From: Woeseiaceae bacterium
GTDB lineage: Bacteria > Pseudomonadota > Gammaproteobacteria > Steroidobacterales > Woeseiaceae
Length of the DNA: 64,000 nucleotides
Assembly: GCA_030066625.1 (NCBI GenBank)
Contig: JASJBG010000004.1
Location: 1-64,000 of the forward strand
Direction: 5' to 3'
Every line of letters begins with the position of its first letter. The first letter of the stretch is position 1. Positions 1 through 64,000 of the stretch are shown here, piece after piece. Under the pieces are notes generated by a model. That model made no database searches and was not told the DNA's origin. It saw only the letters and a program-made list of their open reading frames with translations. Both the position numbers and the translations under genes were made by a program.

Positions 1-1587
1 GCCGAACATCCAGATGATCGGGATGTTGGCGAACATGATGACGCCCGTGCCGATGCCGATGACGTTGTCGAGATCGGCGTCCGACTTCACGAGGCCCAGG
101 GTCGCGACGACGATCAGCACGCAGTAGAGCAGCTTGTAGACGAGCACCGGTTTTTCGCCGCCCATGAACACGACGCCCTGCTCGCCGTAATAGCTCCACG
201 CGATCATCGTCGACAGTCCGAACAACCAGGTCGCGATCGTGACGACCCACTTGCCGAGTCCCGGCGTCACCGAGTCGAACGCCTTGGCGGTCAACGTGGC
301 ACCGACGAAGTTGCGGTAAAAGCCGTCGGATTCGAGCGTCGGCTCGACGTCGCTCCGGAACGGGTACCAGCGCACGGAAAGCCCGCCGGGCGTTTCTTCG
401 ACGACACCGGTGATCTTGTGCAGGGAGTCGCCGGTCTGCGCGTTGTCGTGTGCTCGCACGATCATGAACGCGCTGTCACCCGCAAACCAGTCACCGTCGC
501 CCACCGAGGTCGGCTCGACGATCCAGCCGGTCTCGGACGCAGTGAACTGCGGGGATTCCTCGAAGGCCAGGTCGGGAGCGCGGTTCCAGATGCCCGTCGA
601 CAGCACGATCAGGGCCGTGAACGTGCAGACGACGATCGTGTCGATGAACGGCTCGAGGCCCGCAACGACGCCCTCGCGAACCGGCTCATCGGTCTTCGCA
701 GCCGCGTGCACCATCGCCGACGAACCCTGGCCGGCCTCGTTCGAGAAAATGGCGCGCTTCATCCCGATCTGAAAGCCGAAGAACACGGTGCCGCCGATGA
801 AGGCGCCGGTCGCGGCAGAGGTGGAGAACGCCGACGTGACGATCAAAGCGAACATCTCGGGGATCTGGCCGACGTTGTTGGCAAGCACCCAGAAGCCCGC
901 GACGAGATAGGCGACGACCATGATCGGCACGACCGTGCCGGTGAATTTGCCGATGCGCTTGATGCCGCCGATGATCACGACGCCGACGATGATGGCGATG
1001 ACGATGCCGGTCATCCAGGTCGGCACGCCGAAGTAGGTCTGCGTAATCTCGCCGATGTTCCAGGCCTGGAACATGTTGCCGCCTGTGATCGTCGACGTGA
1101 TCATTGCCAGGCAGAAGATGATGCCGATCGCACGGCCGAGGCGCGGCCAGTTCATGCGCTCGAGCGCTTTCGCCGCGACCCACATTGGTCCGCCGTGCGG
1201 GTTGTCGGGGTCATCCGTGTTGCGATACAGCATCGACATCGTCACTTCGGTGAGCTTGATGGCCATGCCGAGGATGCCGACGACCCACATCCAGAAGACG
1301 GCGCCCGGTCCGCCCAGCGCGATGGCGAGCGCTACGCCGCCGATATTGCCGAGGCCTACGGTGCCGGACAGCGCGGCCGACAAGGCCTGGAAGTGATTGA
1401 TGGCGCCGGGGTCGTTCGGGTCGTCGTAGGAGCCGCGCACGACGGCGGGCCCGTGGCGCAGCGCCCAGTACTGCGAAAAGCCGCTCCAGACTGTAAACAG
1501 TATGCCCGTGCCGACGATGGCGTAGAGGACGTACTCGTGCCACAGGATCGCATTGATCGCTGCCAGGACGGCCGAGAATTCCCCCAT
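1..1587 (-). CDS. Sodium:alanine/glycine symporter (AGCS family), C-terminus truncated by window edge
   Basis: Reverse-strand reading frame from ATG at 1587 has no stop to position 1 (so absent from ORF track); translates to AGCS-like motifs (ALSGTVGLGNIGGVALAIALGGPGAVFWMW, NEAGQGSSAMVHAAAKTDEPVREG). Confidence 0.9.
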   Translation of the reverse strand, partial: MGEFSAVLAAINAILWHEYVLYAIVGTGILFTVWSGFSQYWALRHGPAVVRGSYDDPNDPGAINHFQALSAALSGTVGLGNIGGVALAIALGGPGAVFWMWVVGILGMAIKLTEVTMSMLYRNTDDPDNPHGGPMWVAAKALERMNWPRLGRAIGIIFCLAMITSTITGGNMFQAWNIGEITQTYFGVPTWMTGIVIAIIVGVVIIGGIKRIGKFTGTVVPIMVVAYLVAGFWVLANNVGQIPEMFALIVTSAFSTSAATGAFIGGTVFFGFQIGMKRAIFSNEAGQGSSAMVHAAAKTDEPVREGVVAGLEPFIDTIVVCTFTALIVLSTGIWNRAPDLAFEESPQFTASETGWIVEPTSVGDGDWFAGDSAFMIVRAHDNAQTGDSLHKITGVVEETPGGLSVRWYPFRSDVEPTLESDGFYRNFVGATLTAKAFDSVTPGLGKWVVTIATWLFGLSTMIAWSYYGEQGVVFMGGEKPVLVYKLLYCVLIVVATLGLVKSDADLDNVIGIGTGVIMFANIPIIWMFG

Positions 1588-1603
1588 TGACGTCGGCGAA
1601 CGG

Positions 1604-2920
1604 TCAGCCGACCGTCGGCGCAGCCTCCAGGATGGCGCTGACGCCCATGCCGCCGGCGGTGCAGATCGAGATGAGCCCGCGTCCGCTGCCCTGTTCGTTG
1701 AGGAGCTTGGCGAGCGTGCCGACGATGCGTGCGCCGGTAGCCGCAAACGGGTGGCCCATCGCAATGCTGCCACCCTTGACGTTCATGCGGTTGATATCGA
1801 TCGGCCCCATCGGCTCGCTGCGGCCCAGCTTGTTGCGGCAGAAGTCCTCCGACTGCCAGGCCTTCAGCGTCGCGATCGTCTGCGCGGCGAAGGCTTCGTG
1901 GATCTCGTAGAAATCGAAATCCTGCAGGCTGAGTTCGGCCTGCTTGAGCATGTCCGAAACGGCGTAGGCCGGGGCCATGAGCAGGCCCTCGGAATTGATG
2001 AAGTCGACGGCCGCGACCTTCGAGAACGTCAGGTAGGCAAGCACCGGCAGGTTCTTCTTGCGCGCCCAGTCCTCGGTGCCGAGCAGTATCGCAGCCGCAC
2101 CGTCAGTCAGCGGCGTGGAGTTACCGGCCGTCATCGTGCCTTCGCCCGAGCGGTCGAATACCGGCTTCAGCTTCTGCAGCTTCTCGAAGGTCGAGTCGCG
2201 GCGAATGTTGTTGTCTTCTTCGAGGCCCTCGAACGGAATAACGAGGTCGTCGTACCAGCCTTCGTCATAGGCAGCTGCCGCCTTGACGTGACTGGCGAGT
2301 GCGAGCTGGTCCTGATGTTCGCGAGTGACCTCCCATTCCTTGGCCGTGATCTCCGTGCTCTCGCCCATCGACAGCTTCGTGCGCGGTTCCGTGACGCCGG
2401 GGAACTGCGGGGCGAAGTGGCTGGGCCGCAGGCGGAACCACGGCAGGATACGGCCCATTGCGGAACGTGCGGCGTGTACGTCGAGCAGAATACGGCGGTA
2501 CTCGTCCCTGTAAACGATCGGTGCGTCACTGACCGTGTCGACGCCGCCCGCGATGCCGCATTCGATCTGGCCGAGCGCGATCTTGTTCGCGATCATGACC
2601 GCAGCTTCGAGACTGGTGCCGCAGGCGCGCTGCAGGTCCACACCAGGCGTGCGCAGCGAAAGGCCCGAGTCGATGACCGATTCGCGAGCAAGGTTCCAGT
2701 CGTGCGAGTGCTTGATGACGGCGCCGAGCGCAACGTCACCCATCGTCTGGCCCTTGAGGTCGTACTTGCTGACGATGCCCTTGAGGGCGGCCGTCATCAT
2801 GTCCTGGTTCGAGCAGTGACGGTAAACGGAGTGTGAGCGTGCAAACGGGATGCGCGTTCCACCAATGATCGCCACTCGTATTGCTCGTCCGTCGTGCAGC
2901 ATCGAAGCCCTCCGAGGCAT
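1604..2920 (-). CDS. Acetyl-CoA C-acyltransferase (thiolase, FadI-like)
   Basis: Thiolase motifs: QRACGTSLEAAVMIANKIALGQ, NVKGGSIAMGHPFAATGARIVGTL, CTAGGMGVSAILE; more likely start ATG at 2902. Confidence 0.92.
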   Translation of the reverse strand: MPRRASMLHDGRAIRVAIIGGTRIPFARSHSVYRHCSNQDMMTAALKGIVSKYDLKGQTMGDVALGAVIKHSHDWNLARESVIDSGLSLRTPGVDLQRACGTSLEAAVMIANKIALGQIECGIAGGVDTVSDAPIVYRDEYRRILLDVHAARSAMGRILPWFRLRPSHFAPQFPGVTEPRTKLSMGESTEITAKEWEVTREHQDQLALASHVKAAAAYDEGWYDDLVIPFEGLEEDNNIRRDSTFEKLQKLKPVFDRSGEGTMTAGNSTPLTDGAAAILLGTEDWARKKNLPVLAYLTFSKVAAVDFINSEGLLMAPAYAVSDMLKQAELSLQDFDFYEIHEAFAAQTIATLKAWQSEDFCRNKLGRSEPMGPIDINRMNVKGGSIAMGHPFAATGARIVGTLAKLLNEQGSGRGLISICTAGGMGVSAILEAAPTVG

Positions 2921-2973
2921 GTATCGCTGGCGAACTTTACACCATCAGGGCAATAACGCTAAATAGCCCGGCG

Positions 2974-4365
2974 ATGTCCCGGAACCCCAATACGCTGTCA
3001 TGGCGAAACGAGATCGGCCGCCTGATGCGTCTGGCCGGTCCATTGATCGTCAATAATCTTTCCATCGCGGGCATGCAGGCCGCCGACACCGTTATGTCGG
3101 GCCGGCTCGGGGCGACGACACTTGCAGCGGTCGCGGTCGGCGCCAGCGTCTGGTTCTTCTTCTTCACGATCGGACTGGGAATCATGATGGCGATCTCGCC
3201 GATCGCCGCACGCCACTGGGGCGCCGGCAACCCGGAGCTGATCGGCCGCTACACGCGACAGGGAGTGTACTTAGGGATAGCGATTGCCCTCGCGGTCATG
3301 GTTGCCGTGCGCTTCGCGGTGCCGCCGCTGCTCGAGATGATCGGCATCGATCCCGCGTTTCGCGACCTGACGGTCGGCTACACCCAGGCGATCTCGTATG
3401 GGGCGGCCGGTATCTTCGTGTTCCTCGCACTACGGTTTACCACTGAGGGTATCGGCGCGACCACGCCGATCATGATCACGTCACTGTTCGCTTTCGCGCT
3501 GAACGTGTTTCTCAACTACGTGTTCATGTACGGCAAGTTCGGTTTCCCGGCGATGGGCGCGGTCGGCTGCGGCCTCGCGAGTGCCGTGACCATGTGGATG
3601 ATCGCGTTTGTACTGTTCACGTATATGGCGACCTCGCGCGTCTACCGGGACATGCAGCTGTTTTCGTTTGGGCCGCCACGAATGGACGCGCTCCGGGAGA
3701 TCATCGTGCTCGGTGTGCCGATCGCGGTTACGATTACCGCCGAAGCCGGGCTCTTCAATGCTGTCGCCGTCATGATGGGTACACGCGGCACGGAGATTAC
3801 CGCCGCGCACCAGATCGCGATCAACTTCGCGGCGACGATGTTCATGGTGCCGCTCGCGCTGAGTTCGGCGATCACGGTCCGCGTCGGCCACGAGCTGGGT
3901 GCACTCGAGTTTCGGCGCGCGCGCTACGCGGGCGGATTCGGCATCTTCGTCTGCGGCATCTTCATGGCCTGCTCGGCCCTGTTCCTGTTTGTCTTCCGCG
4001 ATGCGGTCGTAAGCCTCTATACCGATGATCCGGTCGTGAAGGGCATCGCGATCAGCCTGCTCTTCATGGCGGCGATCTTCCAGGTCGCGGACGGCGTACA
4101 GATCGGTGCCGCCGGCGCATTGCGTGGCTATAAGGACACGCGACTGCCGATGGTGATCAATACCTTCTCGTACTGGGCACTCGGATTTCCGCTGGCCTAC
4201 CTCGCCGCGGTGACCTATCGCATGCCGCCGACTTACATCTGGGGTGGCTTCGTACTGGGACTGACCGCGGCGGCGGTGCTGTTGACCTGGCGGTATTATC
4301 GGGTGTCGGCACGCGCGATCGAGAGTGTGCCGATCGTCGCTCGCGACGCCCGCCAGTCGCTCTGA
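2974..4365 (+). CDS. MATE family efflux transporter
   Basis: 12-TM MATE-like protein (GPLIVNNLSIAGMQAADTVMSGRLG...); start chosen at MSRNPNTLSW inside the longer ORF 2881-4365. Confidence 0.92.
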   Translation: MSRNPNTLSWRNEIGRLMRLAGPLIVNNLSIAGMQAADTVMSGRLGATTLAAVAVGASVWFFFFTIGLGIMMAISPIAARHWGAGNPELIGRYTRQGVYLGIAIALAVMVAVRFAVPPLLEMIGIDPAFRDLTVGYTQAISYGAAGIFVFLALRFTTEGIGATTPIMITSLFAFALNVFLNYVFMYGKFGFPAMGAVGCGLASAVTMWMIAFVLFTYMATSRVYRDMQLFSFGPPRMDALREIIVLGVPIAVTITAEAGLFNAVAVMMGTRGTEITAAHQIAINFAATMFMVPLALSSAITVRVGHELGALEFRRARYAGGFGIFVCGIFMACSALFLFVFRDAVVSLYTDDPVVKGIAISLLFMAAIFQVADGVQIGAAGALRGYKDTRLPMVINTFSYWALGFPLAYLAAVTYRMPPTYIWGGFVLGLTAAAVLLTWRYYRVSARAIESVPIVARDARQSL

Positions 4366-4387
4366 CAGGCTCTACTGGCAGGCGCCG

Positions 4388-5113
4388 CTAGCCCTGGCCG
4401 AAGCCCGGGCTGTCGCCAGCAAGGTACTCGTCTTCTTCCGGCGTGTTCTGGCGGCCGAGCAGTTTGTTGCGGTGCGGAAAGCGGCCGAACTGGTCGATGA
4501 TGTCGCGGTGCAGCTCGGCGAACGTCGCCATCGTCGCGAAGGTCTCGCGAAACGGTGGCGATACGGCGTCGGCCAGCTTCGAAAACAGCTCACAGGATTT
4601 CGCCTGCACCTTCGCCGACTCGGCGTGCTGCAGCGGCATGTAGAAGAACGCCCGTTCGATCGGCGCGAGCCCCTGGTCCTTCTTCTGCATGGCGCCTTCC
4701 ACACAGAATTTCAGGGCCAGTTTGTCGAGCTCGAAGGCCTTGGCGGTGTGCCGATAGATGTTGCGGCGGAACTGGTCGAGCAGCAGGATGAGCGCAAGCC
4801 GGCCGCGCGGTTCGTGGCCCCAGTGCTGTAGCTCTCCAGCAGACGCCCTGTTGACATCGTCGGCGAACTCGCTGCGAATTTGCTCGTCAAAGGCGGGATC
4901 TTCGCCGAACCAGGTATCCATGCGGTCGTCGATCTGCGGCGCGCTCAGGTTTCGTTCCCTGAACCAGAAGGCAAGGACTGCCTCGATCCGGACCTGGTCA
5001 TCATCCGTGATGGTCCGGTCCCCGGACTCGCTCAAGAGTTTTACCGACATTCCGACCTCTGTTGGCCACGCAAAAGTGCGAACTGCGTCACGAAAATGCG
5101 TCATGCCGACCAT
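4388..5113 (-). CDS. DUF924 family protein
   Basis: VLAFWFRERN...FDEQIRSEFADDVNRASAGEL...ALILLLDQFRRNIYR pattern typical of DUF924. Confidence 0.88.
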   Translation of the reverse strand: MVGMTHFRDAVRTFAWPTEVGMSVKLLSESGDRTITDDDQVRIEAVLAFWFRERNLSAPQIDDRMDTWFGEDPAFDEQIRSEFADDVNRASAGELQHWGHEPRGRLALILLLDQFRRNIYRHTAKAFELDKLALKFCVEGAMQKKDQGLAPIERAFFYMPLQHAESAKVQAKSCELFSKLADAVSPPFRETFATMATFAELHRDIIDQFGRFPHRNKLLGRQNTPEEDEYLAGDSPGFGQG

Positions 5114-5145
5114 TTGTGACGAGCGATGCCAGTAGACTTTAACAG

Positions 5146-5601
5146 ATGATTCAGGCGCTCACCCGATGTGCTGCGGTCGCGCTTCTGGCCATTGTCGCAG
5201 GCTGCGGCGGTGAACAAAGCGGCCCCGAGGAACAGGTGCGTGCCTGGGTCGATGCGATGCACGAAGCCGCCGAGAACAAGGACCGGCGGACGATCCTTGA
5301 CGGGATCGCAGACGGCTACGCGGATGCCCGCGGCAACAGCAAGGACGACATCGGCGACATGCTGCGTGTTTACTTCCTGCGCCAGGGCACGATCGTGCTG
5401 ATCGTGAACATCGACGAAATCGAGATCGTCGGCGGCTCGGCAGCGAATGTCGCGCTGACCGTCGGGATGGCCGGCACCGGCGGTGGGACGCTGGGACTGT
5501 CGGCCGATGCCTACCGCTTCGAGCTCGAGCTCGAGGCTGACGGCGATGACTGGCAGCTCCTGTCGGCTGCCTGGGGAGAGATAGGCCAGCCGGTTCGATG
5601 A
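5146..5601 (+). CDS. Putative lipoprotein, NTF2-like fold possible
   Basis: Signal peptide with lipobox (LLAIVAGC), EEQVRAWVDAMHEAAENKD helix as in NTF2-like domains. Confidence 0.7.
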   Translation: MIQALTRCAAVALLAIVAGCGGEQSGPEEQVRAWVDAMHEAAENKDRRTILDGIADGYADARGNSKDDIGDMLRVYFLRQGTIVLIVNIDEIEIVGGSAANVALTVGMAGTGGGTLGLSADAYRFELELEADGDDWQLLSAAWGEIGQPVR

Positions 5602-5645
5602 GCTGGCTGAAAACCGGTCCGACTGGGCCGGCCGGGAGGGGGACT

Positions 5646-6131
5646 ATGCGAACGCAAACCGTCGTGAACGTCACCGGCATGATGCTCGTCATGGGCTGGC
5701 TGTCGGGCTGCGCGACCGTCACGGAATCCGTCGTTTCCGCGCCCGACGTCTCCCTGAGGAACGTTCACGTCGCGCGTCTCGACCTGTCCGCGCAGACCTT
5801 CGTTCTGTCTTTCGACGTAACCAACCCGAACCCGTTTCCGCTGCCGGTCAACATGATCGACTATGGTGTGAAGCTCGATGGCCGGCGCTTCGCCAGCGGT
5901 GAAACCGACTGCAAGATCATGGTGCCTGCCGGGAGCGACAGCGAGATCGCGATCAGCGTCGACCTGAATCTTCTGAAGACCGATCCCGAGCTGCTGTTCA
6001 TCGTTCGCGACGCGGCGCGCGGCGACATTCCGTACACGCTCGAAGGCCGCATGGGCGTCGACCTGCCGGCAACTCGACCGATGCGCTTCGAACATGAAGG
6101 CCTGATTCGCCTGCAGGCGCTGGCGGACTGA
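5646..6131 (+). CDS. LEA type 2 family lipoprotein
   Basis: Lipobox (GWLSGC), SFDVTNPNPFPLPVNMIDYGVKLDGRRFASG typical LEA14/WHy domain. Confidence 0.85.
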   Translation: MRTQTVVNVTGMMLVMGWLSGCATVTESVVSAPDVSLRNVHVARLDLSAQTFVLSFDVTNPNPFPLPVNMIDYGVKLDGRRFASGETDCKIMVPAGSDSEIAISVDLNLLKTDPELLFIVRDAARGDIPYTLEGRMGVDLPATRPMRFEHEGLIRLQALAD

Positions 6132-6147
6132 CGCGCCGAAACATCTT

Positions 6148-6163
6148 GGTTACGCGCGTAACC
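6148..6163. promoter_or_regulatory. Perfect 16-bp palindrome upstream of gltB (operator or terminator stem)
   Basis: GGTTACGCGCGTAACC, no following T-run. Confidence 0.4.
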
Positions 6164-6389
6164 TAAGAATTCAGCCGCAAGACGCGCGTGTCTTTGACGT
6201 CTAAGTAGCTGTTTTAGCTCTCTTTTCCCGAGTGACCGGAGGACGAATACTCGTCGCCTTGGTTGCTCCCCTATACTCGATGCTTCGAGTCGGCCGTGGC
6301 GACACCGGCGACTCCCACCCCTTACCGGGCATTCACGACGATACCTTTTCACGAGCGGGCCGCGTTTGGCGCGAGCCCCGAAGGCGACA

Positions 6390-12253
<5,864 letters not shown>

Positions 12254-12414
12254 CAGAAGCGTCGATTTTCGCGATCCGGCCGACGGCTCTTTGCAACTGA
12301 GGCGCAGGTCACAGAAGCCCGCGCTGAAATCCTGAAAACTCTCATTGTCGCAGGTCCGCGACACCCGCTTAAGCGGCCGGGTAGCGCGGATTATGTAAAC
12401 ACATGGAGTGTCAC

Positions 12415-12936
12415 ATGCGAAGGATTGTCGCGAAACTGGCGCCTGTATTGTGCGCCGTTCTTATCGGGGCGTCGGCCGGCGCCGACGAGGCGGACGTCAG
12501 GAGCCTCGACGAGCAGGTCCAGGAGATCAAGTCCGATGTCCTGGGTATCGCTTCCGAACTCAACAACCTCGAGGAGCGTTTGCTGTACCCGTCCGGTACA
12601 CAAGTCGCCGTTTTCGTCGAGATGGCCGAGAAGGACACGTTCCGTCTCGATGCGATCCAGGTTCATATCGACGGCGAGTTGGCCGCGCATCACATTTACA
12701 GCTTCAACGAGCTCGAAGCGCTCGAGAAGGGCGGTGTGCAGCGCGTCTACACGGGCAACATCCCGACCGGGCAGCACGAACTCAGCGTTTCGGTACTCGG
12801 CAAGCTGAAGAACGGCAACGACTACGAGCAAAGCGGTACGTTCACGTTCTCGAAAGGTGTCGAGCCGAAGACGCTCGGCATCACGCTGGCCGGGCCGGGG
12901 CTCGGCGACAGGGGCATCGAGGTCGGGGACTGGTAG
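12415..12936 (+). CDS. Secreted hypothetical protein (first gene of TPR/TolQR/AgmX-like cluster)
   Basis: Signal peptide (VLCAVLIGASAGADEA), 5 nt from next gene, same strand; alternative ATG at 12403. Confidence 0.75.
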   Translation: MRRIVAKLAPVLCAVLIGASAGADEADVRSLDEQVQEIKSDVLGIASELNNLEERLLYPSGTQVAVFVEMAEKDTFRLDAIQVHIDGELAAHHIYSFNELEALEKGGVQRVYTGNIPTGQHELSVSVLGKLKNGNDYEQSGTFTFSKGVEPKTLGITLAGPGLGDRGIEVGDW

Positions 12937-12940
12937 GCCG

Positions 12941-14824
12941 GTGCCACGATTACGCACAACTTTGCTGGCGTTTGCGCTGGCCGGGCTGGTCCCGCTTACG
13001 CTCAATGCCGAGTCGCCGACGGACATGTACTTCGGCGAAGCGCTCTATTACGCGCACCAGGGCCAGTACTTCGAGGCGCTCGAACGCCTCGATGCCGAGG
13101 TAAGCCAGCACCAGGGTGTCGACGAGCCCGAGCTCGACACGCTGTATCGATACATTGCGGACGCCGAGTTCTCACTCGGTGACTTCGAGCTCCGCTATCG
13201 CATGCATCATCGCGCCGGCCGCGCGATACGCGCCGTGCTCGAAGGCGCGGTTGACGAGACGGTGCGCAACGACGCGGCCTACCGGCTCGCAAAAATCCAC
13301 TTCCAGAAAGGCCAGGCCAGCGATGCCCTGGCTGCGCTCGATCGCATCGAGGGCAAGATACCCGAGGGAATCCGTGACGACATCGAGTTCCTGCGGGCTA
13401 ACATCCTGCTCGCGAGCGATCGGCCCGGCGACGCCATCGCGTGGCTCGAGGCCCTCGAGAACTCGCCGCGTTTCGGCGGCTTTGCCTCTTACAACTTAGG
13501 CGTTGCGCTCCTGAAGGACGGTCAGCGGACAGCCGCGATCGAACAGCTGGCAAAGGCCGGCCAGCGCGAGGCCCGGACGCCGGACGAACTGGCGATTCGC
13601 GACAAGGCCAACCTCGTGCTGGGTTCGGTACTCATCGAGACCGACCTGTACGCGGAGGCACGACCCTATCTCAACCGCGTAAGGCTCGACGGACCGTTCT
13701 CGAACAAGGCGCTGCTGAGCGCCGGCTGGGCGAGCGTTTCCGACGAGAACTACGAGCGCGCAGTGGTTCCGTGGAGCATCCTCGCCGATCGCGAGGTGAC
13801 CGATCCCGCGACCCAGGAAGCGATGCTCGCGCTGCCGTTTGCCTACGGCAAGCTTGATGTCCACGGCCGCGCCGCCGTCTACTATGGCCGCGCGCTGGAT
13901 GCGTTCGGCACCGAGATCGACAAGCTCGACCGGTCGATCGACAGCATTCGCGAGGGCAAATTCCTGGAGGCGCTGATCCGCGAGGAGATACGCCGCAACC
14001 AGGACTGGGTCATCCGGCTCAGGTCACTGCCGGAAGCCCCGGAAACCTATTACATGCTGGAGCTGCTGGCGTCGCACGACTTCCAGACCGGCCTGCAGAA
14101 CTACCTCGACCTCGCCGACCTGCACAGGAAGCTCACGTCCTGGAAGCAGGGCTTCGATTCGTTCGACGAGATGGTCGGCATCCGCCGCGGCCACTACGAG
14201 CCGCTGTTGCCGAGTGTCGACGAGGAGTTTCGCGCGCTCGACTCGCGGATTCGGCTCCGAACCGAGCAGCATCGGATGCTCGTCAAGCGCAAGAACGACC
14301 TGCTGACGACGCCGCGCCCCGAGTTCCTGGCAACCCGCGAGGAGCAGGCTCTGCTCGCACGTCTCGAGGTGCTCGACGCGGCGCTCGAAGATGCGGACGA
14401 GGCGACGGCGCGCCGTTACCGGCAGCGAATCCGCCGCCTGCGCGGCAGCATATTCTTCACGCTCCAAACCGAGTATCACGAGCGGCTGGCTCGATTCGAT
14501 GCCCACCTGACGGAACTGAACGATGCGATGGCGATCCTGCAGGCCGCCTACGACGAATACGTGCGAACGCGGCAGGCGGCGACCCACAGCTACGAGGGCT
14601 ACCAGGACCCGCTCGACGGGCTGCGCGCGCGCGTCGATCAGTCCATTACGACCGTATTGAGGCTCATGGCGCGGCAGGGCCGCGACCTCGAGGTCGCGGC
14701 CATCGAGGAACTGACGGCGCGCCGCAGCCGGCTCGCGAACTATCGCGACAAGGCGCGCTTCGCGCTGGCCGACAGCTATGACCGCGCCACGCAGCAGCAG
14801 GCGCGCAGCGGGGAGCTGCAATGA
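12941..14824 (+). CDS. Secreted TPR-repeat protein
   Basis: GTG start at 12941 followed by signal peptide VPRLRTTLLAFALAGLVPLTLNAESP; TPR-like helices, C-terminal coiled-coil; overlaps next gene by ATGA. Confidence 0.8.
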   Translation: MPRLRTTLLAFALAGLVPLTLNAESPTDMYFGEALYYAHQGQYFEALERLDAEVSQHQGVDEPELDTLYRYIADAEFSLGDFELRYRMHHRAGRAIRAVLEGAVDETVRNDAAYRLAKIHFQKGQASDALAALDRIEGKIPEGIRDDIEFLRANILLASDRPGDAIAWLEALENSPRFGGFASYNLGVALLKDGQRTAAIEQLAKAGQREARTPDELAIRDKANLVLGSVLIETDLYAEARPYLNRVRLDGPFSNKALLSAGWASVSDENYERAVVPWSILADREVTDPATQEAMLALPFAYGKLDVHGRAAVYYGRALDAFGTEIDKLDRSIDSIREGKFLEALIREEIRRNQDWVIRLRSLPEAPETYYMLELLASHDFQTGLQNYLDLADLHRKLTSWKQGFDSFDEMVGIRRGHYEPLLPSVDEEFRALDSRIRLRTEQHRMLVKRKNDLLTTPRPEFLATREEQALLARLEVLDAALEDADEATARRYRQRIRRLRGSIFFTLQTEYHERLARFDAHLTELNDAMAILQAAYDEYVRTRQAATHSYEGYQDPLDGLRARVDQSITTVLRLMARQGRDLEVAAIEELTARRSRLANYRDKARFALADSYDRATQQQARSGELQ

Positions 14825-17800
14825 GCTGCCGCCTGCTCGCATTAGCTGTGCTTCTGTCGGCCCTCGCGGCTTGCGGCGTGACGCCCGTCGAACAGAGCGG
14901 CACGCTTGCCGAGCTCGACACGATGGAGCCGGACATCGAGGAGGTCTATCTCGAAGACAGCCTCGAACGGGCGGCGGAAAGCTACCGTCGTTACCTTGCT
15001 GAAACCCAGGAGAGCGAGCTGACGCCGGAGGCGATGCGACGGCTCGCCGATCTGCAGCTCGAACGCGAGTACGGCGTCATCGGCGCGCCGGCTGCAAAGA
15101 CCGCCGAAAGACAACCCGCCGAAAGACAACCCGCCGAACGGCAGGCCGCCGACATGCAGGCGCCTGAGGCCGCGCGACGTCAGGCCGCGACGACGAAGAG
15201 CGCCGCCGCCAACCCGGCCGCCATCGAGTCGGGCGAGTCCGACACCGACTTCGAGGCCCGCGCGAGCGAACGCCAGGCGCTGCTGACGAACGACACGGAC
15301 CTCGCGGCGCTGCCGCCGGGCGAGACGGCCACGATACCGGCCGGGCCGCTCGAGGCCATCGAGACCTACCAAAAGATCCTCGCGACCTACCCGAACTATG
15401 AGTACATCGACCAGGTGTACTACCAGATGACGCGCGCGTACGAAGAGCTGGGCCGCACCGACGAGGCGGTTGAAGTCATGAACCGGCTGCTCGCGGAACA
15501 CCCGGGTTCGAAGTACGTCGACGAGGTGTATTTCCGCCGTGGCGAGTACTTCTTCGTCCGCAAGCGTTTCCTGGACGCCGAGGAGAGCTATGCCGCGATC
15601 ACCGCGATGGGGCCGTCGTCCAACTACTATGAGCTCGCGCTGTACAAGCTCGGCTGGAGTCTCTACAAACAGGAGCTCTACGAAGACGCCCTGCACCAGT
15701 ACCTGGCGATGCTCGATTATCGTGCCGATACGGGCTTCGATTTCGATTCGATCGACCCGGATGACGAAGAGCACCGCGTTACAGACACCTTCCGCGTCAT
15801 CTCGCTCGCCTTCTCGAACCTCGGCGACGCCAACGTCGTCAACGAGTACTTCGCCGAGTACGGGCATCGAAGCTACGCGGACAAGATCTACAACAACCTG
15901 GGCGAGTTCTACTTCGAGAAGCTGCGCTACGAAGACGCCGCTTCGGTCTACAAGTCGTTTATCGCGTTGAACCCCCGCCACAAGGCGTCGCCGTACTTCA
16001 GCATGCGCGTCATCGATATCTACTCGGAGGCCGGCTTCCCGCAGCTTGTCGTCGAGGCAAAGAAAGAGTTTGCCGGCACCTACGCGATCGACGCCGCCTA
16101 CTGGTCGGCGATCGACATTAACGAATCGGCCGAGGTTGTCGGCTTCCTGAAGACCAACCTCGAGGACCTGGCCAACCACTACCATGCGCTCTACCAGGAG
16201 CCGGCGCTGGTGGAAGAGCAACCCGGCCACTTCGCCGAGGCACGCCGCTGGTACGGGCAGTACATCGACTCGTTCCCCGAGGACGAGGACACGCCGCCGA
16301 TCAACTACCAGCTTGCCGACCTGCTGCTGGAGAACGGCGAGTTCAACGCGGCCGCGCTCGAGTATGAGCGAACCGCTTACGACTACGCGCCGCATGAGCA
16401 AAACGCGGAAGCCGGGTACGCGGCCGTCTATGCGCACCGGCAGAACCTCGAGGCTACCGACGAAGCCGCGCAACTGCCGGTGCGGCAGGCGATGGTCGCC
16501 AGTTCGCTCAGGTTCGCGGACACCTATCCGGACCACGAGCAGGCCGCTGTTGTACTGGGTGCAGCCGCGGACGAGCTGTACGGCATGCAGGACTTCCTGC
16601 CCGCAATCGCAGCTGCCGAGAAACTCATCGCGCGGTATCCGGAGACGGACCCCGAGCTCGTGCGTGCGGCCTGGACAGTCGTCGCTCACTCGTCGATCGA
16701 CATCGAAGCTTACCCGCGTGCGGAAGAGGCTTACATCAACGTGCTTGCCCTGACCGGCGAGGACGACGAATCGCGGGCCGATATCGTCGACGGGCTCGCT
16801 GCATCGATCTACAAGCAGGGCGAGCAGGCACTGGACGCGGAGGACTACCGCGCCGCTGCCGACAACTTCCTGCGAATCAAGGACGTCGCACCCGGCTCGG
16901 CGATTCGCACGGCGGCCGAGTATGACGCAGCAGCCGCGTTGATACGGCTCGAGGACTGGACGCAGGCTTCGGGCGTGCTTGAGGCCTTCCGCCAGGAGTT
17001 CCCCGAGCACGAGCTCAACGCCGAAGCGACCAAACAGCTCGCCTTCGTCTATCGCGAGGACGGCCAGACGGAGCGCGCGGCGTCCGAGTACGAGCGCATC
17101 TCGGCCGAGGCCGACGATCCCGAGCTCGCCCGCGAGGCGCTGCTGACGGCTGCGGAGCTCTACGACGAGGTGTCGAGCGTCGGCAACGCGATCCGCGTCT
17201 ACCTCGAGTATGTCGAGGCATACCCGCGGCCGCTCGACTACGTGATGGAGTCGCGCACGCGGCTCGCCGCCATCTTCAGGGAAACCGGCGACGACGATCG
17301 TTACTTCGCCCAGCTCGACGCCATTGTCGCGACAGATGCGGATGCGGGCGCCGATCGAACGGATCGAAGCCGCTTCCTCGCCGCGAAAGCCGCGCTGGTG
17401 CTCGCCGAGCAGCATTTCGAGCACTTCGCAGCGCTCGAGCTGACGCTGCCCTTCGAGGAAAGCCTTGCCGACAAGCAGGCGCGCATGGATGCAGCCTTGA
17501 ACGCCTTCGAGGCGCTGGTCGACTACGAGGTCGCCGATGTGACCGCGGCGGCGACGTACTACATCGCCGAGACCTACTTCGGCTTCAGCGTCGCGCTGCT
17601 GGAGTCCGAGCGGCCCGACGGCCTGTCTGCGTCGCAGAACCTCGACTACGACATGGCTCTCGAGGAAGAAGCCTATCCGTTCGAGGAGCGCGGTATCGAG
17701 GTGCACGAAGCCAACTATGAGCTGCTGACCAAATCGGCGGTCTACAACGAATGGGTGCAGAAGAGCCTCGACAAACTGGCCGTGCTGATCCCGTCACGCT

Positions 17801-17937
17801 ATGCCAAAAACGAAATCTCCAGCGGCTTCCTCGGCTCGATCGACGTTTACGCGTATCGCATGCCGATCGCGCCTGAACCCGTCGAGCCCGGCACCGAAAC
17901 CGAGGTGACGGCACAGCTCAGCGAGGGCGCGAAATGA
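14821..17937 (+). CDS. Large TPR-repeat lipoprotein
   Basis: Lipobox LLSALAACGV, many TPR-like repeats (YEELGRTDEAVEVMNRLLAEHPGSKYVDEVYFRRGEYFFVRKRFLDAEESY). Confidence 0.85.
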   Translation: MSCRLLALAVLLSALAACGVTPVEQSGTLAELDTMEPDIEEVYLEDSLERAAESYRRYLAETQESELTPEAMRRLADLQLEREYGVIGAPAAKTAERQPAERQPAERQAADMQAPEAARRQAATTKSAAANPAAIESGESDTDFEARASERQALLTNDTDLAALPPGETATIPAGPLEAIETYQKILATYPNYEYIDQVYYQMTRAYEELGRTDEAVEVMNRLLAEHPGSKYVDEVYFRRGEYFFVRKRFLDAEESYAAITAMGPSSNYYELALYKLGWSLYKQELYEDALHQYLAMLDYRADTGFDFDSIDPDDEEHRVTDTFRVISLAFSNLGDANVVNEYFAEYGHRSYADKIYNNLGEFYFEKLRYEDAASVYKSFIALNPRHKASPYFSMRVIDIYSEAGFPQLVVEAKKEFAGTYAIDAAYWSAIDINESAEVVGFLKTNLEDLANHYHALYQEPALVEEQPGHFAEARRWYGQYIDSFPEDEDTPPINYQLADLLLENGEFNAAALEYERTAYDYAPHEQNAEAGYAAVYAHRQNLEATDEAAQLPVRQAMVASSLRFADTYPDHEQAAVVLGAAADELYGMQDFLPAIAAAEKLIARYPETDPELVRAAWTVVAHSSIDIEAYPRAEEAYINVLALTGEDDESRADIVDGLAASIYKQGEQALDAEDYRAAADNFLRIKDVAPGSAIRTAAEYDAAAALIRLEDWTQASGVLEAFRQEFPEHELNAEATKQLAFVYREDGQTERAASEYERISAEADDPELAREALLTAAELYDEVSSVGNAIRVYLEYVEAYPRPLDYVMESRTRLAAIFRETGDDDRYFAQLDAIVATDADAGADRTDRSRFLAAKAALVLAEQHFEHFAALELTLPFEESLADKQARMDAALNAFEALVDYEVADVTAAATYYIAETYFGFSVALLESERPDGLSASQNLDYDMALEEEAYPFEERGIEVHEANYELLTKSAVYNEWVQKSLDKLAVLIPSRYAKNEISSGFLGSIDVYAYRMPIAPEPVEPGTETEVTAQLSEGAK
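15103..15147 (+). repeat. 15-bp tandem repeat (AERQP/AERQA) within TPR lipoprotein gene
   Basis: GCCGAAAGACAACCC twice identical (15103-15117, 15118-15132) plus degenerate third copy GCCGAACGGCAGGCC. Confidence 0.9.
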
Positions 17938-18557
17938 GCAGAATGGTTCACAGGCTCGGCGCAACGCTGGTGACGGCTCTGCTCGTCGCAGGCTGCGCAA
18001 CGACGTCGACGACCAGCAAGTCCGTACCCGCGAAGATCGAGACCCAGGAGGCGGTCGGCTTCACGATTACCGAGGAGGCGAGGATCGGCAGTGACGTACG
18101 CGCCGACTACGATCGCGCGCTGGCGCTCCTCGATGCGGGCGACAAGGAGCGCGGTATAGCGCTGCTGGACGAGGTCGCGGCGAAAGCGCCAGGCCTGAGT
18201 GCACCGCACATCGACCTGGGCATCGCTTATCACCGCGCGGGTGAGCTCGAGGCTGCCGAGGCGGCGCTCGTGAAGGGGCTCGATGCCAACCCAAACCACC
18301 CGATCGCGCTCAACGAGCTCGGCATCATCCAGCGCAAGACGGGACGCTTCGACGAAGCCCGCAAGAGCTACGAGGCAGCGCTCGCCGTTTACTCAGGCTT
18401 TCATTTCGCGCGGCGCAATCTCGCCGTGCTTTGCGATCTCTACCTGGCCGATCTCGAGTGCGCGCTCGAGAACTACGAGGCCTACATGTTGACGGTCCCG
18501 GGCGACGACGAAGCGTCGATCTGGATCGCCGACGTCAAGAACCGAATGGGAAGGTGA
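17934..18557 (+). CDS. TPR-repeat lipoprotein
   Basis: Lipobox LLVAGCA; TPR motifs (LDEVAAKAPGLSAPHIDLGIAYHRAGELEAAEAALVKGLDANPNHPIALNELG). Confidence 0.85.
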   Translation: MSRMVHRLGATLVTALLVAGCATTSTTSKSVPAKIETQEAVGFTITEEARIGSDVRADYDRALALLDAGDKERGIALLDEVAAKAPGLSAPHIDLGIAYHRAGELEAAEAALVKGLDANPNHPIALNELGIIQRKTGRFDEARKSYEAALAVYSGFHFARRNLAVLCDLYLADLECALENYEAYMLTVPGDDEASIWIADVKNRMGR

Positions 18558-18561
18558 CGGT

Positions 18562-18924
18562 ATGAAACACATCACCTGGCTGCTGGCCGCCCTGCTTTGC
18601 AGCGGGCCGCCGGCGTTTGCGGAGGAACCGGAGGCCGGCGAATCCGAGGATGCAGAGGCCACAACGGAGGCCGATACCGGCACCGGGGACGGAACCGATG
18701 CCGAGGCGCCGCCGGCGGACCCGGGCGGTCCGAAGACGCTCTCCGGCATGTCGATTCTCGGTAACGAGGAGGCACCGAAGTCGCTGGTCATCATTCCTTG
18801 GAAGTCGTCGGAGATCGGCTCCGATCTCGGCCTGGACGACAGCCTCGACGAGCGACCGGAGCCCGTCGATCGGGAGGTTTTCCTGAGGGAGCTCGAGTTT
18901 TACGAGATCCGTGCAGGTAAATGA
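18562..18924 (+). CDS. Secreted hypothetical protein
   Basis: Signal peptide, acidic low-complexity stretch, then SLVIIPWKSSEIGSDLGLDDSLDERPEPVDREVF; 4 nt after preceding TPR gene. Confidence 0.65.
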   Translation: MKHITWLLAALLCSGPPAFAEEPEAGESEDAEATTEADTGTGDGTDAEAPPADPGGPKTLSGMSILGNEEAPKSLVIIPWKSSEIGSDLGLDDSLDERPEPVDREVFLRELEFYEIRAGK

Positions 18925-19060
18925 CTGTGATGTCGGTCATGGCGTCGGTAATTCGACCCGACATAAGGCCGCGAACGTGCGCTCGGTCACATTTCGGGCG
19001 TCCGGCGGTGCCTATTCTTGAGTGTCCCGAAGTGGGGCAGAAAAGCATGAGGTTTAGGAC

Positions 19061-19765
19061 ATGAACACTGTGTATTCCATTGTGGGTTTTTTCGTATCGG
19101 GGGGCGTTTTCATGTACCCGATACTGCTCGTTTTCGCGATCGGCGTTGCCGTTGCGATCGAGCGTTACATCACGCTGACGATGGTCACCAAGAAAAACCA
19201 GCAGGTCTGGAAGGATATCCAGCCGCTGCTGGCCAAAGGTGAGTTCGACAGCGCTTACAAGAAGACCAGCGAGGACGATTCGACCATCGCCCAGGTTCTC
19301 AACATGGGACTGTCCCTGCAGGGCGCCGTACGGCGACGAGAGGACATCGAGATCGCCATGGAGGAGAGTATGATGGAGATCGTGCCGCGGCTCGAGAAGC
19401 GCACGCCATACGTGGCGCTCTGCTCGAGCATCGCGACGCTGCTCGGCCTGCTCGGCACCATCATGGGCCTGATCCAGGCGTTTACGGCGGTCGCCAACGC
19501 GAACCCCGCGGAGAAGGCGGACCTGCTGTCGGCCAGTATCTCGGTCGCGATGAACACGACGGCATTCGGCCTGATGGTCGCAATTCCGCTGCTCGTCATT
19601 CATGCGGTGCTGACCAGCAAGACCGGCGACATCGTCGACAGCCTGGAGATGGCATCCGTCAAGGCGCTCAACGTGTTCTCGAAGCGCTCGCGGCGTCTCG
19701 CCGAAGAAGGCCTGACGAACGAACACGCTGAGCCTGACGGTAACGAGGCGGTCGTTCCGGCGTAG
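19061..19765 (+). CDS. MotA/TolQ/ExbB proton channel family protein
   Basis: TLLGLLGTIMGLIQAFTAV and SISVAMNTTAFGLMVAIPLLVIH motifs. Confidence 0.93.
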   Translation: MNTVYSIVGFFVSGGVFMYPILLVFAIGVAVAIERYITLTMVTKKNQQVWKDIQPLLAKGEFDSAYKKTSEDDSTIAQVLNMGLSLQGAVRRREDIEIAMEESMMEIVPRLEKRTPYVALCSSIATLLGLLGTIMGLIQAFTAVANANPAEKADLLSASISVAMNTTAFGLMVAIPLLVIHAVLTSKTGDIVDSLEMASVKALNVFSKRSRRLAEEGLTNEHAEPDGNEAVVPA

Positions 19766-19767
19766 CC

Positions 19768-20271
19768 ATGGCCAGGAGGCGACATCATTACAAGCGCCGG
19801 ACCAAGGGGCCTGCGCACGAGATCGACGTCACCACGTTCCTAAACCTCATGGTGGTTCTCGTGCCTTTCCTCCTGATCACGGCCGTGTTCTCGCGGCTTA
19901 CGATCGTCGAGCTCAACCTGCCGAGTTCGGCGGGCGGCGCGACGTCGGCCGACCAGGGCTTTCGCCCCGAAGTGGTCGTTCGCGCCGAGACGATCGAGAT
20001 CACCAACGGCTCGCAGGTCATTGCCGCGATCCCGAAAGTCGACGACGAGTACGACCTCGACACGCTGCAGGACATGATGATCTCGCTGAAGAAGGAGTAT
20101 CCGGAGCAGGACTCTGCCTCGGTGCTCATGGAGCGCATGATTCCGTATGACTACCTGATCCAGGTCATGGACGTGGTTCGAAGCGTCGAGATCGCCGTCG
20201 AAGGCGGCGAGGAAGACGAGTACGAGCTTTATGCGCTGTTCACTGAAATATCGGTCGGAGACGCGCCATGA
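19768..20271 (+). CDS. ExbD/TolR family biopolymer transport protein
   Basis: EIDVTTFLNLMVVLVPFLLITAVF single TM with the conserved Asp; in operon with TolQ-like gene. Confidence 0.92.
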   Translation: MARRRHHYKRRTKGPAHEIDVTTFLNLMVVLVPFLLITAVFSRLTIVELNLPSSAGGATSADQGFRPEVVVRAETIEITNGSQVIAAIPKVDDEYDLDTLQDMMISLKKEYPEQDSASVLMERMIPYDYLIQVMDVVRSVEIAVEGGEEDEYELYALFTEISVGDAP

Positions 20272-20771
20272 GGAACACTCGCCGCATTCGCCGCATGTCT
20301 CGCAACCGCGTCAAGATCGGCAAGATGAACCTGACGTCACTGATGGACGTGTTCACGATTCTCGTGTTCTTCCTGCTCGTGAATTCGGGCTCGGTCGAGG
20401 TCATGGAAGCGCCGAAAACGGTTGTGCTACCGGAATCCCGGGTCGAGGCGAAGCCGCGCGAGACCGTCGTGATCTTCATCAGCCCCGAGGAAGTACTCGT
20501 GCAGGGTAAGTCGGTCATGCAGGTCGCGGACATACTCGATGACGATTCGCTGACCATTCAACCAGTGTCCGAACGCCTGCAGGAGATCGGCCAGAGCGTG
20601 CTCGGTCCGAACACGGCGGTCGTCGCGGAGAGCCAGGAAGTCACGATCCTCGCTGACAAGAGCGTACCGTTCGACGTCATCCGCAAGGTCATGTCGACCT
20701 GCACCGAGGGCGGCTACGAGAACGTCTCGCTTGCCGTAATCCAGAAAGCAGGCCTGGCAACAGCAGGCTGA
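20268..20771 (+). CDS. ExbD/TolR family biopolymer transport protein (second copy)
   Basis: KMNLTSLMDVFTILVFFLLVNSG single TM with conserved Asp; ATGA overlap with preceding gene. Confidence 0.92.
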   Translation: MRNTRRIRRMSRNRVKIGKMNLTSLMDVFTILVFFLLVNSGSVEVMEAPKTVVLPESRVEAKPRETVVIFISPEEVLVQGKSVMQVADILDDDSLTIQPVSERLQEIGQSVLGPNTAVVAESQEVTILADKSVPFDVIRKVMSTCTEGGYENVSLAVIQKAGLATAG

Positions 20772-20785
20772 CCAGCAGGCGGAAC

Positions 20786-22312
20786 GTGAGCACAAGTCCA
20801 AAAGACGATCGTTCATTCGACGACGAGATCGAAGCCGCCGAGCGGATCCTCAAGGATCTCGAGGAGCAGCGGGAGGAGCCCGCCGACGGTCGCGATAATG
20901 GTCTCGAACCACTCGATTCGGAGAATAGCGATATCTCCGAAGACGAGCGCGCGATCCTCGAGGAGATCAGCCGCGAGGAGACCGTGCTCGGCAATATCGA
21001 GGGTACCCTCGAGGAGGCCGACGCTCGCCTCGCCGCACTCGAGAAGAAACGTGATCATTACGACGCACTGACCCGAGTCTGCGAGTCGTTGGAGCGACTC
21101 GATACGCTTGACGCCCGCGAGCTGTTCTGGGGTGAGAACGGCGTCGATCAGCAGGACGTGCGCATCGACTACGCACGCCGCCAGCTCATTCGCTACGAGG
21201 CGGAGATCGAAGCCGCCCAGCTCGACCGCGAGGCGATCGTTGGCGATATCGAGGACCAGAACCTCGTCCTCGATTCGCTCGATACTCACCTGCGCGATGC
21301 GATGGAAGAGGAAGAGCGTCGCCGCGCCGAGTGGATCGTCGAGAACGAGGCACGCGAACTCGCCTATCGCGAACAGGTCATGCCGTGGGCGCGCGGCGAA
21401 GACGAAGATAAACGCTTCCGGATGGCGCTGGCCTCGGCCCTCGTCATCGGTCTGTTGCTAAGCATCCTGCTGCCGATGGTCGACCTGCCGACACTTCTGC
21501 GCGACAAGCTGACCGAGGTACCGGACCGCGTCGCGAACGTTATTCGCCAGGAACTGCCTGAGCCGGAGCCGCCAGCACCGGCGCCCGAGCAGGTCGTCGA
21601 GGAAGAGCCGCCCGAGCCCGACGAGCCGGAGCCGCAGCTCGTGGAAGAAGCCTCGGAGACGCCGACCGAAGCCGTCGTGGAGGCAGAGGTCGAGCAGGAG
21701 GGTGCCGAACAGGTACAGACCAAGGGCATCCTCGCATTCCGCGAGAGCTTCGCGAACGCGGCGCTGGACCGGCCCAACACAAGGCTGGGATCGCAGGCGC
21801 AACTCAGCGAGGCCGGCGAGTCCGCGGTCGGTCGCCCCGAACGCTCGATGGTGGCGACGTCGGCGCCGGGTTCGAGCGGCGGTATCAATCTCTCCGACAT
21901 CAGCAGGGACGTGGCCGGGGGTGGCCAGGGCATCGAGGGTGTCGCCGTATCCCAGGTGGCGAGCACGATCGGCACGGGCGACGGACCGGACCGGCCGCTG
22001 GCCGCAGGGTTGATCGCCGGCCGTACCGACGAAGAAATCCAGATCGTGTTCGACCGCTACAAAGCGGCGCTCTACCGACTCTACAACCGCGAGCTGCGTC
22101 GCGACCCGACGCTCAGGGGCCAGATTGTGCTGACGCTGACGATCGAACCGGATGGCTCGGTTTCGATGTGTGCAGTCCAGTCGAGCGACATGAACGCGCC
22201 AGCGCTTGCCGATCAGGTCGTGAACCGCGTCAGGGGCTTCGATTTCGGTGCGAAGGAAGACGTCTCGGCGATCACGATTATTTATCCTATCGACTTCCTG
22301 CCAGCCGGCTAG
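20786..22312 (+). CDS. TonB-like protein with AgmX/PglI-type C-terminal domain
   Basis: N-terminal acidic coiled-coil, one TM (MALASALVIGLLLSILLPMV), Pro/Glu-rich periplasmic linker, C-terminal IVFDRYKAALYRLYNRELRRDPTLRGQIVLTLTIEPDGSV...VNRVRGFDFG. Confidence 0.85.
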   Translation: MSTSPKDDRSFDDEIEAAERILKDLEEQREEPADGRDNGLEPLDSENSDISEDERAILEEISREETVLGNIEGTLEEADARLAALEKKRDHYDALTRVCESLERLDTLDARELFWGENGVDQQDVRIDYARRQLIRYEAEIEAAQLDREAIVGDIEDQNLVLDSLDTHLRDAMEEEERRRAEWIVENEARELAYREQVMPWARGEDEDKRFRMALASALVIGLLLSILLPMVDLPTLLRDKLTEVPDRVANVIRQELPEPEPPAPAPEQVVEEEPPEPDEPEPQLVEEASETPTEAVVEAEVEQEGAEQVQTKGILAFRESFANAALDRPNTRLGSQAQLSEAGESAVGRPERSMVATSAPGSSGGINLSDISRDVAGGGQGIEGVAVSQVASTIGTGDGPDRPLAAGLIAGRTDEEIQIVFDRYKAALYRLYNRELRRDPTLRGQIVLTLTIEPDGSVSMCAVQSSDMNAPALADQVVNRVRGFDFGAKEDVSAITIIYPIDFLPAG

Positions 22313-22358
22313 CATGTCGCGCTCGGAGAACTCCGATCGACTTCCTGCCCGCGGGCTA

Positions 22359-22979
22359 ATGCCTGTCCTGAGACTTACGGCCCTGCTTGCCGCCGCGGCG
22401 ATGCTGGCGGGATGCGGAACGCGAACCGTCAACGCCTTTGTCGGCTACGACACCCGGAACTTCGCCATGGGCTGTGGTCAGGCCCGCGAGATCGTCAACA
22501 AGGCCGACGAACTCGGACGCGACTATCAGTCGACCGTCCAGATCGCGCAGTCGAAACTGAACTGGTGCAACGTCAGCGGCAAAGGTCCATTCTTCGTTGC
22601 CGGTTATTTCAACAGTGCAGCCAAGGTCTACGAGTTCAGGGAGGTCCGGCTTGATGATGCCTCTGCCGTAAATCGCTTCTGCCTCGACGTTGCAGCCGCC
22701 AACAACGTTCTGGATACACCGCCCGCCAAGCTGCGCTTCGTGATGCGGACGATCAGCGGTGAGACGGAGACCGTCCGCTGCGATGCGTTCGTGCGGGAGC
22801 TGGCGCAGTACTCGCTGGTACCCCTCATTGCGCCGTCGCGTCGACCGCTGCTGGTCGAGCTGGAGGCCGTACTCGTACAGTCGAGCGGCGTGAACCCGCG
22901 CATCGATGGCGCAGCCGAGCATTTCTACGAGGGACTCAGCGACAAGCTCAGGAAAATCGTCGACGACCTGGGCGTTTGA
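22359..22979 (+). CDS. Lipoprotein of unknown function (last gene of the cluster)
   Basis: Lipobox AAAMLAGCG; ATG overlaps a TAA in TAATG context; alternative ATG at 22314. Confidence 0.75.
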   Translation: MPVLRLTALLAAAAMLAGCGTRTVNAFVGYDTRNFAMGCGQAREIVNKADELGRDYQSTVQIAQSKLNWCNVSGKGPFFVAGYFNSAAKVYEFREVRLDDASAVNRFCLDVAAANNVLDTPPAKLRFVMRTISGETETVRCDAFVRELAQYSLVPLIAPSRRPLLVELEAVLVQSSGVNPRIDGAAEHFYEGLSDKLRKIVDDLGV

Positions 22980-23238
22980 ATCGACGATATTGGCGTCGAA
23001 GCAACCGCGTCACGACAGACGATCATTGACGCTGGCCGTTGTTCGACCGCGTGTGTTGCGGAGCGGCAACCAACTTCGGAACCGGCTGCGGAACACCGCT
23101 TTACATAAACCGCTGTCGGCGCACGCCGACAGGCCGAGGCTTCTGTCAAATCGCCGGGCAGCGAAATACCCCCGCTGGAACCCGCGTCACTACTCGCTTT
23201 ACGGCACCCGTCACAGTTCCGCAACCGGGCGGCAAAGG

Positions 23239-23254
23239 TGTGATGTAAGTCACC
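23239..23254. promoter_or_regulatory. Candidate CRP/Vfr-type site
   Basis: TGTGA-TGTAAG-TCACC matches TGTGA-N6-TCACA at 9/10 positions; 158 bp upstream of the giant DUF11 gene. Confidence 0.5.
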
Positions 23255-23411
23255 TCTTCCCAGACCCGGGTTGGCCATAGTCCGTCTTCAGGGCCCTGAA
23301 AACGTCCGCCAGGCGGTTCGTTTTCCAACGCGCAGGACGCGCGAAAAAACGCGGAAACGCCGGTATTTCCGGCGCCGCAGAAAAGGCACAAGGAAGGCGA
23401 ACACGTCAGAC

Positions 23412-26400
23412 ATGACCCGGTTTTCCCGTAAACCCGTCAAATTCCCGGTCAGCGGAGTCCTCTCCGTCCTGGTCGCCGGCCTGTTGTTGTTCGCGAATCC
23501 CGCCGAAGCACAGGTGCCGCCGACCTGTCCCGCGAACCTCGCCACCGCGGACCTGATTGACCACGACTTCTCCGTCAGCTTCTGCGAGCTCTGCGACATC
23601 GGTACGGTCCGCCTCGAGATCGAGAACCCGTACCGCCAGGCTGACAACGTCGACTTCTCCGACATCGTTGTCACCGAAGACCTGCAGATCTCCGGCCTGA
23701 CCTACCTGCCCGGTACGACGCGCTTCACGGCAACCAACATGGCACCGCCGCCGCTCGTCGAGCCGGTCGTCAACGGCCCGAACGGTTCCGTCCTCACGTG
23801 GACGCTGGACCCGGCGTTCACGATGGACGGCCCGCCGGGGGCCTTCGGTAATACGCCGCGACTCGCGATCGAGTTCGACGTCCGTCGCGTACCGGCGCTC
23901 GGCGAGGAAGGCCTGGTCGGCGCCAATCGCACGATCAACGCCGAGGTCGAGTTCACGCCGAGCTGTGAGCTGACCTATCGCCACACCGACGAGACGGGCA
24001 ACGGCACGCTGCCGCTCCGCGAGCCCGAGCCGACGATCATCAAGCTCGGCCGCAACGTCGATGCCGCCCAGGGCGCGGGCAGCTACTCCGACCCGGTCTA
24101 CGGCCACGAGAACGACGACGTGATCTGGCGCATCGAAGTCCTGAACAACGGTGACGCGCCGCTGCAGGACTTCCGCTTCGACGACGTCATGGATCCGGGC
24201 AACTACGTCATCGACTACATCTGCGACAACGAGGGCGACGCCGACTCGGCCGCCACCGGCGGCGGCATCGGTGACTGCCAGGCGACCGGCGGCGTTACGA
24301 CGCTGAACAACGTTTCCGTGCAGGCCCTGTTCGGCGGCGCAGCCAATCCGTACATCGTCGCCCCGGCCGGCGGCAGCGGCTTCTACTACCTCGTCGGCCG
24401 CGTCACCGATTCCTGCGTCGATCGCATCAACACGGTTTCCGACGTCGAGTGGGGCTGCCAGGTCCAGGCACCGCCCGGCGGCATCGCGGCGACGTCGCTT
24501 GGACTGACCGCGGGCGACACGGCCGAAATGGGAACCCTGTCCGACTGGGCGTCGCTGGACATCGACGTCGCCCTGACCGGCACCAACCTCGGCCAGCCGA
24601 TGGGCAGCAAGGGCACGGTCACGATCACGATCACGAACAACACCGGCGGCACGATCATGGGCGGCGCCGGCGGTTTCCGCCTGCGCAGCGTTCTGCCGCC
24701 CGAGTACGTCGTCGACCCGACCTTCGACCCGACGGTGACGATCAGCCCGGCCTATGGCAACTACCCGGGCATGCTCGACACGCTCGCGTGGACCAACCCG
24801 GAGCCCGGCACCTACCCAACGGTTACCTCGACCGATCCGGCCGACCTGCTGGCCAACACCGCACCTGAATTCCTGGTCACGAGCAGCACGGTCAACCCGG
24901 ATTTTGCCGACCACGTGAACATGCTGCGCCAGGGCGACGTGCTGCAGGTTCGCTTCCGCACGGTCCTGATCGATCCGACCTACTACGACTACGAGGCCTA
25001 CATCGACCTTCGCGACGAGGCCCCAAATTCCGATCCGCCGAACGACGGCACGGACACGGACCCGGTACAGACTTTCCCGATTTCGAGCACGGTCGACGTC
25101 TGGTTCGAGGAATTCTGTAACCGCACCGAGCGCAACCTGACGATCGTCGAGAACGACACGGCCAATCCCGAGGACATCGACCTCGACATGATCGGCAATC
25201 CGCTGGTCTACATCCTGACCAACGACGACGTACTGCCGCTGCGCGTCGACCTGAACAACAACGGTGGTCACGACGCCGACGATTACTTCGCCTACGTGAG
25301 CTTCGGCGAGGCGATGCTCGTTGACTCGGCCCCCGGCAGCTGCTCCGTCACGACCAATCCGCCGGCGCGCCCCGAGTGGAAGATCCCGGTCGGCATACCC
25401 GCGTCGGCGACCGTCTACGAATGTGACCCGGGCGTCGTGCCGGCTGGCGGCACCCGGTCGCTCAACTTCGATGTCCGGAAGAACCCTGACGTCAACGCTG
25501 ACGACGACCTGACCTTCCGCGCCGACGTCGTCGGTGAGATCACACTGAGCGACGGCGACCTGCTCTGGTTCCCGACCCCGACCGTTCGCGGCGACGGCGA
25601 GCTGCCGCGCGCCAACGACTACACGGTCGACACGCTGCGTGCGCGCGTCGTCGGCTACAACCTGCTGAAGAGCCAGGTCGGCACCTGCACGGAGAACAAC
25701 CCGCCGCCGGCGAGCCCGGACGACCAGGTTCAGATCGGTGAGGAGTGCCGCTTCCGCATCGAGTCTGGCGGCTGGTTCGGCTTCGAGACGCCGGGCTTCA
25801 CGTACATCGCGGTGCAGGACATCCAGGTCGACGACAACCTGCCGGATGGCCAGGGCTACCTGCGTTCCGAAGACCCGCTGCAACCGGGCTACAGTACGGC
25901 GCGGATCTCCGGCGTTACGCTGCTGCCGCCGCCGGCGCCGCTCGACGAGGGCACGTTCTTCTGGACCCACAACACGACGGTGCCCGAGCGCATCGACGTC
26001 AAGGATCACTGGTTCCGCTCCGAGTTCGAGGCGCGGCTGCTCAACGACCCGGTCGATTCGTCTGCGCCGCCGAACCAGCACGCGGCCGTGCGGCCGAACA
26101 TCCTGACATCCGAGTTCGACGCGATCTTCGAGAACCCGCTGACTGGGCTCGAGGAGACCTATCGCCTGAACCCGTCGACCATCGGCTACCCGCCCGAAGC
26201 GCGTCGCCGGGTAGACCTGATCGTCACCGAGCCGCGGCTGGTGCTCACCAAGACGGTCTGTAACGAAACGATCTACGGTGCTGGCCCGGCGTGCACGAAC
26301 TTCGTGCCGCTCGCGGATGACGGCGATGCGTTCGATACCTACATCTGGCGCGTCCAGGTCGAGAACGAAGCGGCCGCGAGCAGCGTGACCCGTGCGCCTG

Positions 26401-29400
26401 CCTACGACATCACGGTCACGAGCGTTACCGACGCCGCCGACCTGCAGTACGTCGACCCGCTCGAAACGGACGGCATCGACAACGACGGCAACGGCGAGAT
26501 CGACGAGGTCGCGGGCGAAGGCCAGATCGTGCCGGACAACGACGTGCTCATGGGCGCGCCGGCACAGATCATCGCGGACTATACGCACAGCGACGCGCTG
26601 CTCAGGATCGATCCGGGCAACAGCGTTTATCTCTATTACCGCGTCGACCCGTACGACGATGTCGCACCGCTGCAGCGGCTGACGAACACGGTAACGGCAA
26701 CCTACGACTCGCTGGAAGGCGACTTCGGCAACCAGACGGCGCCGACGGGCGCCAACGGTGAGATCGGCGGTGCCCGCCAGTACCTGTCCGATGTCGCCGA
26801 CGCGACGATCCAGATCATCCCGGTCGAGGTGCAGCCGAAGGAAATCCTGCGGACGTCGAACACGCCGCTGGTTGCCCCGGCGACGCCGCAGCCGGTATCG
26901 ATCGGTGAGGAACTCGAGTTCGAACTGCGTACGCTCATCCCGGTAGCACAGCTTCGCAACTTCACGATTCGCGACGAGCTTCCACCTGATATGCGCTGCA
27001 TCGAGGCGCCGGTCGTCGATCTGGATGCGCCGCCATACGACGCCGCCGGCTTCGTGCCGGGCGGCTCGTTTACGCCGATCTGTACCGATGACGAGGTCAT
27101 CTGGAACTTCGGCAACCAGACGGTCACGTCGTCACCGCGCGACGACCGCCGCTTCGACTTCTACATCCAGTTCATCGCCCGGGTCGACAACGCCGATGGC
27201 AATCGCGACGGCACGCCGATCCGCAACGGCGGTATCTACACGACGGCCCAGGTCAGCTACGTCGACGAAGTCTCGAACACCGTCGTCATCGATTTCGAGG
27301 CGGCCGAAATGGTTGTCGCCGAGCCGCTGCTCGACGTCACCAAGGAATTCTCGGTCGAGACGGCTGACGCCCTGGACCGCCTGACCGTTACCGTGACGGC
27401 GACCAACAACGGCACGGCGACGGCGTATAACCCGCGGTTCCTCGATGACCTGACCGGCACGCGTTACACGTACATCGGCGACGTCGCGGGCGACAACATC
27501 CCTGACACGATCGACACGACGACCTACGGCGCCAACGCCCCGCTGTTCAGCTACACGCCGGGCTATGCAATTGCGCCGGGCGCGTCGATCAATTTCACGT
27601 TCGTCGTCGAGGTCGCGACCGACGTCGAGCCGCTCGAGGTCATGCCGAACACGGTCTGGGCCGACTGGACCTCGCTGCCGGCCGATACCACGTCGCTCAA
27701 CACCGGCGGCACGATCGGCACCGCAGGCGACGTCGACGGCATGCGCATCGGCGCGGTGCCGCCGGCCGGCGATACCCTCAACGATTACGAGGCCGAGGGC
27801 TCCGACTCGGTCTATGTGCCATCGCTCGCGATTGCGAAGACGGATCTCGACCCGGCGGCGCCGGCCGAGATCGGCCTGCACAAGAATTTCGACGTCCGCA
27901 TCGACCTGCCGGAAGGCGTGAGCTACGCAGTCAGCCTCGGTGACGATCTCGACACCGGCAGCGCCAGCTACGTATTCGCCGACAACGCCGACTTCGACGT
28001 CACCTACGAGTTCGTCGGCATCTCGACGATTAACGGCCAGCCGGCGGACGAGACCGCGCTGAATGCGGTACCGGCCGACGGCTCGAGCGGCGTCATCACG
28101 TGGGACATCGGCGACGTCGTCACCGACGTCGAGGACGATACGGCGACGGCCGACATCTCGCCGTATATCCGGGTCAGCTATGCGGCCCGCGTCAACAACG
28201 ACCTCGCCACCAACGTCGGCAGCACGCTGCAGAACTCGGCGACCGCGTATTTCACGAACGGTGACACCGGACTGCAGGACTCGGTCAACGACGTAACCGC
28301 CGCGATCACGGCCATCGAGCCGGCGCTGACCGCGACCAAGGCAATCAGCAACGTCACCCTCGGCAAGGCGCCGACCGACCCGATTGCGCTTGGCGATATC
28401 GTCCAGTACGTACTGACCATTCCGAACATCGCCAACTCGGTAGCCTACGACACCAACATCGTCGACACGCTGCCGGTCGAGCTGCAGCTGTACGCAGGCT
28501 TCACACCGACGGCCACTATCGATGGCGTCCCCGTGGCCGGTTTCGTCGGCACGCCGACGGGCGCGCCGGACGGACCGCTCGTCTGGGGCGCGGGCAACGG
28601 CGACGGCAGCCTCGACATCGCGCCGGGCGCGACCCTCGAGGTGACCTACCAGGTCGAGCTCATTGCCCCGGCCGACGAGACGATCGCGCTGACCAACATC
28701 ATCTGGGTCGACTGGACGTCGCGCGAAGGCGACGACGTCTACGAGCGCACGGGCGCTGGCTGCCCGACCATCGTCGCACCGGACGACTACTGCTTCGGTC
28801 CGGCGTCCGCCGACGGTACGCCGCTGCCGGTCGGACCGCCGCCCGTGCTGTTCAAGGACAACACCCAGCCGGTGGCGACGATCGGCGAGGAATTCACCTA
28901 CCGGATTACCATCCCGGGCGCCGTGCACCCGCTGCCGCTCTATGACGTGCGGGTTCTCGACGACCTCGGTGCCTCGGCCGCTGACATGAGCTTCGTCAGC
29001 GTGACGAAGGTCGCAGGCTCCATCGACTGGAACCCGGTCAACACGGGCTCGGCGACCAACCTGGTCATCGAAGACCCGGTTCGCGGCATCGATATCCCGG
29101 TTGGCGAGCAAATCGTGCTCGACGTTACCGTCCGCCTCGACGACACGCCGACCAACGTCCGCGGTCTCGACTTCACCAACACGGCGGACTACACCTACAA
29201 CCGCCTCGACGACGCGCCGGCGACGATCCTGCCGAGCGGGCCTTACACCGGCCAGCCGATGACGATCGTCGAGCCGGACGAGCTGACGCTCGAGAAGTCC
29301 GGCCCGCCGCAGATGCAGGCCGGCCTGCCGTCGCAGTTCACGCTCAACGTGCACAACATCGGCGACTCGCCGGCTTACGGCGTCACCATCTACGACCAGC

Positions 29401-32400
29401 TGCCGAACGAGCCGACCGCCGGCACCTGCGACGTAGCGCCCGACAATTTCGCGGCCCAGGTCTTCGAGGCGGATGCCACGACCGCCGTGTCCGCACCGCT
29501 CGTTGAGGGTACCGACTTCTCGGTGACCTTCACCGGCGACCCGACCTGTACGGTGCAGGTCACGACGCTGAACGCTGCCGCAGCCATCGGCGCCGACCAG
29601 CGCCTGATCGTGACCTACGATTCTTCACTCGACCTCGACAGCGAGCAGGGCATCAACCTGACCAACGTCGCTGGCGCAACCGAGTGGTTCAGCCTCGACG
29701 TGTCGGACCCGGTCGCGGCGACGTATGCGCGCACCTATACCCGTACGATCACCGACGGCACGGTAGGCACACTCGACCACGAAGATGCGCACACGGCCAT
29801 CGTGTTCGCACCGGTACTGCGCTTCGAGAAGACGGTCGTCAACGTCACGACCGGCGAAGACCCGGCCACCGTTGCCACGCCGGGCGATGTGCTGCGCTAC
29901 AGCCTGCTCATCGAGAACCTGAGCGATACGCCGCTCAACGACTTCGCGTTCGTCGACGAACTGGATCGCCTGAACGGCGTGCCGCTGTTCGCGCCGGGCA
30001 CGCTCACCGTCGTCACGTCACCGCCGGTGGCCAACGTGACGAACACCGATCCTGTTGGCGGTGCGGCCGGCACCGGCCTGCTCGACGTCCGCGGCCTGGA
30101 TCTCGGCCCGACCGGCGACACCGTGCTCGTCGAGTTCGAAGTCGCGCTGGCGCCGGTCATCGCGAACGACACCTTCGTCTACAACCAGTCACAGATCGAG
30201 TTCGCGACCCTGATCGTCGCGCAGAGTGACGACCCGAACATCAACGGCCAGGCCGATCCGAACATTGCGGGCGACGAGGACCCGACGCAGGTCCGGATCC
30301 AGTCCGCGCCGGACTTCCGCATCGAGAAGGTCTCGTCGTACCTGACTGGCGACCCGAACGTGCTGCTGGCCGGCGAGCGCCTGCGCTACACGATCGAGGT
30401 TGAGAACGTCGGCACCGACAACGCCACGGGCGTGACCCTGGTCGACATGCTGCCCGCGAACACGACCTACGTGGCCGGCAGCACCTCGCTCAACGGCGTG
30501 GCGATAGCGGACGGCGCGAATGGCCTGCCGCTCATCGACGGCATCGACCTGAACGCGCCGGGCGACGCGACGCCGGGCAACATGAACGCCCAGGCCGTGG
30601 ACAACGTCGCGACGATCGTGTTCGACGTCGATGCCAATGCCGACCTGCTCGACGGCACGGTGCTGTCGAACCAGGCCTTCGTCAGCGCGCTCGACTACAG
30701 TCTTGTCGACCTGCCGTCAGACGACCCGCGTACGCCGGTGCCCGACGACCCGACCATGGACGTCGTCGGTAACGTGCCGCTCCTGTTCGCGCCGAAGACG
30801 GCCGAGCTGCTCGTCGACCTTGGCACGCCGGGCGTCGTCGATCCGGGCGATACGCTGCGCTACACGATCACGGCCTACAACAACAGCCCGGTCATCCCGG
30901 CCACGAACGTCTACCTGACCGACGGTGTGCCGCTGAACGTAACCTACGTTGAGGACTCGACGACGCTTAACGGCGCCCCGGTTGGCCAGCCGGACGCTGG
31001 CACGTTCCCGCTCGAAAATGGGCTGCCGATCAGCTCCGCGGACCTGACGCCGCCGATACCGAACGGTGGCGAGGGCACGCTGACGCCGGGCGAGTCGGCC
31101 GTCGTCACCTTCGACATGCTCGTCGACGATGCGGTGCCGACGGGTACGCTCATTACCAACCAGGCGGTCATTTCGACCGAAGAACTGGCCAACGTCCTGA
31201 CCGACGGTGACGGCAACCCGGCGACGGGTCCGGAGCCGACTGTTGTAGTCGTCGGCGATGCCCAGCAGCTCGCGATTACGAAGACGGTCTCCGTGGTTGG
31301 TGGCGGGCCCGCGCTGGCGGGCGCCGAGCTCGAGTACCTCGTCACGGTGACGAATATCGGTGCGGTACCGGCGCTGTACGTCGTGATCACGGACGACCTC
31401 GAGGACCCGATCCCCGGCCAGCTCATCTACGTCGACCAGTCTGCGGTCATGAACGGTTTCGCCGACGGCGTCAGCTTCGACGGGACGACGATCACTGCTG
31501 ACTACTTCAACGAATACGGGCCGCTGGAGCCGGGCGCAGAGGTCACTCTGCGTTTCCGCGCCAACATCTACGATACGGCGCCTGACGGCACCACCATCAT
31601 CAACATCGCCGAAGTCGGCTGGAACGATCCGGTCCAGTACCTGACCGCGCAGGTTTCGATCGACGTCGGCGCGATGCCGAACGCGGGCATGCTGAGCGGC
31701 AACGTCTTCCACGACTCCGACTACGACAACACGCCCGACCCGGTCGAACGCCAGCTCGAAGGCTGGACCGTGCAGCTGCTGCGCAACGACGAGCCGCTGC
31801 GTTCGGTGCAGACCGACGTCGACGGTTACTACCTGATCTCCGGTGTCGTGCCGAACTACGCGACCGGCGACATCTACTCACTGCGTTTCTCGGCACCGGG
31901 CGCAACGTCGCGGACGGCGCTGATCGGCTACACGGACTCCGACTTCACGGATGGCCTGCAGGAGATCACGGATATCGAGGTCACCGCCGGCAGCAACCTG
32001 CTCGCGCTGAACCTGCCGGTCGATCCCAACGGCGTCGTTTACGACGCGGTATCGCGTCTGCCGCTCGCGGGCGCCGTGATCACGCTGATCGATGCGCGCA
32101 CGCAGCTGGCGGTATCGAACAGCTGTTTCGACGACCCGAACCAGCAGGGCCAGGTCACGGTCGGCAACGGCTACTACAAGTTCGACCTGAACTTCTCGCA
32201 GGCCGACTGCCCGAGCGGCGGCGATTACATCCTGCGCCTCGAGCCGCCTGGCTCGAGCTTCGTCGGCGGCGTCTCCGAGCTGATTCCGCCGACCACGGAT
32301 CGTTCGACGTATCCGTTCGAAGTCCCGAACTGCCCGGGTTCGACGGACGACGCCGTGCCGACGACGGTCGACTTCTGTGAAGTGCAGCCGAGCGAGTTCG

Positions 32401-33539
32401 AGCCGGACACGGGCGTCCAGGCGCGCAGCCAGCGCACCGTGTACCACACGCGACTGCGACTCGACGACAGCCAGTCGCCGGGCTCGGCACAGCTCTTCAA
32501 CAACCACATCCCGCTCGACCCGATTCTCGGCGGTGCGGTAGCCATCACCAAGACGACGCCGAGCCTGAACGTGGTCCGCGGCGAGCTGGTGCCATACGTC
32601 ATTACGGTCAGCAACTCGTATGGCGTCGACCTGCAGGACGTCAGCGTCGTCGACCGCTTCCCGGCCGGCTTCCGCTATATAGAAGGGTCGGCGCGCCTTG
32701 ACGACGTCGCAACCGAACCGGTCGTCGTCGGCCGTGAACTGATCTGGCCGGGCCTGTCGCTCGCGCAGTCCGGCACGCGCACGATCAAGCTGCTGCTGGC
32801 CGTCGGTGCCGGCGTCACCGAGGGCGAGTTCGTCAACCGCGCGCAGGCCGTAAGCTCGCTGACCGGCAACGCGATGTCCGAGGAAGCGACGGCGACCGTT
32901 CGCATCGTTCCGGACCCGACCTTCGACTGCACGGACGTGACGGGCAAGGTCTTCGACGACTACAACCGCAACGGCTACCAGGATCCGGGCGAAAACGGCA
33001 TCCCCGGCGTGCGTCTCGTCACGGCGACGGGCCTTGCGGCGAAGACCGATGCCGGCGGCCGCTACCACATCACCTGCGCGATCGTCCCGAACGAGAGCCG
33101 CGGCAGTAACTTCGTCGTGAAGATCGACGACCGCACGCTGCCGAGCGGCTTCCGCCCGTCGACGCGGCCCGTGCAGATCCAGCGCGCTACGCGCGGTAAG
33201 GCGCTGAAGATCAACTTCGGTGCATCGATCCATCGCGTCGTCGGCCTCGACATCGCCGACGCCGTCTTCGAGCCGGGCACGACCGAGATGCGCGGCCTGT
33301 GGGAGCCACGCATCGGGCTCCTGCTCAAAGAACTACAAAAGGCGCCCGCCGTCCTGCGACTGTCCTACGTTGCCGACGTCGAGAACGAGCACCTCGTCGA
33401 GCAGCGTCTGGACGCGATCAAGGATCGCATCATGCAGGAATGGCAGGCACTGAACTGCTGCTACGAACTCGTCATCGAGCCAGAGATCTACTGGCGACTC
33501 GGCGAGCCGGCGGACCGCAGCAGGGGGATGAAGCGGTGA
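23412..33539 (+). CDS. Giant (~3375 aa) secreted DUF11 / SdrD B-like repeat surface protein
   Basis: Signal peptide (VLSVLVAGLLLFANPAEAQ); many DUF11-like modules (RIEVLNNGDAPLQDFRFDDVM, RYTIEVENVGTDNATGVTLVDMLPANTTYVAGSTSLNG, YVITVSNSYGVDLQDVSVVDRFPAGFRYIEGSARLD); SdrD B-like (LSGNVFHDSDYDNTPDPVERQLEGWTVQL; VTGKVFDDYNRNGYQDPGENGIPGVRLVTATG). Confidence 0.92.
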   Translation: MTRFSRKPVKFPVSGVLSVLVAGLLLFANPAEAQVPPTCPANLATADLIDHDFSVSFCELCDIGTVRLEIENPYRQADNVDFSDIVVTEDLQISGLTYLPGTTRFTATNMAPPPLVEPVVNGPNGSVLTWTLDPAFTMDGPPGAFGNTPRLAIEFDVRRVPALGEEGLVGANRTINAEVEFTPSCELTYRHTDETGNGTLPLREPEPTIIKLGRNVDAAQGAGSYSDPVYGHENDDVIWRIEVLNNGDAPLQDFRFDDVMDPGNYVIDYICDNEGDADSAATGGGIGDCQATGGVTTLNNVSVQALFGGAANPYIVAPAGGSGFYYLVGRVTDSCVDRINTVSDVEWGCQVQAPPGGIAATSLGLTAGDTAEMGTLSDWASLDIDVALTGTNLGQPMGSKGTVTITITNNTGGTIMGGAGGFRLRSVLPPEYVVDPTFDPTVTISPAYGNYPGMLDTLAWTNPEPGTYPTVTSTDPADLLANTAPEFLVTSSTVNPDFADHVNMLRQGDVLQVRFRTVLIDPTYYDYEAYIDLRDEAPNSDPPNDGTDTDPVQTFPISSTVDVWFEEFCNRTERNLTIVENDTANPEDIDLDMIGNPLVYILTNDDVLPLRVDLNNNGGHDADDYFAYVSFGEAMLVDSAPGSCSVTTNPPARPEWKIPVGIPASATVYECDPGVVPAGGTRSLNFDVRKNPDVNADDDLTFRADVVGEITLSDGDLLWFPTPTVRGDGELPRANDYTVDTLRARVVGYNLLKSQVGTCTENNPPPASPDDQVQIGEECRFRIESGGWFGFETPGFTYIAVQDIQVDDNLPDGQGYLRSEDPLQPGYSTARISGVTLLPPPAPLDEGTFFWTHNTTVPERIDVKDHWFRSEFEARLLNDPVDSSAPPNQHAAVRPNILTSEFDAIFENPLTGLEETYRLNPSTIGYPPEARRRVDLIVTEPRLVLTKTVCNETIYGAGPACTNFVPLADDGDAFDTYIWRVQVENEAAASSVTRAPAYDITVTSVTDAADLQYVDPLETDGIDNDGNGEIDEVAGEGQIVPDNDVLMGAPAQIIADYTHSDALLRIDPGNSVYLYYRVDPYDDVAPLQRLTNTVTATYDSLEGDFGNQTAPTGANGEIGGARQYLSDVADATIQIIPVEVQPKEILRTSNTPLVAPATPQPVSIGEELEFELRTLIPVAQLRNFTIRDELPPDMRCIEAPVVDLDAPPYDAAGFVPGGSFTPICTDDEVIWNFGNQTVTSSPRDDRRFDFYIQFIARVDNADGNRDGTPIRNGGIYTTAQVSYVDEVSNTVVIDFEAAEMVVAEPLLDVTKEFSVETADALDRLTVTVTATNNGTATAYNPRFLDDLTGTRYTYIGDVAGDNIPDTIDTTTYGANAPLFSYTPGYAIAPGASINFTFVVEVATDVEPLEVMPNTVWADWTSLPADTTSLNTGGTIGTAGDVDGMRIGAVPPAGDTLNDYEAEGSDSVYVPSLAIAKTDLDPAAPAEIGLHKNFDVRIDLPEGVSYAVSLGDDLDTGSASYVFADNADFDVTYEFVGISTINGQPADETALNAVPADGSSGVITWDIGDVVTDVEDDTATADISPYIRVSYAARVNNDLATNVGSTLQNSATAYFTNGDTGLQDSVNDVTAAITAIEPALTATKAISNVTLGKAPTDPIALGDIVQYVLTIPNIANSVAYDTNIVDTLPVELQLYAGFTPTATIDGVPVAGFVGTPTGAPDGPLVWGAGNGDGSLDIAPGATLEVTYQVELIAPADETIALTNIIWVDWTSREGDDVYERTGAGCPTIVAPDDYCFGPASADGTPLPVGPPPVLFKDNTQPVATIGEEFTYRITIPGAVHPLPLYDVRVLDDLGASAADMSFVSVTKVAGSIDWNPVNTGSATNLVIEDPVRGIDIPVGEQIVLDVTVRLDDTPTNVRGLDFTNTADYTYNRLDDAPATILPSGPYTGQPMTIVEPDELTLEKSGPPQMQAGLPSQFTLNVHNIGDSPAYGVTIYDQLPNEPTAGTCDVAPDNFAAQVFEADATTAVSAPLVEGTDFSVTFTGDPTCTVQVTTLNAAAAIGADQRLIVTYDSSLDLDSEQGINLTNVAGATEWFSLDVSDPVAATYARTYTRTITDGTVGTLDHEDAHTAIVFAPVLRFEKTVVNVTTGEDPATVATPGDVLRYSLLIENLSDTPLNDFAFVDELDRLNGVPLFAPGTLTVVTSPPVANVTNTDPVGGAAGTGLLDVRGLDLGPTGDTVLVEFEVALAPVIANDTFVYNQSQIEFATLIVAQSDDPNINGQADPNIAGDEDPTQVRIQSAPDFRIEKVSSYLTGDPNVLLAGERLRYTIEVENVGTDNATGVTLVDMLPANTTYVAGSTSLNGVAIADGANGLPLIDGIDLNAPGDATPGNMNAQAVDNVATIVFDVDANADLLDGTVLSNQAFVSALDYSLVDLPSDDPRTPVPDDPTMDVVGNVPLLFAPKTAELLVDLGTPGVVDPGDTLRYTITAYNNSPVIPATNVYLTDGVPLNVTYVEDSTTLNGAPVGQPDAGTFPLENGLPISSADLTPPIPNGGEGTLTPGESAVVTFDMLVDDAVPTGTLITNQAVISTEELANVLTDGDGNPATGPEPTVVVVGDAQQLAITKTVSVVGGGPALAGAELEYLVTVTNIGAVPALYVVITDDLEDPIPGQLIYVDQSAVMNGFADGVSFDGTTITADYFNEYGPLEPGAEVTLRFRANIYDTAPDGTTIINIAEVGWNDPVQYLTAQVSIDVGAMPNAGMLSGNVFHDSDYDNTPDPVERQLEGWTVQLLRNDEPLRSVQTDVDGYYLISGVVPNYATGDIYSLRFSAPGATSRTALIGYTDSDFTDGLQEITDIEVTAGSNLLALNLPVDPNGVVYDAVSRLPLAGAVITLIDARTQLAVSNSCFDDPNQQGQVTVGNGYYKFDLNFSQADCPSGGDYILRLEPPGSSFVGGVSELIPPTTDRSTYPFEVPNCPGSTDDAVPTTVDFCEVQPSEFEPDTGVQARSQRTVYHTRLRLDDSQSPGSAQLFNNHIPLDPILGGAVAITKTTPSLNVVRGELVPYVITVSNSYGVDLQDVSVVDRFPAGFRYIEGSARLDDVATEPVVVGRELIWPGLSLAQSGTRTIKLLLAVGAGVTEGEFVNRAQAVSSLTGNAMSEEATATVRIVPDPTFDCTDVTGKVFDDYNRNGYQDPGENGIPGVRLVTATGLAAKTDAGGRYHITCAIVPNESRGSNFVVKIDDRTLPSGFRPSTRPVQIQRATRGKALKINFGASIHRVVGLDIADAVFEPGTTEMRGLWEPRIGLLLKELQKAPAVLRLSYVADVENEHLVEQRLDAIKDRIMQEWQALNCCYELVIEPEIYWRLGEPADRSRGMKR

Positions 33540-33544
33540 ACGCC

Positions 33545-36500
33545 ATGACGAAGAAATATCGTCTCAGCGCCGCCTGGTTGCTGCTGCTCGGGCCCACGCT
33601 CGTGAGTGCCCCCGCAGTTGCCAAGGGTGTCGAGGAAGCACCCGTGGGCGAGGCGGTCGAGAAACACCTGTCGCCTGACGAGCCATTCATGCAGTGGGTT
33701 CAGGACCCCGAGCGCGTTGACGCCGATATGGCCGACATGATCGTGACGCGCGAGACCACGGCAGAGGCCTTCGAGACCATCAAGCTGTCAAATCTCGTGC
33801 CGCCCGTGCACTTCGAGTCGGGCGTCGCCGACATACCGAGCGAGACGGTTGTCATGTTGAGCGAGATCCTCGGCCGCATGCAGGACCGGCTCAACGTGCG
33901 TGTGCATCTCGTCGGCCACGCCGACAGCCAGCCGCTGTCGCTCGCGCTGCAGGAAATCTATGGTGACAATGAAGGCCTGTCACGTGAACGTGCCGGCGAA
34001 GTCGCCCAGTATCTGCAGGACGCCCTCGCGCTGCCGCCGGAAGGTGTGTCTTACGAGTGGCGCGGCGACCGCGAGCCGCTGGCGACTAACCTGACGCCGG
34101 AAGGCCGCGCGCAGAACCGCCGCGTCGAGATCGAGGTCTGGTATGACGAGCCGGGCGAGAAGGTCGCGCTCGAGGAGTTCCTCGTGCCGCACGAGATCAA
34201 GCGCGCGAAAGTTTGCCGCATGGAAACGGTCTGCAAGCTGCGCTACGTCGACGGCCACGCCAAGCGCGCGCGCGTGCAGAACCTGATCGCACCGCTCTAC
34301 TACGACGAGCAGTCCATCGAAGTAACGGCCGAATTCATCGAGCGCGTCCAGGAAGCGCTCGACAACCTCGCCGGCAAGCAGAACGTTGCCGTGCGCTTCG
34401 TTGGCTACAGCGACGACCAGCCGCTCGAAGGCCGCATGGAGCGCATCTACGGAACGCCGCTCGGGCTGTCGAAAGCACGCGCACGTCGCGTTGCACTCGC
34501 GGTGCAGGATGAGCTCAACCTGCCGAACGACGCCGTCGAGAGTGACGGTCGCGGCGATATCCGGCCGCTCGGCTCGAACATGACGGACCACGGACGCGCA
34601 TTGAACCGTCGCGTCGAGGTCGAATTCTGGTACGACGATCCGCTGAAGGACCTGCCGGACGAGCCGCAGATGTGCCCGGAGCAGGCCGGCGCCGAGATCG
34701 TCACGCGGGTGTTTGATCCGGCGACGCCAATCGCCAGCGTCGAGTTCGTCGACGGCGAAGCCGTCGTTCCGGCTGGCTACGCCGCCGAGCTCGAGACAGC
34801 GATGGCGGAGGCTGCGGACAGGACCAACGTCAGGCTGCGCTTCCTCGGCTACACGCAGAACGAGCGTCTCGAGCGCCGTACGGCCGCCGTCTACGGCGAC
34901 GACATCGGCCTGTCCGCGTCGCGTGCACGTCGCGTGATGGAACGGGTCGCGGAAGACCTCGGCCTCGAGCCGTCACAGGTCGAATTCGAAGGCCGCGGCT
35001 ACGTGCATTCGCCGGACGTCGTCAACACGGGCTTCGTGCAGGGCGACACGTCGCACGTCACGGCGCAGGTCGTCTACGACGAGCTCGCCATCCTCGATGA
35101 CTACGAGGGCGTGGACGTCACCCGCATCACCCGGGAGCTGAAGCCGGAGAACCCGCTCGGCCTGAACCTGATGCGCATCACGGTCGACGGCGTGCCGATA
35201 GACGATCCGGAGCGCAGCTCCGCGGACATCCAGCGCTGTACCGACGTCGCGATGGAGGTCGCCAACATCCAGTTCGGCTTCGACAACCTGAGTTCGGCGC
35301 CGCGCCTGTCCGTGACGACGCGCTCGCCGCGCATCGTCGTCGACCGCGAGATTGACGTGCAGACGATGGTGACGCCGGTCGAATTCCGCATGTACACGAA
35401 CTACTCGTACTTCATCGATCGTGCCGAGGTACGCGTGTTCGAGGCCGGCAAGTCGACCGAGGCCGAGCCGCTCGACGTTGTCGACATGCCGCTGGACGGC
35501 ACCGCGCACTGGCAGCCGCCGGCCGCGTGGTTCAAGGCGCCGGTCTACGAACTCAACTACGTCCTTCGCGCCTATAGCGAGGACGGCAATTTCGACGAGA
35601 CGACGGCGCAGCCGCTGTGGGTCGTTTACGACAACATCGGCGACCAGGGCCCGATCGACGCGCCGCCGATACAGGACCCCCTCGAAGAGCCTGAGCCCGA
35701 GACGCTGATGGCCTACGGCGAGAACCTGCTCGGCGTGCACAACATCGCGCTCGGCAGCGGCACCGTCAGCGTGCGCGGCGACAGCATACCGGCCGATCAC
35801 GAGGTGTACGTAGCCGGCCGGCCTGTGCCCGTGGACGAGAACGGCAGCTTTGTGACCGAAGAGGTGCTGCCCGATGGTGCACACACGGTCGAGGTGGCCG
35901 TCATCGACCCCGAGGGCCGCGGCGAGCTGTACCTGCGCGACCTCGAATTCGAGTCCAACGACTGGTTCTACGTCGGCATGGCCGATCTGACGGTCTCGGA
36001 CGGTTCGGCGGGCGAGGCCGCCGAGCTCCTGGCGGGCGACAACCCGGCCTACGATGTCGACTCGAGCGTCTACGGCCGGCTGGCCTTCTTCGTCAACGGC
36101 AAGTTCGGCGACCACTGGCGCCTGACCGCGAGCGCGGACACCCGCGAGGGATCCATCGAGGACATTTTCTCGAACTTCATGGAGAAGGACCCGCGGTCGC
36201 TGTTCCGCCGGATCGATCCCGACTACTACTACCCGACCTTCGGCGACGACTCGACGGTCGAGGAACTCGCGCCGACGATGGGCAAGTTCTACGTGCGCCT
36301 GAGCGATGGCAACAACTACGGCCAGTGGGGCAACTTCAAGATCGGCTATATGAACAACGAGCTCGCGCAGGTCGATCGCGGCCTCTACGGCGCGAGCTTC
36401 GGTCTGCAGAGCGAGGCAACAACCGAGTTCGGTGACCAGCGCTACGCGGTCGACGTCTTCGGCGCGGAGCCCGGCACCGTCGCCGGTCGCGATGAATTCC

Positions 36501-38653
36501 GCGGCACTGGTGGCTCGCTGTATTTCCTGAGTCGCCAGGATATCCTGGTCGGCTCGGAGCGGATTCGTATCGAGACACGTGACAAGGCCTCGGGCATCGT
36601 CACGGGCGTCACCAACCTGACGCCGTCGCTGGACTACGATGTGGACTACCTGCAGGGCCGCATTGTCCTGTCAGCGCCGCTCAACTCGACGGCCAACGAC
36701 AACCTGCTGATCCGCAGCGACGCCGTTTCCGGCGACGAGGCCTACCTCGTCGTCCGCTACGAATACACACCGGGCTTCGACGACCTGTCGGCCGTGTCGA
36801 CCGGCGGACAGGCGCACTACTGGCTCGGCGACTACGTGAAGCTTGGCGTCACCGCCAACACGAACGAGCAGGACGAGGGTGACAGCTCGCTGAACGCGGC
36901 CGACGTCACTCTGCGCCTGAGCGCCGACTCGTGGATCAAGTACCAGACGGCGACCAGCGAAGGCCTGGTCTCGATGCCGACTTTCTCGCAGGATGGCGGC
37001 TTCGAGTTCGCGGGCTACGACCCGAACGCGTTCGTCAACGCCGAGGCTGATGCGACGCGGGCCGACCTGAGTATCGGCATGCGAGATATCGTCGGCTGGG
37101 GCGATGCACGCCTGACGGCCTATCAGCAGGACGTCGGCGCCGGCTACTCGGCACCGGGACTGACGGCCCTGACCGACACGACCAACTACGGCGGCAGCCT
37201 GAGTCTGCCGATGGGCGACCGGCTCGCGCTGACCGCGAAGCTCGACTACCGCGAGCAGGACCAGGGTATCGAGACCGAGGCGCTCGAGTACAACCTGAGC
37301 TACCAGCTCTCGTATCACTGGGACGTGAGCGCGGGCTACCGCGAGGACAACCGTATCGACCGCTCGATCAACGTGCCGCTGTCGCAGGAGCTCGGCGAGC
37401 GCGCCGACGCCGTGCTGCAGGTCGGCTACGACTCGAAGGACACCTGGCGCGTCTACGCGTTCTCGCAGGACACGCTGTCGACCACCGGCGACCGCGAGAC
37501 CAATGCTCGCCAGGGCGTCGGCGGCTCGTTCCGCTTCTCGGACACGCTCAGCATCGACATGGAGGTCTCGGACGGCGATCTTGGTACGGGTGGCCGCGTC
37601 GGCACCAACTACATCGTGTCGGATCGCACCAGCATGTACCTGAACTACGCGCTGGAGAACGAACGCACCGACACGGCCCTGGCGGCGAGCCGAGGCCGCG
37701 AGGGCAACCTCGTCGCGGGCGTGAAGTCACGCCTCAGCGACAGCACGAGCGTATTCCTCGAGGAGCGCTACCAGCAGAGCACGGCGATGACTGGCCTTAC
37801 CCACGCCACGGGTGTGAGCTTCGCGCCGAACGGCAACTGGAGCCTCGGCATCAACTCGGACATCGGCACGCTGCGCGACCAGGTGACCGGCGCCGAGACG
37901 GAACGCCTCGCCGGCGGCCTGCAGGTCGGCTACGGCGCGGAGAAGCTGCAGTTCTCGAGTGCCATCGAGTATCGCAACGACGACGCGCAGCAGCCGGACC
38001 TGACTCGCACGGAGCGCAAGACCTGGCTGTTCCGCAACAACGTCAAGTATCAGCTGAACCCGGGCTCACGCCTGCTCGGCCAGTTCAACCACTCGACCAG
38101 CGAAAGCTCGCAGGGCGAGTTCTTCGACGGCGGCTTCACGGAGGCCGTACTCGGTTACGCGGTACGCCCGATCGACAACGATCGCCTGAACGCGCTGGTC
38201 AAGTACACCTACTTCTACAACATGCCGACGACCGACCAGTCGACGCTGCAGAACGTCGCGGCCGAGTTCCTGCAGAAGACGCACATCGCCGCCGTCGACG
38301 TCACCTACGACCTGACGCCGAAGTTCTCGATCGGCGGCAAGTATGCCTACCGACTGGCGCAGGTGAGCCTCGATCGCGAAGACCCCGAGTTCTTCGATAA
38401 CAACGCCAACCTGTACGTCGTTCGCGGCGACTACCGCCTCGGCAAGAATTGGGAATTCCTTGCAGAGGGTCGCCTGCTCGACATGCCGGATCTGAACGAG
38501 AGCCGCGCCGGCGCGCTGCTGACGATCTCGCGCTACCTCGGCGATCACATCAAGCTCGGTGTCGGCTACAACTTCACCGACTTCTCCGAGGACCTGACGG
38601 ACCTGAGCTACGATCACCATGGCTTCTTCCTGAACCTGACCGGTTCGCTCTAG
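33545..38653 (+). CDS. OmpA-like domain (x3) protein with C-terminal predicted outer-membrane beta-barrel
   Basis: Signal peptide; three OmpA-like modules (VHLVGHADSQPL...QNRRVEIEVWYDE; VRFVGYSDDQPL...LNRRVEVEFWYDD; LRFLGYTQNERL...); C-terminal alternating amphipathic strands. GTG at 33536 (GTGA overlap with upstream stop) is an alternative start. Confidence 0.9.
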   Translation: MTKKYRLSAAWLLLLGPTLVSAPAVAKGVEEAPVGEAVEKHLSPDEPFMQWVQDPERVDADMADMIVTRETTAEAFETIKLSNLVPPVHFESGVADIPSETVVMLSEILGRMQDRLNVRVHLVGHADSQPLSLALQEIYGDNEGLSRERAGEVAQYLQDALALPPEGVSYEWRGDREPLATNLTPEGRAQNRRVEIEVWYDEPGEKVALEEFLVPHEIKRAKVCRMETVCKLRYVDGHAKRARVQNLIAPLYYDEQSIEVTAEFIERVQEALDNLAGKQNVAVRFVGYSDDQPLEGRMERIYGTPLGLSKARARRVALAVQDELNLPNDAVESDGRGDIRPLGSNMTDHGRALNRRVEVEFWYDDPLKDLPDEPQMCPEQAGAEIVTRVFDPATPIASVEFVDGEAVVPAGYAAELETAMAEAADRTNVRLRFLGYTQNERLERRTAAVYGDDIGLSASRARRVMERVAEDLGLEPSQVEFEGRGYVHSPDVVNTGFVQGDTSHVTAQVVYDELAILDDYEGVDVTRITRELKPENPLGLNLMRITVDGVPIDDPERSSADIQRCTDVAMEVANIQFGFDNLSSAPRLSVTTRSPRIVVDREIDVQTMVTPVEFRMYTNYSYFIDRAEVRVFEAGKSTEAEPLDVVDMPLDGTAHWQPPAAWFKAPVYELNYVLRAYSEDGNFDETTAQPLWVVYDNIGDQGPIDAPPIQDPLEEPEPETLMAYGENLLGVHNIALGSGTVSVRGDSIPADHEVYVAGRPVPVDENGSFVTEEVLPDGAHTVEVAVIDPEGRGELYLRDLEFESNDWFYVGMADLTVSDGSAGEAAELLAGDNPAYDVDSSVYGRLAFFVNGKFGDHWRLTASADTREGSIEDIFSNFMEKDPRSLFRRIDPDYYYPTFGDDSTVEELAPTMGKFYVRLSDGNNYGQWGNFKIGYMNNELAQVDRGLYGASFGLQSEATTEFGDQRYAVDVFGAEPGTVAGRDEFRGTGGSLYFLSRQDILVGSERIRIETRDKASGIVTGVTNLTPSLDYDVDYLQGRIVLSAPLNSTANDNLLIRSDAVSGDEAYLVVRYEYTPGFDDLSAVSTGGQAHYWLGDYVKLGVTANTNEQDEGDSSLNAADVTLRLSADSWIKYQTATSEGLVSMPTFSQDGGFEFAGYDPNAFVNAEADATRADLSIGMRDIVGWGDARLTAYQQDVGAGYSAPGLTALTDTTNYGGSLSLPMGDRLALTAKLDYREQDQGIETEALEYNLSYQLSYHWDVSAGYREDNRIDRSINVPLSQELGERADAVLQVGYDSKDTWRVYAFSQDTLSTTGDRETNARQGVGGSFRFSDTLSIDMEVSDGDLGTGGRVGTNYIVSDRTSMYLNYALENERTDTALAASRGREGNLVAGVKSRLSDSTSVFLEERYQQSTAMTGLTHATGVSFAPNGNWSLGINSDIGTLRDQVTGAETERLAGGLQVGYGAEKLQFSSAIEYRNDDAQQPDLTRTERKTWLFRNNVKYQLNPGSRLLGQFNHSTSESSQGEFFDGGFTEAVLGYAVRPIDNDRLNALVKYTYFYNMPTTDQSTLQNVAAEFLQKTHIAAVDVTYDLTPKFSIGGKYAYRLAQVSLDREDPEFFDNNANLYVVRGDYRLGKNWEFLAEGRLLDMPDLNESRAGALLTISRYLGDHIKLGVGYNFTDFSEDLTDLSYDHHGFFLNLTGSL

Positions 38654-38658
38654 TTTCA

Positions 38659-39453
38659 ATGACTCGCGTCCTTGCCGTCGTCCTGCTGTGTATTGCCATC
38701 CCGGCGCTCGGCAATGATGCGGCGTGGTCCCCGCCCGAGAACCCGGACCCCCGCGCCATCTTGGACGAAGCCAGGGCGGATCGACACGCCGGGCGATACG
38801 CCGAGTCCCTCGCCAAGCATGTCTGGTTTCACGACAACGCCCTGAAGCTGGATCGAGCTCTCGCGGGCGTGCGGCTGTCTTTTGCCCTGTCCGACTGGAA
38901 GCAACTCGCCGACCGCTACCCGCCGGCGCTAGCCAGGATGCGGGAGATACGCGACCGGGATGAACGCCGGGTCATGGAGAACAAGGCCGATTACAACGCG
39001 TTCCACGATGCGGTTCGTTTGAACGAGTACCTGAAAGAGACGGACCGCACGGTTCATCTCTTTCGCTGGCTCGACGAGAACGATCCCGAGCTCGCGGAGC
39101 GCAGTTTCAGCGTTGCCCGAGACACCCTGATCGCGTCGGGTGAACTCGACCTCTGCGCAAAGTACGTCGGCGACCTCGAGTCCTATCGGGAAGAACTCGA
39201 GACGCTCCTCGAGCGTCAGGAAGTAATGCGGCAGGCCGTAGGCGGGGCGAGCGCGGAGCGCACAACAGACAGACTTCGAAATCACCTTGCGTACGATTTG
39301 CTGACCGACATCGCGACACTCGTGATGATCGGCCGTCTTGACCAGGCGAGGGCGATGGTAGAGCTTGCCCGAGCCGAATTTGGCGACGTGGACCCGGCAA
39401 CCATCGAAGCGGCCATGAACGGTGAACTCCCGGACCTCGGCGAGTTCATGTGA
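38659..39453 (+). CDS. Secreted hypothetical protein (TPR-like helices)
   Basis: Signal peptide MTRVLAVVLLCIAIPALGND; 5 nt downstream of barrel gene, same strand. Confidence 0.65.
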   Translation: MTRVLAVVLLCIAIPALGNDAAWSPPENPDPRAILDEARADRHAGRYAESLAKHVWFHDNALKLDRALAGVRLSFALSDWKQLADRYPPALARMREIRDRDERRVMENKADYNAFHDAVRLNEYLKETDRTVHLFRWLDENDPELAERSFSVARDTLIASGELDLCAKYVGDLESYREELETLLERQEVMRQAVGGASAERTTDRLRNHLAYDLLTDIATLVMIGRLDQARAMVELARAEFGDVDPATIEAAMNGELPDLGEFM

Positions 39454-39737
39454 AGCGACTGCCGGGGCTACTCGCAAAGCTCGTTGGAATGCTTGAAGTC
39501 CTCTTTGCGTTGTTTGCTGCGTTTCTCGGCTTCTCGTTGCTCGTCGGCATGTTCCGCGGCGACCGATTTGCCGGCGAATGGGGGCTCCTGCTTGCCCCTA
39601 TGGAACTCACGGTTGCGGCCACGTTCGGATGGGCGGGTTACCAGCTGTTGCGACGTGAGGTCTGGAAGCACCAGCTCGTACCGCTGGCGGCGGTCATTCT
39701 TATCGGCGCATTCTCCATTTGGGCGGACACCGTCTAG
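39450..39737 (+). CDS. Small membrane protein, unknown function
   Basis: Three predicted hydrophobic segments; GTGA overlap with preceding gene. Confidence 0.6.
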   Translation: MKRLPGLLAKLVGMLEVLFALFAAFLGFSLLVGMFRGDRFAGEWGLLLAPMELTVAATFGWAGYQLLRREVWKHQLVPLAAVILIGAFSIWADTV

Positions 39738-39907
39738 CGCCGCGACGCTCGGTGTGGCCGCAGATGTGTTTTGAAGAAACGACGGAAGTCACAAAGGGAT
39801 TTCTCGCTGGCCAGTGACGGACGAAGCGGCTGACCGCATTCGAGCAATCCTCGAAGCGCTCGAAGGTGAACTTTGACGGCTCCGCCAATTTCGTCGAAGC
39901 TCACGGG

Positions 39908-40315
39908 ATGACGGAACTCGACTATTCCAGCGACGTGCCCGGCGTGGACGAGTACGTCGCGCTGCGTGGTGCCGCCGGCCTGAGTGCTTTTACGCCCGAG
40001 GCAGCCCAGAGTGGGCTAGCCGGTACCTGCTACTCGGTTTGCGTTCGCGATTCCGGTGCACTGGTCGGCATGGGGCGCGTCATCGGTGACGGCGGCTGTT
40101 TCTACCAGGTCGTCGATATCGCCGTTCGGCCGGACTACCAGGGGCAGGGCATCGGCTACGAAGTGATGTCGCGCCTGATGCAGCAACTACGAGCGGGCGC
40201 GCCGAAGTCCGCCTACATCAGCCTGATCGCCGATGGCACGGCTTCTCAACTCTATAAAAAGTTCGGCTTCAGATTGACAGTGCCGGCATCGGCCAGCATG
40301 GCTCTGCGCCTGTAG
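39908..40315 (+). CDS. GNAT family N-acetyltransferase
   Basis: VVDIAVRPDYQGQGIGYEVMSRLMQQL acetyl-CoA binding motif; longer start at 39866 possible. Confidence 0.9.
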   Translation: MTELDYSSDVPGVDEYVALRGAAGLSAFTPEAAQSGLAGTCYSVCVRDSGALVGMGRVIGDGGCFYQVVDIAVRPDYQGQGIGYEVMSRLMQQLRAGAPKSAYISLIADGTASQLYKKFGFRLTVPASASMALRL

Positions 40316-40789
40316 TCACTGTCGACCGTAGTCGTAACGCGTGTACTTATAACGCGGATGCCTCACGCGCTCGTAGTGCGTCTGCAAAAAGGCAACGAGG
40401 TCGGTGAGTTCCGTGACGGTCATGACGTCGTTGTAGGCAGTCATGATCGAGGCGCTGTCTTCGGGCACGGTGTCCGGCTGCTGAAGGTATCGCCCCGGTT
40501 GACGGTGTGACGGATTGACGATGGACGTAACCAGATCGCCGTATGAGCGAACCCGGCCCGTCCGGCTGCCAAGCAACACGCGAACCGGCCCTGCCACCTC
40601 CGGTTCCGGCAGCTCCGCCCCCACGACGCTGTGGCAGCTTACGCATCCAAGCGACACGAACGCTGCCTTGCCGCGCTCCGCATCGCCCTCCGGCAGGTAC
40701 ACCTCGGCCAGAACGCTTTCATCTTTCTGCGCGCAGCCTGAGAGCGCCAATGCACCCAGCGCCGCAAATATCGCGAGATAGTAACGCAC
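40316..40789 (-). CDS. Cytochrome c family lipoprotein
   Basis: GTG start at 40789 then VRYYLAIFAALGALALSGCAQ lipobox; CVSCHS heme-binding motif; the 356-aa ORF extension upstream is antisense to the DUF1801 gene. Confidence 0.82.
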   Translation of the reverse strand: MRYYLAIFAALGALALSGCAQKDESVLAEVYLPEGDAERGKAAFVSLGCVSCHSVVGAELPEPEVAGPVRVLLGSRTGRVRSYGDLVTSIVNPSHRQPGRYLQQPDTVPEDSASIMTAYNDVMTVTELTDLVAFLQTHYERVRHPRYKYTRYDYGRQ

Positions 40790-40924
40790 GTCAACACTCC
40801 CTAGTGAACGCCTCTCAGGATGCATCGGCGCGTACATCCCGTCAACTCGGTGGTCGTTTGGTAGGATGACCGCGACCTCGCAAAAGGAGTGGCCGATGTC
40901 CACGCTGTCCTTGACGAGGCTCCG

Positions 40925-41320
40925 ATGAGCCGGCCCTTTCCATTGCCAGGGGCCGTGCGACGGGATCCGGATGTCGGGGCCTGGCTGAGTGAGCATGCCG
41001 ACGAGCTTGGAGCGATTGCGAATCGTTGGTTCCAGGTAATGCGCGACTGCGGCGACGACGTTACGGAGCTCCTGCACGACGGCCATCCAACGGCGTGCGT
41101 TGGCGAACTCGCATTCGGCTACGTCAACGCGTTCTCGAATCACGTGAACGTCGGCTTTTTTCTCGGCGCGGAGCTGTCCGATCCTGGCGGGCTGCTGGAG
41201 GGCACAGGCAAGTTCATGCGGCATGTGAAAGTCAGGTCCGGCGACGATGTTGATGCCGAGGCCCTTGCTGCTTTGATCAAAGCAGCCTACGCCGATATGA
41301 AGGGAAGGCTTGCCGGTTGA
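40925..41320 (+). CDS. DUF1801 domain-containing protein
   Basis: FGYVNAFSNHVNVGFFLGAELSDPGGLLEGTGKFMRHVKV. Confidence 0.85.
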   Translation: MSRPFPLPGAVRRDPDVGAWLSEHADELGAIANRWFQVMRDCGDDVTELLHDGHPTACVGELAFGYVNAFSNHVNVGFFLGAELSDPGGLLEGTGKFMRHVKVRSGDDVDAEALAALIKAAYADMKGRLAG

Positions 41321-42113
41321 GAATTGCGCTTTGAAAGTGGCCAACTCGAAACTGATTCTGTTCTTTCTGGCTGCGATCGCGAACACTGGTTACGCGCAGT
41401 ACGCGGATACGGAATCCTGCACGGTGCTGGCCGACGACCTGCCACCGATTCAGGACTACGAAGAGTCCATGGAACGCTTCGGCGAGGCGGTCGCGGAACT
41501 CGATCCCGAGCTTAAGCGCGGTCTCGAATCTCTCCCCGATGCTTGGCTGTACCTGGTTTTTGCCGAGTGCTACCGGGGTGGGATCGTCGTCGAGGAGGAT
41601 CGGGAACTCGCCAACCAACTACTGCGAGTCGCCGCCGGCGAGGGTAACGCCCAGGCGGTGCACATGATCGCGAGCATCGATGTGTTCCAGTCGGACGACG
41701 AAGATCGGCAACGTGCCGGCGTCAAAACACTGGAACAGGAGTACCGGGACGGCTCCGCCTACTCCGCGGGCAAGCTCGGCTGGGCGTACCAGCTGGGTCT
41801 CGGGGTCGAGCAGGACATGTCGAAGGCTCTGGCGCTCTACGAGTACGCGGCCGAGAATGGAATGACCTATTGGCAGCATCTTTTAGCTCACGCGTATGAA
41901 CAAGGCTACCTGGGCCTCGATGTCGATGCGACCGTCGCCGAACACTGGCGGGCGTTCAAGCCCAAGGTGCATATAGCCCTGTACGAATGCTGGGTCGTCG
42001 AGTACTACGACATGGGGATATTCCCGAAGGATGATGCGCTACGGGACCGCTACCGAGCGGCGTGCGAGGACGGAGACATCGGCGATGCGGTGGACGAGTC
42101 GTTGGAGCAGTAG
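41310..42113 (+). CDS. Secreted Sel1-like repeat protein
   Basis: Signal peptide; GSAYSAGKLGWAYQLGLGVEQDMSKALALYEYAAENG Sel1 repeat. Confidence 0.82.
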   Translation: MPVENCALKVANSKLILFFLAAIANTGYAQYADTESCTVLADDLPPIQDYEESMERFGEAVAELDPELKRGLESLPDAWLYLVFAECYRGGIVVEEDRELANQLLRVAAGEGNAQAVHMIASIDVFQSDDEDRQRAGVKTLEQEYRDGSAYSAGKLGWAYQLGLGVEQDMSKALALYEYAAENGMTYWQHLLAHAYEQGYLGLDVDATVAEHWRAFKPKVHIALYECWVVEYYDMGIFPKDDALRDRYRAACEDGDIGDAVDESLEQ

Positions 42114-42114
42114 C

Positions 42115-43080
42115 TTAGCGACTGAGGCAGTGTCGGTCGCCCGCGCGGGCGATGTTGAAGCCGCGCTTCCGGACCTCTGCCGACTCTGCAGACGCAGGGA
42201 AGCGTATCGGGTTGGTGTGGTTGTAGTGAATGAAATGTACGCGACGACGAACGTCGTCGGGTAGTTCGCCCAGACGATCCATCGTCTGCTTCACCCGCGG
42301 GTGCGGTATCAACGACATGTCGCGTCCCGGCAGTTCGTTGTTATCGAAGAACGTCGCGTCGAGAAACGCGTAGTCGACGCTTTGCACGATGTCCTCGATC
42401 CGGACGTCGTAGTCACGCACCCATTCGCCCCAGCTGTCGATGTCGGGCAGGAAGAAGATACGCGCCGACGGGATTTCGATCAGGAAGCCGACCGTCTCCG
42501 AGTACTCGTCCCGGTGTGGCACGCGGTGTGGAGTCACCTCGATACCCTCGCTGATGCGCCGGGACTCCCGGTCCGCGAGCTCGACGAGCGCAATGTTCTC
42601 GAAGCTCACGAGCTGGCTCCATGGCCCGTTGTTCTCCAGGTACTCACGGAAGCGAGGCATCGCATAGACCGGGACGTTCTTTGCGCCCGCCGCTTCGCGG
42701 CCGAAGAACATCAGCCCGGTGTAGTGTCCGATGTGTGCATGAGTCAGGAGCACACCGTCGACTCCGAGACCCGCACTTTCGACGGGTGCGAGCGAATCGA
42801 GCAGCTGCAGCTGGTCCGTAATGTGCGGCGTCGCCTCGAACAGGAAGCGCTTGCCGCCTACGTGATCCACGAGTGCAATCGACGTCGCGGTTAGCCCGAG
42901 CGACGAATCGCTCCAAGCGGGGTCTTCGCGGTTGCCGATCTGCGGTGCGCCCGCGTCCTGCCCAGTGCCGAGCACGACGAGCTCGATCCGGCAGGCCTCC
43001 TCCCCGCTTGCCGAGCCCGCGGCAATCAGCGCTAACAGCATCAAGTGGTGGACAAGCTTCTCGAGGCTACGCTTCGGCAT
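42115..43080 (-). CDS. MBL-fold metallo-hydrolase (PqqB-like)
   Basis: Signal peptide; VVLGTGQDAGAPQIG, GVLLTHAHIGHYTGL, FLPDIDSW; overlaps end of the histidine kinase gene. Confidence 0.85.
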   Translation of the reverse strand: MPKRSLEKLVHHLMLLALIAAGSASGEEACRIELVVLGTGQDAGAPQIGNREDPAWSDSSLGLTATSIALVDHVGGKRFLFEATPHITDQLQLLDSLAPVESAGLGVDGVLLTHAHIGHYTGLMFFGREAAGAKNVPVYAMPRFREYLENNGPWSQLVSFENIALVELADRESRRISEGIEVTPHRVPHRDEYSETVGFLIEIPSARIFFLPDIDSWGEWVRDYDVRIEDIVQSVDYAFLDATFFDNNELPGRDMSLIPHPRVKQTMDRLGELPDDVRRRVHFIHYNHTNPIRFPASAESAEVRKRGFNIARAGDRHCLSR

Positions 43081-45121
43081 TCGTGCTGTCCGATTCGACG
43101 GCGGGAAGCTGTATCGTGAAGCGAACGCCGCCGTCGGCGTTGTCCGCGTCGATACGGCCGCCGTGGCCGTCGGCGATCAAGCGCGCGATGTACAGGCCAA
43201 GTCCCAGGTGCTTGTCATCCTTTGCTGGCCGCACGGAGATCATAGAATCGAACAGCTGACCTCGCATGCGTTCCGGAAGCGGCGGTCCGGGGTTCTGCAC
43301 CGACAGCGCGATGCTGTCGGCGTCGCGACCAACACCGATATCGATTTCGTCGCCGTCGTCGCTGAAGCTCACGGCGTTGTCGACGAGCTTGTCGAGCATC
43401 TGGATGATGAGCTCCGGTGAACCACGCACGCTCAACGGCTCACGGGTCCCCGTAAGTTGGAAGCCGCGCTGCGGATACACGTCGCGATATGCCGTTACGG
43501 TCGATTCGACGACCGCGCCGAGGTCGAACACTTCCGGTTCGACGTTGCGCATGAGCTCCTCGACGCGGCTGGCCTCGCTCATGGCCGCGAGTATGCGCCG
43601 CAGCCGGTCTGCGCCATCGCGTGCTCTTGCCGTGTAGCCGGCCGCTGTCTCGTCGAGGGTCTCGTGCTCGAGGTTCTCGAGCGAGGAGGTCACGATGGCG
43701 AGCGGCGTGCGTAATTCGTGCGACAGCTTGGACGCCAGTGTCCGCAGGTACTCGTTGTACTCACCGAGCTGGATAAGAACGTCGGCAAAGCTGCGCGACA
43801 GGTCGCCAATCTCGTCCGCGGCCAGCGCGCTCGGCAGTGCCGTCGGCAGCCGATCGGATTCCAGAGCATCCTCGGCCGCGATACTCAGGCGACGAATCCG
43901 TCGTGACAGCCAGCTCGCATATCCAATCAGCCCGCCCGCGACGACGAGCATGGCTATGAGCGTAACGTTCATGAGCCGAACCAGCCCCTCGCTGCGGAGG
44001 CTCAGGATGGCGTCGGTGCCCTGCTGCAGGACGATCACGCCCAGCTGGTTGCCATCGATACGAACCGGCTCGGCGACAGCCACGATTGCCCGGCCGCTGG
44101 CCTCGCCGCGGAACCATGCCGACGACGGACGGCCCGATAAGCCCTCGCTGACGTAAAGCTGCTGCTCGCGGCCCGACGGGTCCGGTTCCGCGAACAGGGG
44201 CTCCGTGCCCGGTTCCACGGCTGCGTCGTAGGCGAGGCGCAGCCAGCGGGAGACGCGGGTTCCGGGCTCCGCTGCGGATTCGAGCCTGCCCGCCGTCGCG
44301 ATGCGCCAGCCCGACGGATCGGTGACGAGCAGCCGCATGCCCGGCTGCACGAGCGCCGCCGCGCGTTGTTCGAGCTCGGGGATCGTCGTGGCAAACGGTC
44401 CCGGTGAGCGAGCCGCGAAACTCGCGCTGCGGACGCCGGGCGAGTTCGGCACGCTGACGTTGTCGACAACGACGCCCAGGTGCGTGCCGAGCAGGTTGAG
44501 CGGGATTCGCATCTCGACCTGGTAACCGTTGGGTACGTCCTGCCAGAAGCCGCGTATCGTCGGCTCGCCCGCCGCGCCGCTCGCACTGCGCCGAAATACG
44601 ACCACGGCGCCCGGGGCCTCCGCGGCCGTCGTAAACGCCTCGTCGAGATAGGGTGGGCTGCTGCTGACGAGCGTCACCCGGTCTGCGAAGCGCTGTCGCG
44701 ACGTCGGCAGCAGTGACTGGCTGTCGGCATAGACCACTTCGTTATCGGCGACCTCGACGTAGAAGAACGCGTACTGCGATGTGATCCCGATCGCGAAGCG
44801 AATGGGTCCGTCGGTTCCGCGCATCTGCGTCAGCGACTCGCGCGACAGGGTCCAGTCGTCGAAGTAGCCGTCGATCGAGGGCTCCGATTCGAGCCGATGG
44901 CCGAACAGCTGGTCGCCGAGGACGTGATCGACGCCGACCCCCGGCGGGAAGTCCTCGGGATACTGCGCCATCGTGTCGGCGATGGCACGCGCGGTTCCGG
45001 CCAGCATCTGCTGCTGGCTCGAGCGCAGCGCGGTCTCGGTCTCGCGAATGAACTCGCAGCCGGCCCAGGGCAGCATGAGTGTCAGCAGGCTGACGAGGAG
45101 TAGCTGCTGGCGTAGATTCAT
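43067..45121 (-). CDS. pdsS: Sensor histidine kinase of the proteobacterial dedicated sortase system (PdsS-like)
   Basis: N-term LPWAGCEFIRETETALRSSQQ; HAMP; LSHELRTPLAIV H-box; GLGLYIARLIADGHGG; adjacent to RR and class GN sortase. Confidence 0.85.
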   Translation of the reverse strand: MNLRQQLLLVSLLTLMLPWAGCEFIRETETALRSSQQQMLAGTARAIADTMAQYPEDFPPGVGVDHVLGDQLFGHRLESEPSIDGYFDDWTLSRESLTQMRGTDGPIRFAIGITSQYAFFYVEVADNEVVYADSQSLLPTSRQRFADRVTLVSSSPPYLDEAFTTAAEAPGAVVVFRRSASGAAGEPTIRGFWQDVPNGYQVEMRIPLNLLGTHLGVVVDNVSVPNSPGVRSASFAARSPGPFATTIPELEQRAAALVQPGMRLLVTDPSGWRIATAGRLESAAEPGTRVSRWLRLAYDAAVEPGTEPLFAEPDPSGREQQLYVSEGLSGRPSSAWFRGEASGRAIVAVAEPVRIDGNQLGVIVLQQGTDAILSLRSEGLVRLMNVTLIAMLVVAGGLIGYASWLSRRIRRLSIAAEDALESDRLPTALPSALAADEIGDLSRSFADVLIQLGEYNEYLRTLASKLSHELRTPLAIVTSSLENLEHETLDETAAGYTARARDGADRLRRILAAMSEASRVEELMRNVEPEVFDLGAVVESTVTAYRDVYPQRGFQLTGTREPLSVRGSPELIIQMLDKLVDNAVSFSDDGDEIDIGVGRDADSIALSVQNPGPPLPERMRGQLFDSMISVRPAKDDKHLGLGLYIARLIADGHGGRIDADNADGGVRFTIQLPAVESDSTNAEA

Positions 45122-45136
45122 GACGGCGGGCGCTCG

Positions 45137-45829
45137 CTATTCAGACAGCCAGCGGTATCCCATTCCGTAGACGGTCTCGATGGCGTCGAACTCCGAATCG
45201 ATGGCCAGGAACTTGCGACGGATGCGCTTGATGTGCGACGTGATCGTGTTGTCGTCCAGCACTGCCTGCGCCGCGTCCATGAGCTGTTGACGGTTCTTCA
45301 CGTGACCGGGATAGCGCGCCATCGCGTGCACGAGCCAGAACTCGGTCAGCGTGAGTCCGACCGGCTGGCTCTGCCAGGCGATGGTCATGCGATCGGTATC
45401 GATCTCGAGGTCGCCGCGCGTCAGCCGGCCTTCGCCGCTCTGCGGCTCGCGAAGTGCGTCGAGTCGCCTGAACAGCGCAGCGATTCTCGCCATCAGGTGC
45501 GGCAGGCTGATGTCCTTGGTCAGGTAATCGTCGGCACCGAGCCGGAGGCCCGATACTGCGTCGAACTCGCTGTCGCGTGCGGTCAGGAAGATGATGGGCA
45601 GGTCGGCGGAGCGCGAACGCAGTTCGCGGCAAAGCTCGAAGCCGCCCTCGACGTCGTCTTTCAGGTTGATGTCGATGACGACCAGGTCCGGCAGCCGGCT
45701 CGCGAACGCATCGAGCGCCGGCTCGCGCGCTTCGTAGGCATCAACGACGTAACCCTCGCGTCGAAACGCGTCCGTATAGTTGTCCCTGATCGCGGCCTCG
45801 TCCTCGACGATGGCAATCCGTTTGGCCAC
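45137..45829 (-). CDS. pdsR: Response regulator of the proteobacterial dedicated sortase system (PdsR-like)
   Basis: VAKRIAIVEDEAAIRDNYTDAFRREGY receiver, DLVVIDINLKDDVEGG phospho-acceptor, C-terminal winged helix; GTG start at 45829. Confidence 0.85.
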   Translation of the reverse strand: MAKRIAIVEDEAAIRDNYTDAFRREGYVVDAYEAREPALDAFASRLPDLVVIDINLKDDVEGGFELCRELRSRSADLPIIFLTARDSEFDAVSGLRLGADDYLTKDISLPHLMARIAALFRRLDALREPQSGEGRLTRGDLEIDTDRMTIAWQSQPVGLTLTEFWLVHAMARYPGHVKNRQQLMDAAQAVLDDNTITSHIKRIRRKFLAIDSEFDAIETVYGMGYRWLSE

Positions 45830-45949
45830 GGCATGCTCCCAAAAGCGAAGTCCACAATTTGCCACATTCCGCCGCTCGATTGCCATGAATGAGGGCGCGT
45901 CTCGGCGTTTTCCGCTGTTCTCATAGGCCCCAAGAGAGGAACAAGAGCA

Positions 45950-46507
45950 ATGAGAATCGTGGCCCTGATATTATGTCTTGGATTCTGGCAGATCGGTCAC
46001 CAGACACCGATGCCTGCAAAAGCCTGGGTCGCCCAGGACATCATGCAGAAGAGCTGGGAGCGGCTGCCCGGTGGCGCCGAGCTGTCGTCGCCCTGGCCCT
46101 GGAATCACACCTGGCCCGTGGCGAGGCTGTCCGCGAAGTCTGGCGAAGTCGACCTGATCGTACTCGCCGGTAGTTCGTCGCGAACGCTGGCGTTCGGTCC
46201 CGGGCACATGACGACGAGCTCGCTGCCCGGTGACCCCGGCAATGCCGTGATCGCTGGTCATCCCGATACGCATTTCAATTTCCTGAAGGACCTGGCGATT
46301 GGCGAGTCGCTAACGGTCGAGTCACTCGACGGTGACCTGCACGTGTATACGGTCGTCGACCTCGAGGTCGTCGATTCTCGACGTGCCAGCCTGCAGCTGG
46401 ACACCGAAGATGCCGTCCTGAGCCTGGTAACGGGCTATCCGTTTGGCGAGCGCGAGGACAATGCGCGCGGGATGCGCTACGTGGTCACCGCTAAGAAGTT
46501 GCTCTGA
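45950..46507 (+). CDS. Class GN sortase homologue lacking the catalytic cysteine
   Basis: N-term TM; PWPWNHTWPVARL, LAFGPGHM, NAVIAGHPDTHFNFLKDLAIGE (His104), LSLVTGYPFGERE (Gly162 where Cys is expected), GMRYVVTAKKL (Arg). Confidence 0.88.
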   Translation: MRIVALILCLGFWQIGHQTPMPAKAWVAQDIMQKSWERLPGGAELSSPWPWNHTWPVARLSAKSGEVDLIVLAGSSSRTLAFGPGHMTTSSLPGDPGNAVIAGHPDTHFNFLKDLAIGESLTVESLDGDLHVYTVVDLEVVDSRRASLQLDTEDAVLSLVTGYPFGEREDNARGMRYVVTAKKLL

Positions 46508-47027
46508 GACGCGCGACGCGCAGCAGCGCGACGACACTCAGTGCATCGGTGATCTCGCCGCTTTCCGCCATCGCGACGGCCTCTGCCAGCGGCAGTCGGC
46601 GAATGTCGAGTACTTCGGTCTCGTCGAAGTCGGGTTCGCCGGCTGCGAGTTCTTCGGCGACGAACACGATGCCGGTTTCGTCGGTGATCGAGTTGCTCAG
46701 ATGCAGCCTCATGACCTCGGTCCATTGTTTTGCTGACAGGCCGGTTTCCTCAAGCAGCTCGCGCTGCGCGGCCGCGAGCAGGTCCTCGTTCAACGGCGCA
46801 CCGCCCATTGGCAGTTCCCAGGAATAGGCGTCCAGCGTGTAGCGATGCTGGCCGACGAGCCAGGTGTGCTCGTCGTCGTCGATCGGCACGATGGCAACGG
46901 CACGATTCAGGAACTGGATGTGGCCGTAATCGTTCTCGCCGCCGCGAGGATTAATGACGCGGTCCTCGAGCACCCGCATCCACGGGTTCTCCCAGATCAC
47001 GCGCGAGTTCAGGCGTCTCCAGCTCAC
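46491..47027 (-). CDS. NUDIX hydrolase (NudE-like)
   Basis: Nudix box GGAPLNEDLLAAAQRELLEETGL. Confidence 0.92.
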   Translation of the reverse strand: MSWRRLNSRVIWENPWMRVLEDRVINPRGGENDYGHIQFLNRAVAIVPIDDDEHTWLVGQHRYTLDAYSWELPMGGAPLNEDLLAAAQRELLEETGLSAKQWTEVMRLHLSNSITDETGIVFVAEELAAGEPDFDETEVLDIRRLPLAEAVAMAESGEITDALSVVALLRVARLRATS

Positions 47028-47470
47028 CGGCTGGCTTGGTCAGACTCGACCATGAGCTTGAATCGCTGCATGTCGTCCTCGACGCGCTTCTGCATCGACT
47101 TGACCATGAAGATCGCGAGGAGACGCCGCATGCCCCTGAAGACATGCCGCCAGTAAGCAACCCAGCGCGTCTGTGAGTCGCCGACCTTCTCGAAGTGATT
47201 GACGATGATGGCCTTGCCCCAGTCCGAGTCATAGCTGCTGGCCATGAAATGCGGTGCACGCCGTTCGGTCACCTCTTCCATCATGACCACCTCGCGGCCG
47301 TTCTCGTCATACACGAGCGTGGAAATCGCGCCCGGGCGACCGCGCTCGCCCGATTCGTGCTTGAAGGACGTGAGCGTCGGCTGCCAGCGCGTCATGTTGT
47401 CCGGATTGTCGAATGCCTTCCAGACGGTTTCGATGTCGGCGTTGATGATGACGTCAGTTTGGATTTTCAT
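47024..47470 (-). CDS. SRPBCC (START-like) family protein
   Basis: MKIQTDVIINADIETVWKAFDNPDNMTRWQPTLTSFKHESGE; start at 47470 chosen inside longer ORF. Confidence 0.88.
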   Translation of the reverse strand: MKIQTDVIINADIETVWKAFDNPDNMTRWQPTLTSFKHESGERGRPGAISTLVYDENGREVVMMEEVTERRAPHFMASSYDSDWGKAIIVNHFEKVGDSQTRWVAYWRHVFRGMRRLLAIFMVKSMQKRVEDDMQRFKLMVESDQASR

Positions 47471-47505
47471 CAGATAGCAGGAAACATATGTCGGCGAGTC
47501 TCCGT

Positions 47506-47901
47506 TTACTGCCGGGCGAACGCGAGCGATACGTTGTCTGCGTCGAACTGGCCACCGGGCAGCGACCAGTAAACGCTCATCTCGAGCGTCTCCCCGGAGT
47601 TGATGCGTACGGAGGCGAAGTCGACCTGCTGCGACGCCGAACTGTCCGAATAGGCTCGGAGCGGCGCTCCACCGGAGGTCTCGAGCCACAGCCAGCGTGT
47701 GGAGAATGGCTGCGCCGAGTCCGACTGGTTCGTGATGATGATCCTTGCGATCAGTTTGGACGTTCCCGACGGTAGTTTCGCGGCGTTCGGATTGATCTCT
47801 GCGTCAATCAGGAAAGGCGGGTCGTCCGCCTGCACATCAACGATGTCGTTCGAGCACGCCGCGACCAATGAAAGCGCAATTAATGCAATGCAGGTTCTCA
47901 A
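47506..47901 (-). CDS. Hypothetical lipoprotein
   Basis: Lipobox LSLVAACSN; beta-rich body. Confidence 0.65.
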   Translation of the reverse strand: MRTCIALIALSLVAACSNDIVDVQADDPPFLIDAEINPNAAKLPSGTSKLIARIIITNQSDSAQPFSTRWLWLETSGGAPLRAYSDSSASQQVDFASVRINSGETLEMSVYWSLPGGQFDADNVSLAFARQ

Positions 47902-47996
47902 TCGATAGCCCGTCGTGACGTCAGCGAGCCGCCATTATCGCTCGCAGAGCGCCAGTCCGGGCAAGGTATTTGTCATAGCACGCAGCGCAGGCAGGA

Positions 47997-48293
47997 TTAG
48001 TTGTTGGCTGTCAGGGGATCGATGACCTGCGAGATCTCCGTGACGTTTGAAACCGGGATACCGCTCAGTTCCGCGTGCTTGTTGATCGTGGCGTGATCCT
48101 TGGCGAGATACACACAGAACGTTTTGTCGCCGGCCACGTAGCTGTGCAGCCACTGCAGGTCGTGGCCGATTTGCTCGATAGCCTGGTTGGAGGCGCGGGC
48201 TGCGCCGCAGAGCTCGACGACGGACATCGAGCCGATACCGGGAATGTCTCTTTCGATCAGGAAGCGTTTCAGGTGGCTCATCGGGTTCTCCAT
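47997..48293 (-). CDS. DUF4242 family protein
   Basis: KRFLIERDIPGIGSMSVVELCGAARASNQAIEQIG...WLHSYVAGDKTFCVYLAKD. Confidence 0.85.
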   Translation of the reverse strand: MENPMSHLKRFLIERDIPGIGSMSVVELCGAARASNQAIEQIGHDLQWLHSYVAGDKTFCVYLAKDHATINKHAELSGIPVSNVTEISQVIDPLTANN

Positions 48294-48353
48294 GTGTGCG
48301 CGGTTAGCGTGAGTTCCATTCTCGACATCGCGGGCCGCCAGACAAGGTAAATA

Positions 48354-48373
48354 TTCTTTATGAAAGTAAAGAA
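48354..48373. promoter_or_regulatory. Inverted repeat TTCTTTA-N6-TAAAGAA, candidate LysR operator
   Basis: Perfect 7-bp arms between divergent DUF4242 and lysR-type genes. Confidence 0.45.
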
Positions 48374-48391
48374 AATCTTTATATTGATCGG

Positions 48392-49327
48392 ATGGCGGTC
48401 GTCTCTCATCTGCGTGCGTTGCAGGCGCTGGAACTCGCGATTCGCAAAGGATCGCTGAAAGCGGCTGCCGCGGAGCTGTCGATCACGCCGGCGGCGCTGG
48501 GCCAGCGTATCCGTGCGCTCGAAGACTATCTCGGCTTCGACCTGCTCGTGCGCGGTCGTTCAGGCACTCGCCCTACGCGGGAGCTCGAAGCGGCGCTGGC
48601 GCACCTGTCGGCGGGTTTCCGCGAACTCGATACGGTCGCGCGTATTCTGGACTTCCAGCGCGTCAACGAGATTCACGTGTCTGCGGACACGGACTGGGCC
48701 GAGCTTTGGCTGGCACCCCGCCTCGATGCGTTCAAGAAGGACAATCCCAACACGCTCTTCTGCATCAACGGGGTCGGTGAGGTTCCAATGCGGCTCGGCC
48801 AGGTCGACTGCGAAGTCTGCTTCGGTCCACCCGACGGTGACGACGCGGACCTGTTGTTCCATGACTATCTGCTGCCGCTGAGCTCACCGGTCAACACGAA
48901 GCGTATCTCATCCCGGCCGAAAGACGTTCGGCTCGAAGGCTTTCCACTGCTGCATCTCGATTGCTACACGTCCGACGGCGGCGGTATCAGCTGGCCGGAG
49001 TGGATCGGCGAATTCGGCTATCGCAAGACGGCACCCGGGCTCGGCATTCGCTATCGCAAGGTCATGCATGCGCTGGAGGCCATCTACGCGGATTCGGGCT
49101 TCATAATCTGCGGACTGGCACTCGTCGAACCGCAGATAAAAACCGGCCAACTCGAGATCCCGTTTCCGATCGAGGAAGGGGCGTGGTCCCGCCACGCCTA
49201 CCAGGCCCGGTTTCCGCTCGGAGCCCAACGTCGCGAATCGACGGATCGCTTTCGGCGCTGGCTCATCGATGAGGCCGCGGCAACGCGAAGCGAGCTCGAC
49301 GCGGCTGGCGTGCCGAAATTTGGCTGA
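48392..49327 (+). CDS. LysR family transcriptional regulator (GcvA-like)
   Basis: N-term HTH LRALQALELAIRKGSLKAAAAELSITPAALGQRIRALEDYLGFDLLVR. Confidence 0.92.
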   Translation: MAVVSHLRALQALELAIRKGSLKAAAAELSITPAALGQRIRALEDYLGFDLLVRGRSGTRPTRELEAALAHLSAGFRELDTVARILDFQRVNEIHVSADTDWAELWLAPRLDAFKKDNPNTLFCINGVGEVPMRLGQVDCEVCFGPPDGDDADLLFHDYLLPLSSPVNTKRISSRPKDVRLEGFPLLHLDCYTSDGGGISWPEWIGEFGYRKTAPGLGIRYRKVMHALEAIYADSGFIICGLALVEPQIKTGQLEIPFPIEEGAWSRHAYQARFPLGAQRRESTDRFRRWLIDEAAATRSELDAAGVPKFG

Positions 49328-49402
49328 ATTGCGTGGTCCAGGTAACTCGGTCATAGTGTCCCGATCCCGGCGCTGGCCGGGCCGAAGTCCCGCGGACACC
49401 CC

Positions 49403-50785
49403 ATGCAGAACAACAGAGCCAGGCTGACAGAAGGCCCGGTCGGTCAACATTTGATCGACATGACCGTGCCCGTGCTGTTCGGGATTACGACGATGATGGC
49501 TCAGAGCCTTATCGATACGTGGTTCATTGGTCGCGTCGGCGACCGTGAACTCGCGGCCTACGGTTTCGGTTTTCCCATTCTGATGATGGTGACGAGCGTG
49601 GCGATCGGCCTCGGCGCCGGCACTTCGTCGGTCGTCGCACGGGCGATCGGCGCCGAAGACCATCGGCGCGCGCGCCGCCTGTGCACGGACAGCCTGTACC
49701 TGTCTTTCGCGATCACGGGCATTATCGCAATCATAGGCGTCTGGACCATCAATCCCTTGTTCCGGCTGCTGGGCGCACCCGAAAACATGCTGCCGATGAT
49801 CCGCAGCTTCATGACGATTCTTTACGCCGGTGTGCCGTTCATCGTCGTCGGCATGGTCGGTATGGCGAGCATGCGTGCGACCGGAGACACGCGGTTGCCC
49901 GGCAAGCTCATGGTGTACGCCGCCGTGCTCAACGTGATCCTCGACCCGATCCTTATCTTCGGCATCGGTCCGATTCCGGCAATGGGTCTCGACGGTGCCG
50001 CGATGGCCGCGCTGCTCGCCCGCGGTACGATCTTCATCGGCACGGTCTACCTGCTGTACCACCGCCTCGGCATGATTACGCCGAACTTGCCGAAACGCGA
50101 CGAGATGATGAAGTCCTGCGGCGACATCCTGCACGTTGGCATCCCGGCGGCAGGAACCAACGTCATCGTGCCGCTCGGCGCGACGATCGTGACGGCAATG
50201 ATTGCGCGGTTCGGCCCCGACGCCGTCGCCGGCTTCGGCGTCGCCAGCCGCATCGAGACGTTGATGCTCGTCATCTACTACGCGATGTCGTCGATCATCG
50301 GGCCCTTCGTCGGCCAGAATCTGGCGGCCGGCCGCGAACGCCGCATCCTGCGAGCACTGTGGCTGTGTACCGTGTTCTGCCTCGGCAGCGGTCTCGTAAT
50401 TGCAGCGCTGCTGGCGCTGCTCTCGGGGTTCCTGCCCGGCCTCTTCAGCGACAGTGAGAGCGTCAAGAGCGTTACACGGCTGTACCTGTGGATCATCCCG
50501 ATCAGCTACGGCACCTACGGCATGGTCATGGTCATGAACGCGGCCTTCAACGGTCTCGGCAAACCCATGCCCGGCGTCTGGATCAGCACGGCGCGCATAC
50601 TCGTTCTTTACGTGCCGCTCGCGATTATCGGCATGTGGCTGTTCGGCCTGGTCGGTATCTTCATGGCCTACGCGCTTGCCAACGTCGTCTCCGGCATCGG
50701 TGCCTATGCGTGGGCGCGCGCGACCGCGCACAAGCTGTGCCACGCCAACCCGGAAGCGACGCCTCAGACCGAAGGGAGTACCTGA
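49403..50785 (+). CDS. MATE family efflux transporter
   Basis: Full-length multi-TM MATE: ALIDTWFIGRVGDRELAAYGFGFPI-type pattern; 460 aa. Confidence 0.93.
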   Translation: MQNNRARLTEGPVGQHLIDMTVPVLFGITTMMAQSLIDTWFIGRVGDRELAAYGFGFPILMMVTSVAIGLGAGTSSVVARAIGAEDHRRARRLCTDSLYLSFAITGIIAIIGVWTINPLFRLLGAPENMLPMIRSFMTILYAGVPFIVVGMVGMASMRATGDTRLPGKLMVYAAVLNVILDPILIFGIGPIPAMGLDGAAMAALLARGTIFIGTVYLLYHRLGMITPNLPKRDEMMKSCGDILHVGIPAAGTNVIVPLGATIVTAMIARFGPDAVAGFGVASRIETLMLVIYYAMSSIIGPFVGQNLAAGRERRILRALWLCTVFCLGSGLVIAALLALLSGFLPGLFSDSESVKSVTRLYLWIIPISYGTYGMVMVMNAAFNGLGKPMPGVWISTARILVLYVPLAIIGMWLFGLVGIFMAYALANVVSGIGAYAWARATAHKLCHANPEATPQTEGST

Positions 50786-52101
50786 CGCCGATAGCCCAGG
50801 TGCATGCCGAGGCCGCGGCTTGCCAGGAACGCGAGAAACGCCAGCCAGAGGCCGTCGTTCGCGAGCGGTTGTAACAGGTACCAGGCCGGCAAGAAGACCG
50901 CGACCGTCGAGAAGATCATGATGTTGCGCATTTCCCGGGCACGCGTGGCGCCGACGAAAACGCCGTCGTAGACGAACGACCAGACCGAGATCAGCGGCGA
51001 CACGACGAGCCACGGCAGGTAGCGGAGCGTGGCCTGGCGGACCTCTTCGAGGTCAGTCAGCGCGTTGATCAATAGCGGTCCGCCTGCCGCGTACAGAATG
51101 ACGAAGCCGATTGCGAGATACAGTGACCACTTGAGGGACAGGCGCACGGCGGTGATGAGTGACTCGCGGTTCTTCTGGCCGACGGCCTTGCCGACCAGCG
51201 CCTCGGCCGCGTGGGCGATGCCGTCGAGCCCGAAGGCCATCAGGTTCTGCAGGTTCATCAGGATCGCATTCGCGGCAAGAATTGTCTCGCCGAAGCGTGC
51301 GCCCTGCGCAGTGACGAAGGCGAGCGTAAACATGAGCGCCATCGTTCGAATGAAGAGCGCTGCGTTGACGCTGAAGAACGCGCCGTACTCGCCCCATCGA
51401 AGCAGCCTCGCGATCGGCCAGTGGCCTGCGCGGTTCCGCAGTTCACGAACGGCGAAAACGAGGCCGACCGCGAGCCCTGAGTACTCCGCGATGACCGACG
51501 CGAGTGCCACGCCGTCGACGGTCATGCCCAGACCGATTACGAACACGAGGTCGAGCACCATGTTCGTCACGTTGACGGTCAGGAACACGAGCATCGGCAC
51601 CCGGGCATTCGACAGGCCGATGAACCAGCCGACGAGCACCATGTTCGCGAGCGCTCCCGGCGCGCTCCAGATTCGAATGTCGAAGTAGGTGAACGCCAGT
51701 TTTTCGACGTCGGCGCCGGCGGCGAACAGCGGCAGCGTCAATTCGATGACCGGCGTTTGCAGCAGAAGCATCAGGCCGGCGAGCGACAGCGCGACGATCA
51801 GCGCCTGGCCGAGCGACACGCGCAGCCCATCGTTGTCGCCGGCGCCATAAAACTGCGCGGCGATGCCCGTCGTGCCCATCCGCAGGAAGTTGACGCCCCA
51901 GTACAGGAAGCTGAATACGACGCTCGCGACCGCGACGCCGCCGAGGTAGGCGGGGCTGTCGAGGTGTCCGAGCACGAACGTATCGACCATGCCGAGCAAC
52001 GGCACGGATATGTTCGACAGGATCAGCGGCGCCGCGATGCGCCAGACATCTCGATCCCTCGGCAGCCGGGAAACGTTGTCCACCGCCATCGCGGCGGCCA
52101 C
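50764..52101 (-). CDS. MATE family efflux transporter (DinF-like)
   Basis: IAAPLILSNISVPLLGMVDTFVLGHLDSPAYLGGVAVASVVFSFLYWGVNFLRMGTTGIAAQ. Confidence 0.93.
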   Translation of the reverse strand: MAAAMAVDNVSRLPRDRDVWRIAAPLILSNISVPLLGMVDTFVLGHLDSPAYLGGVAVASVVFSFLYWGVNFLRMGTTGIAAQFYGAGDNDGLRVSLGQALIVALSLAGLMLLLQTPVIELTLPLFAAGADVEKLAFTYFDIRIWSAPGALANMVLVGWFIGLSNARVPMLVFLTVNVTNMVLDLVFVIGLGMTVDGVALASVIAEYSGLAVGLVFAVRELRNRAGHWPIARLLRWGEYGAFFSVNAALFIRTMALMFTLAFVTAQGARFGETILAANAILMNLQNLMAFGLDGIAHAAEALVGKAVGQKNRESLITAVRLSLKWSLYLAIGFVILYAAGGPLLINALTDLEEVRQATLRYLPWLVVSPLISVWSFVYDGVFVGATRAREMRNIMIFSTVAVFLPAWYLLQPLANDGLWLAFLAFLASRGLGMHLGYRRQVLPSV

Positions 52102-52105
52102 CCGC

Positions 52106-53308
52106 TCAGCCGAACGCGTTCGCGCCGGTCAGCTCGCGGCCGACTGCAAGCTGGTGGATCGTCTCGGTGCCTTCGTAGGTAATGACGCTCTCGAGGTTCA
52201 GCATGTGCCGGATCGGCACGTACTCCGCACTGATGCCTGAGCCACCGAGGATGTCGCGGGCGTCGCGGGCGATATCGATGGCCGCCCGGCAGTTGTTCCA
52301 CTTTGCAAGCGAAACCTGCGTCGGGCTGAGCTCGCCGGCGTCCTTGATGCGACCGAGCCTGAGCGACAGAAGCTGCGCCGTCGTGATCCGGCGGGCCATG
52401 TCAGCCATGCGAATCTGGATCGTCTGCGTGTGAGACAGCGGCTTGCCGAACAGCACGCGGTCCTGCGTGTAGTTCAGTACTTCGTCGAGACAGGCTTGTG
52501 CGGCGCCGATGACGCCCCAGGTGATGCCGTAGCGTGCCTGGGTCAGGCACGACAGCGGCCCGCGAAGGCTGCTGACGCCCGGTAGCACGTTGGCCGCTGG
52601 CACGCGGACGTTGTCGAAGAACAGCGCGCCCGTGATCGATGCGCGTAGTGAAAACTTGTTCTCGATCTCCTGTGCCGTGAAGCCGGGCATGTCCTTCTCG
52701 ACGATGAAGCCCTTGATGCCTTCATCGGTCTTCGCCCAGACAACGGCGCAGTCGGCGATTGTGCCGTTCGTGATCCACATCTTCGCGCCGTTCAGGATCC
52801 AGTCGTCGCCGTCGCGCTTGGCATGCGTTTTCATGTTGCCCGGGTCCGAGCCGCCGTGGGGCTCGGTCAGTCCGAAACAGCCAATCGCTTCGCCGCGGGC
52901 CATCGGCGGCAGCCAGCGGTCCTTCTGTTCACTCGAGCCGAAAGCGTGTATCGGGTACATGACGAGGCTCGATTGCACGGAAACGAAGCTCCTGAGCCCC
53001 GAGTCGCCGCGTTCGAGTTCCTGGCAAATGAGACCGTAGCTGACGCCGTTGAGACCCGCGCAGTCGTAACCTTCGATAGAACTGCCCAGAAGGCCGAGTT
53101 CCGCGATCTGCGGCACGAGCTCGCGCGGGAACGTGTGCTGCTCGAAGGCTTCGCGCATGAGCGGGATTGCCTGCTCGTCGACGAAGCGTGCGACGGTGTC
53201 CCTGACGATCAGCTCATCTTCCGAGAGTTCGGAGCGGACGTCGTAAAGGTCGAGGGGATCCAGCTGGGTCGGGGCCATTTTGGCCGCGGTCGGCTTGATG
53301 TCGTGCAT
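52106..53308 (-). CDS. gcdH: Acyl-CoA dehydrogenase, glutaryl-CoA dehydrogenase type
   Basis: GCFGLTEPHGGSDPGNMKTHAKRDGDDWILNGAKMWITNG; C-term YEGTETIHQLAVGRELTGANAFG. Confidence 0.9.
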   Translation of the reverse strand: MHDIKPTAAKMAPTQLDPLDLYDVRSELSEDELIVRDTVARFVDEQAIPLMREAFEQHTFPRELVPQIAELGLLGSSIEGYDCAGLNGVSYGLICQELERGDSGLRSFVSVQSSLVMYPIHAFGSSEQKDRWLPPMARGEAIGCFGLTEPHGGSDPGNMKTHAKRDGDDWILNGAKMWITNGTIADCAVVWAKTDEGIKGFIVEKDMPGFTAQEIENKFSLRASITGALFFDNVRVPAANVLPGVSSLRGPLSCLTQARYGITWGVIGAAQACLDEVLNYTQDRVLFGKPLSHTQTIQIRMADMARRITTAQLLSLRLGRIKDAGELSPTQVSLAKWNNCRAAIDIARDARDILGGSGISAEYVPIRHMLNLESVITYEGTETIHQLAVGRELTGANAFG

Positions 53309-53323
53309 ATCGAGTGTGCTCGT

Positions 53324-53800
53324 TCAGTAGGGAATTCGGAGGCGCCGGTAGATTACCGACAGTAGCCACGCCGGGCCAATCATTATCGTCTGCAGGTCTT
53401 CAACCAGGTGCCGCAACGCGTCGATGCCGCTGCGGTTCCGGTGGCCCAGCCAGAGGCCGATGATACCGGCAATCGTGAAGCCGATCGCAACTCGCATCGG
53501 CGAGAAGCCCGAGGCCTGCAGCCACTGCTGGATGAAGGCGATGCCCAGCACGAACGGCAGGAGGCCGATCGCGAGCGGCAGCGAGATGATGAAGTAGTAG
53601 ACGGCCGAGGCCATCAGGAACGCCGAGCCCCAGTTCAGGAGCGGCGAAATCGCGTAAAACTCCTCGGGTACGGGCAGGTTCCAGAGCACGCCGACGGCGC
53701 CCACGACGACCATGGGCACGGCAGCCCAGTAAATCAGCGGCCAGGTCAGGTCCTGATGATTGTTCTCGTACCGTTCCAGCCAGGAATGGGTTTCGCTCAT
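53324..53800 (-). CDS. DUF962 / Mpo1-like membrane protein
   Basis: SWLERYENNHQDLTWPLIYWAAVPMVVVGAVGVLW. Confidence 0.88.
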   Translation of the reverse strand: MSETHSWLERYENNHQDLTWPLIYWAAVPMVVVGAVGVLWNLPVPEEFYAISPLLNWGSAFLMASAVYYFIISLPLAIGLLPFVLGIAFIQQWLQASGFSPMRVAIGFTIAGIIGLWLGHRNRSGIDALRHLVEDLQTIMIGPAWLLSVIYRRLRIPY

Positions 53801-53982
53801 GGCGGCGTCCGCAAGCTCGGCCGCTCATTCTACACCCGGACCGCGGCGAGTTCCGTTTGCGACGCAGTCCGCAATTTGGACAATTCCAGGCGCCGGATTG
53901 ACCATAAGCTGCCCGGTTAAGGAAGCGTTCAGTGATACCGGGTCTACAATTCGCGTAAGACTATTCGCCAGGGCCAAGAGGG

Positions 53983-54663
53983 ATGGAAATGACAATACGA
54001 ACGAGCAGGATTTTGGGTCTGCTGCTGGGCATTGCGGTCATCGCAACCGGGTGCAAAACGCTCGACCCGTACACGCGCGAGGAGCAGACCTCGAGCGCTA
54101 CCAAGGGTGCGCTGATTGGCGCGGCTGCCGGCGCCGTGGTCGGCCTGATATCCGGCGATGACGCCGTCGAACGCCGCCAGCGCGCACTGATCGGCGCGGG
54201 CGTCGGTGCACTGGCAGGCGGCTCGATCGGCTACTACATGGACCGGCAGGAAGCCGAACTTCGTGCCGAGCTCGAGGGCACCGGCGTCAGCGTTGCCCGC
54301 AAGGGTGACAACATCACGCTCCTCATGCCGGACATCACGTTCGCGACCGACAGCTCCGACCTGTCGCCGGCGTTTTTTGACGTGCTGGCCTCGGTCGGCA
54401 AGGTGCTCGGCAAGTACGAGCAGACCGTCGTCGAGGTTGCCGGCCACACCGACAATACAGGCAGCGAGAGCTACAACCAGGGGCTATCGGAGCGCCGAGC
54501 ATCGTCGGTCGCCCAGTATCTCCGCACCCACGGCGTCGACTCGCAGCGCATCATCGAGATCGGCATGGGCGAGCTGCGCCCGATCGCCGACAACTCCAGC
54601 GACGCGGGACGCGCGGCAAACCGTCGCGTCGAGATCACGATGGTGCCGGTGACGGCGGGCTGA
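53983..54663 (+). CDS. OmpA family lipoprotein with glycine zipper (YiaD-like)
   Basis: Lipobox IAVIATGCK; GALIGAAAGAVVGLISGDD; C-term VEVAGHTDNTGSESYNQGLSERRASSVAQYL...GRAANRRVEI. Confidence 0.92.
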   Translation: MEMTIRTSRILGLLLGIAVIATGCKTLDPYTREEQTSSATKGALIGAAAGAVVGLISGDDAVERRQRALIGAGVGALAGGSIGYYMDRQEAELRAELEGTGVSVARKGDNITLLMPDITFATDSSDLSPAFFDVLASVGKVLGKYEQTVVEVAGHTDNTGSESYNQGLSERRASSVAQYLRTHGVDSQRIIEIGMGELRPIADNSSDAGRAANRRVEITMVPVTAG

Positions 54664-54666
54664 CCG

Positions 54667-54975
54667 CTGGCTTACGGCAAACGCGACGACGGCGAGTGGA
54701 TCGAGGACGCCGGCAGGGTTATTCGCCTGCTGGCGGACCACCACGACGCTGAGCGCCACCAGCGCTTCGTCGTCGAGGTCCGCGGCCAGACGCTGTTGAT
54801 CGCCCACAACCTCGATCTCGCACGGCGGGTGCCGCTCGGAATCGGTGACAAGGTCCGGTTCAGAGGGATCTACGAGTACAACGAGCAGGGAGGGCTCGTG
54901 CACTGGACGCACCGCGACCCGCTCGGCAGGGATGCCGGCGGGTGGGTGCAGTTCAGACGTGAGGAGTTTGCGTAA
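54667..54975 (+). CDS. DUF3465 domain-containing protein, non-canonical start (CTG?) or readthrough from OmpA gene
   Basis: Open frame absent from ORF track: LAYGKRDDGEWIEDAGRVIRLLADHHDAERHQRFVVEVRGQTLLIAHNLDLARRVPLGIGDKVRFRGIYEYNEQGGLVHWTHRDPLGRDAGGWVQF; in frame with the upstream TGA at 54661-54663. Confidence 0.72.
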   Translation: MAYGKRDDGEWIEDAGRVIRLLADHHDAERHQRFVVEVRGQTLLIAHNLDLARRVPLGIGDKVRFRGIYEYNEQGGLVHWTHRDPLGRDAGGWVQFRREEFA

Positions 54976-54977
54976 GC

Positions 54978-55841
54978 CTACGCGACCATCCGGCCGCGCA
55001 GCTTCTTGATCGCGTTCGCTTCGATCTGGCGAATGCGCTCCGCCGAAACGCCGTAGACATCGGCGAGTTCGTGCAGCGTCTTCTTGTCCTCGGTCAGCCA
55101 GCGGCTTTCGAGGATGTCGCGGCTACGATCGTCCAGCGTCCGGATGGCCGCAGCCATGCGCGCCGTCGCGTCGTGGTGAAAGTCCGCCTTCTCGACGAGC
55201 GTTGCCGGGTCAGAATCCGGAGCCGGCAGGTAGGCCGCCGGAGAGAACGTGCGCTCGTCGTCGGCATCGGGTGCCGGATCGAACAGGGCGTCCCGCGCGC
55301 TCAGGCGCTTCTCCATCTCGGTGACTTCCTTCTCGCTGACGCCCAGGTCTTTCGCGACTGCCTTGGTCTCCTCGTGCGACAGCCAGGCCAGGCTCTTCTT
55401 TGACTTGCGAAGATTGAAGAAAAGCTTGCGCTGCGCCTTGGTCGTCGCGACCTTGACGATACGCCAGTTCTTGAGCACGAACTCATGGATCTCGGCGCGG
55501 ATCCAATGCACCGCGAACGACACAAGCCGAACGTCGTACTCCGGATCGAAGCGCTTGACCGCCTTCATGAGGCCAACGTTGCCCTCCTGGATCAGGTCCG
55601 CCAGCGGCAGGCCATAGCCCGTGTAGCCCTTGGCGATATGAACGACGAATCGCAGGTGGGCGAGAACGAGCTTACGCGCCGCGTCGAGGTCCTGTTCGTC
55701 GCGGAACTGGTGGGCGAGCGCCTGCTCGTCAACCTTTTCCAGAACGGGTACCGAGCCGACGGCCTGGATGTAGGCATCGAGACTGCCTACCGGGCCGGCG
55801 AGGACGAGGTCGTTGTTCACTTTTGCCACTGCTGTCGTCAT
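54978..55841 (-). CDS. rpoH: RNA polymerase sigma-32 factor
   Basis: [72 protein letters not shown] at 55841 with GGAGG upstream. Confidence 0.97.
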
Positions 55842-55869
55842 ATGTTCCTCCAATTGGGGAGAGCCAATT

Positions 55870-55896
55870 TTAGCACTCGCCTGCTTAGAGTGCTAA
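55870..55896. promoter_or_regulatory. CIRCE element (HrcA operator) upstream of rpoH
   Basis: TTAGCACTC-GCCTGCTTA-GAGTGCTAA: exact match to consensus TTAGCACTC-N9-GAGTGCTAA. Confidence 0.95.
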
Positions 55897-55997
55897 CAAG
55901 CCTAGTAAGTTCCACGGTTGACAAGGCGATAATAGCTGTACAAACAGGTACTTAATGTTTCTATTTGTCTCAGCGTTATGTCCAATTCCGTCAAGAT

Positions 55998-56576
55998 TCA
56001 GGCTGCGTGGGTCGTCGGGGCATGCCATTCGTTGGCCTTGAAGGCGTCGTCCAGCGCTGGCTCCGCGATGTGATTGGTGAAGTTCGAGAGCGTCTTCATG
56101 GCCACACCGAGCACGACTTCGAGCACCTGCTGACGGTCGAATCCTGCGCTGTAAAAGGCTTCAAGGTCGGCCTGATCGAGCCATCCCCGCTTCTCAACGA
56201 CCGCGACGGTGAACTGCCGCAGTGCCTCCAGGCGCTCGTCGGCAATGGGCGCGTCTTCGCGGATGGCGTTAACGACGTCGCCCGGGACCTTCGCCATGCC
56301 GGCGACCGTCGAGTGCGCGGCCATGCAGTACTCGCAGCCGTTGATGCGGCTCGCGGCAATCAGGATCACCTGGCGCTCGGTCTCCGTGAAGCTCGTCTTA
56401 CCAAAGCGCTTGCCGATATCCAGGTAGGCACTGGCCAGCGCCGGTGCCTCGACCATCGTGCCGATCAGGTTCGGGACGAAGCCGTAGGCCTGGTTGACGG
56501 TCTCGAGGGTTTCCCGGCCCGCTGCGGGCACCGTTTCCAGCGAGTAGGTGTTGAAGTCGGTCATTGTTGTCTCCAT
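55998..56576 (-). CDS. Carboxymuconolactone decarboxylase family (AhpD-like)
   Basis: SFTETERQVILIAASRINGCEYCMAAHSTVAG: AhpD-like CxxC core. Confidence 0.93.
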   Translation of the reverse strand: METTMTDFNTYSLETVPAAGRETLETVNQAYGFVPNLIGTMVEAPALASAYLDIGKRFGKTSFTETERQVILIAASRINGCEYCMAAHSTVAGMAKVPGDVVNAIREDAPIADERLEALRQFTVAVVEKRGWLDQADLEAFYSAGFDRQQVLEVVLGVAMKTLSNFTNHIAEPALDDAFKANEWHAPTTHAA

Positions 56577-56581
56577 CTATT

Positions 56582-56599
56582 CTTGAGTGGTTATTCAAA
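56582..56599. promoter_or_regulatory. Imperfect TetR operator copy
   Basis: CTTGAGT-GGTT-ATTCAAA, degenerate copy of the 56651-56672 palindrome. Confidence 0.5.
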
Positions 56600-56650
56600 A
56601 ATGAGCCAAAAAAAGGGCCGCAAACGCGGCTACGGCAAACACTATAGCGA

Positions 56651-56672
56651 TACTTGAATGACTATTCAAGTA
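56651..56672. promoter_or_regulatory. Candidate TetR operator
   Basis: TACTTGAAT-GACT-ATTCAAGTA, perfect 9-bp arms in divergent promoter. Confidence 0.7.
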
Positions 56673-56728
56673 TGTTTATCATTATTTCCATATAGCCAGC
56701 CGCTATAGCGGCCTTTGAGGAAGCCGAG

Positions 56729-57316
56729 ATGCCGAGAACCCCTGAATATGATCGTGCCGAGGTCGTCGACAAGGCGATGGCGGTCTTCTGGGAGCGCGGC
56801 TACGGGCAGACGTCGATCGGCGACCTCGTCGACGCCACCGGCCTGAAGCCCGGCAGCCTGTACGCGGCCTTCGGCAGCAAGAAGGGCGTTTTCCTCGAGG
56901 TGCTGGATGAGTACAACCGCGCCTTCCTGGTCAACGTACGTTCGATGGCGCGCGCCGAAGGCTCCAAGATCGCCGCCGTTCGCGGCATTCTCGACGATAT
57001 TGTCGACAAATCGGTCAGGGGCGATGATCGCCGCGGCTGCCTGTCCGTGAACGCCCTGCTCGAAATGTCGCAGCACGAGCCCGATATCGCGGCCCGCCTG
57101 GAAGGTCACAACCAGGGCGTACGGGACGCTTTCGCGACCTTGATCCGCGCCGCACAGGACGGCCGGGAAATTCCGGGCGACAAGGACGCGGACGCGCTGG
57201 CGGCATTCCTCGTCAACAACATCTGGGGAATGCGCGTAAGTTGTCGCGGCTGTCTCGATCGCGGTGCGCTGACGGCGATCGTCGAAGCGGTTATGGCGTC
57301 GCTGGAATCGGCCTGA
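56729..57316 (+). CDS. TetR/AcrR family transcriptional regulator
   Basis: N-term VDKAMAVFWERGYGQTSIGDLVDATGLKPGSLYAAFGSKKGVFLEVLDEY. Confidence 0.95.
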   Translation: MPRTPEYDRAEVVDKAMAVFWERGYGQTSIGDLVDATGLKPGSLYAAFGSKKGVFLEVLDEYNRAFLVNVRSMARAEGSKIAAVRGILDDIVDKSVRGDDRRGCLSVNALLEMSQHEPDIAARLEGHNQGVRDAFATLIRAAQDGREIPGDKDADALAAFLVNNIWGMRVSCRGCLDRGALTAIVEAVMASLESA

Positions 57317-57349
57317 CCACCCGGCCGGCACGAACCGCCGCGCCAGGGA

Positions 57350-58327
57350 CTAGCGGGGTTCGATCCGCCGCATGTGCCTGGCGGCGGCAAACCAGGAGCC
57401 CACGAGGCCGAGGCCGATACCGATTCCGAGAATGGTTCCGACCTCCGCAAAGCTGAAAGCGACGACCGCGGCGCTGCTCTGGTAGAGGCCGGCGAGTCGC
57501 GCGATCGGCGCCTCGAGCAGGTAAAGCCCGTACTGGACCAGCCCGATCGCAAGCAGGGCCCCCAGAAGCCCGTACCAGAACCCCGTCCACAGGAACGGCC
57601 GGCGAACGAAGGCGTCGCTCGCGCCAATCAGTTTCGTGACCTCTATCTCCTCGCGGCGGTTCTGAATGTCGAGGCGGATCGTGTTGCCGATGATGACGAC
57701 AATTGCCGCGCCGAGCAGGACGCCGCCGATCAGCACCGCCTGCCGAACGATGTCGAGGATCGCGTGGAATCGCTGCACCCACTCGGTGTCGACCTGCACG
57801 AGTTCGGTCTCCGGCAGGTTGGCGAGCTCCTCGCGCAACAGGATGATGGACTGCTCCGTGTTCGCGGGCCCCGGCCTGACGACGAGGGTGTGCGGCAGCG
57901 GGTTTTCGTTGAGCTGGTCCATCGCGTCGCCGAACCCGGACTGAGCTTTAAAATCCGCCAACGCCATGTCGGCCGTAATCAGCTCGACGGCCGCTACGTC
58001 AGCCCGCTGGCGGATCAGGCGGGCCAGGCCCTCCGCCTCGCTAACCGTTAGGCCGCGATCGAGAAACACCGAGAAGTCGAGCGCCGAATCCCAGCGGCCA
58101 CTGATCGAAGCCGCATTCTTGATGACGAGGTTGAGCGCTGCCGGGAGCGCCAGCGTCACGGCGATGACCAGCACGATCATCAGGCTTGCGACCGGCTGCC
58201 GTGCCAGCCGTGAGATGGAGCCGCCGGCTTCGGAGACGTGCCGCCCGAACCAGATCGACAGCGGCCCGGAGGACCGTACCGGCGTCGCCGCGTCAGCGTG
58301 ACGACTCTTGCCGGCTCCAGCGCTCAT
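57350..58327 (-). CDS. ftsX: Cell division protein FtsX
   Basis: RQPVASLMIVLVIAVTLALPAALNLV..., NRREEIEVTKLIGASDAFVRRPFLWTGFWYG; overlaps ftsE. Confidence 0.94.
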   Translation of the reverse strand: MSAGAGKSRHADAATPVRSSGPLSIWFGRHVSEAGGSISRLARQPVASLMIVLVIAVTLALPAALNLVIKNAASISGRWDSALDFSVFLDRGLTVSEAEGLARLIRQRADVAAVELITADMALADFKAQSGFGDAMDQLNENPLPHTLVVRPGPANTEQSIILLREELANLPETELVQVDTEWVQRFHAILDIVRQAVLIGGVLLGAAIVVIIGNTIRLDIQNRREEIEVTKLIGASDAFVRRPFLWTGFWYGLLGALLAIGLVQYGLYLLEAPIARLAGLYQSSAAVVAFSFAEVGTILGIGIGLGLVGSWFAAARHMRRIEPR

Positions 58328-59034
58328 CCCCAGCGGTCCTCCTCGCTGACCGTCATCGGTCCCGGATCGTCTTCATCGCCGTCGCCGACGAGGCGGCCAT
58401 CGGCGAGCGCGATCCTGCGACAGCCCAGCTTGTCGATCAGCGAGATATCGTGACTCGCTATGAGCAAGGTCACGCCGAATTCGTTGAAGCGCCGGAACAC
58501 GCGCATGACCTCGAGCGACAAGTCCGGGTCGAGGTTACCCGTCGGCTCATCCGCAATGAGCAGCTTCGGCCGAGTCGCGATCGCGCGAGCGATGCCGACG
58601 CGTTGCTGTTCACCCGCCGACAGCGTCTCCGGATTGCGCTTCTCCTTGTGCAGCAGCCCCACCTGCTCGAGCGCTGCTCGAACCCTTCGCCCCGCCTCGC
58701 GATGACCGACACCGGCAATAACGAGCGGCAGCGCGACGTTGTCGGCAACCGAGCGGTCGTAAAGCAGCTTGTGATCCTGGAAAACCATCCCGATCTGCCG
58801 TCTGTACGCAGGGATTCGACGCCGCCGCACCCGTGCCGTGTTCTGACCGTCGACGATGACCTGCCCCGACGTGGGCCGGTCGATCAGCGCAATCAGCCGC
58901 AGCAAGGTGCTCTTGCCGGCACCGGAGTGGCCGGTGATGAAAACCATCTCGCCCTTGTCGATATCGAGGTTGAGACCCGAGAGCGCTTCCTGTCCGCCGG
59001 GAAAGCGCTTGGTGACATTCTCGATCTGGATCAT
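58324..59034 (-). CDS. ftsE: Cell division ATP-binding protein FtsE
   Basis: [27 protein letters not shown] Walker [33 protein letters not shown]. Confidence 0.96.
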
Positions 59035-59051
59035 GGTCGAATCACCAACGC

Positions 59052-60014
59052 TCAGTTGCTGCTCGCAAGCAGCGCGTCGACGAACTCGGGCGCCGAGAAC
59101 GGCTGCATGTCATCCGCCGACTCACCAATGCCGATAAAGCGAATCGGTACGCCCAGTTTCCCGGCGATCGCAATGAGAATGCCGCCCTTCGCGCTGCCGT
59201 CGAGCTTGGTCACGGTAACGCCGCTGAGTCCGAGTGCCTCGTGAAACTTCTCGGCCTGCGCCAGCGCGTTCTGTCCCTGGCTCGCGTCCAGCACCAGCAT
59301 GGTCTCGTGCGGCGCATCCTCGTCCTGACGCCCGATGACCCGTTTGATCTTGGCCAGCTCGTCCATCAGCCCCTGCTGGTTCTGCAGCCGGCCGGCCGTG
59401 TCGGCAAGCAACACGTCAACATTGCGCGCCTTCGCAGCCTGCCATGCGTCGAAGATCACGGCGGCGGGGTCCGCGCCGCTCTGCTGTGCGACAACCGGTA
59501 CATCATTGCGATCGCCCCACGCCTGCAGCTGCTCGACCGCGGCCGCCCGGAACGTATCGCCGGCCGCGAGCATGACCGAACGACCCTCTGACTGCAGACG
59601 TTTCGCCAGCTTGCCGATGGTCGTCGTCTTGCCAGCGCCGTTTACGCCCACCATGAGGATGACATAGGGCAGGCTTTGCTCCGGAACGAGCAGCGGCTCG
59701 GACACCGGCGAGAGTATGTCGAGGAGGTCTTCACGCAGGCCGGCGCGGAGCGCGGCTACGTCCTTGAGTTCCTTGCGGGCGAGCCGCTTTTCAAGATCGG
59801 CAATGATGCGCTGACTCGTCTCGATGCCGACATCGGCCATCACCAGCAGCGACTCGAGCTCCTCCAGCGTGTCGGCATCGATCTTGCCGCCCGGCGCGAG
59901 GTTCGCAAGGTCGTAGGTCAGCCAGCTGTCGCCCCGGTTGAGCCGGGAACGCAGGCGCTTGAAGAAGCCTTCCTTCTGCGGCGCCTCTTCGCGCTCTTTC
60001 GCTTTGCCGAACAT
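59052..60014 (-). CDS. ftsY: Signal recognition particle receptor FtsY
   Basis: VNGAGKTTTIGKLAKRLQ, DTFRAAAVEQLQAWG, LADTAGRLQNQQGLMDELAKIKRV, TKLDGSAKGG. Confidence 0.96.
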   Translation of the reverse strand: MFGKAKEREEAPQKEGFFKRLRSRLNRGDSWLTYDLANLAPGGKIDADTLEELESLLVMADVGIETSQRIIADLEKRLARKELKDVAALRAGLREDLLDILSPVSEPLLVPEQSLPYVILMVGVNGAGKTTTIGKLAKRLQSEGRSVMLAAGDTFRAAAVEQLQAWGDRNDVPVVAQQSGADPAAVIFDAWQAAKARNVDVLLADTAGRLQNQQGLMDELAKIKRVIGRQDEDAPHETMLVLDASQGQNALAQAEKFHEALGLSGVTVTKLDGSAKGGILIAIAGKLGVPIRFIGIGESADDMQPFSAPEFVDALLASSN

Positions 60015-60090
60015 GATTCCCTTGATCGTTGTTCCGTTCTGCGCCAGTCAATACACTGGCCGGCATGTCCGCCAACCCAAGCGCGCACTG

Positions 60091-60705
60091 ATGCCCCGGC
60101 GCCGCAAGTCCGGCAAGACGCCGCAAGCTGCTGCGGGGTCGCCGCCGGGACGGCTGCGTATTGTAGCGGGAAACTGGCGCAGCCGTGTGCTCGAGGTCGC
60201 CGACGTCGAGGGCCTGAGGCCCACCGCCGAACGTGTGCGCGAGACCCTGTTCAACTGGCTGGCACCGCGCATCGAGGGCGCACGCTGCCTCGATCTGTTT
60301 GCAGGTACCGGCGCCCTGGGATTCGAAGCGCTGTCGCGCGGCGCGGCGCACGTCACCTTCGTCGAGCGTTCGCCGGCTGCGGTCAGCACGCTGCGCAGCA
60401 ACGCCGCCACGCTCGGCGCCAATGCCGACATCCGTAACGAAAACGCATTCGACTATCTCGGCCGCCCGCCGGAGGGTCCTTTCGATATTGTGTTTCTGGA
60501 CCCGCCCTTCGCCGATGAACGGCTGGCCGATTTGTGTAAAATTCTGACAGACGGCGGCTTCCTCGCGCGCAATGCGCGCGTCTACGTCGAGGAGGATCGT
60601 GGCCGCGATACCGCCGTTCCCGGCGAAGGCTGGGAGACGCTCCGGCAAAAGACGGCCGGCAATGTGCGTTACTCGCTCTTAAGGCGCGCCGACGCAACGA
60701 AGTAA
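60091..60705 (+). CDS. rsmD: 16S rRNA (guanine(966)-N(2))-methyltransferase
   Basis: [57 protein letters not shown]; divergent from ftsY. Confidence 0.95.
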
Positions 60706-60731
60706 CAATACAAACAGACGACGTTGGGGGA

Positions 60732-61226
60732 ATGTCGATGCCAGTCGCTGCCATGTACCCGGGAACCTTCGACCCGATAACGCTAGGTCACGAGGACCTG
60801 GTTCGCCGTTCGGCGAGCCTGTTCGACAGGGTCGTGGTCGCGATCGCCGTCGACACGGGTTCGAAGACGCCAATGTTCAGCGTCGAGGAGCGACTCGCAA
60901 TGGCTCGCGCGGCACTGGCCGACATCGACAATGTCGAGGTGACCCGCTACGCGGGGCTAACGGTCGACTTCGCTCGTGAACGGGACCTTCGGGTAATACT
61001 GCGCGGTCTGCGGGCCGTGTCCGACTTCGAGTACGAGTTCCAGCTCGCCACGATGAACCGCCACCTGACCGATGACGTGGAGACGCTGTTCCTGACGCCC
61101 GACGAGCGCTACAACTTCATCTCGTCGACGCTCGTGCGCGAAGTCGCCCAGCTCGGCGGCGATATCTCCGAGTTCGTCTCACCCGAGGTTAAGGCGAAGC
61201 TGCTCGAGCGCGTCAACGGCGGCTGA
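60732..61226 (+). CDS. coaD: Phosphopantetheine adenylyltransferase
   Basis: [63 protein letters not shown]. Confidence 0.97.
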
Positions 61227-61230
61227 CGAC

Positions 61231-62661
61231 TCAGGTCGTACCGCGGCGGGCCTCGAGTTCGACGCGCACCTCGTGCGCCTTCTCCTCGGTGATCGAGTAA
61301 GACGCCACCGCCCAGATCGCAATCGCCGACGCGAGGCACGGAATGAACGCGTCGCACAGGCGCATCAGCGTGATCGCCTCGGGCGTTTGGTCGCCGCCGA
61401 GATTGACGTCAAAGCCGGTCCCGACGAGCAGCAGGCCGCCGCCGAAGATCGCAACGGACTGGCCAAGCTTGACGACCCACCAGTAAATCGAGCCGTACAT
61501 GCCTTCGCGGCGCTCGTGCGTATTGAGCTCGTCCATGTCGACGACGTCACAGATCATCGACGGCATCAGCGTAAACAGGCCGGCGAGACCGAAGGCCATC
61601 AGCGGCGCCGGGATCAGGACCAGCCAGGGATTATCCGGTGTGTAGCAGAACCACTTGAGCGCATAGCCCACCATCGAGACGCCGGTCGAGAAGAAGAACG
61701 CGCGACGCTTGCCGATCTTCGTGGCGAGCCACGTGACGAGCATGATGACGCCGAGCGCTGATATCGCCTGCAGCAGGCCGGAGTGACCAACGAAGGTCGA
61801 CCCCGCCAGCTGGTCGCCGCCGAACACGTAGTAAATGATGACGTAGGGCTGGAAGGAGGCGATCAGGATGAAGCCGTTGAAGACGAGGAAAGTCGCCACG
61901 CAGAGCTTCAGGAACGGCTTGAATTTGAGTGTCTTGCCGAAGCCGCGCAGGAAGTCCATGACGATATGGCCGATGCCCTGGGACTCGCCCCCTTCCTGCG
62001 CCGCGACATCCTTGAAGCGCTCACGCAGAAACAAGGCCGGGAGGATACCCAGGCCGATTGCGACGGCGCCGATCATGATTGCAAGGTACCCCGCGCCCGT
62101 GACGACGTCACCGAACATCGGCATATACATGATCGCAAGGAAATAGGGCGAGATCATATAAGCGATGTTGCCGATGAAGTTCTGCACGCCCATGAGGCGG
62201 GTGCGCTCGTGATAGTCGGGCGTCAGCTCGTAGCCGAGCGCGACCCACGGCGTTGCATAGATCGTGTACGCGAGGTAGAAGATCAGTGATCCACCGAGGA
62301 AGTACCAGAAGTAAAAGGCCTCGCTCTTGCCGGTGGGCAGCTGCCAAAGGACCGCGAAGACGACGCCGACGGCTATCGCGCCGACGAACATATAGGGACG
62401 ACGCCGCCCGTACTTCGAGCGGGTGTTGTCCGAGATATAACCCATCAACGGGTCGGTCAGCGCGTCGGTGAGGCGCGGCAGCGCGCCCAGCAGGCCGACG
62501 AGCGCCGGGCTCATTCCCAGCCCCAGGTTCAACACGATGATCATGCCGCCAATCGCGGCGGCGAGCGTGTTATTGACGAATGCGCCGAGCCCGTAAACGA
62601 TCTTTAATGGAAACGGAATACGGTCTTCGGGCGCGGTATCGAAACGGGTGGCATCGCTCAT
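61231..62661 (-). CDS. GPH-family (glycoside-pentoside-hexuronide):cation symporter, MFS
   Basis: KIVYGLGAFVNNTLAAAIGG, DALTDPLMGYISDNTRSKYGRRRPYMFVGA. Confidence 0.92.
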   Translation of the reverse strand: MSDATRFDTAPEDRIPFPLKIVYGLGAFVNNTLAAAIGGMIIVLNLGLGMSPALVGLLGALPRLTDALTDPLMGYISDNTRSKYGRRRPYMFVGAIAVGVVFAVLWQLPTGKSEAFYFWYFLGGSLIFYLAYTIYATPWVALGYELTPDYHERTRLMGVQNFIGNIAYMISPYFLAIMYMPMFGDVVTGAGYLAIMIGAVAIGLGILPALFLRERFKDVAAQEGGESQGIGHIVMDFLRGFGKTLKFKPFLKLCVATFLVFNGFILIASFQPYVIIYYVFGGDQLAGSTFVGHSGLLQAISALGVIMLVTWLATKIGKRRAFFFSTGVSMVGYALKWFCYTPDNPWLVLIPAPLMAFGLAGLFTLMPSMICDVVDMDELNTHERREGMYGSIYWWVVKLGQSVAIFGGGLLLVGTGFDVNLGGDQTPEAITLMRLCDAFIPCLASAIAIWAVASYSITEEKAHEVRVELEARRGTT

Positions 62662-62709
62662 TATTGTTCTTCGTTTTGCACGTAGCCTAGCGCGCCATCG
62701 TGAAGCAAA

Positions 62710-62725
62710 TTGACAGCGCTGTCAA
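62710..62725. promoter_or_regulatory. Perfect 16-bp palindrome, candidate LacI-family operator
   Basis: TTGACAGCGCTGTCAA with central CG between divergent sugar symporter and GH3 genes. Confidence 0.65.
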
Positions 62726-62829
62726 ACGTTGTTACAACGCCTCAACCTGCGCTGCCCCAATAAAAGTAGCAGAATAGCGACGCAGTTTCCGGGGGACTTT
62801 GGATCGCTACGAGCCCAGACAAAGCGCGT

Positions 62830-64000
62830 ATGTTCCTTGCGCTGCCGTTTCTCTTGCCAGGTATTTTCATGAGCAGTATGAGTGCCAATGCCACCGCGCC
62901 CGCCGATGCCATCGAGCAGCGCGTGAATACGTTGCTTGCCGAAATGACGATCGAGGAGAAGATCGGTCAGATGAGCCAGGTCAACGGCGGTGACAGCTAC
63001 ATCCATGACTACCTGAGGGACGCACTGCGCGCCGGACGTGTCGGCTCGGTCCTGAACGAGGTCGACGTCAACGTCGTTAACGAGCTGCAGCGAATCGCGG
63101 TCGAGGAAAGCCGGCTCGGTATTCCGCTGATCATCGGCCGCGACGTCATCCACGGGTTCAAAACCGTGATGCCAATTCCGCTCGGCCAGGCGGCCACGTG
63201 GAACCCGGTGATCGTCTCCAGCGGCGCTCGCGTTGCCGCCCGCGAGGCGGCGTCGGTCGGCGTGAACTGGACGTTTGCGCCAATGATCGACATCTCACGC
63301 GATCCGCGCTGGGGCCGCATTGCAGAGAGCCTGGGCGAAGACCCGTATCTCGCAAGCGAACTCGGAACGGCAATGGTACGCGGATTTCAGGGCGACGATC
63401 TCTCCGCGAAAGACACGATTGCGGCATGCGCGAAGCACTTCGTCGGCTACGGCGAATCGGAGAGCGGCCGCGATTACGCGACGACCAACATCCCCGAGAA
63501 CGAGCTGCGTAATGTCCATCTGCGACCGTTTCACGCCGCCGCCAAAGCCGGTGTCATGACGATGATGACTTCGTTCAGCGATCTCGACGGCGTGCCCGCA
63601 ACGGCCAACGAGTATCTCGTCAACGACATCCTCCGGGGCGAGTGGGGATTCGACGGCTTCGTCGTAAGCGACTGGGACTCGGTTCGCCAGCTCAGTATCC
63701 ACGGACTGACTGCCAACGACCGTGAGTCTGCTTGCGAAGCGGCGATCGCAGGCGTCGATATGGAAATGCACGGTGATGCCTACCTCAATCATCTCGCTCA
63801 GCTGGTCGACGACGGCAAGGTGCCACTCGAGGCGGTCGACACGGCCGTCGCAAATATCCTCCGCGCCAAGTTCCGGCTGGGCCTGTTCGAGAATCCGTAC
63901 ACCGACCCGAACGACTTCCCGCCTTTCGCCGATGCCGACGCGCTCGAGACGGCGCGGGAGGCCGCGCTGCAGAGCGTCGTCATGCTGAAAAACGAGCATC
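62830..64000 (+). CDS. Glycoside hydrolase family 3 beta-glucosidase (BglX-like), truncated by window edge
   Basis: ATG at 62830 opens a frame running off the end (so not in ORF track): MTIEEKIGQMSQVNG, RLGIPLIIGRDVIHGFKTVMPIPLGQAATWNP, FAPMIDISRDPRWGRIAESLGEDPYLAS, GFDGFVVSDWDS. Confidence 0.94.
   Translation, partial: MFLALPFLLPGIFMSSMSANATAPADAIEQRVNTLLAEMTIEEKIGQMSQVNGGDSYIHDYLRDALRAGRVGSVLNEVDVNVVNELQRIAVEESRLGIPLIIGRDVIHGFKTVMPIPLGQAATWNPVIVSSGARVAAREAASVGVNWTFAPMIDISRDPRWGRIAESLGEDPYLASELGTAMVRGFQGDDLSAKDTIAACAKHFVGYGESESGRDYATTNIPENELRNVHLRPFHAAAKAGVMTMMTSFSDLDGVPATANEYLVNDILRGEWGFDGFVVSDWDSVRQLSIHGLTANDRESACEAAIAGVDMEMHGDAYLNHLAQLVDDGKVPLEAVDTAVANILRAKFRLGLFENPYTDPNDFPPFADADALETAREAALQSVVMLKNEH

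Follow-up and report, generated by a model that had tools for sequence, protein, structure and literature searches.

The gene at positions 45950-46507 on the forward strand of the window (the whole stretch of 64,000 nucleotides that was analyzed) encodes a homologue of class GN sortases whose catalytic Cys is replaced by Gly, and is probably a retired enzyme that is kept for a non-chemical job. Within the genus, this Cys is lost together with the neighboring TIGR03788 substrate gene, which has happened several times, and the protein that stays behind is under strong purifying selection and not in decay. On balance, the most likely explanation is that an ancestral target-sortase locus lost its substrate gene and that the sortase is now maintained as a non-catalytic, binding pseudosortase.

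Sequence and Predicted Structure of the Cys-less Sortase

The host genome (G000) is a MAG from the Woeseiaceae (Gammaproteobacteria) with a size of 3.88 Mb, distributed over 236 contigs, and a completeness of 89%. The sortase reading frame is open over all 185 codons and has a start codon as well as a likely ribosome-binding site (AGAGAGG, 45933-45939, forward strand), which aligns with the ribosome-binding region of the TIGR03788 target gene at canonical loci, so that the gene is not a pseudogene with a broken frame. The translated protein exhibits an N-terminal TM segment and the motifs PWPWNHTWPVARL, LAFGPGHM, VIAGHPDTHF, LVTGYPF, and RYVVTA, and its profile score of 164.3 bits exceeds the TIGR03784 cut-off of 158.25. 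Translation and profile search hence agree with a sequence-only reading of this DNA, which had described an intact class GN layout of 185 aa.

The same reading had pointed to the catalytic residues, and the DNA matches its description at each position. The motif that reads LVTCYPF in active class GN sortases is LVTGYPF in the window protein, with the codon GGC for Gly162 at 46433-46435, one base away from a Cys codon. The remaining catalytic residues are present, namely His104 (CAT, 46259-46261) and Arg176 in RYVVTA (46475-46477), the latter retained in all five Cys-less proteins described below. The residue following the His is Pro105 (CCC, 46262-46264) instead of Arg, resulting in the motif GHPDTHF (His104-Pro105, 46259-46264). 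Alignment with class GN sortases revealed no alternative Cys at the active-site position. In sortase chemistry, no thioacyl intermediate should form once the nucleophile is lost. As the Cys nucleophile is gone, the window protein would have lost catalysis; the earlier suggestion that it is catalytically dead or doing something else is consistent with the missing substitute Cys and with the Gly, Ala, or Ser found at related loci. The fold itself is predicted to be kept: the AF2 model (mean pLDDT 83.8, pTM 0.79) contains a confident sortase beta-barrel, and the top PDB matches identified by Foldseek are all sortases with a probability of 1.00.

Loss of the Substrate Gene and of the Cys Within the Genus

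The genomic context was compared in 73 genomes of the genus. In nearly all of them, pdsS and pdsR face a target-sortase gene pair, with a NUDIX gene located beyond. All loci in which the target is found beside a full-length sortase read LVTC or LITC together with GHR or GHK followed by DTH, and no loss of the Cys was detected at any target-keeping locus among the 73 genomes. At the window locus, pdsR and pdsS lie divergently upstream of the sortase gene and the NUDIX hydrolase gene (46491-47027, reverse strand) converges with it, thereby keeping the synteny; no TIGR03788 target with a C-terminal sorting signal was found there, and one is present at an unlinked position of the genome (contig C79). 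Altogether, six loci do not possess a target between pdsR and the sortase (the window, G021, G005, G022, G062, and G060), and the active site is damaged in all six. The Cys position is occupied by Gly in the window and G021, by Ala in G005 and G022, and by Ser in G062, which answers the question raised by the first reading about the state of this residue in related genomes. The catalytic His is additionally lost in G005 and G022 (His to Arg) and in G062 (His to Asn). The sixth locus, in G060 (L044, about 7540-7993), carries a frameshifted sortase pseudogene in which the start codon of the target runs into sortase sequence; the frameshift is followed by a deletion in which the His motif was lost, while LVTCYPF is still present.

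The Cys-less state was thus observed in five independently assembled Woeseiaceae genomes, window included. A sequencing or assembly error at the Cys codon might be suspected, given that a single base separates it from Cys and that the source is a MAG. However, G021, which was assembled separately, likewise has GGC at this codon, three more genomes carry Ala or Ser, and ten further conserved positions of the window protein are changed. The four other Cys-less loci and the ten other changes rule out such an error for practical purposes.

Two further loci (L143 and L151) had been flagged as broken sortases because the regular expression applied was overly strict; GHRDTH and the Cys are present in both. 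A search for Gly/Ala variants of the motif in 398 genomes of the order, with a pattern that was not exhaustive (it missed G021 and was blind to Ser), yielded matches within sortases in G000, G005, and G022 only. A match on contig C33 of G005 was left out, and matches in G229 and G274 belong to unrelated ORFs.

The number of losses was estimated from a quick tree of concatenated PdsS and PdsR sequences from 61 loci, in which part of the inner branching around G062 is unsettled. The window and G021 are sisters, as are G005 and G022, both pairs with full support, and G062 and G060 stand apart. On at least four occasions in this tree, the presence of the target changes, and three to four independent losses in which the sortase was kept appear to be the safe statement. 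A test with independent pairs found all three in the expected direction, three to four pairs being too few for significance. At sites that are otherwise invariant, G005 and G022 have 13 derived changes in common, His to Arg and Cys to Ala among them; the loss therefore predates their split and their divergence is truly post-loss. The window and G021 have no more than two such changes in common (Y20P and C162G), and thus the loss in this pair may have been parallel rather than common.

Selection After the Loss

A branch codon model covering 22 taxa and 184 codons was used to compare background branches with transition branches (two stems and the G062 branch) and post-loss branches (four terminal branches). 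For the sortase, omega was 0.073 on background, 0.27 on transition, and 0.109 on post-loss branches. On the latter, omega = 1 was rejected (2dlnL = 198.4), which argues against the neutral evolution expected of a pseudogene, and equality with the background was not rejected (2dlnL 3.4). The sequence-only reading had proposed to set the dN/dS of the sortase against that of pdsRS: on the same branches, omega of PdsR was 0.041 (background), 0.096 (transition), and 0.038 (post-loss). Pairwise omega of the sortase amounted to 0.14 between the window and G021 and 0.07 between G005 and G022. As synonymous sites are near saturation, with a fourfold-site identity of 0.39-0.50 versus an amino-acid identity of 0.62-0.66, these values are approximate, though neutrality is still excluded.

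These results bear on the possibility that the gene is a slowly decaying relic, released from constraint together with the target and open only for want of time. Decay does occur at such loci, as illustrated by the frameshifted G060 gene at the same targetless position, by five genomes that contain pdsR and no sortase, and by the raised omega of the transition branches. Against it stands the strong purifying selection after the loss, evident despite near-saturated synonymous sites. For G005 and G022, whose divergence certainly postdates the loss and proceeded at the low pairwise omega given above, a relic is already hard to uphold, and we regard this explanation as improbable overall.

The pattern of amino-acid changes was examined at 69 positions on which at least 97% of 61 canonical sortases of the genus agree. 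The window protein deviates at 11 of them and each Cys-less protein at 11-23, whereas canonical proteins deviate at no more than 4 (median 0). Nine sites are altered in all three lineages: Tyr20, Ile21, Ala52, Thr54, Gly77, Arg78, Cys162, Gly172, and Gly173. In the AF2 model, they are located at the post-TM junction, in the loop preceding the first strand, where the helix comprising residues 77-82 begins, where the Cys strand ends, and immediately ahead of the last strand, and can be read as the substrate and active-site face. Unchanged in all five Cys-less proteins are 35 positions, including His108, Tyr163-Pro164-Phe165, and Arg176.

The PdsRS System and the Putative Operator

The pdsR response regulator gene (45137-45829, reverse strand) scores 389 bits with TIGR03787 (cut-off 335.7). 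Its listed reading frame extends to 45886; the probable start is the GTG at 45829, as the profile match begins at residue 22 and the sequence shows this GTG together with GGGAG. The histidine kinase gene pdsS (43067-45121, reverse strand) is matched over its full length by TIGR03785 but, at 535.7 bits, remains below the cut-off of 612.2; its H-box (SHELRTP) and GLGL motif are intact. The sortase homologue is hence associated with both components, of which only PdsR surpasses its family cut-off. The 3' end of pdsS is overlapped by an ORF for a PqqB-like protein of the metallo-beta-lactamase fold (42115-43080; 94.7 bits, cut-off 245). Elsewhere in the window, two adjacent, convergent, and slightly overlapping ORFs (49403-50785 and 50764-52101) encode MATE-like transporters, as judged from translation alone.

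A conserved 29-bp box, ATTTGCCACATTCCGCCGCTCGATTGCCA, is situated at 45857-45885 on the forward strand between pdsR and the sortase gene and is a putative PdsR operator, with direct GCC repeats every 10-11 bp (ATTTGCCACATTNCGNCGNTNNATTGCCA). GCC-type repeats at this spacing are common for sites of the OmpR/PhoB family. Scanning of 14 genomes revealed a single site per genome in 12 of them and no further PdsR targets carrying the operator pattern; the box is degenerate in G005 and G022. It is retained where both sortase and target are gone and may therefore mainly serve pdsR itself by autoregulation. At the window locus and in G021, the ATG of the sortase occupies the same alignment column as the target ATG of canonical loci; the deletion consequently placed the sortase in the position of the target.

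PdsR was found above its cut-off in 68 of the 73 genomes. Five genomes (G004, G011, G050, G045, and G053; loci L201-L204 and L206, in this order) contain pdsR and pdsS and neither a class GN sortase nor a target, and genomes of only 1.4-1.5 Mb are among those that retain the two-component system in this way. The system must therefore have another job, and by outliving target and sortase it shows that its dedication to the sortase is not strict.

A more specific form of the pseudosortase explanation would make the protein an accessory sensor or regulator that binds the periplasmic domain of PdsS and tunes PdsRS signaling. The pseudosortase gene is always adjacent and divergent to pdsR, next to the conserved operator-like box, and the window, G021, G005, and G022 retain the catalytic residues of both PdsS and PdsR. 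However, several genomes of the genus retain pdsRS without any sortase, the box in these genomes may serve pdsR autoregulation alone, and in G062 the Ser-type pseudosortase persists beside a pdsS that is frameshifted in the ATPase domain (L039, 5396-7362), possibly due to an assembly error. We consider this more specific form rather unlikely.

Intact Sortases and Targets Elsewhere in the Genomes

As proposed by the first reading, the host genome was searched for a second intact class GN sortase, and one was identified on contig C79. It carries GHRDTHF and LVTCYPF and is located directly behind a TIGR03788 target (750 bits); no pdsRS genes were found near this pair. Just upstream lies a gene for a small protein with a PEP-CTERM-like tail (L003, 1774-2316) and just downstream one for a very long RHS-type protein (5549-12301). 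A comparable unlinked and intact target-sortase pair is present in G005. In the target tree, the C79 target clusters, at moderate support, with targets from the part of the genus to which the window belongs, and the spare target of G005 takes a deep position in the family. The spare pair plausibly arose by relocation of a copy, which then assumed the enzymatic function, or it may stem from transfer from a relative.

The presence of such pairs in G000 and G005 could suggest that the Cys-less protein acts as a regulator, chaperone, or decoy for an intact class GN sortase and its target in the same genome. Genome searches of G021, G022, and G062, all with Cys-less proteins, detected neither an intact class GN sortase nor a target with a sorting signal. 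These three genomes lead to the rejection of this function as a general role, and we judge it to be very improbable in any form.

TIGR03788-like VIT/vWA proteins with scores of 470-493 bits occur in G000 (contig C133), G062, and G022 (L005, L061, and L062). They were not taken as substitute substrates, as they begin with a probable lipobox and the C-terminal sorting signal (FPATAT, TM segment, and basic residues) is absent from them. From their sequences, they are probably a lipid-anchored cousin of the sortase target.

A Model for the Origin of the Probable Pseudosortase

The pseudosortase is proposed to descend from the sortase of an ordinary locus comprising pdsS-pdsR, a TIGR03788 target, and a class GN sortase. 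A deletion would have taken out the substrate gene and, in the window and G021, moved the sortase start to that of the target, beside the PdsR-type operator. Relieved of transpeptidation, the protein would have lost its nucleophile (Cys to Gly in the window) and diverged at the active-site face, while purifying selection would have preserved membrane anchor and sortase barrel. In this model, it would be expressed from the old start site of the target, next to the operator, and function as a membrane-anchored, non-catalytic periplasmic binding protein. Candidate ligands would be a peptide or cell-envelope component in the remaining cleft or a protein partner. A binding role is favored because selection maintains the protein, including in some genomes that have no active class GN sortase. 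The role would be dispensable on longer time scales, since the G060 gene decayed and other members lost target and sortase.

A bolder generalization holds that class GN sortases repeatedly turned, once their dedicated substrate was lost, into periplasmic receptors without enzymatic function that pass a ligand signal on to PdsRS or to a different partner in the envelope. This idea is doubtful at present; if true, it would describe the first conserved pseudosortase and imply that a role in binding or sensing, distinct from transpeptidation and separable from it, was already present in the ancestral sortase.

Comparison With Known Sortases

To our knowledge, sortases are regarded as obligate Cys transpeptidases. 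The open-access collection that was searched contained no paper that pairs sortases with the term "pseudosortase," and the sole match for sortase and "pseudoenzyme" was on another subject. Cys-less sortases that are kept by selection in several lineages, and always without the substrate gene, constitute a natural experiment that separates the catalytic from any other role of a sortase in a little-studied Gram-negative system. They also call for caution in annotation, as the window protein passes the equivalog cut-off of TIGR03784 and would be labeled as an active class GN sortase.

Class GN (TIGR03784) comprises dedicated, strictly Gram-negative sortases that are encoded beside their target (PMC3237569). 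The window protein resembles them in length, the N-terminal TM segment, the motifs PWPW...WP, LAFGPGH, DTHF, and RYVVTA, and the adjoining pdsRS genes. It differs in the exchange of Cys for Gly and of the Arg following the His for Pro and in the missing TIGR03788 substrate gene at its locus. With class D sortases (NF033746; PDB 4d70 and 2ln7) it shares the fold and a distant similarity in sequence, whereas its score of 65.6 bits remains below the family cut-off of 165 and class D enzymes possess the catalytic Cys. In having lost its nucleophile while its fold is under selection, the window protein resembles catalytically dead pseudoenzymes in general.
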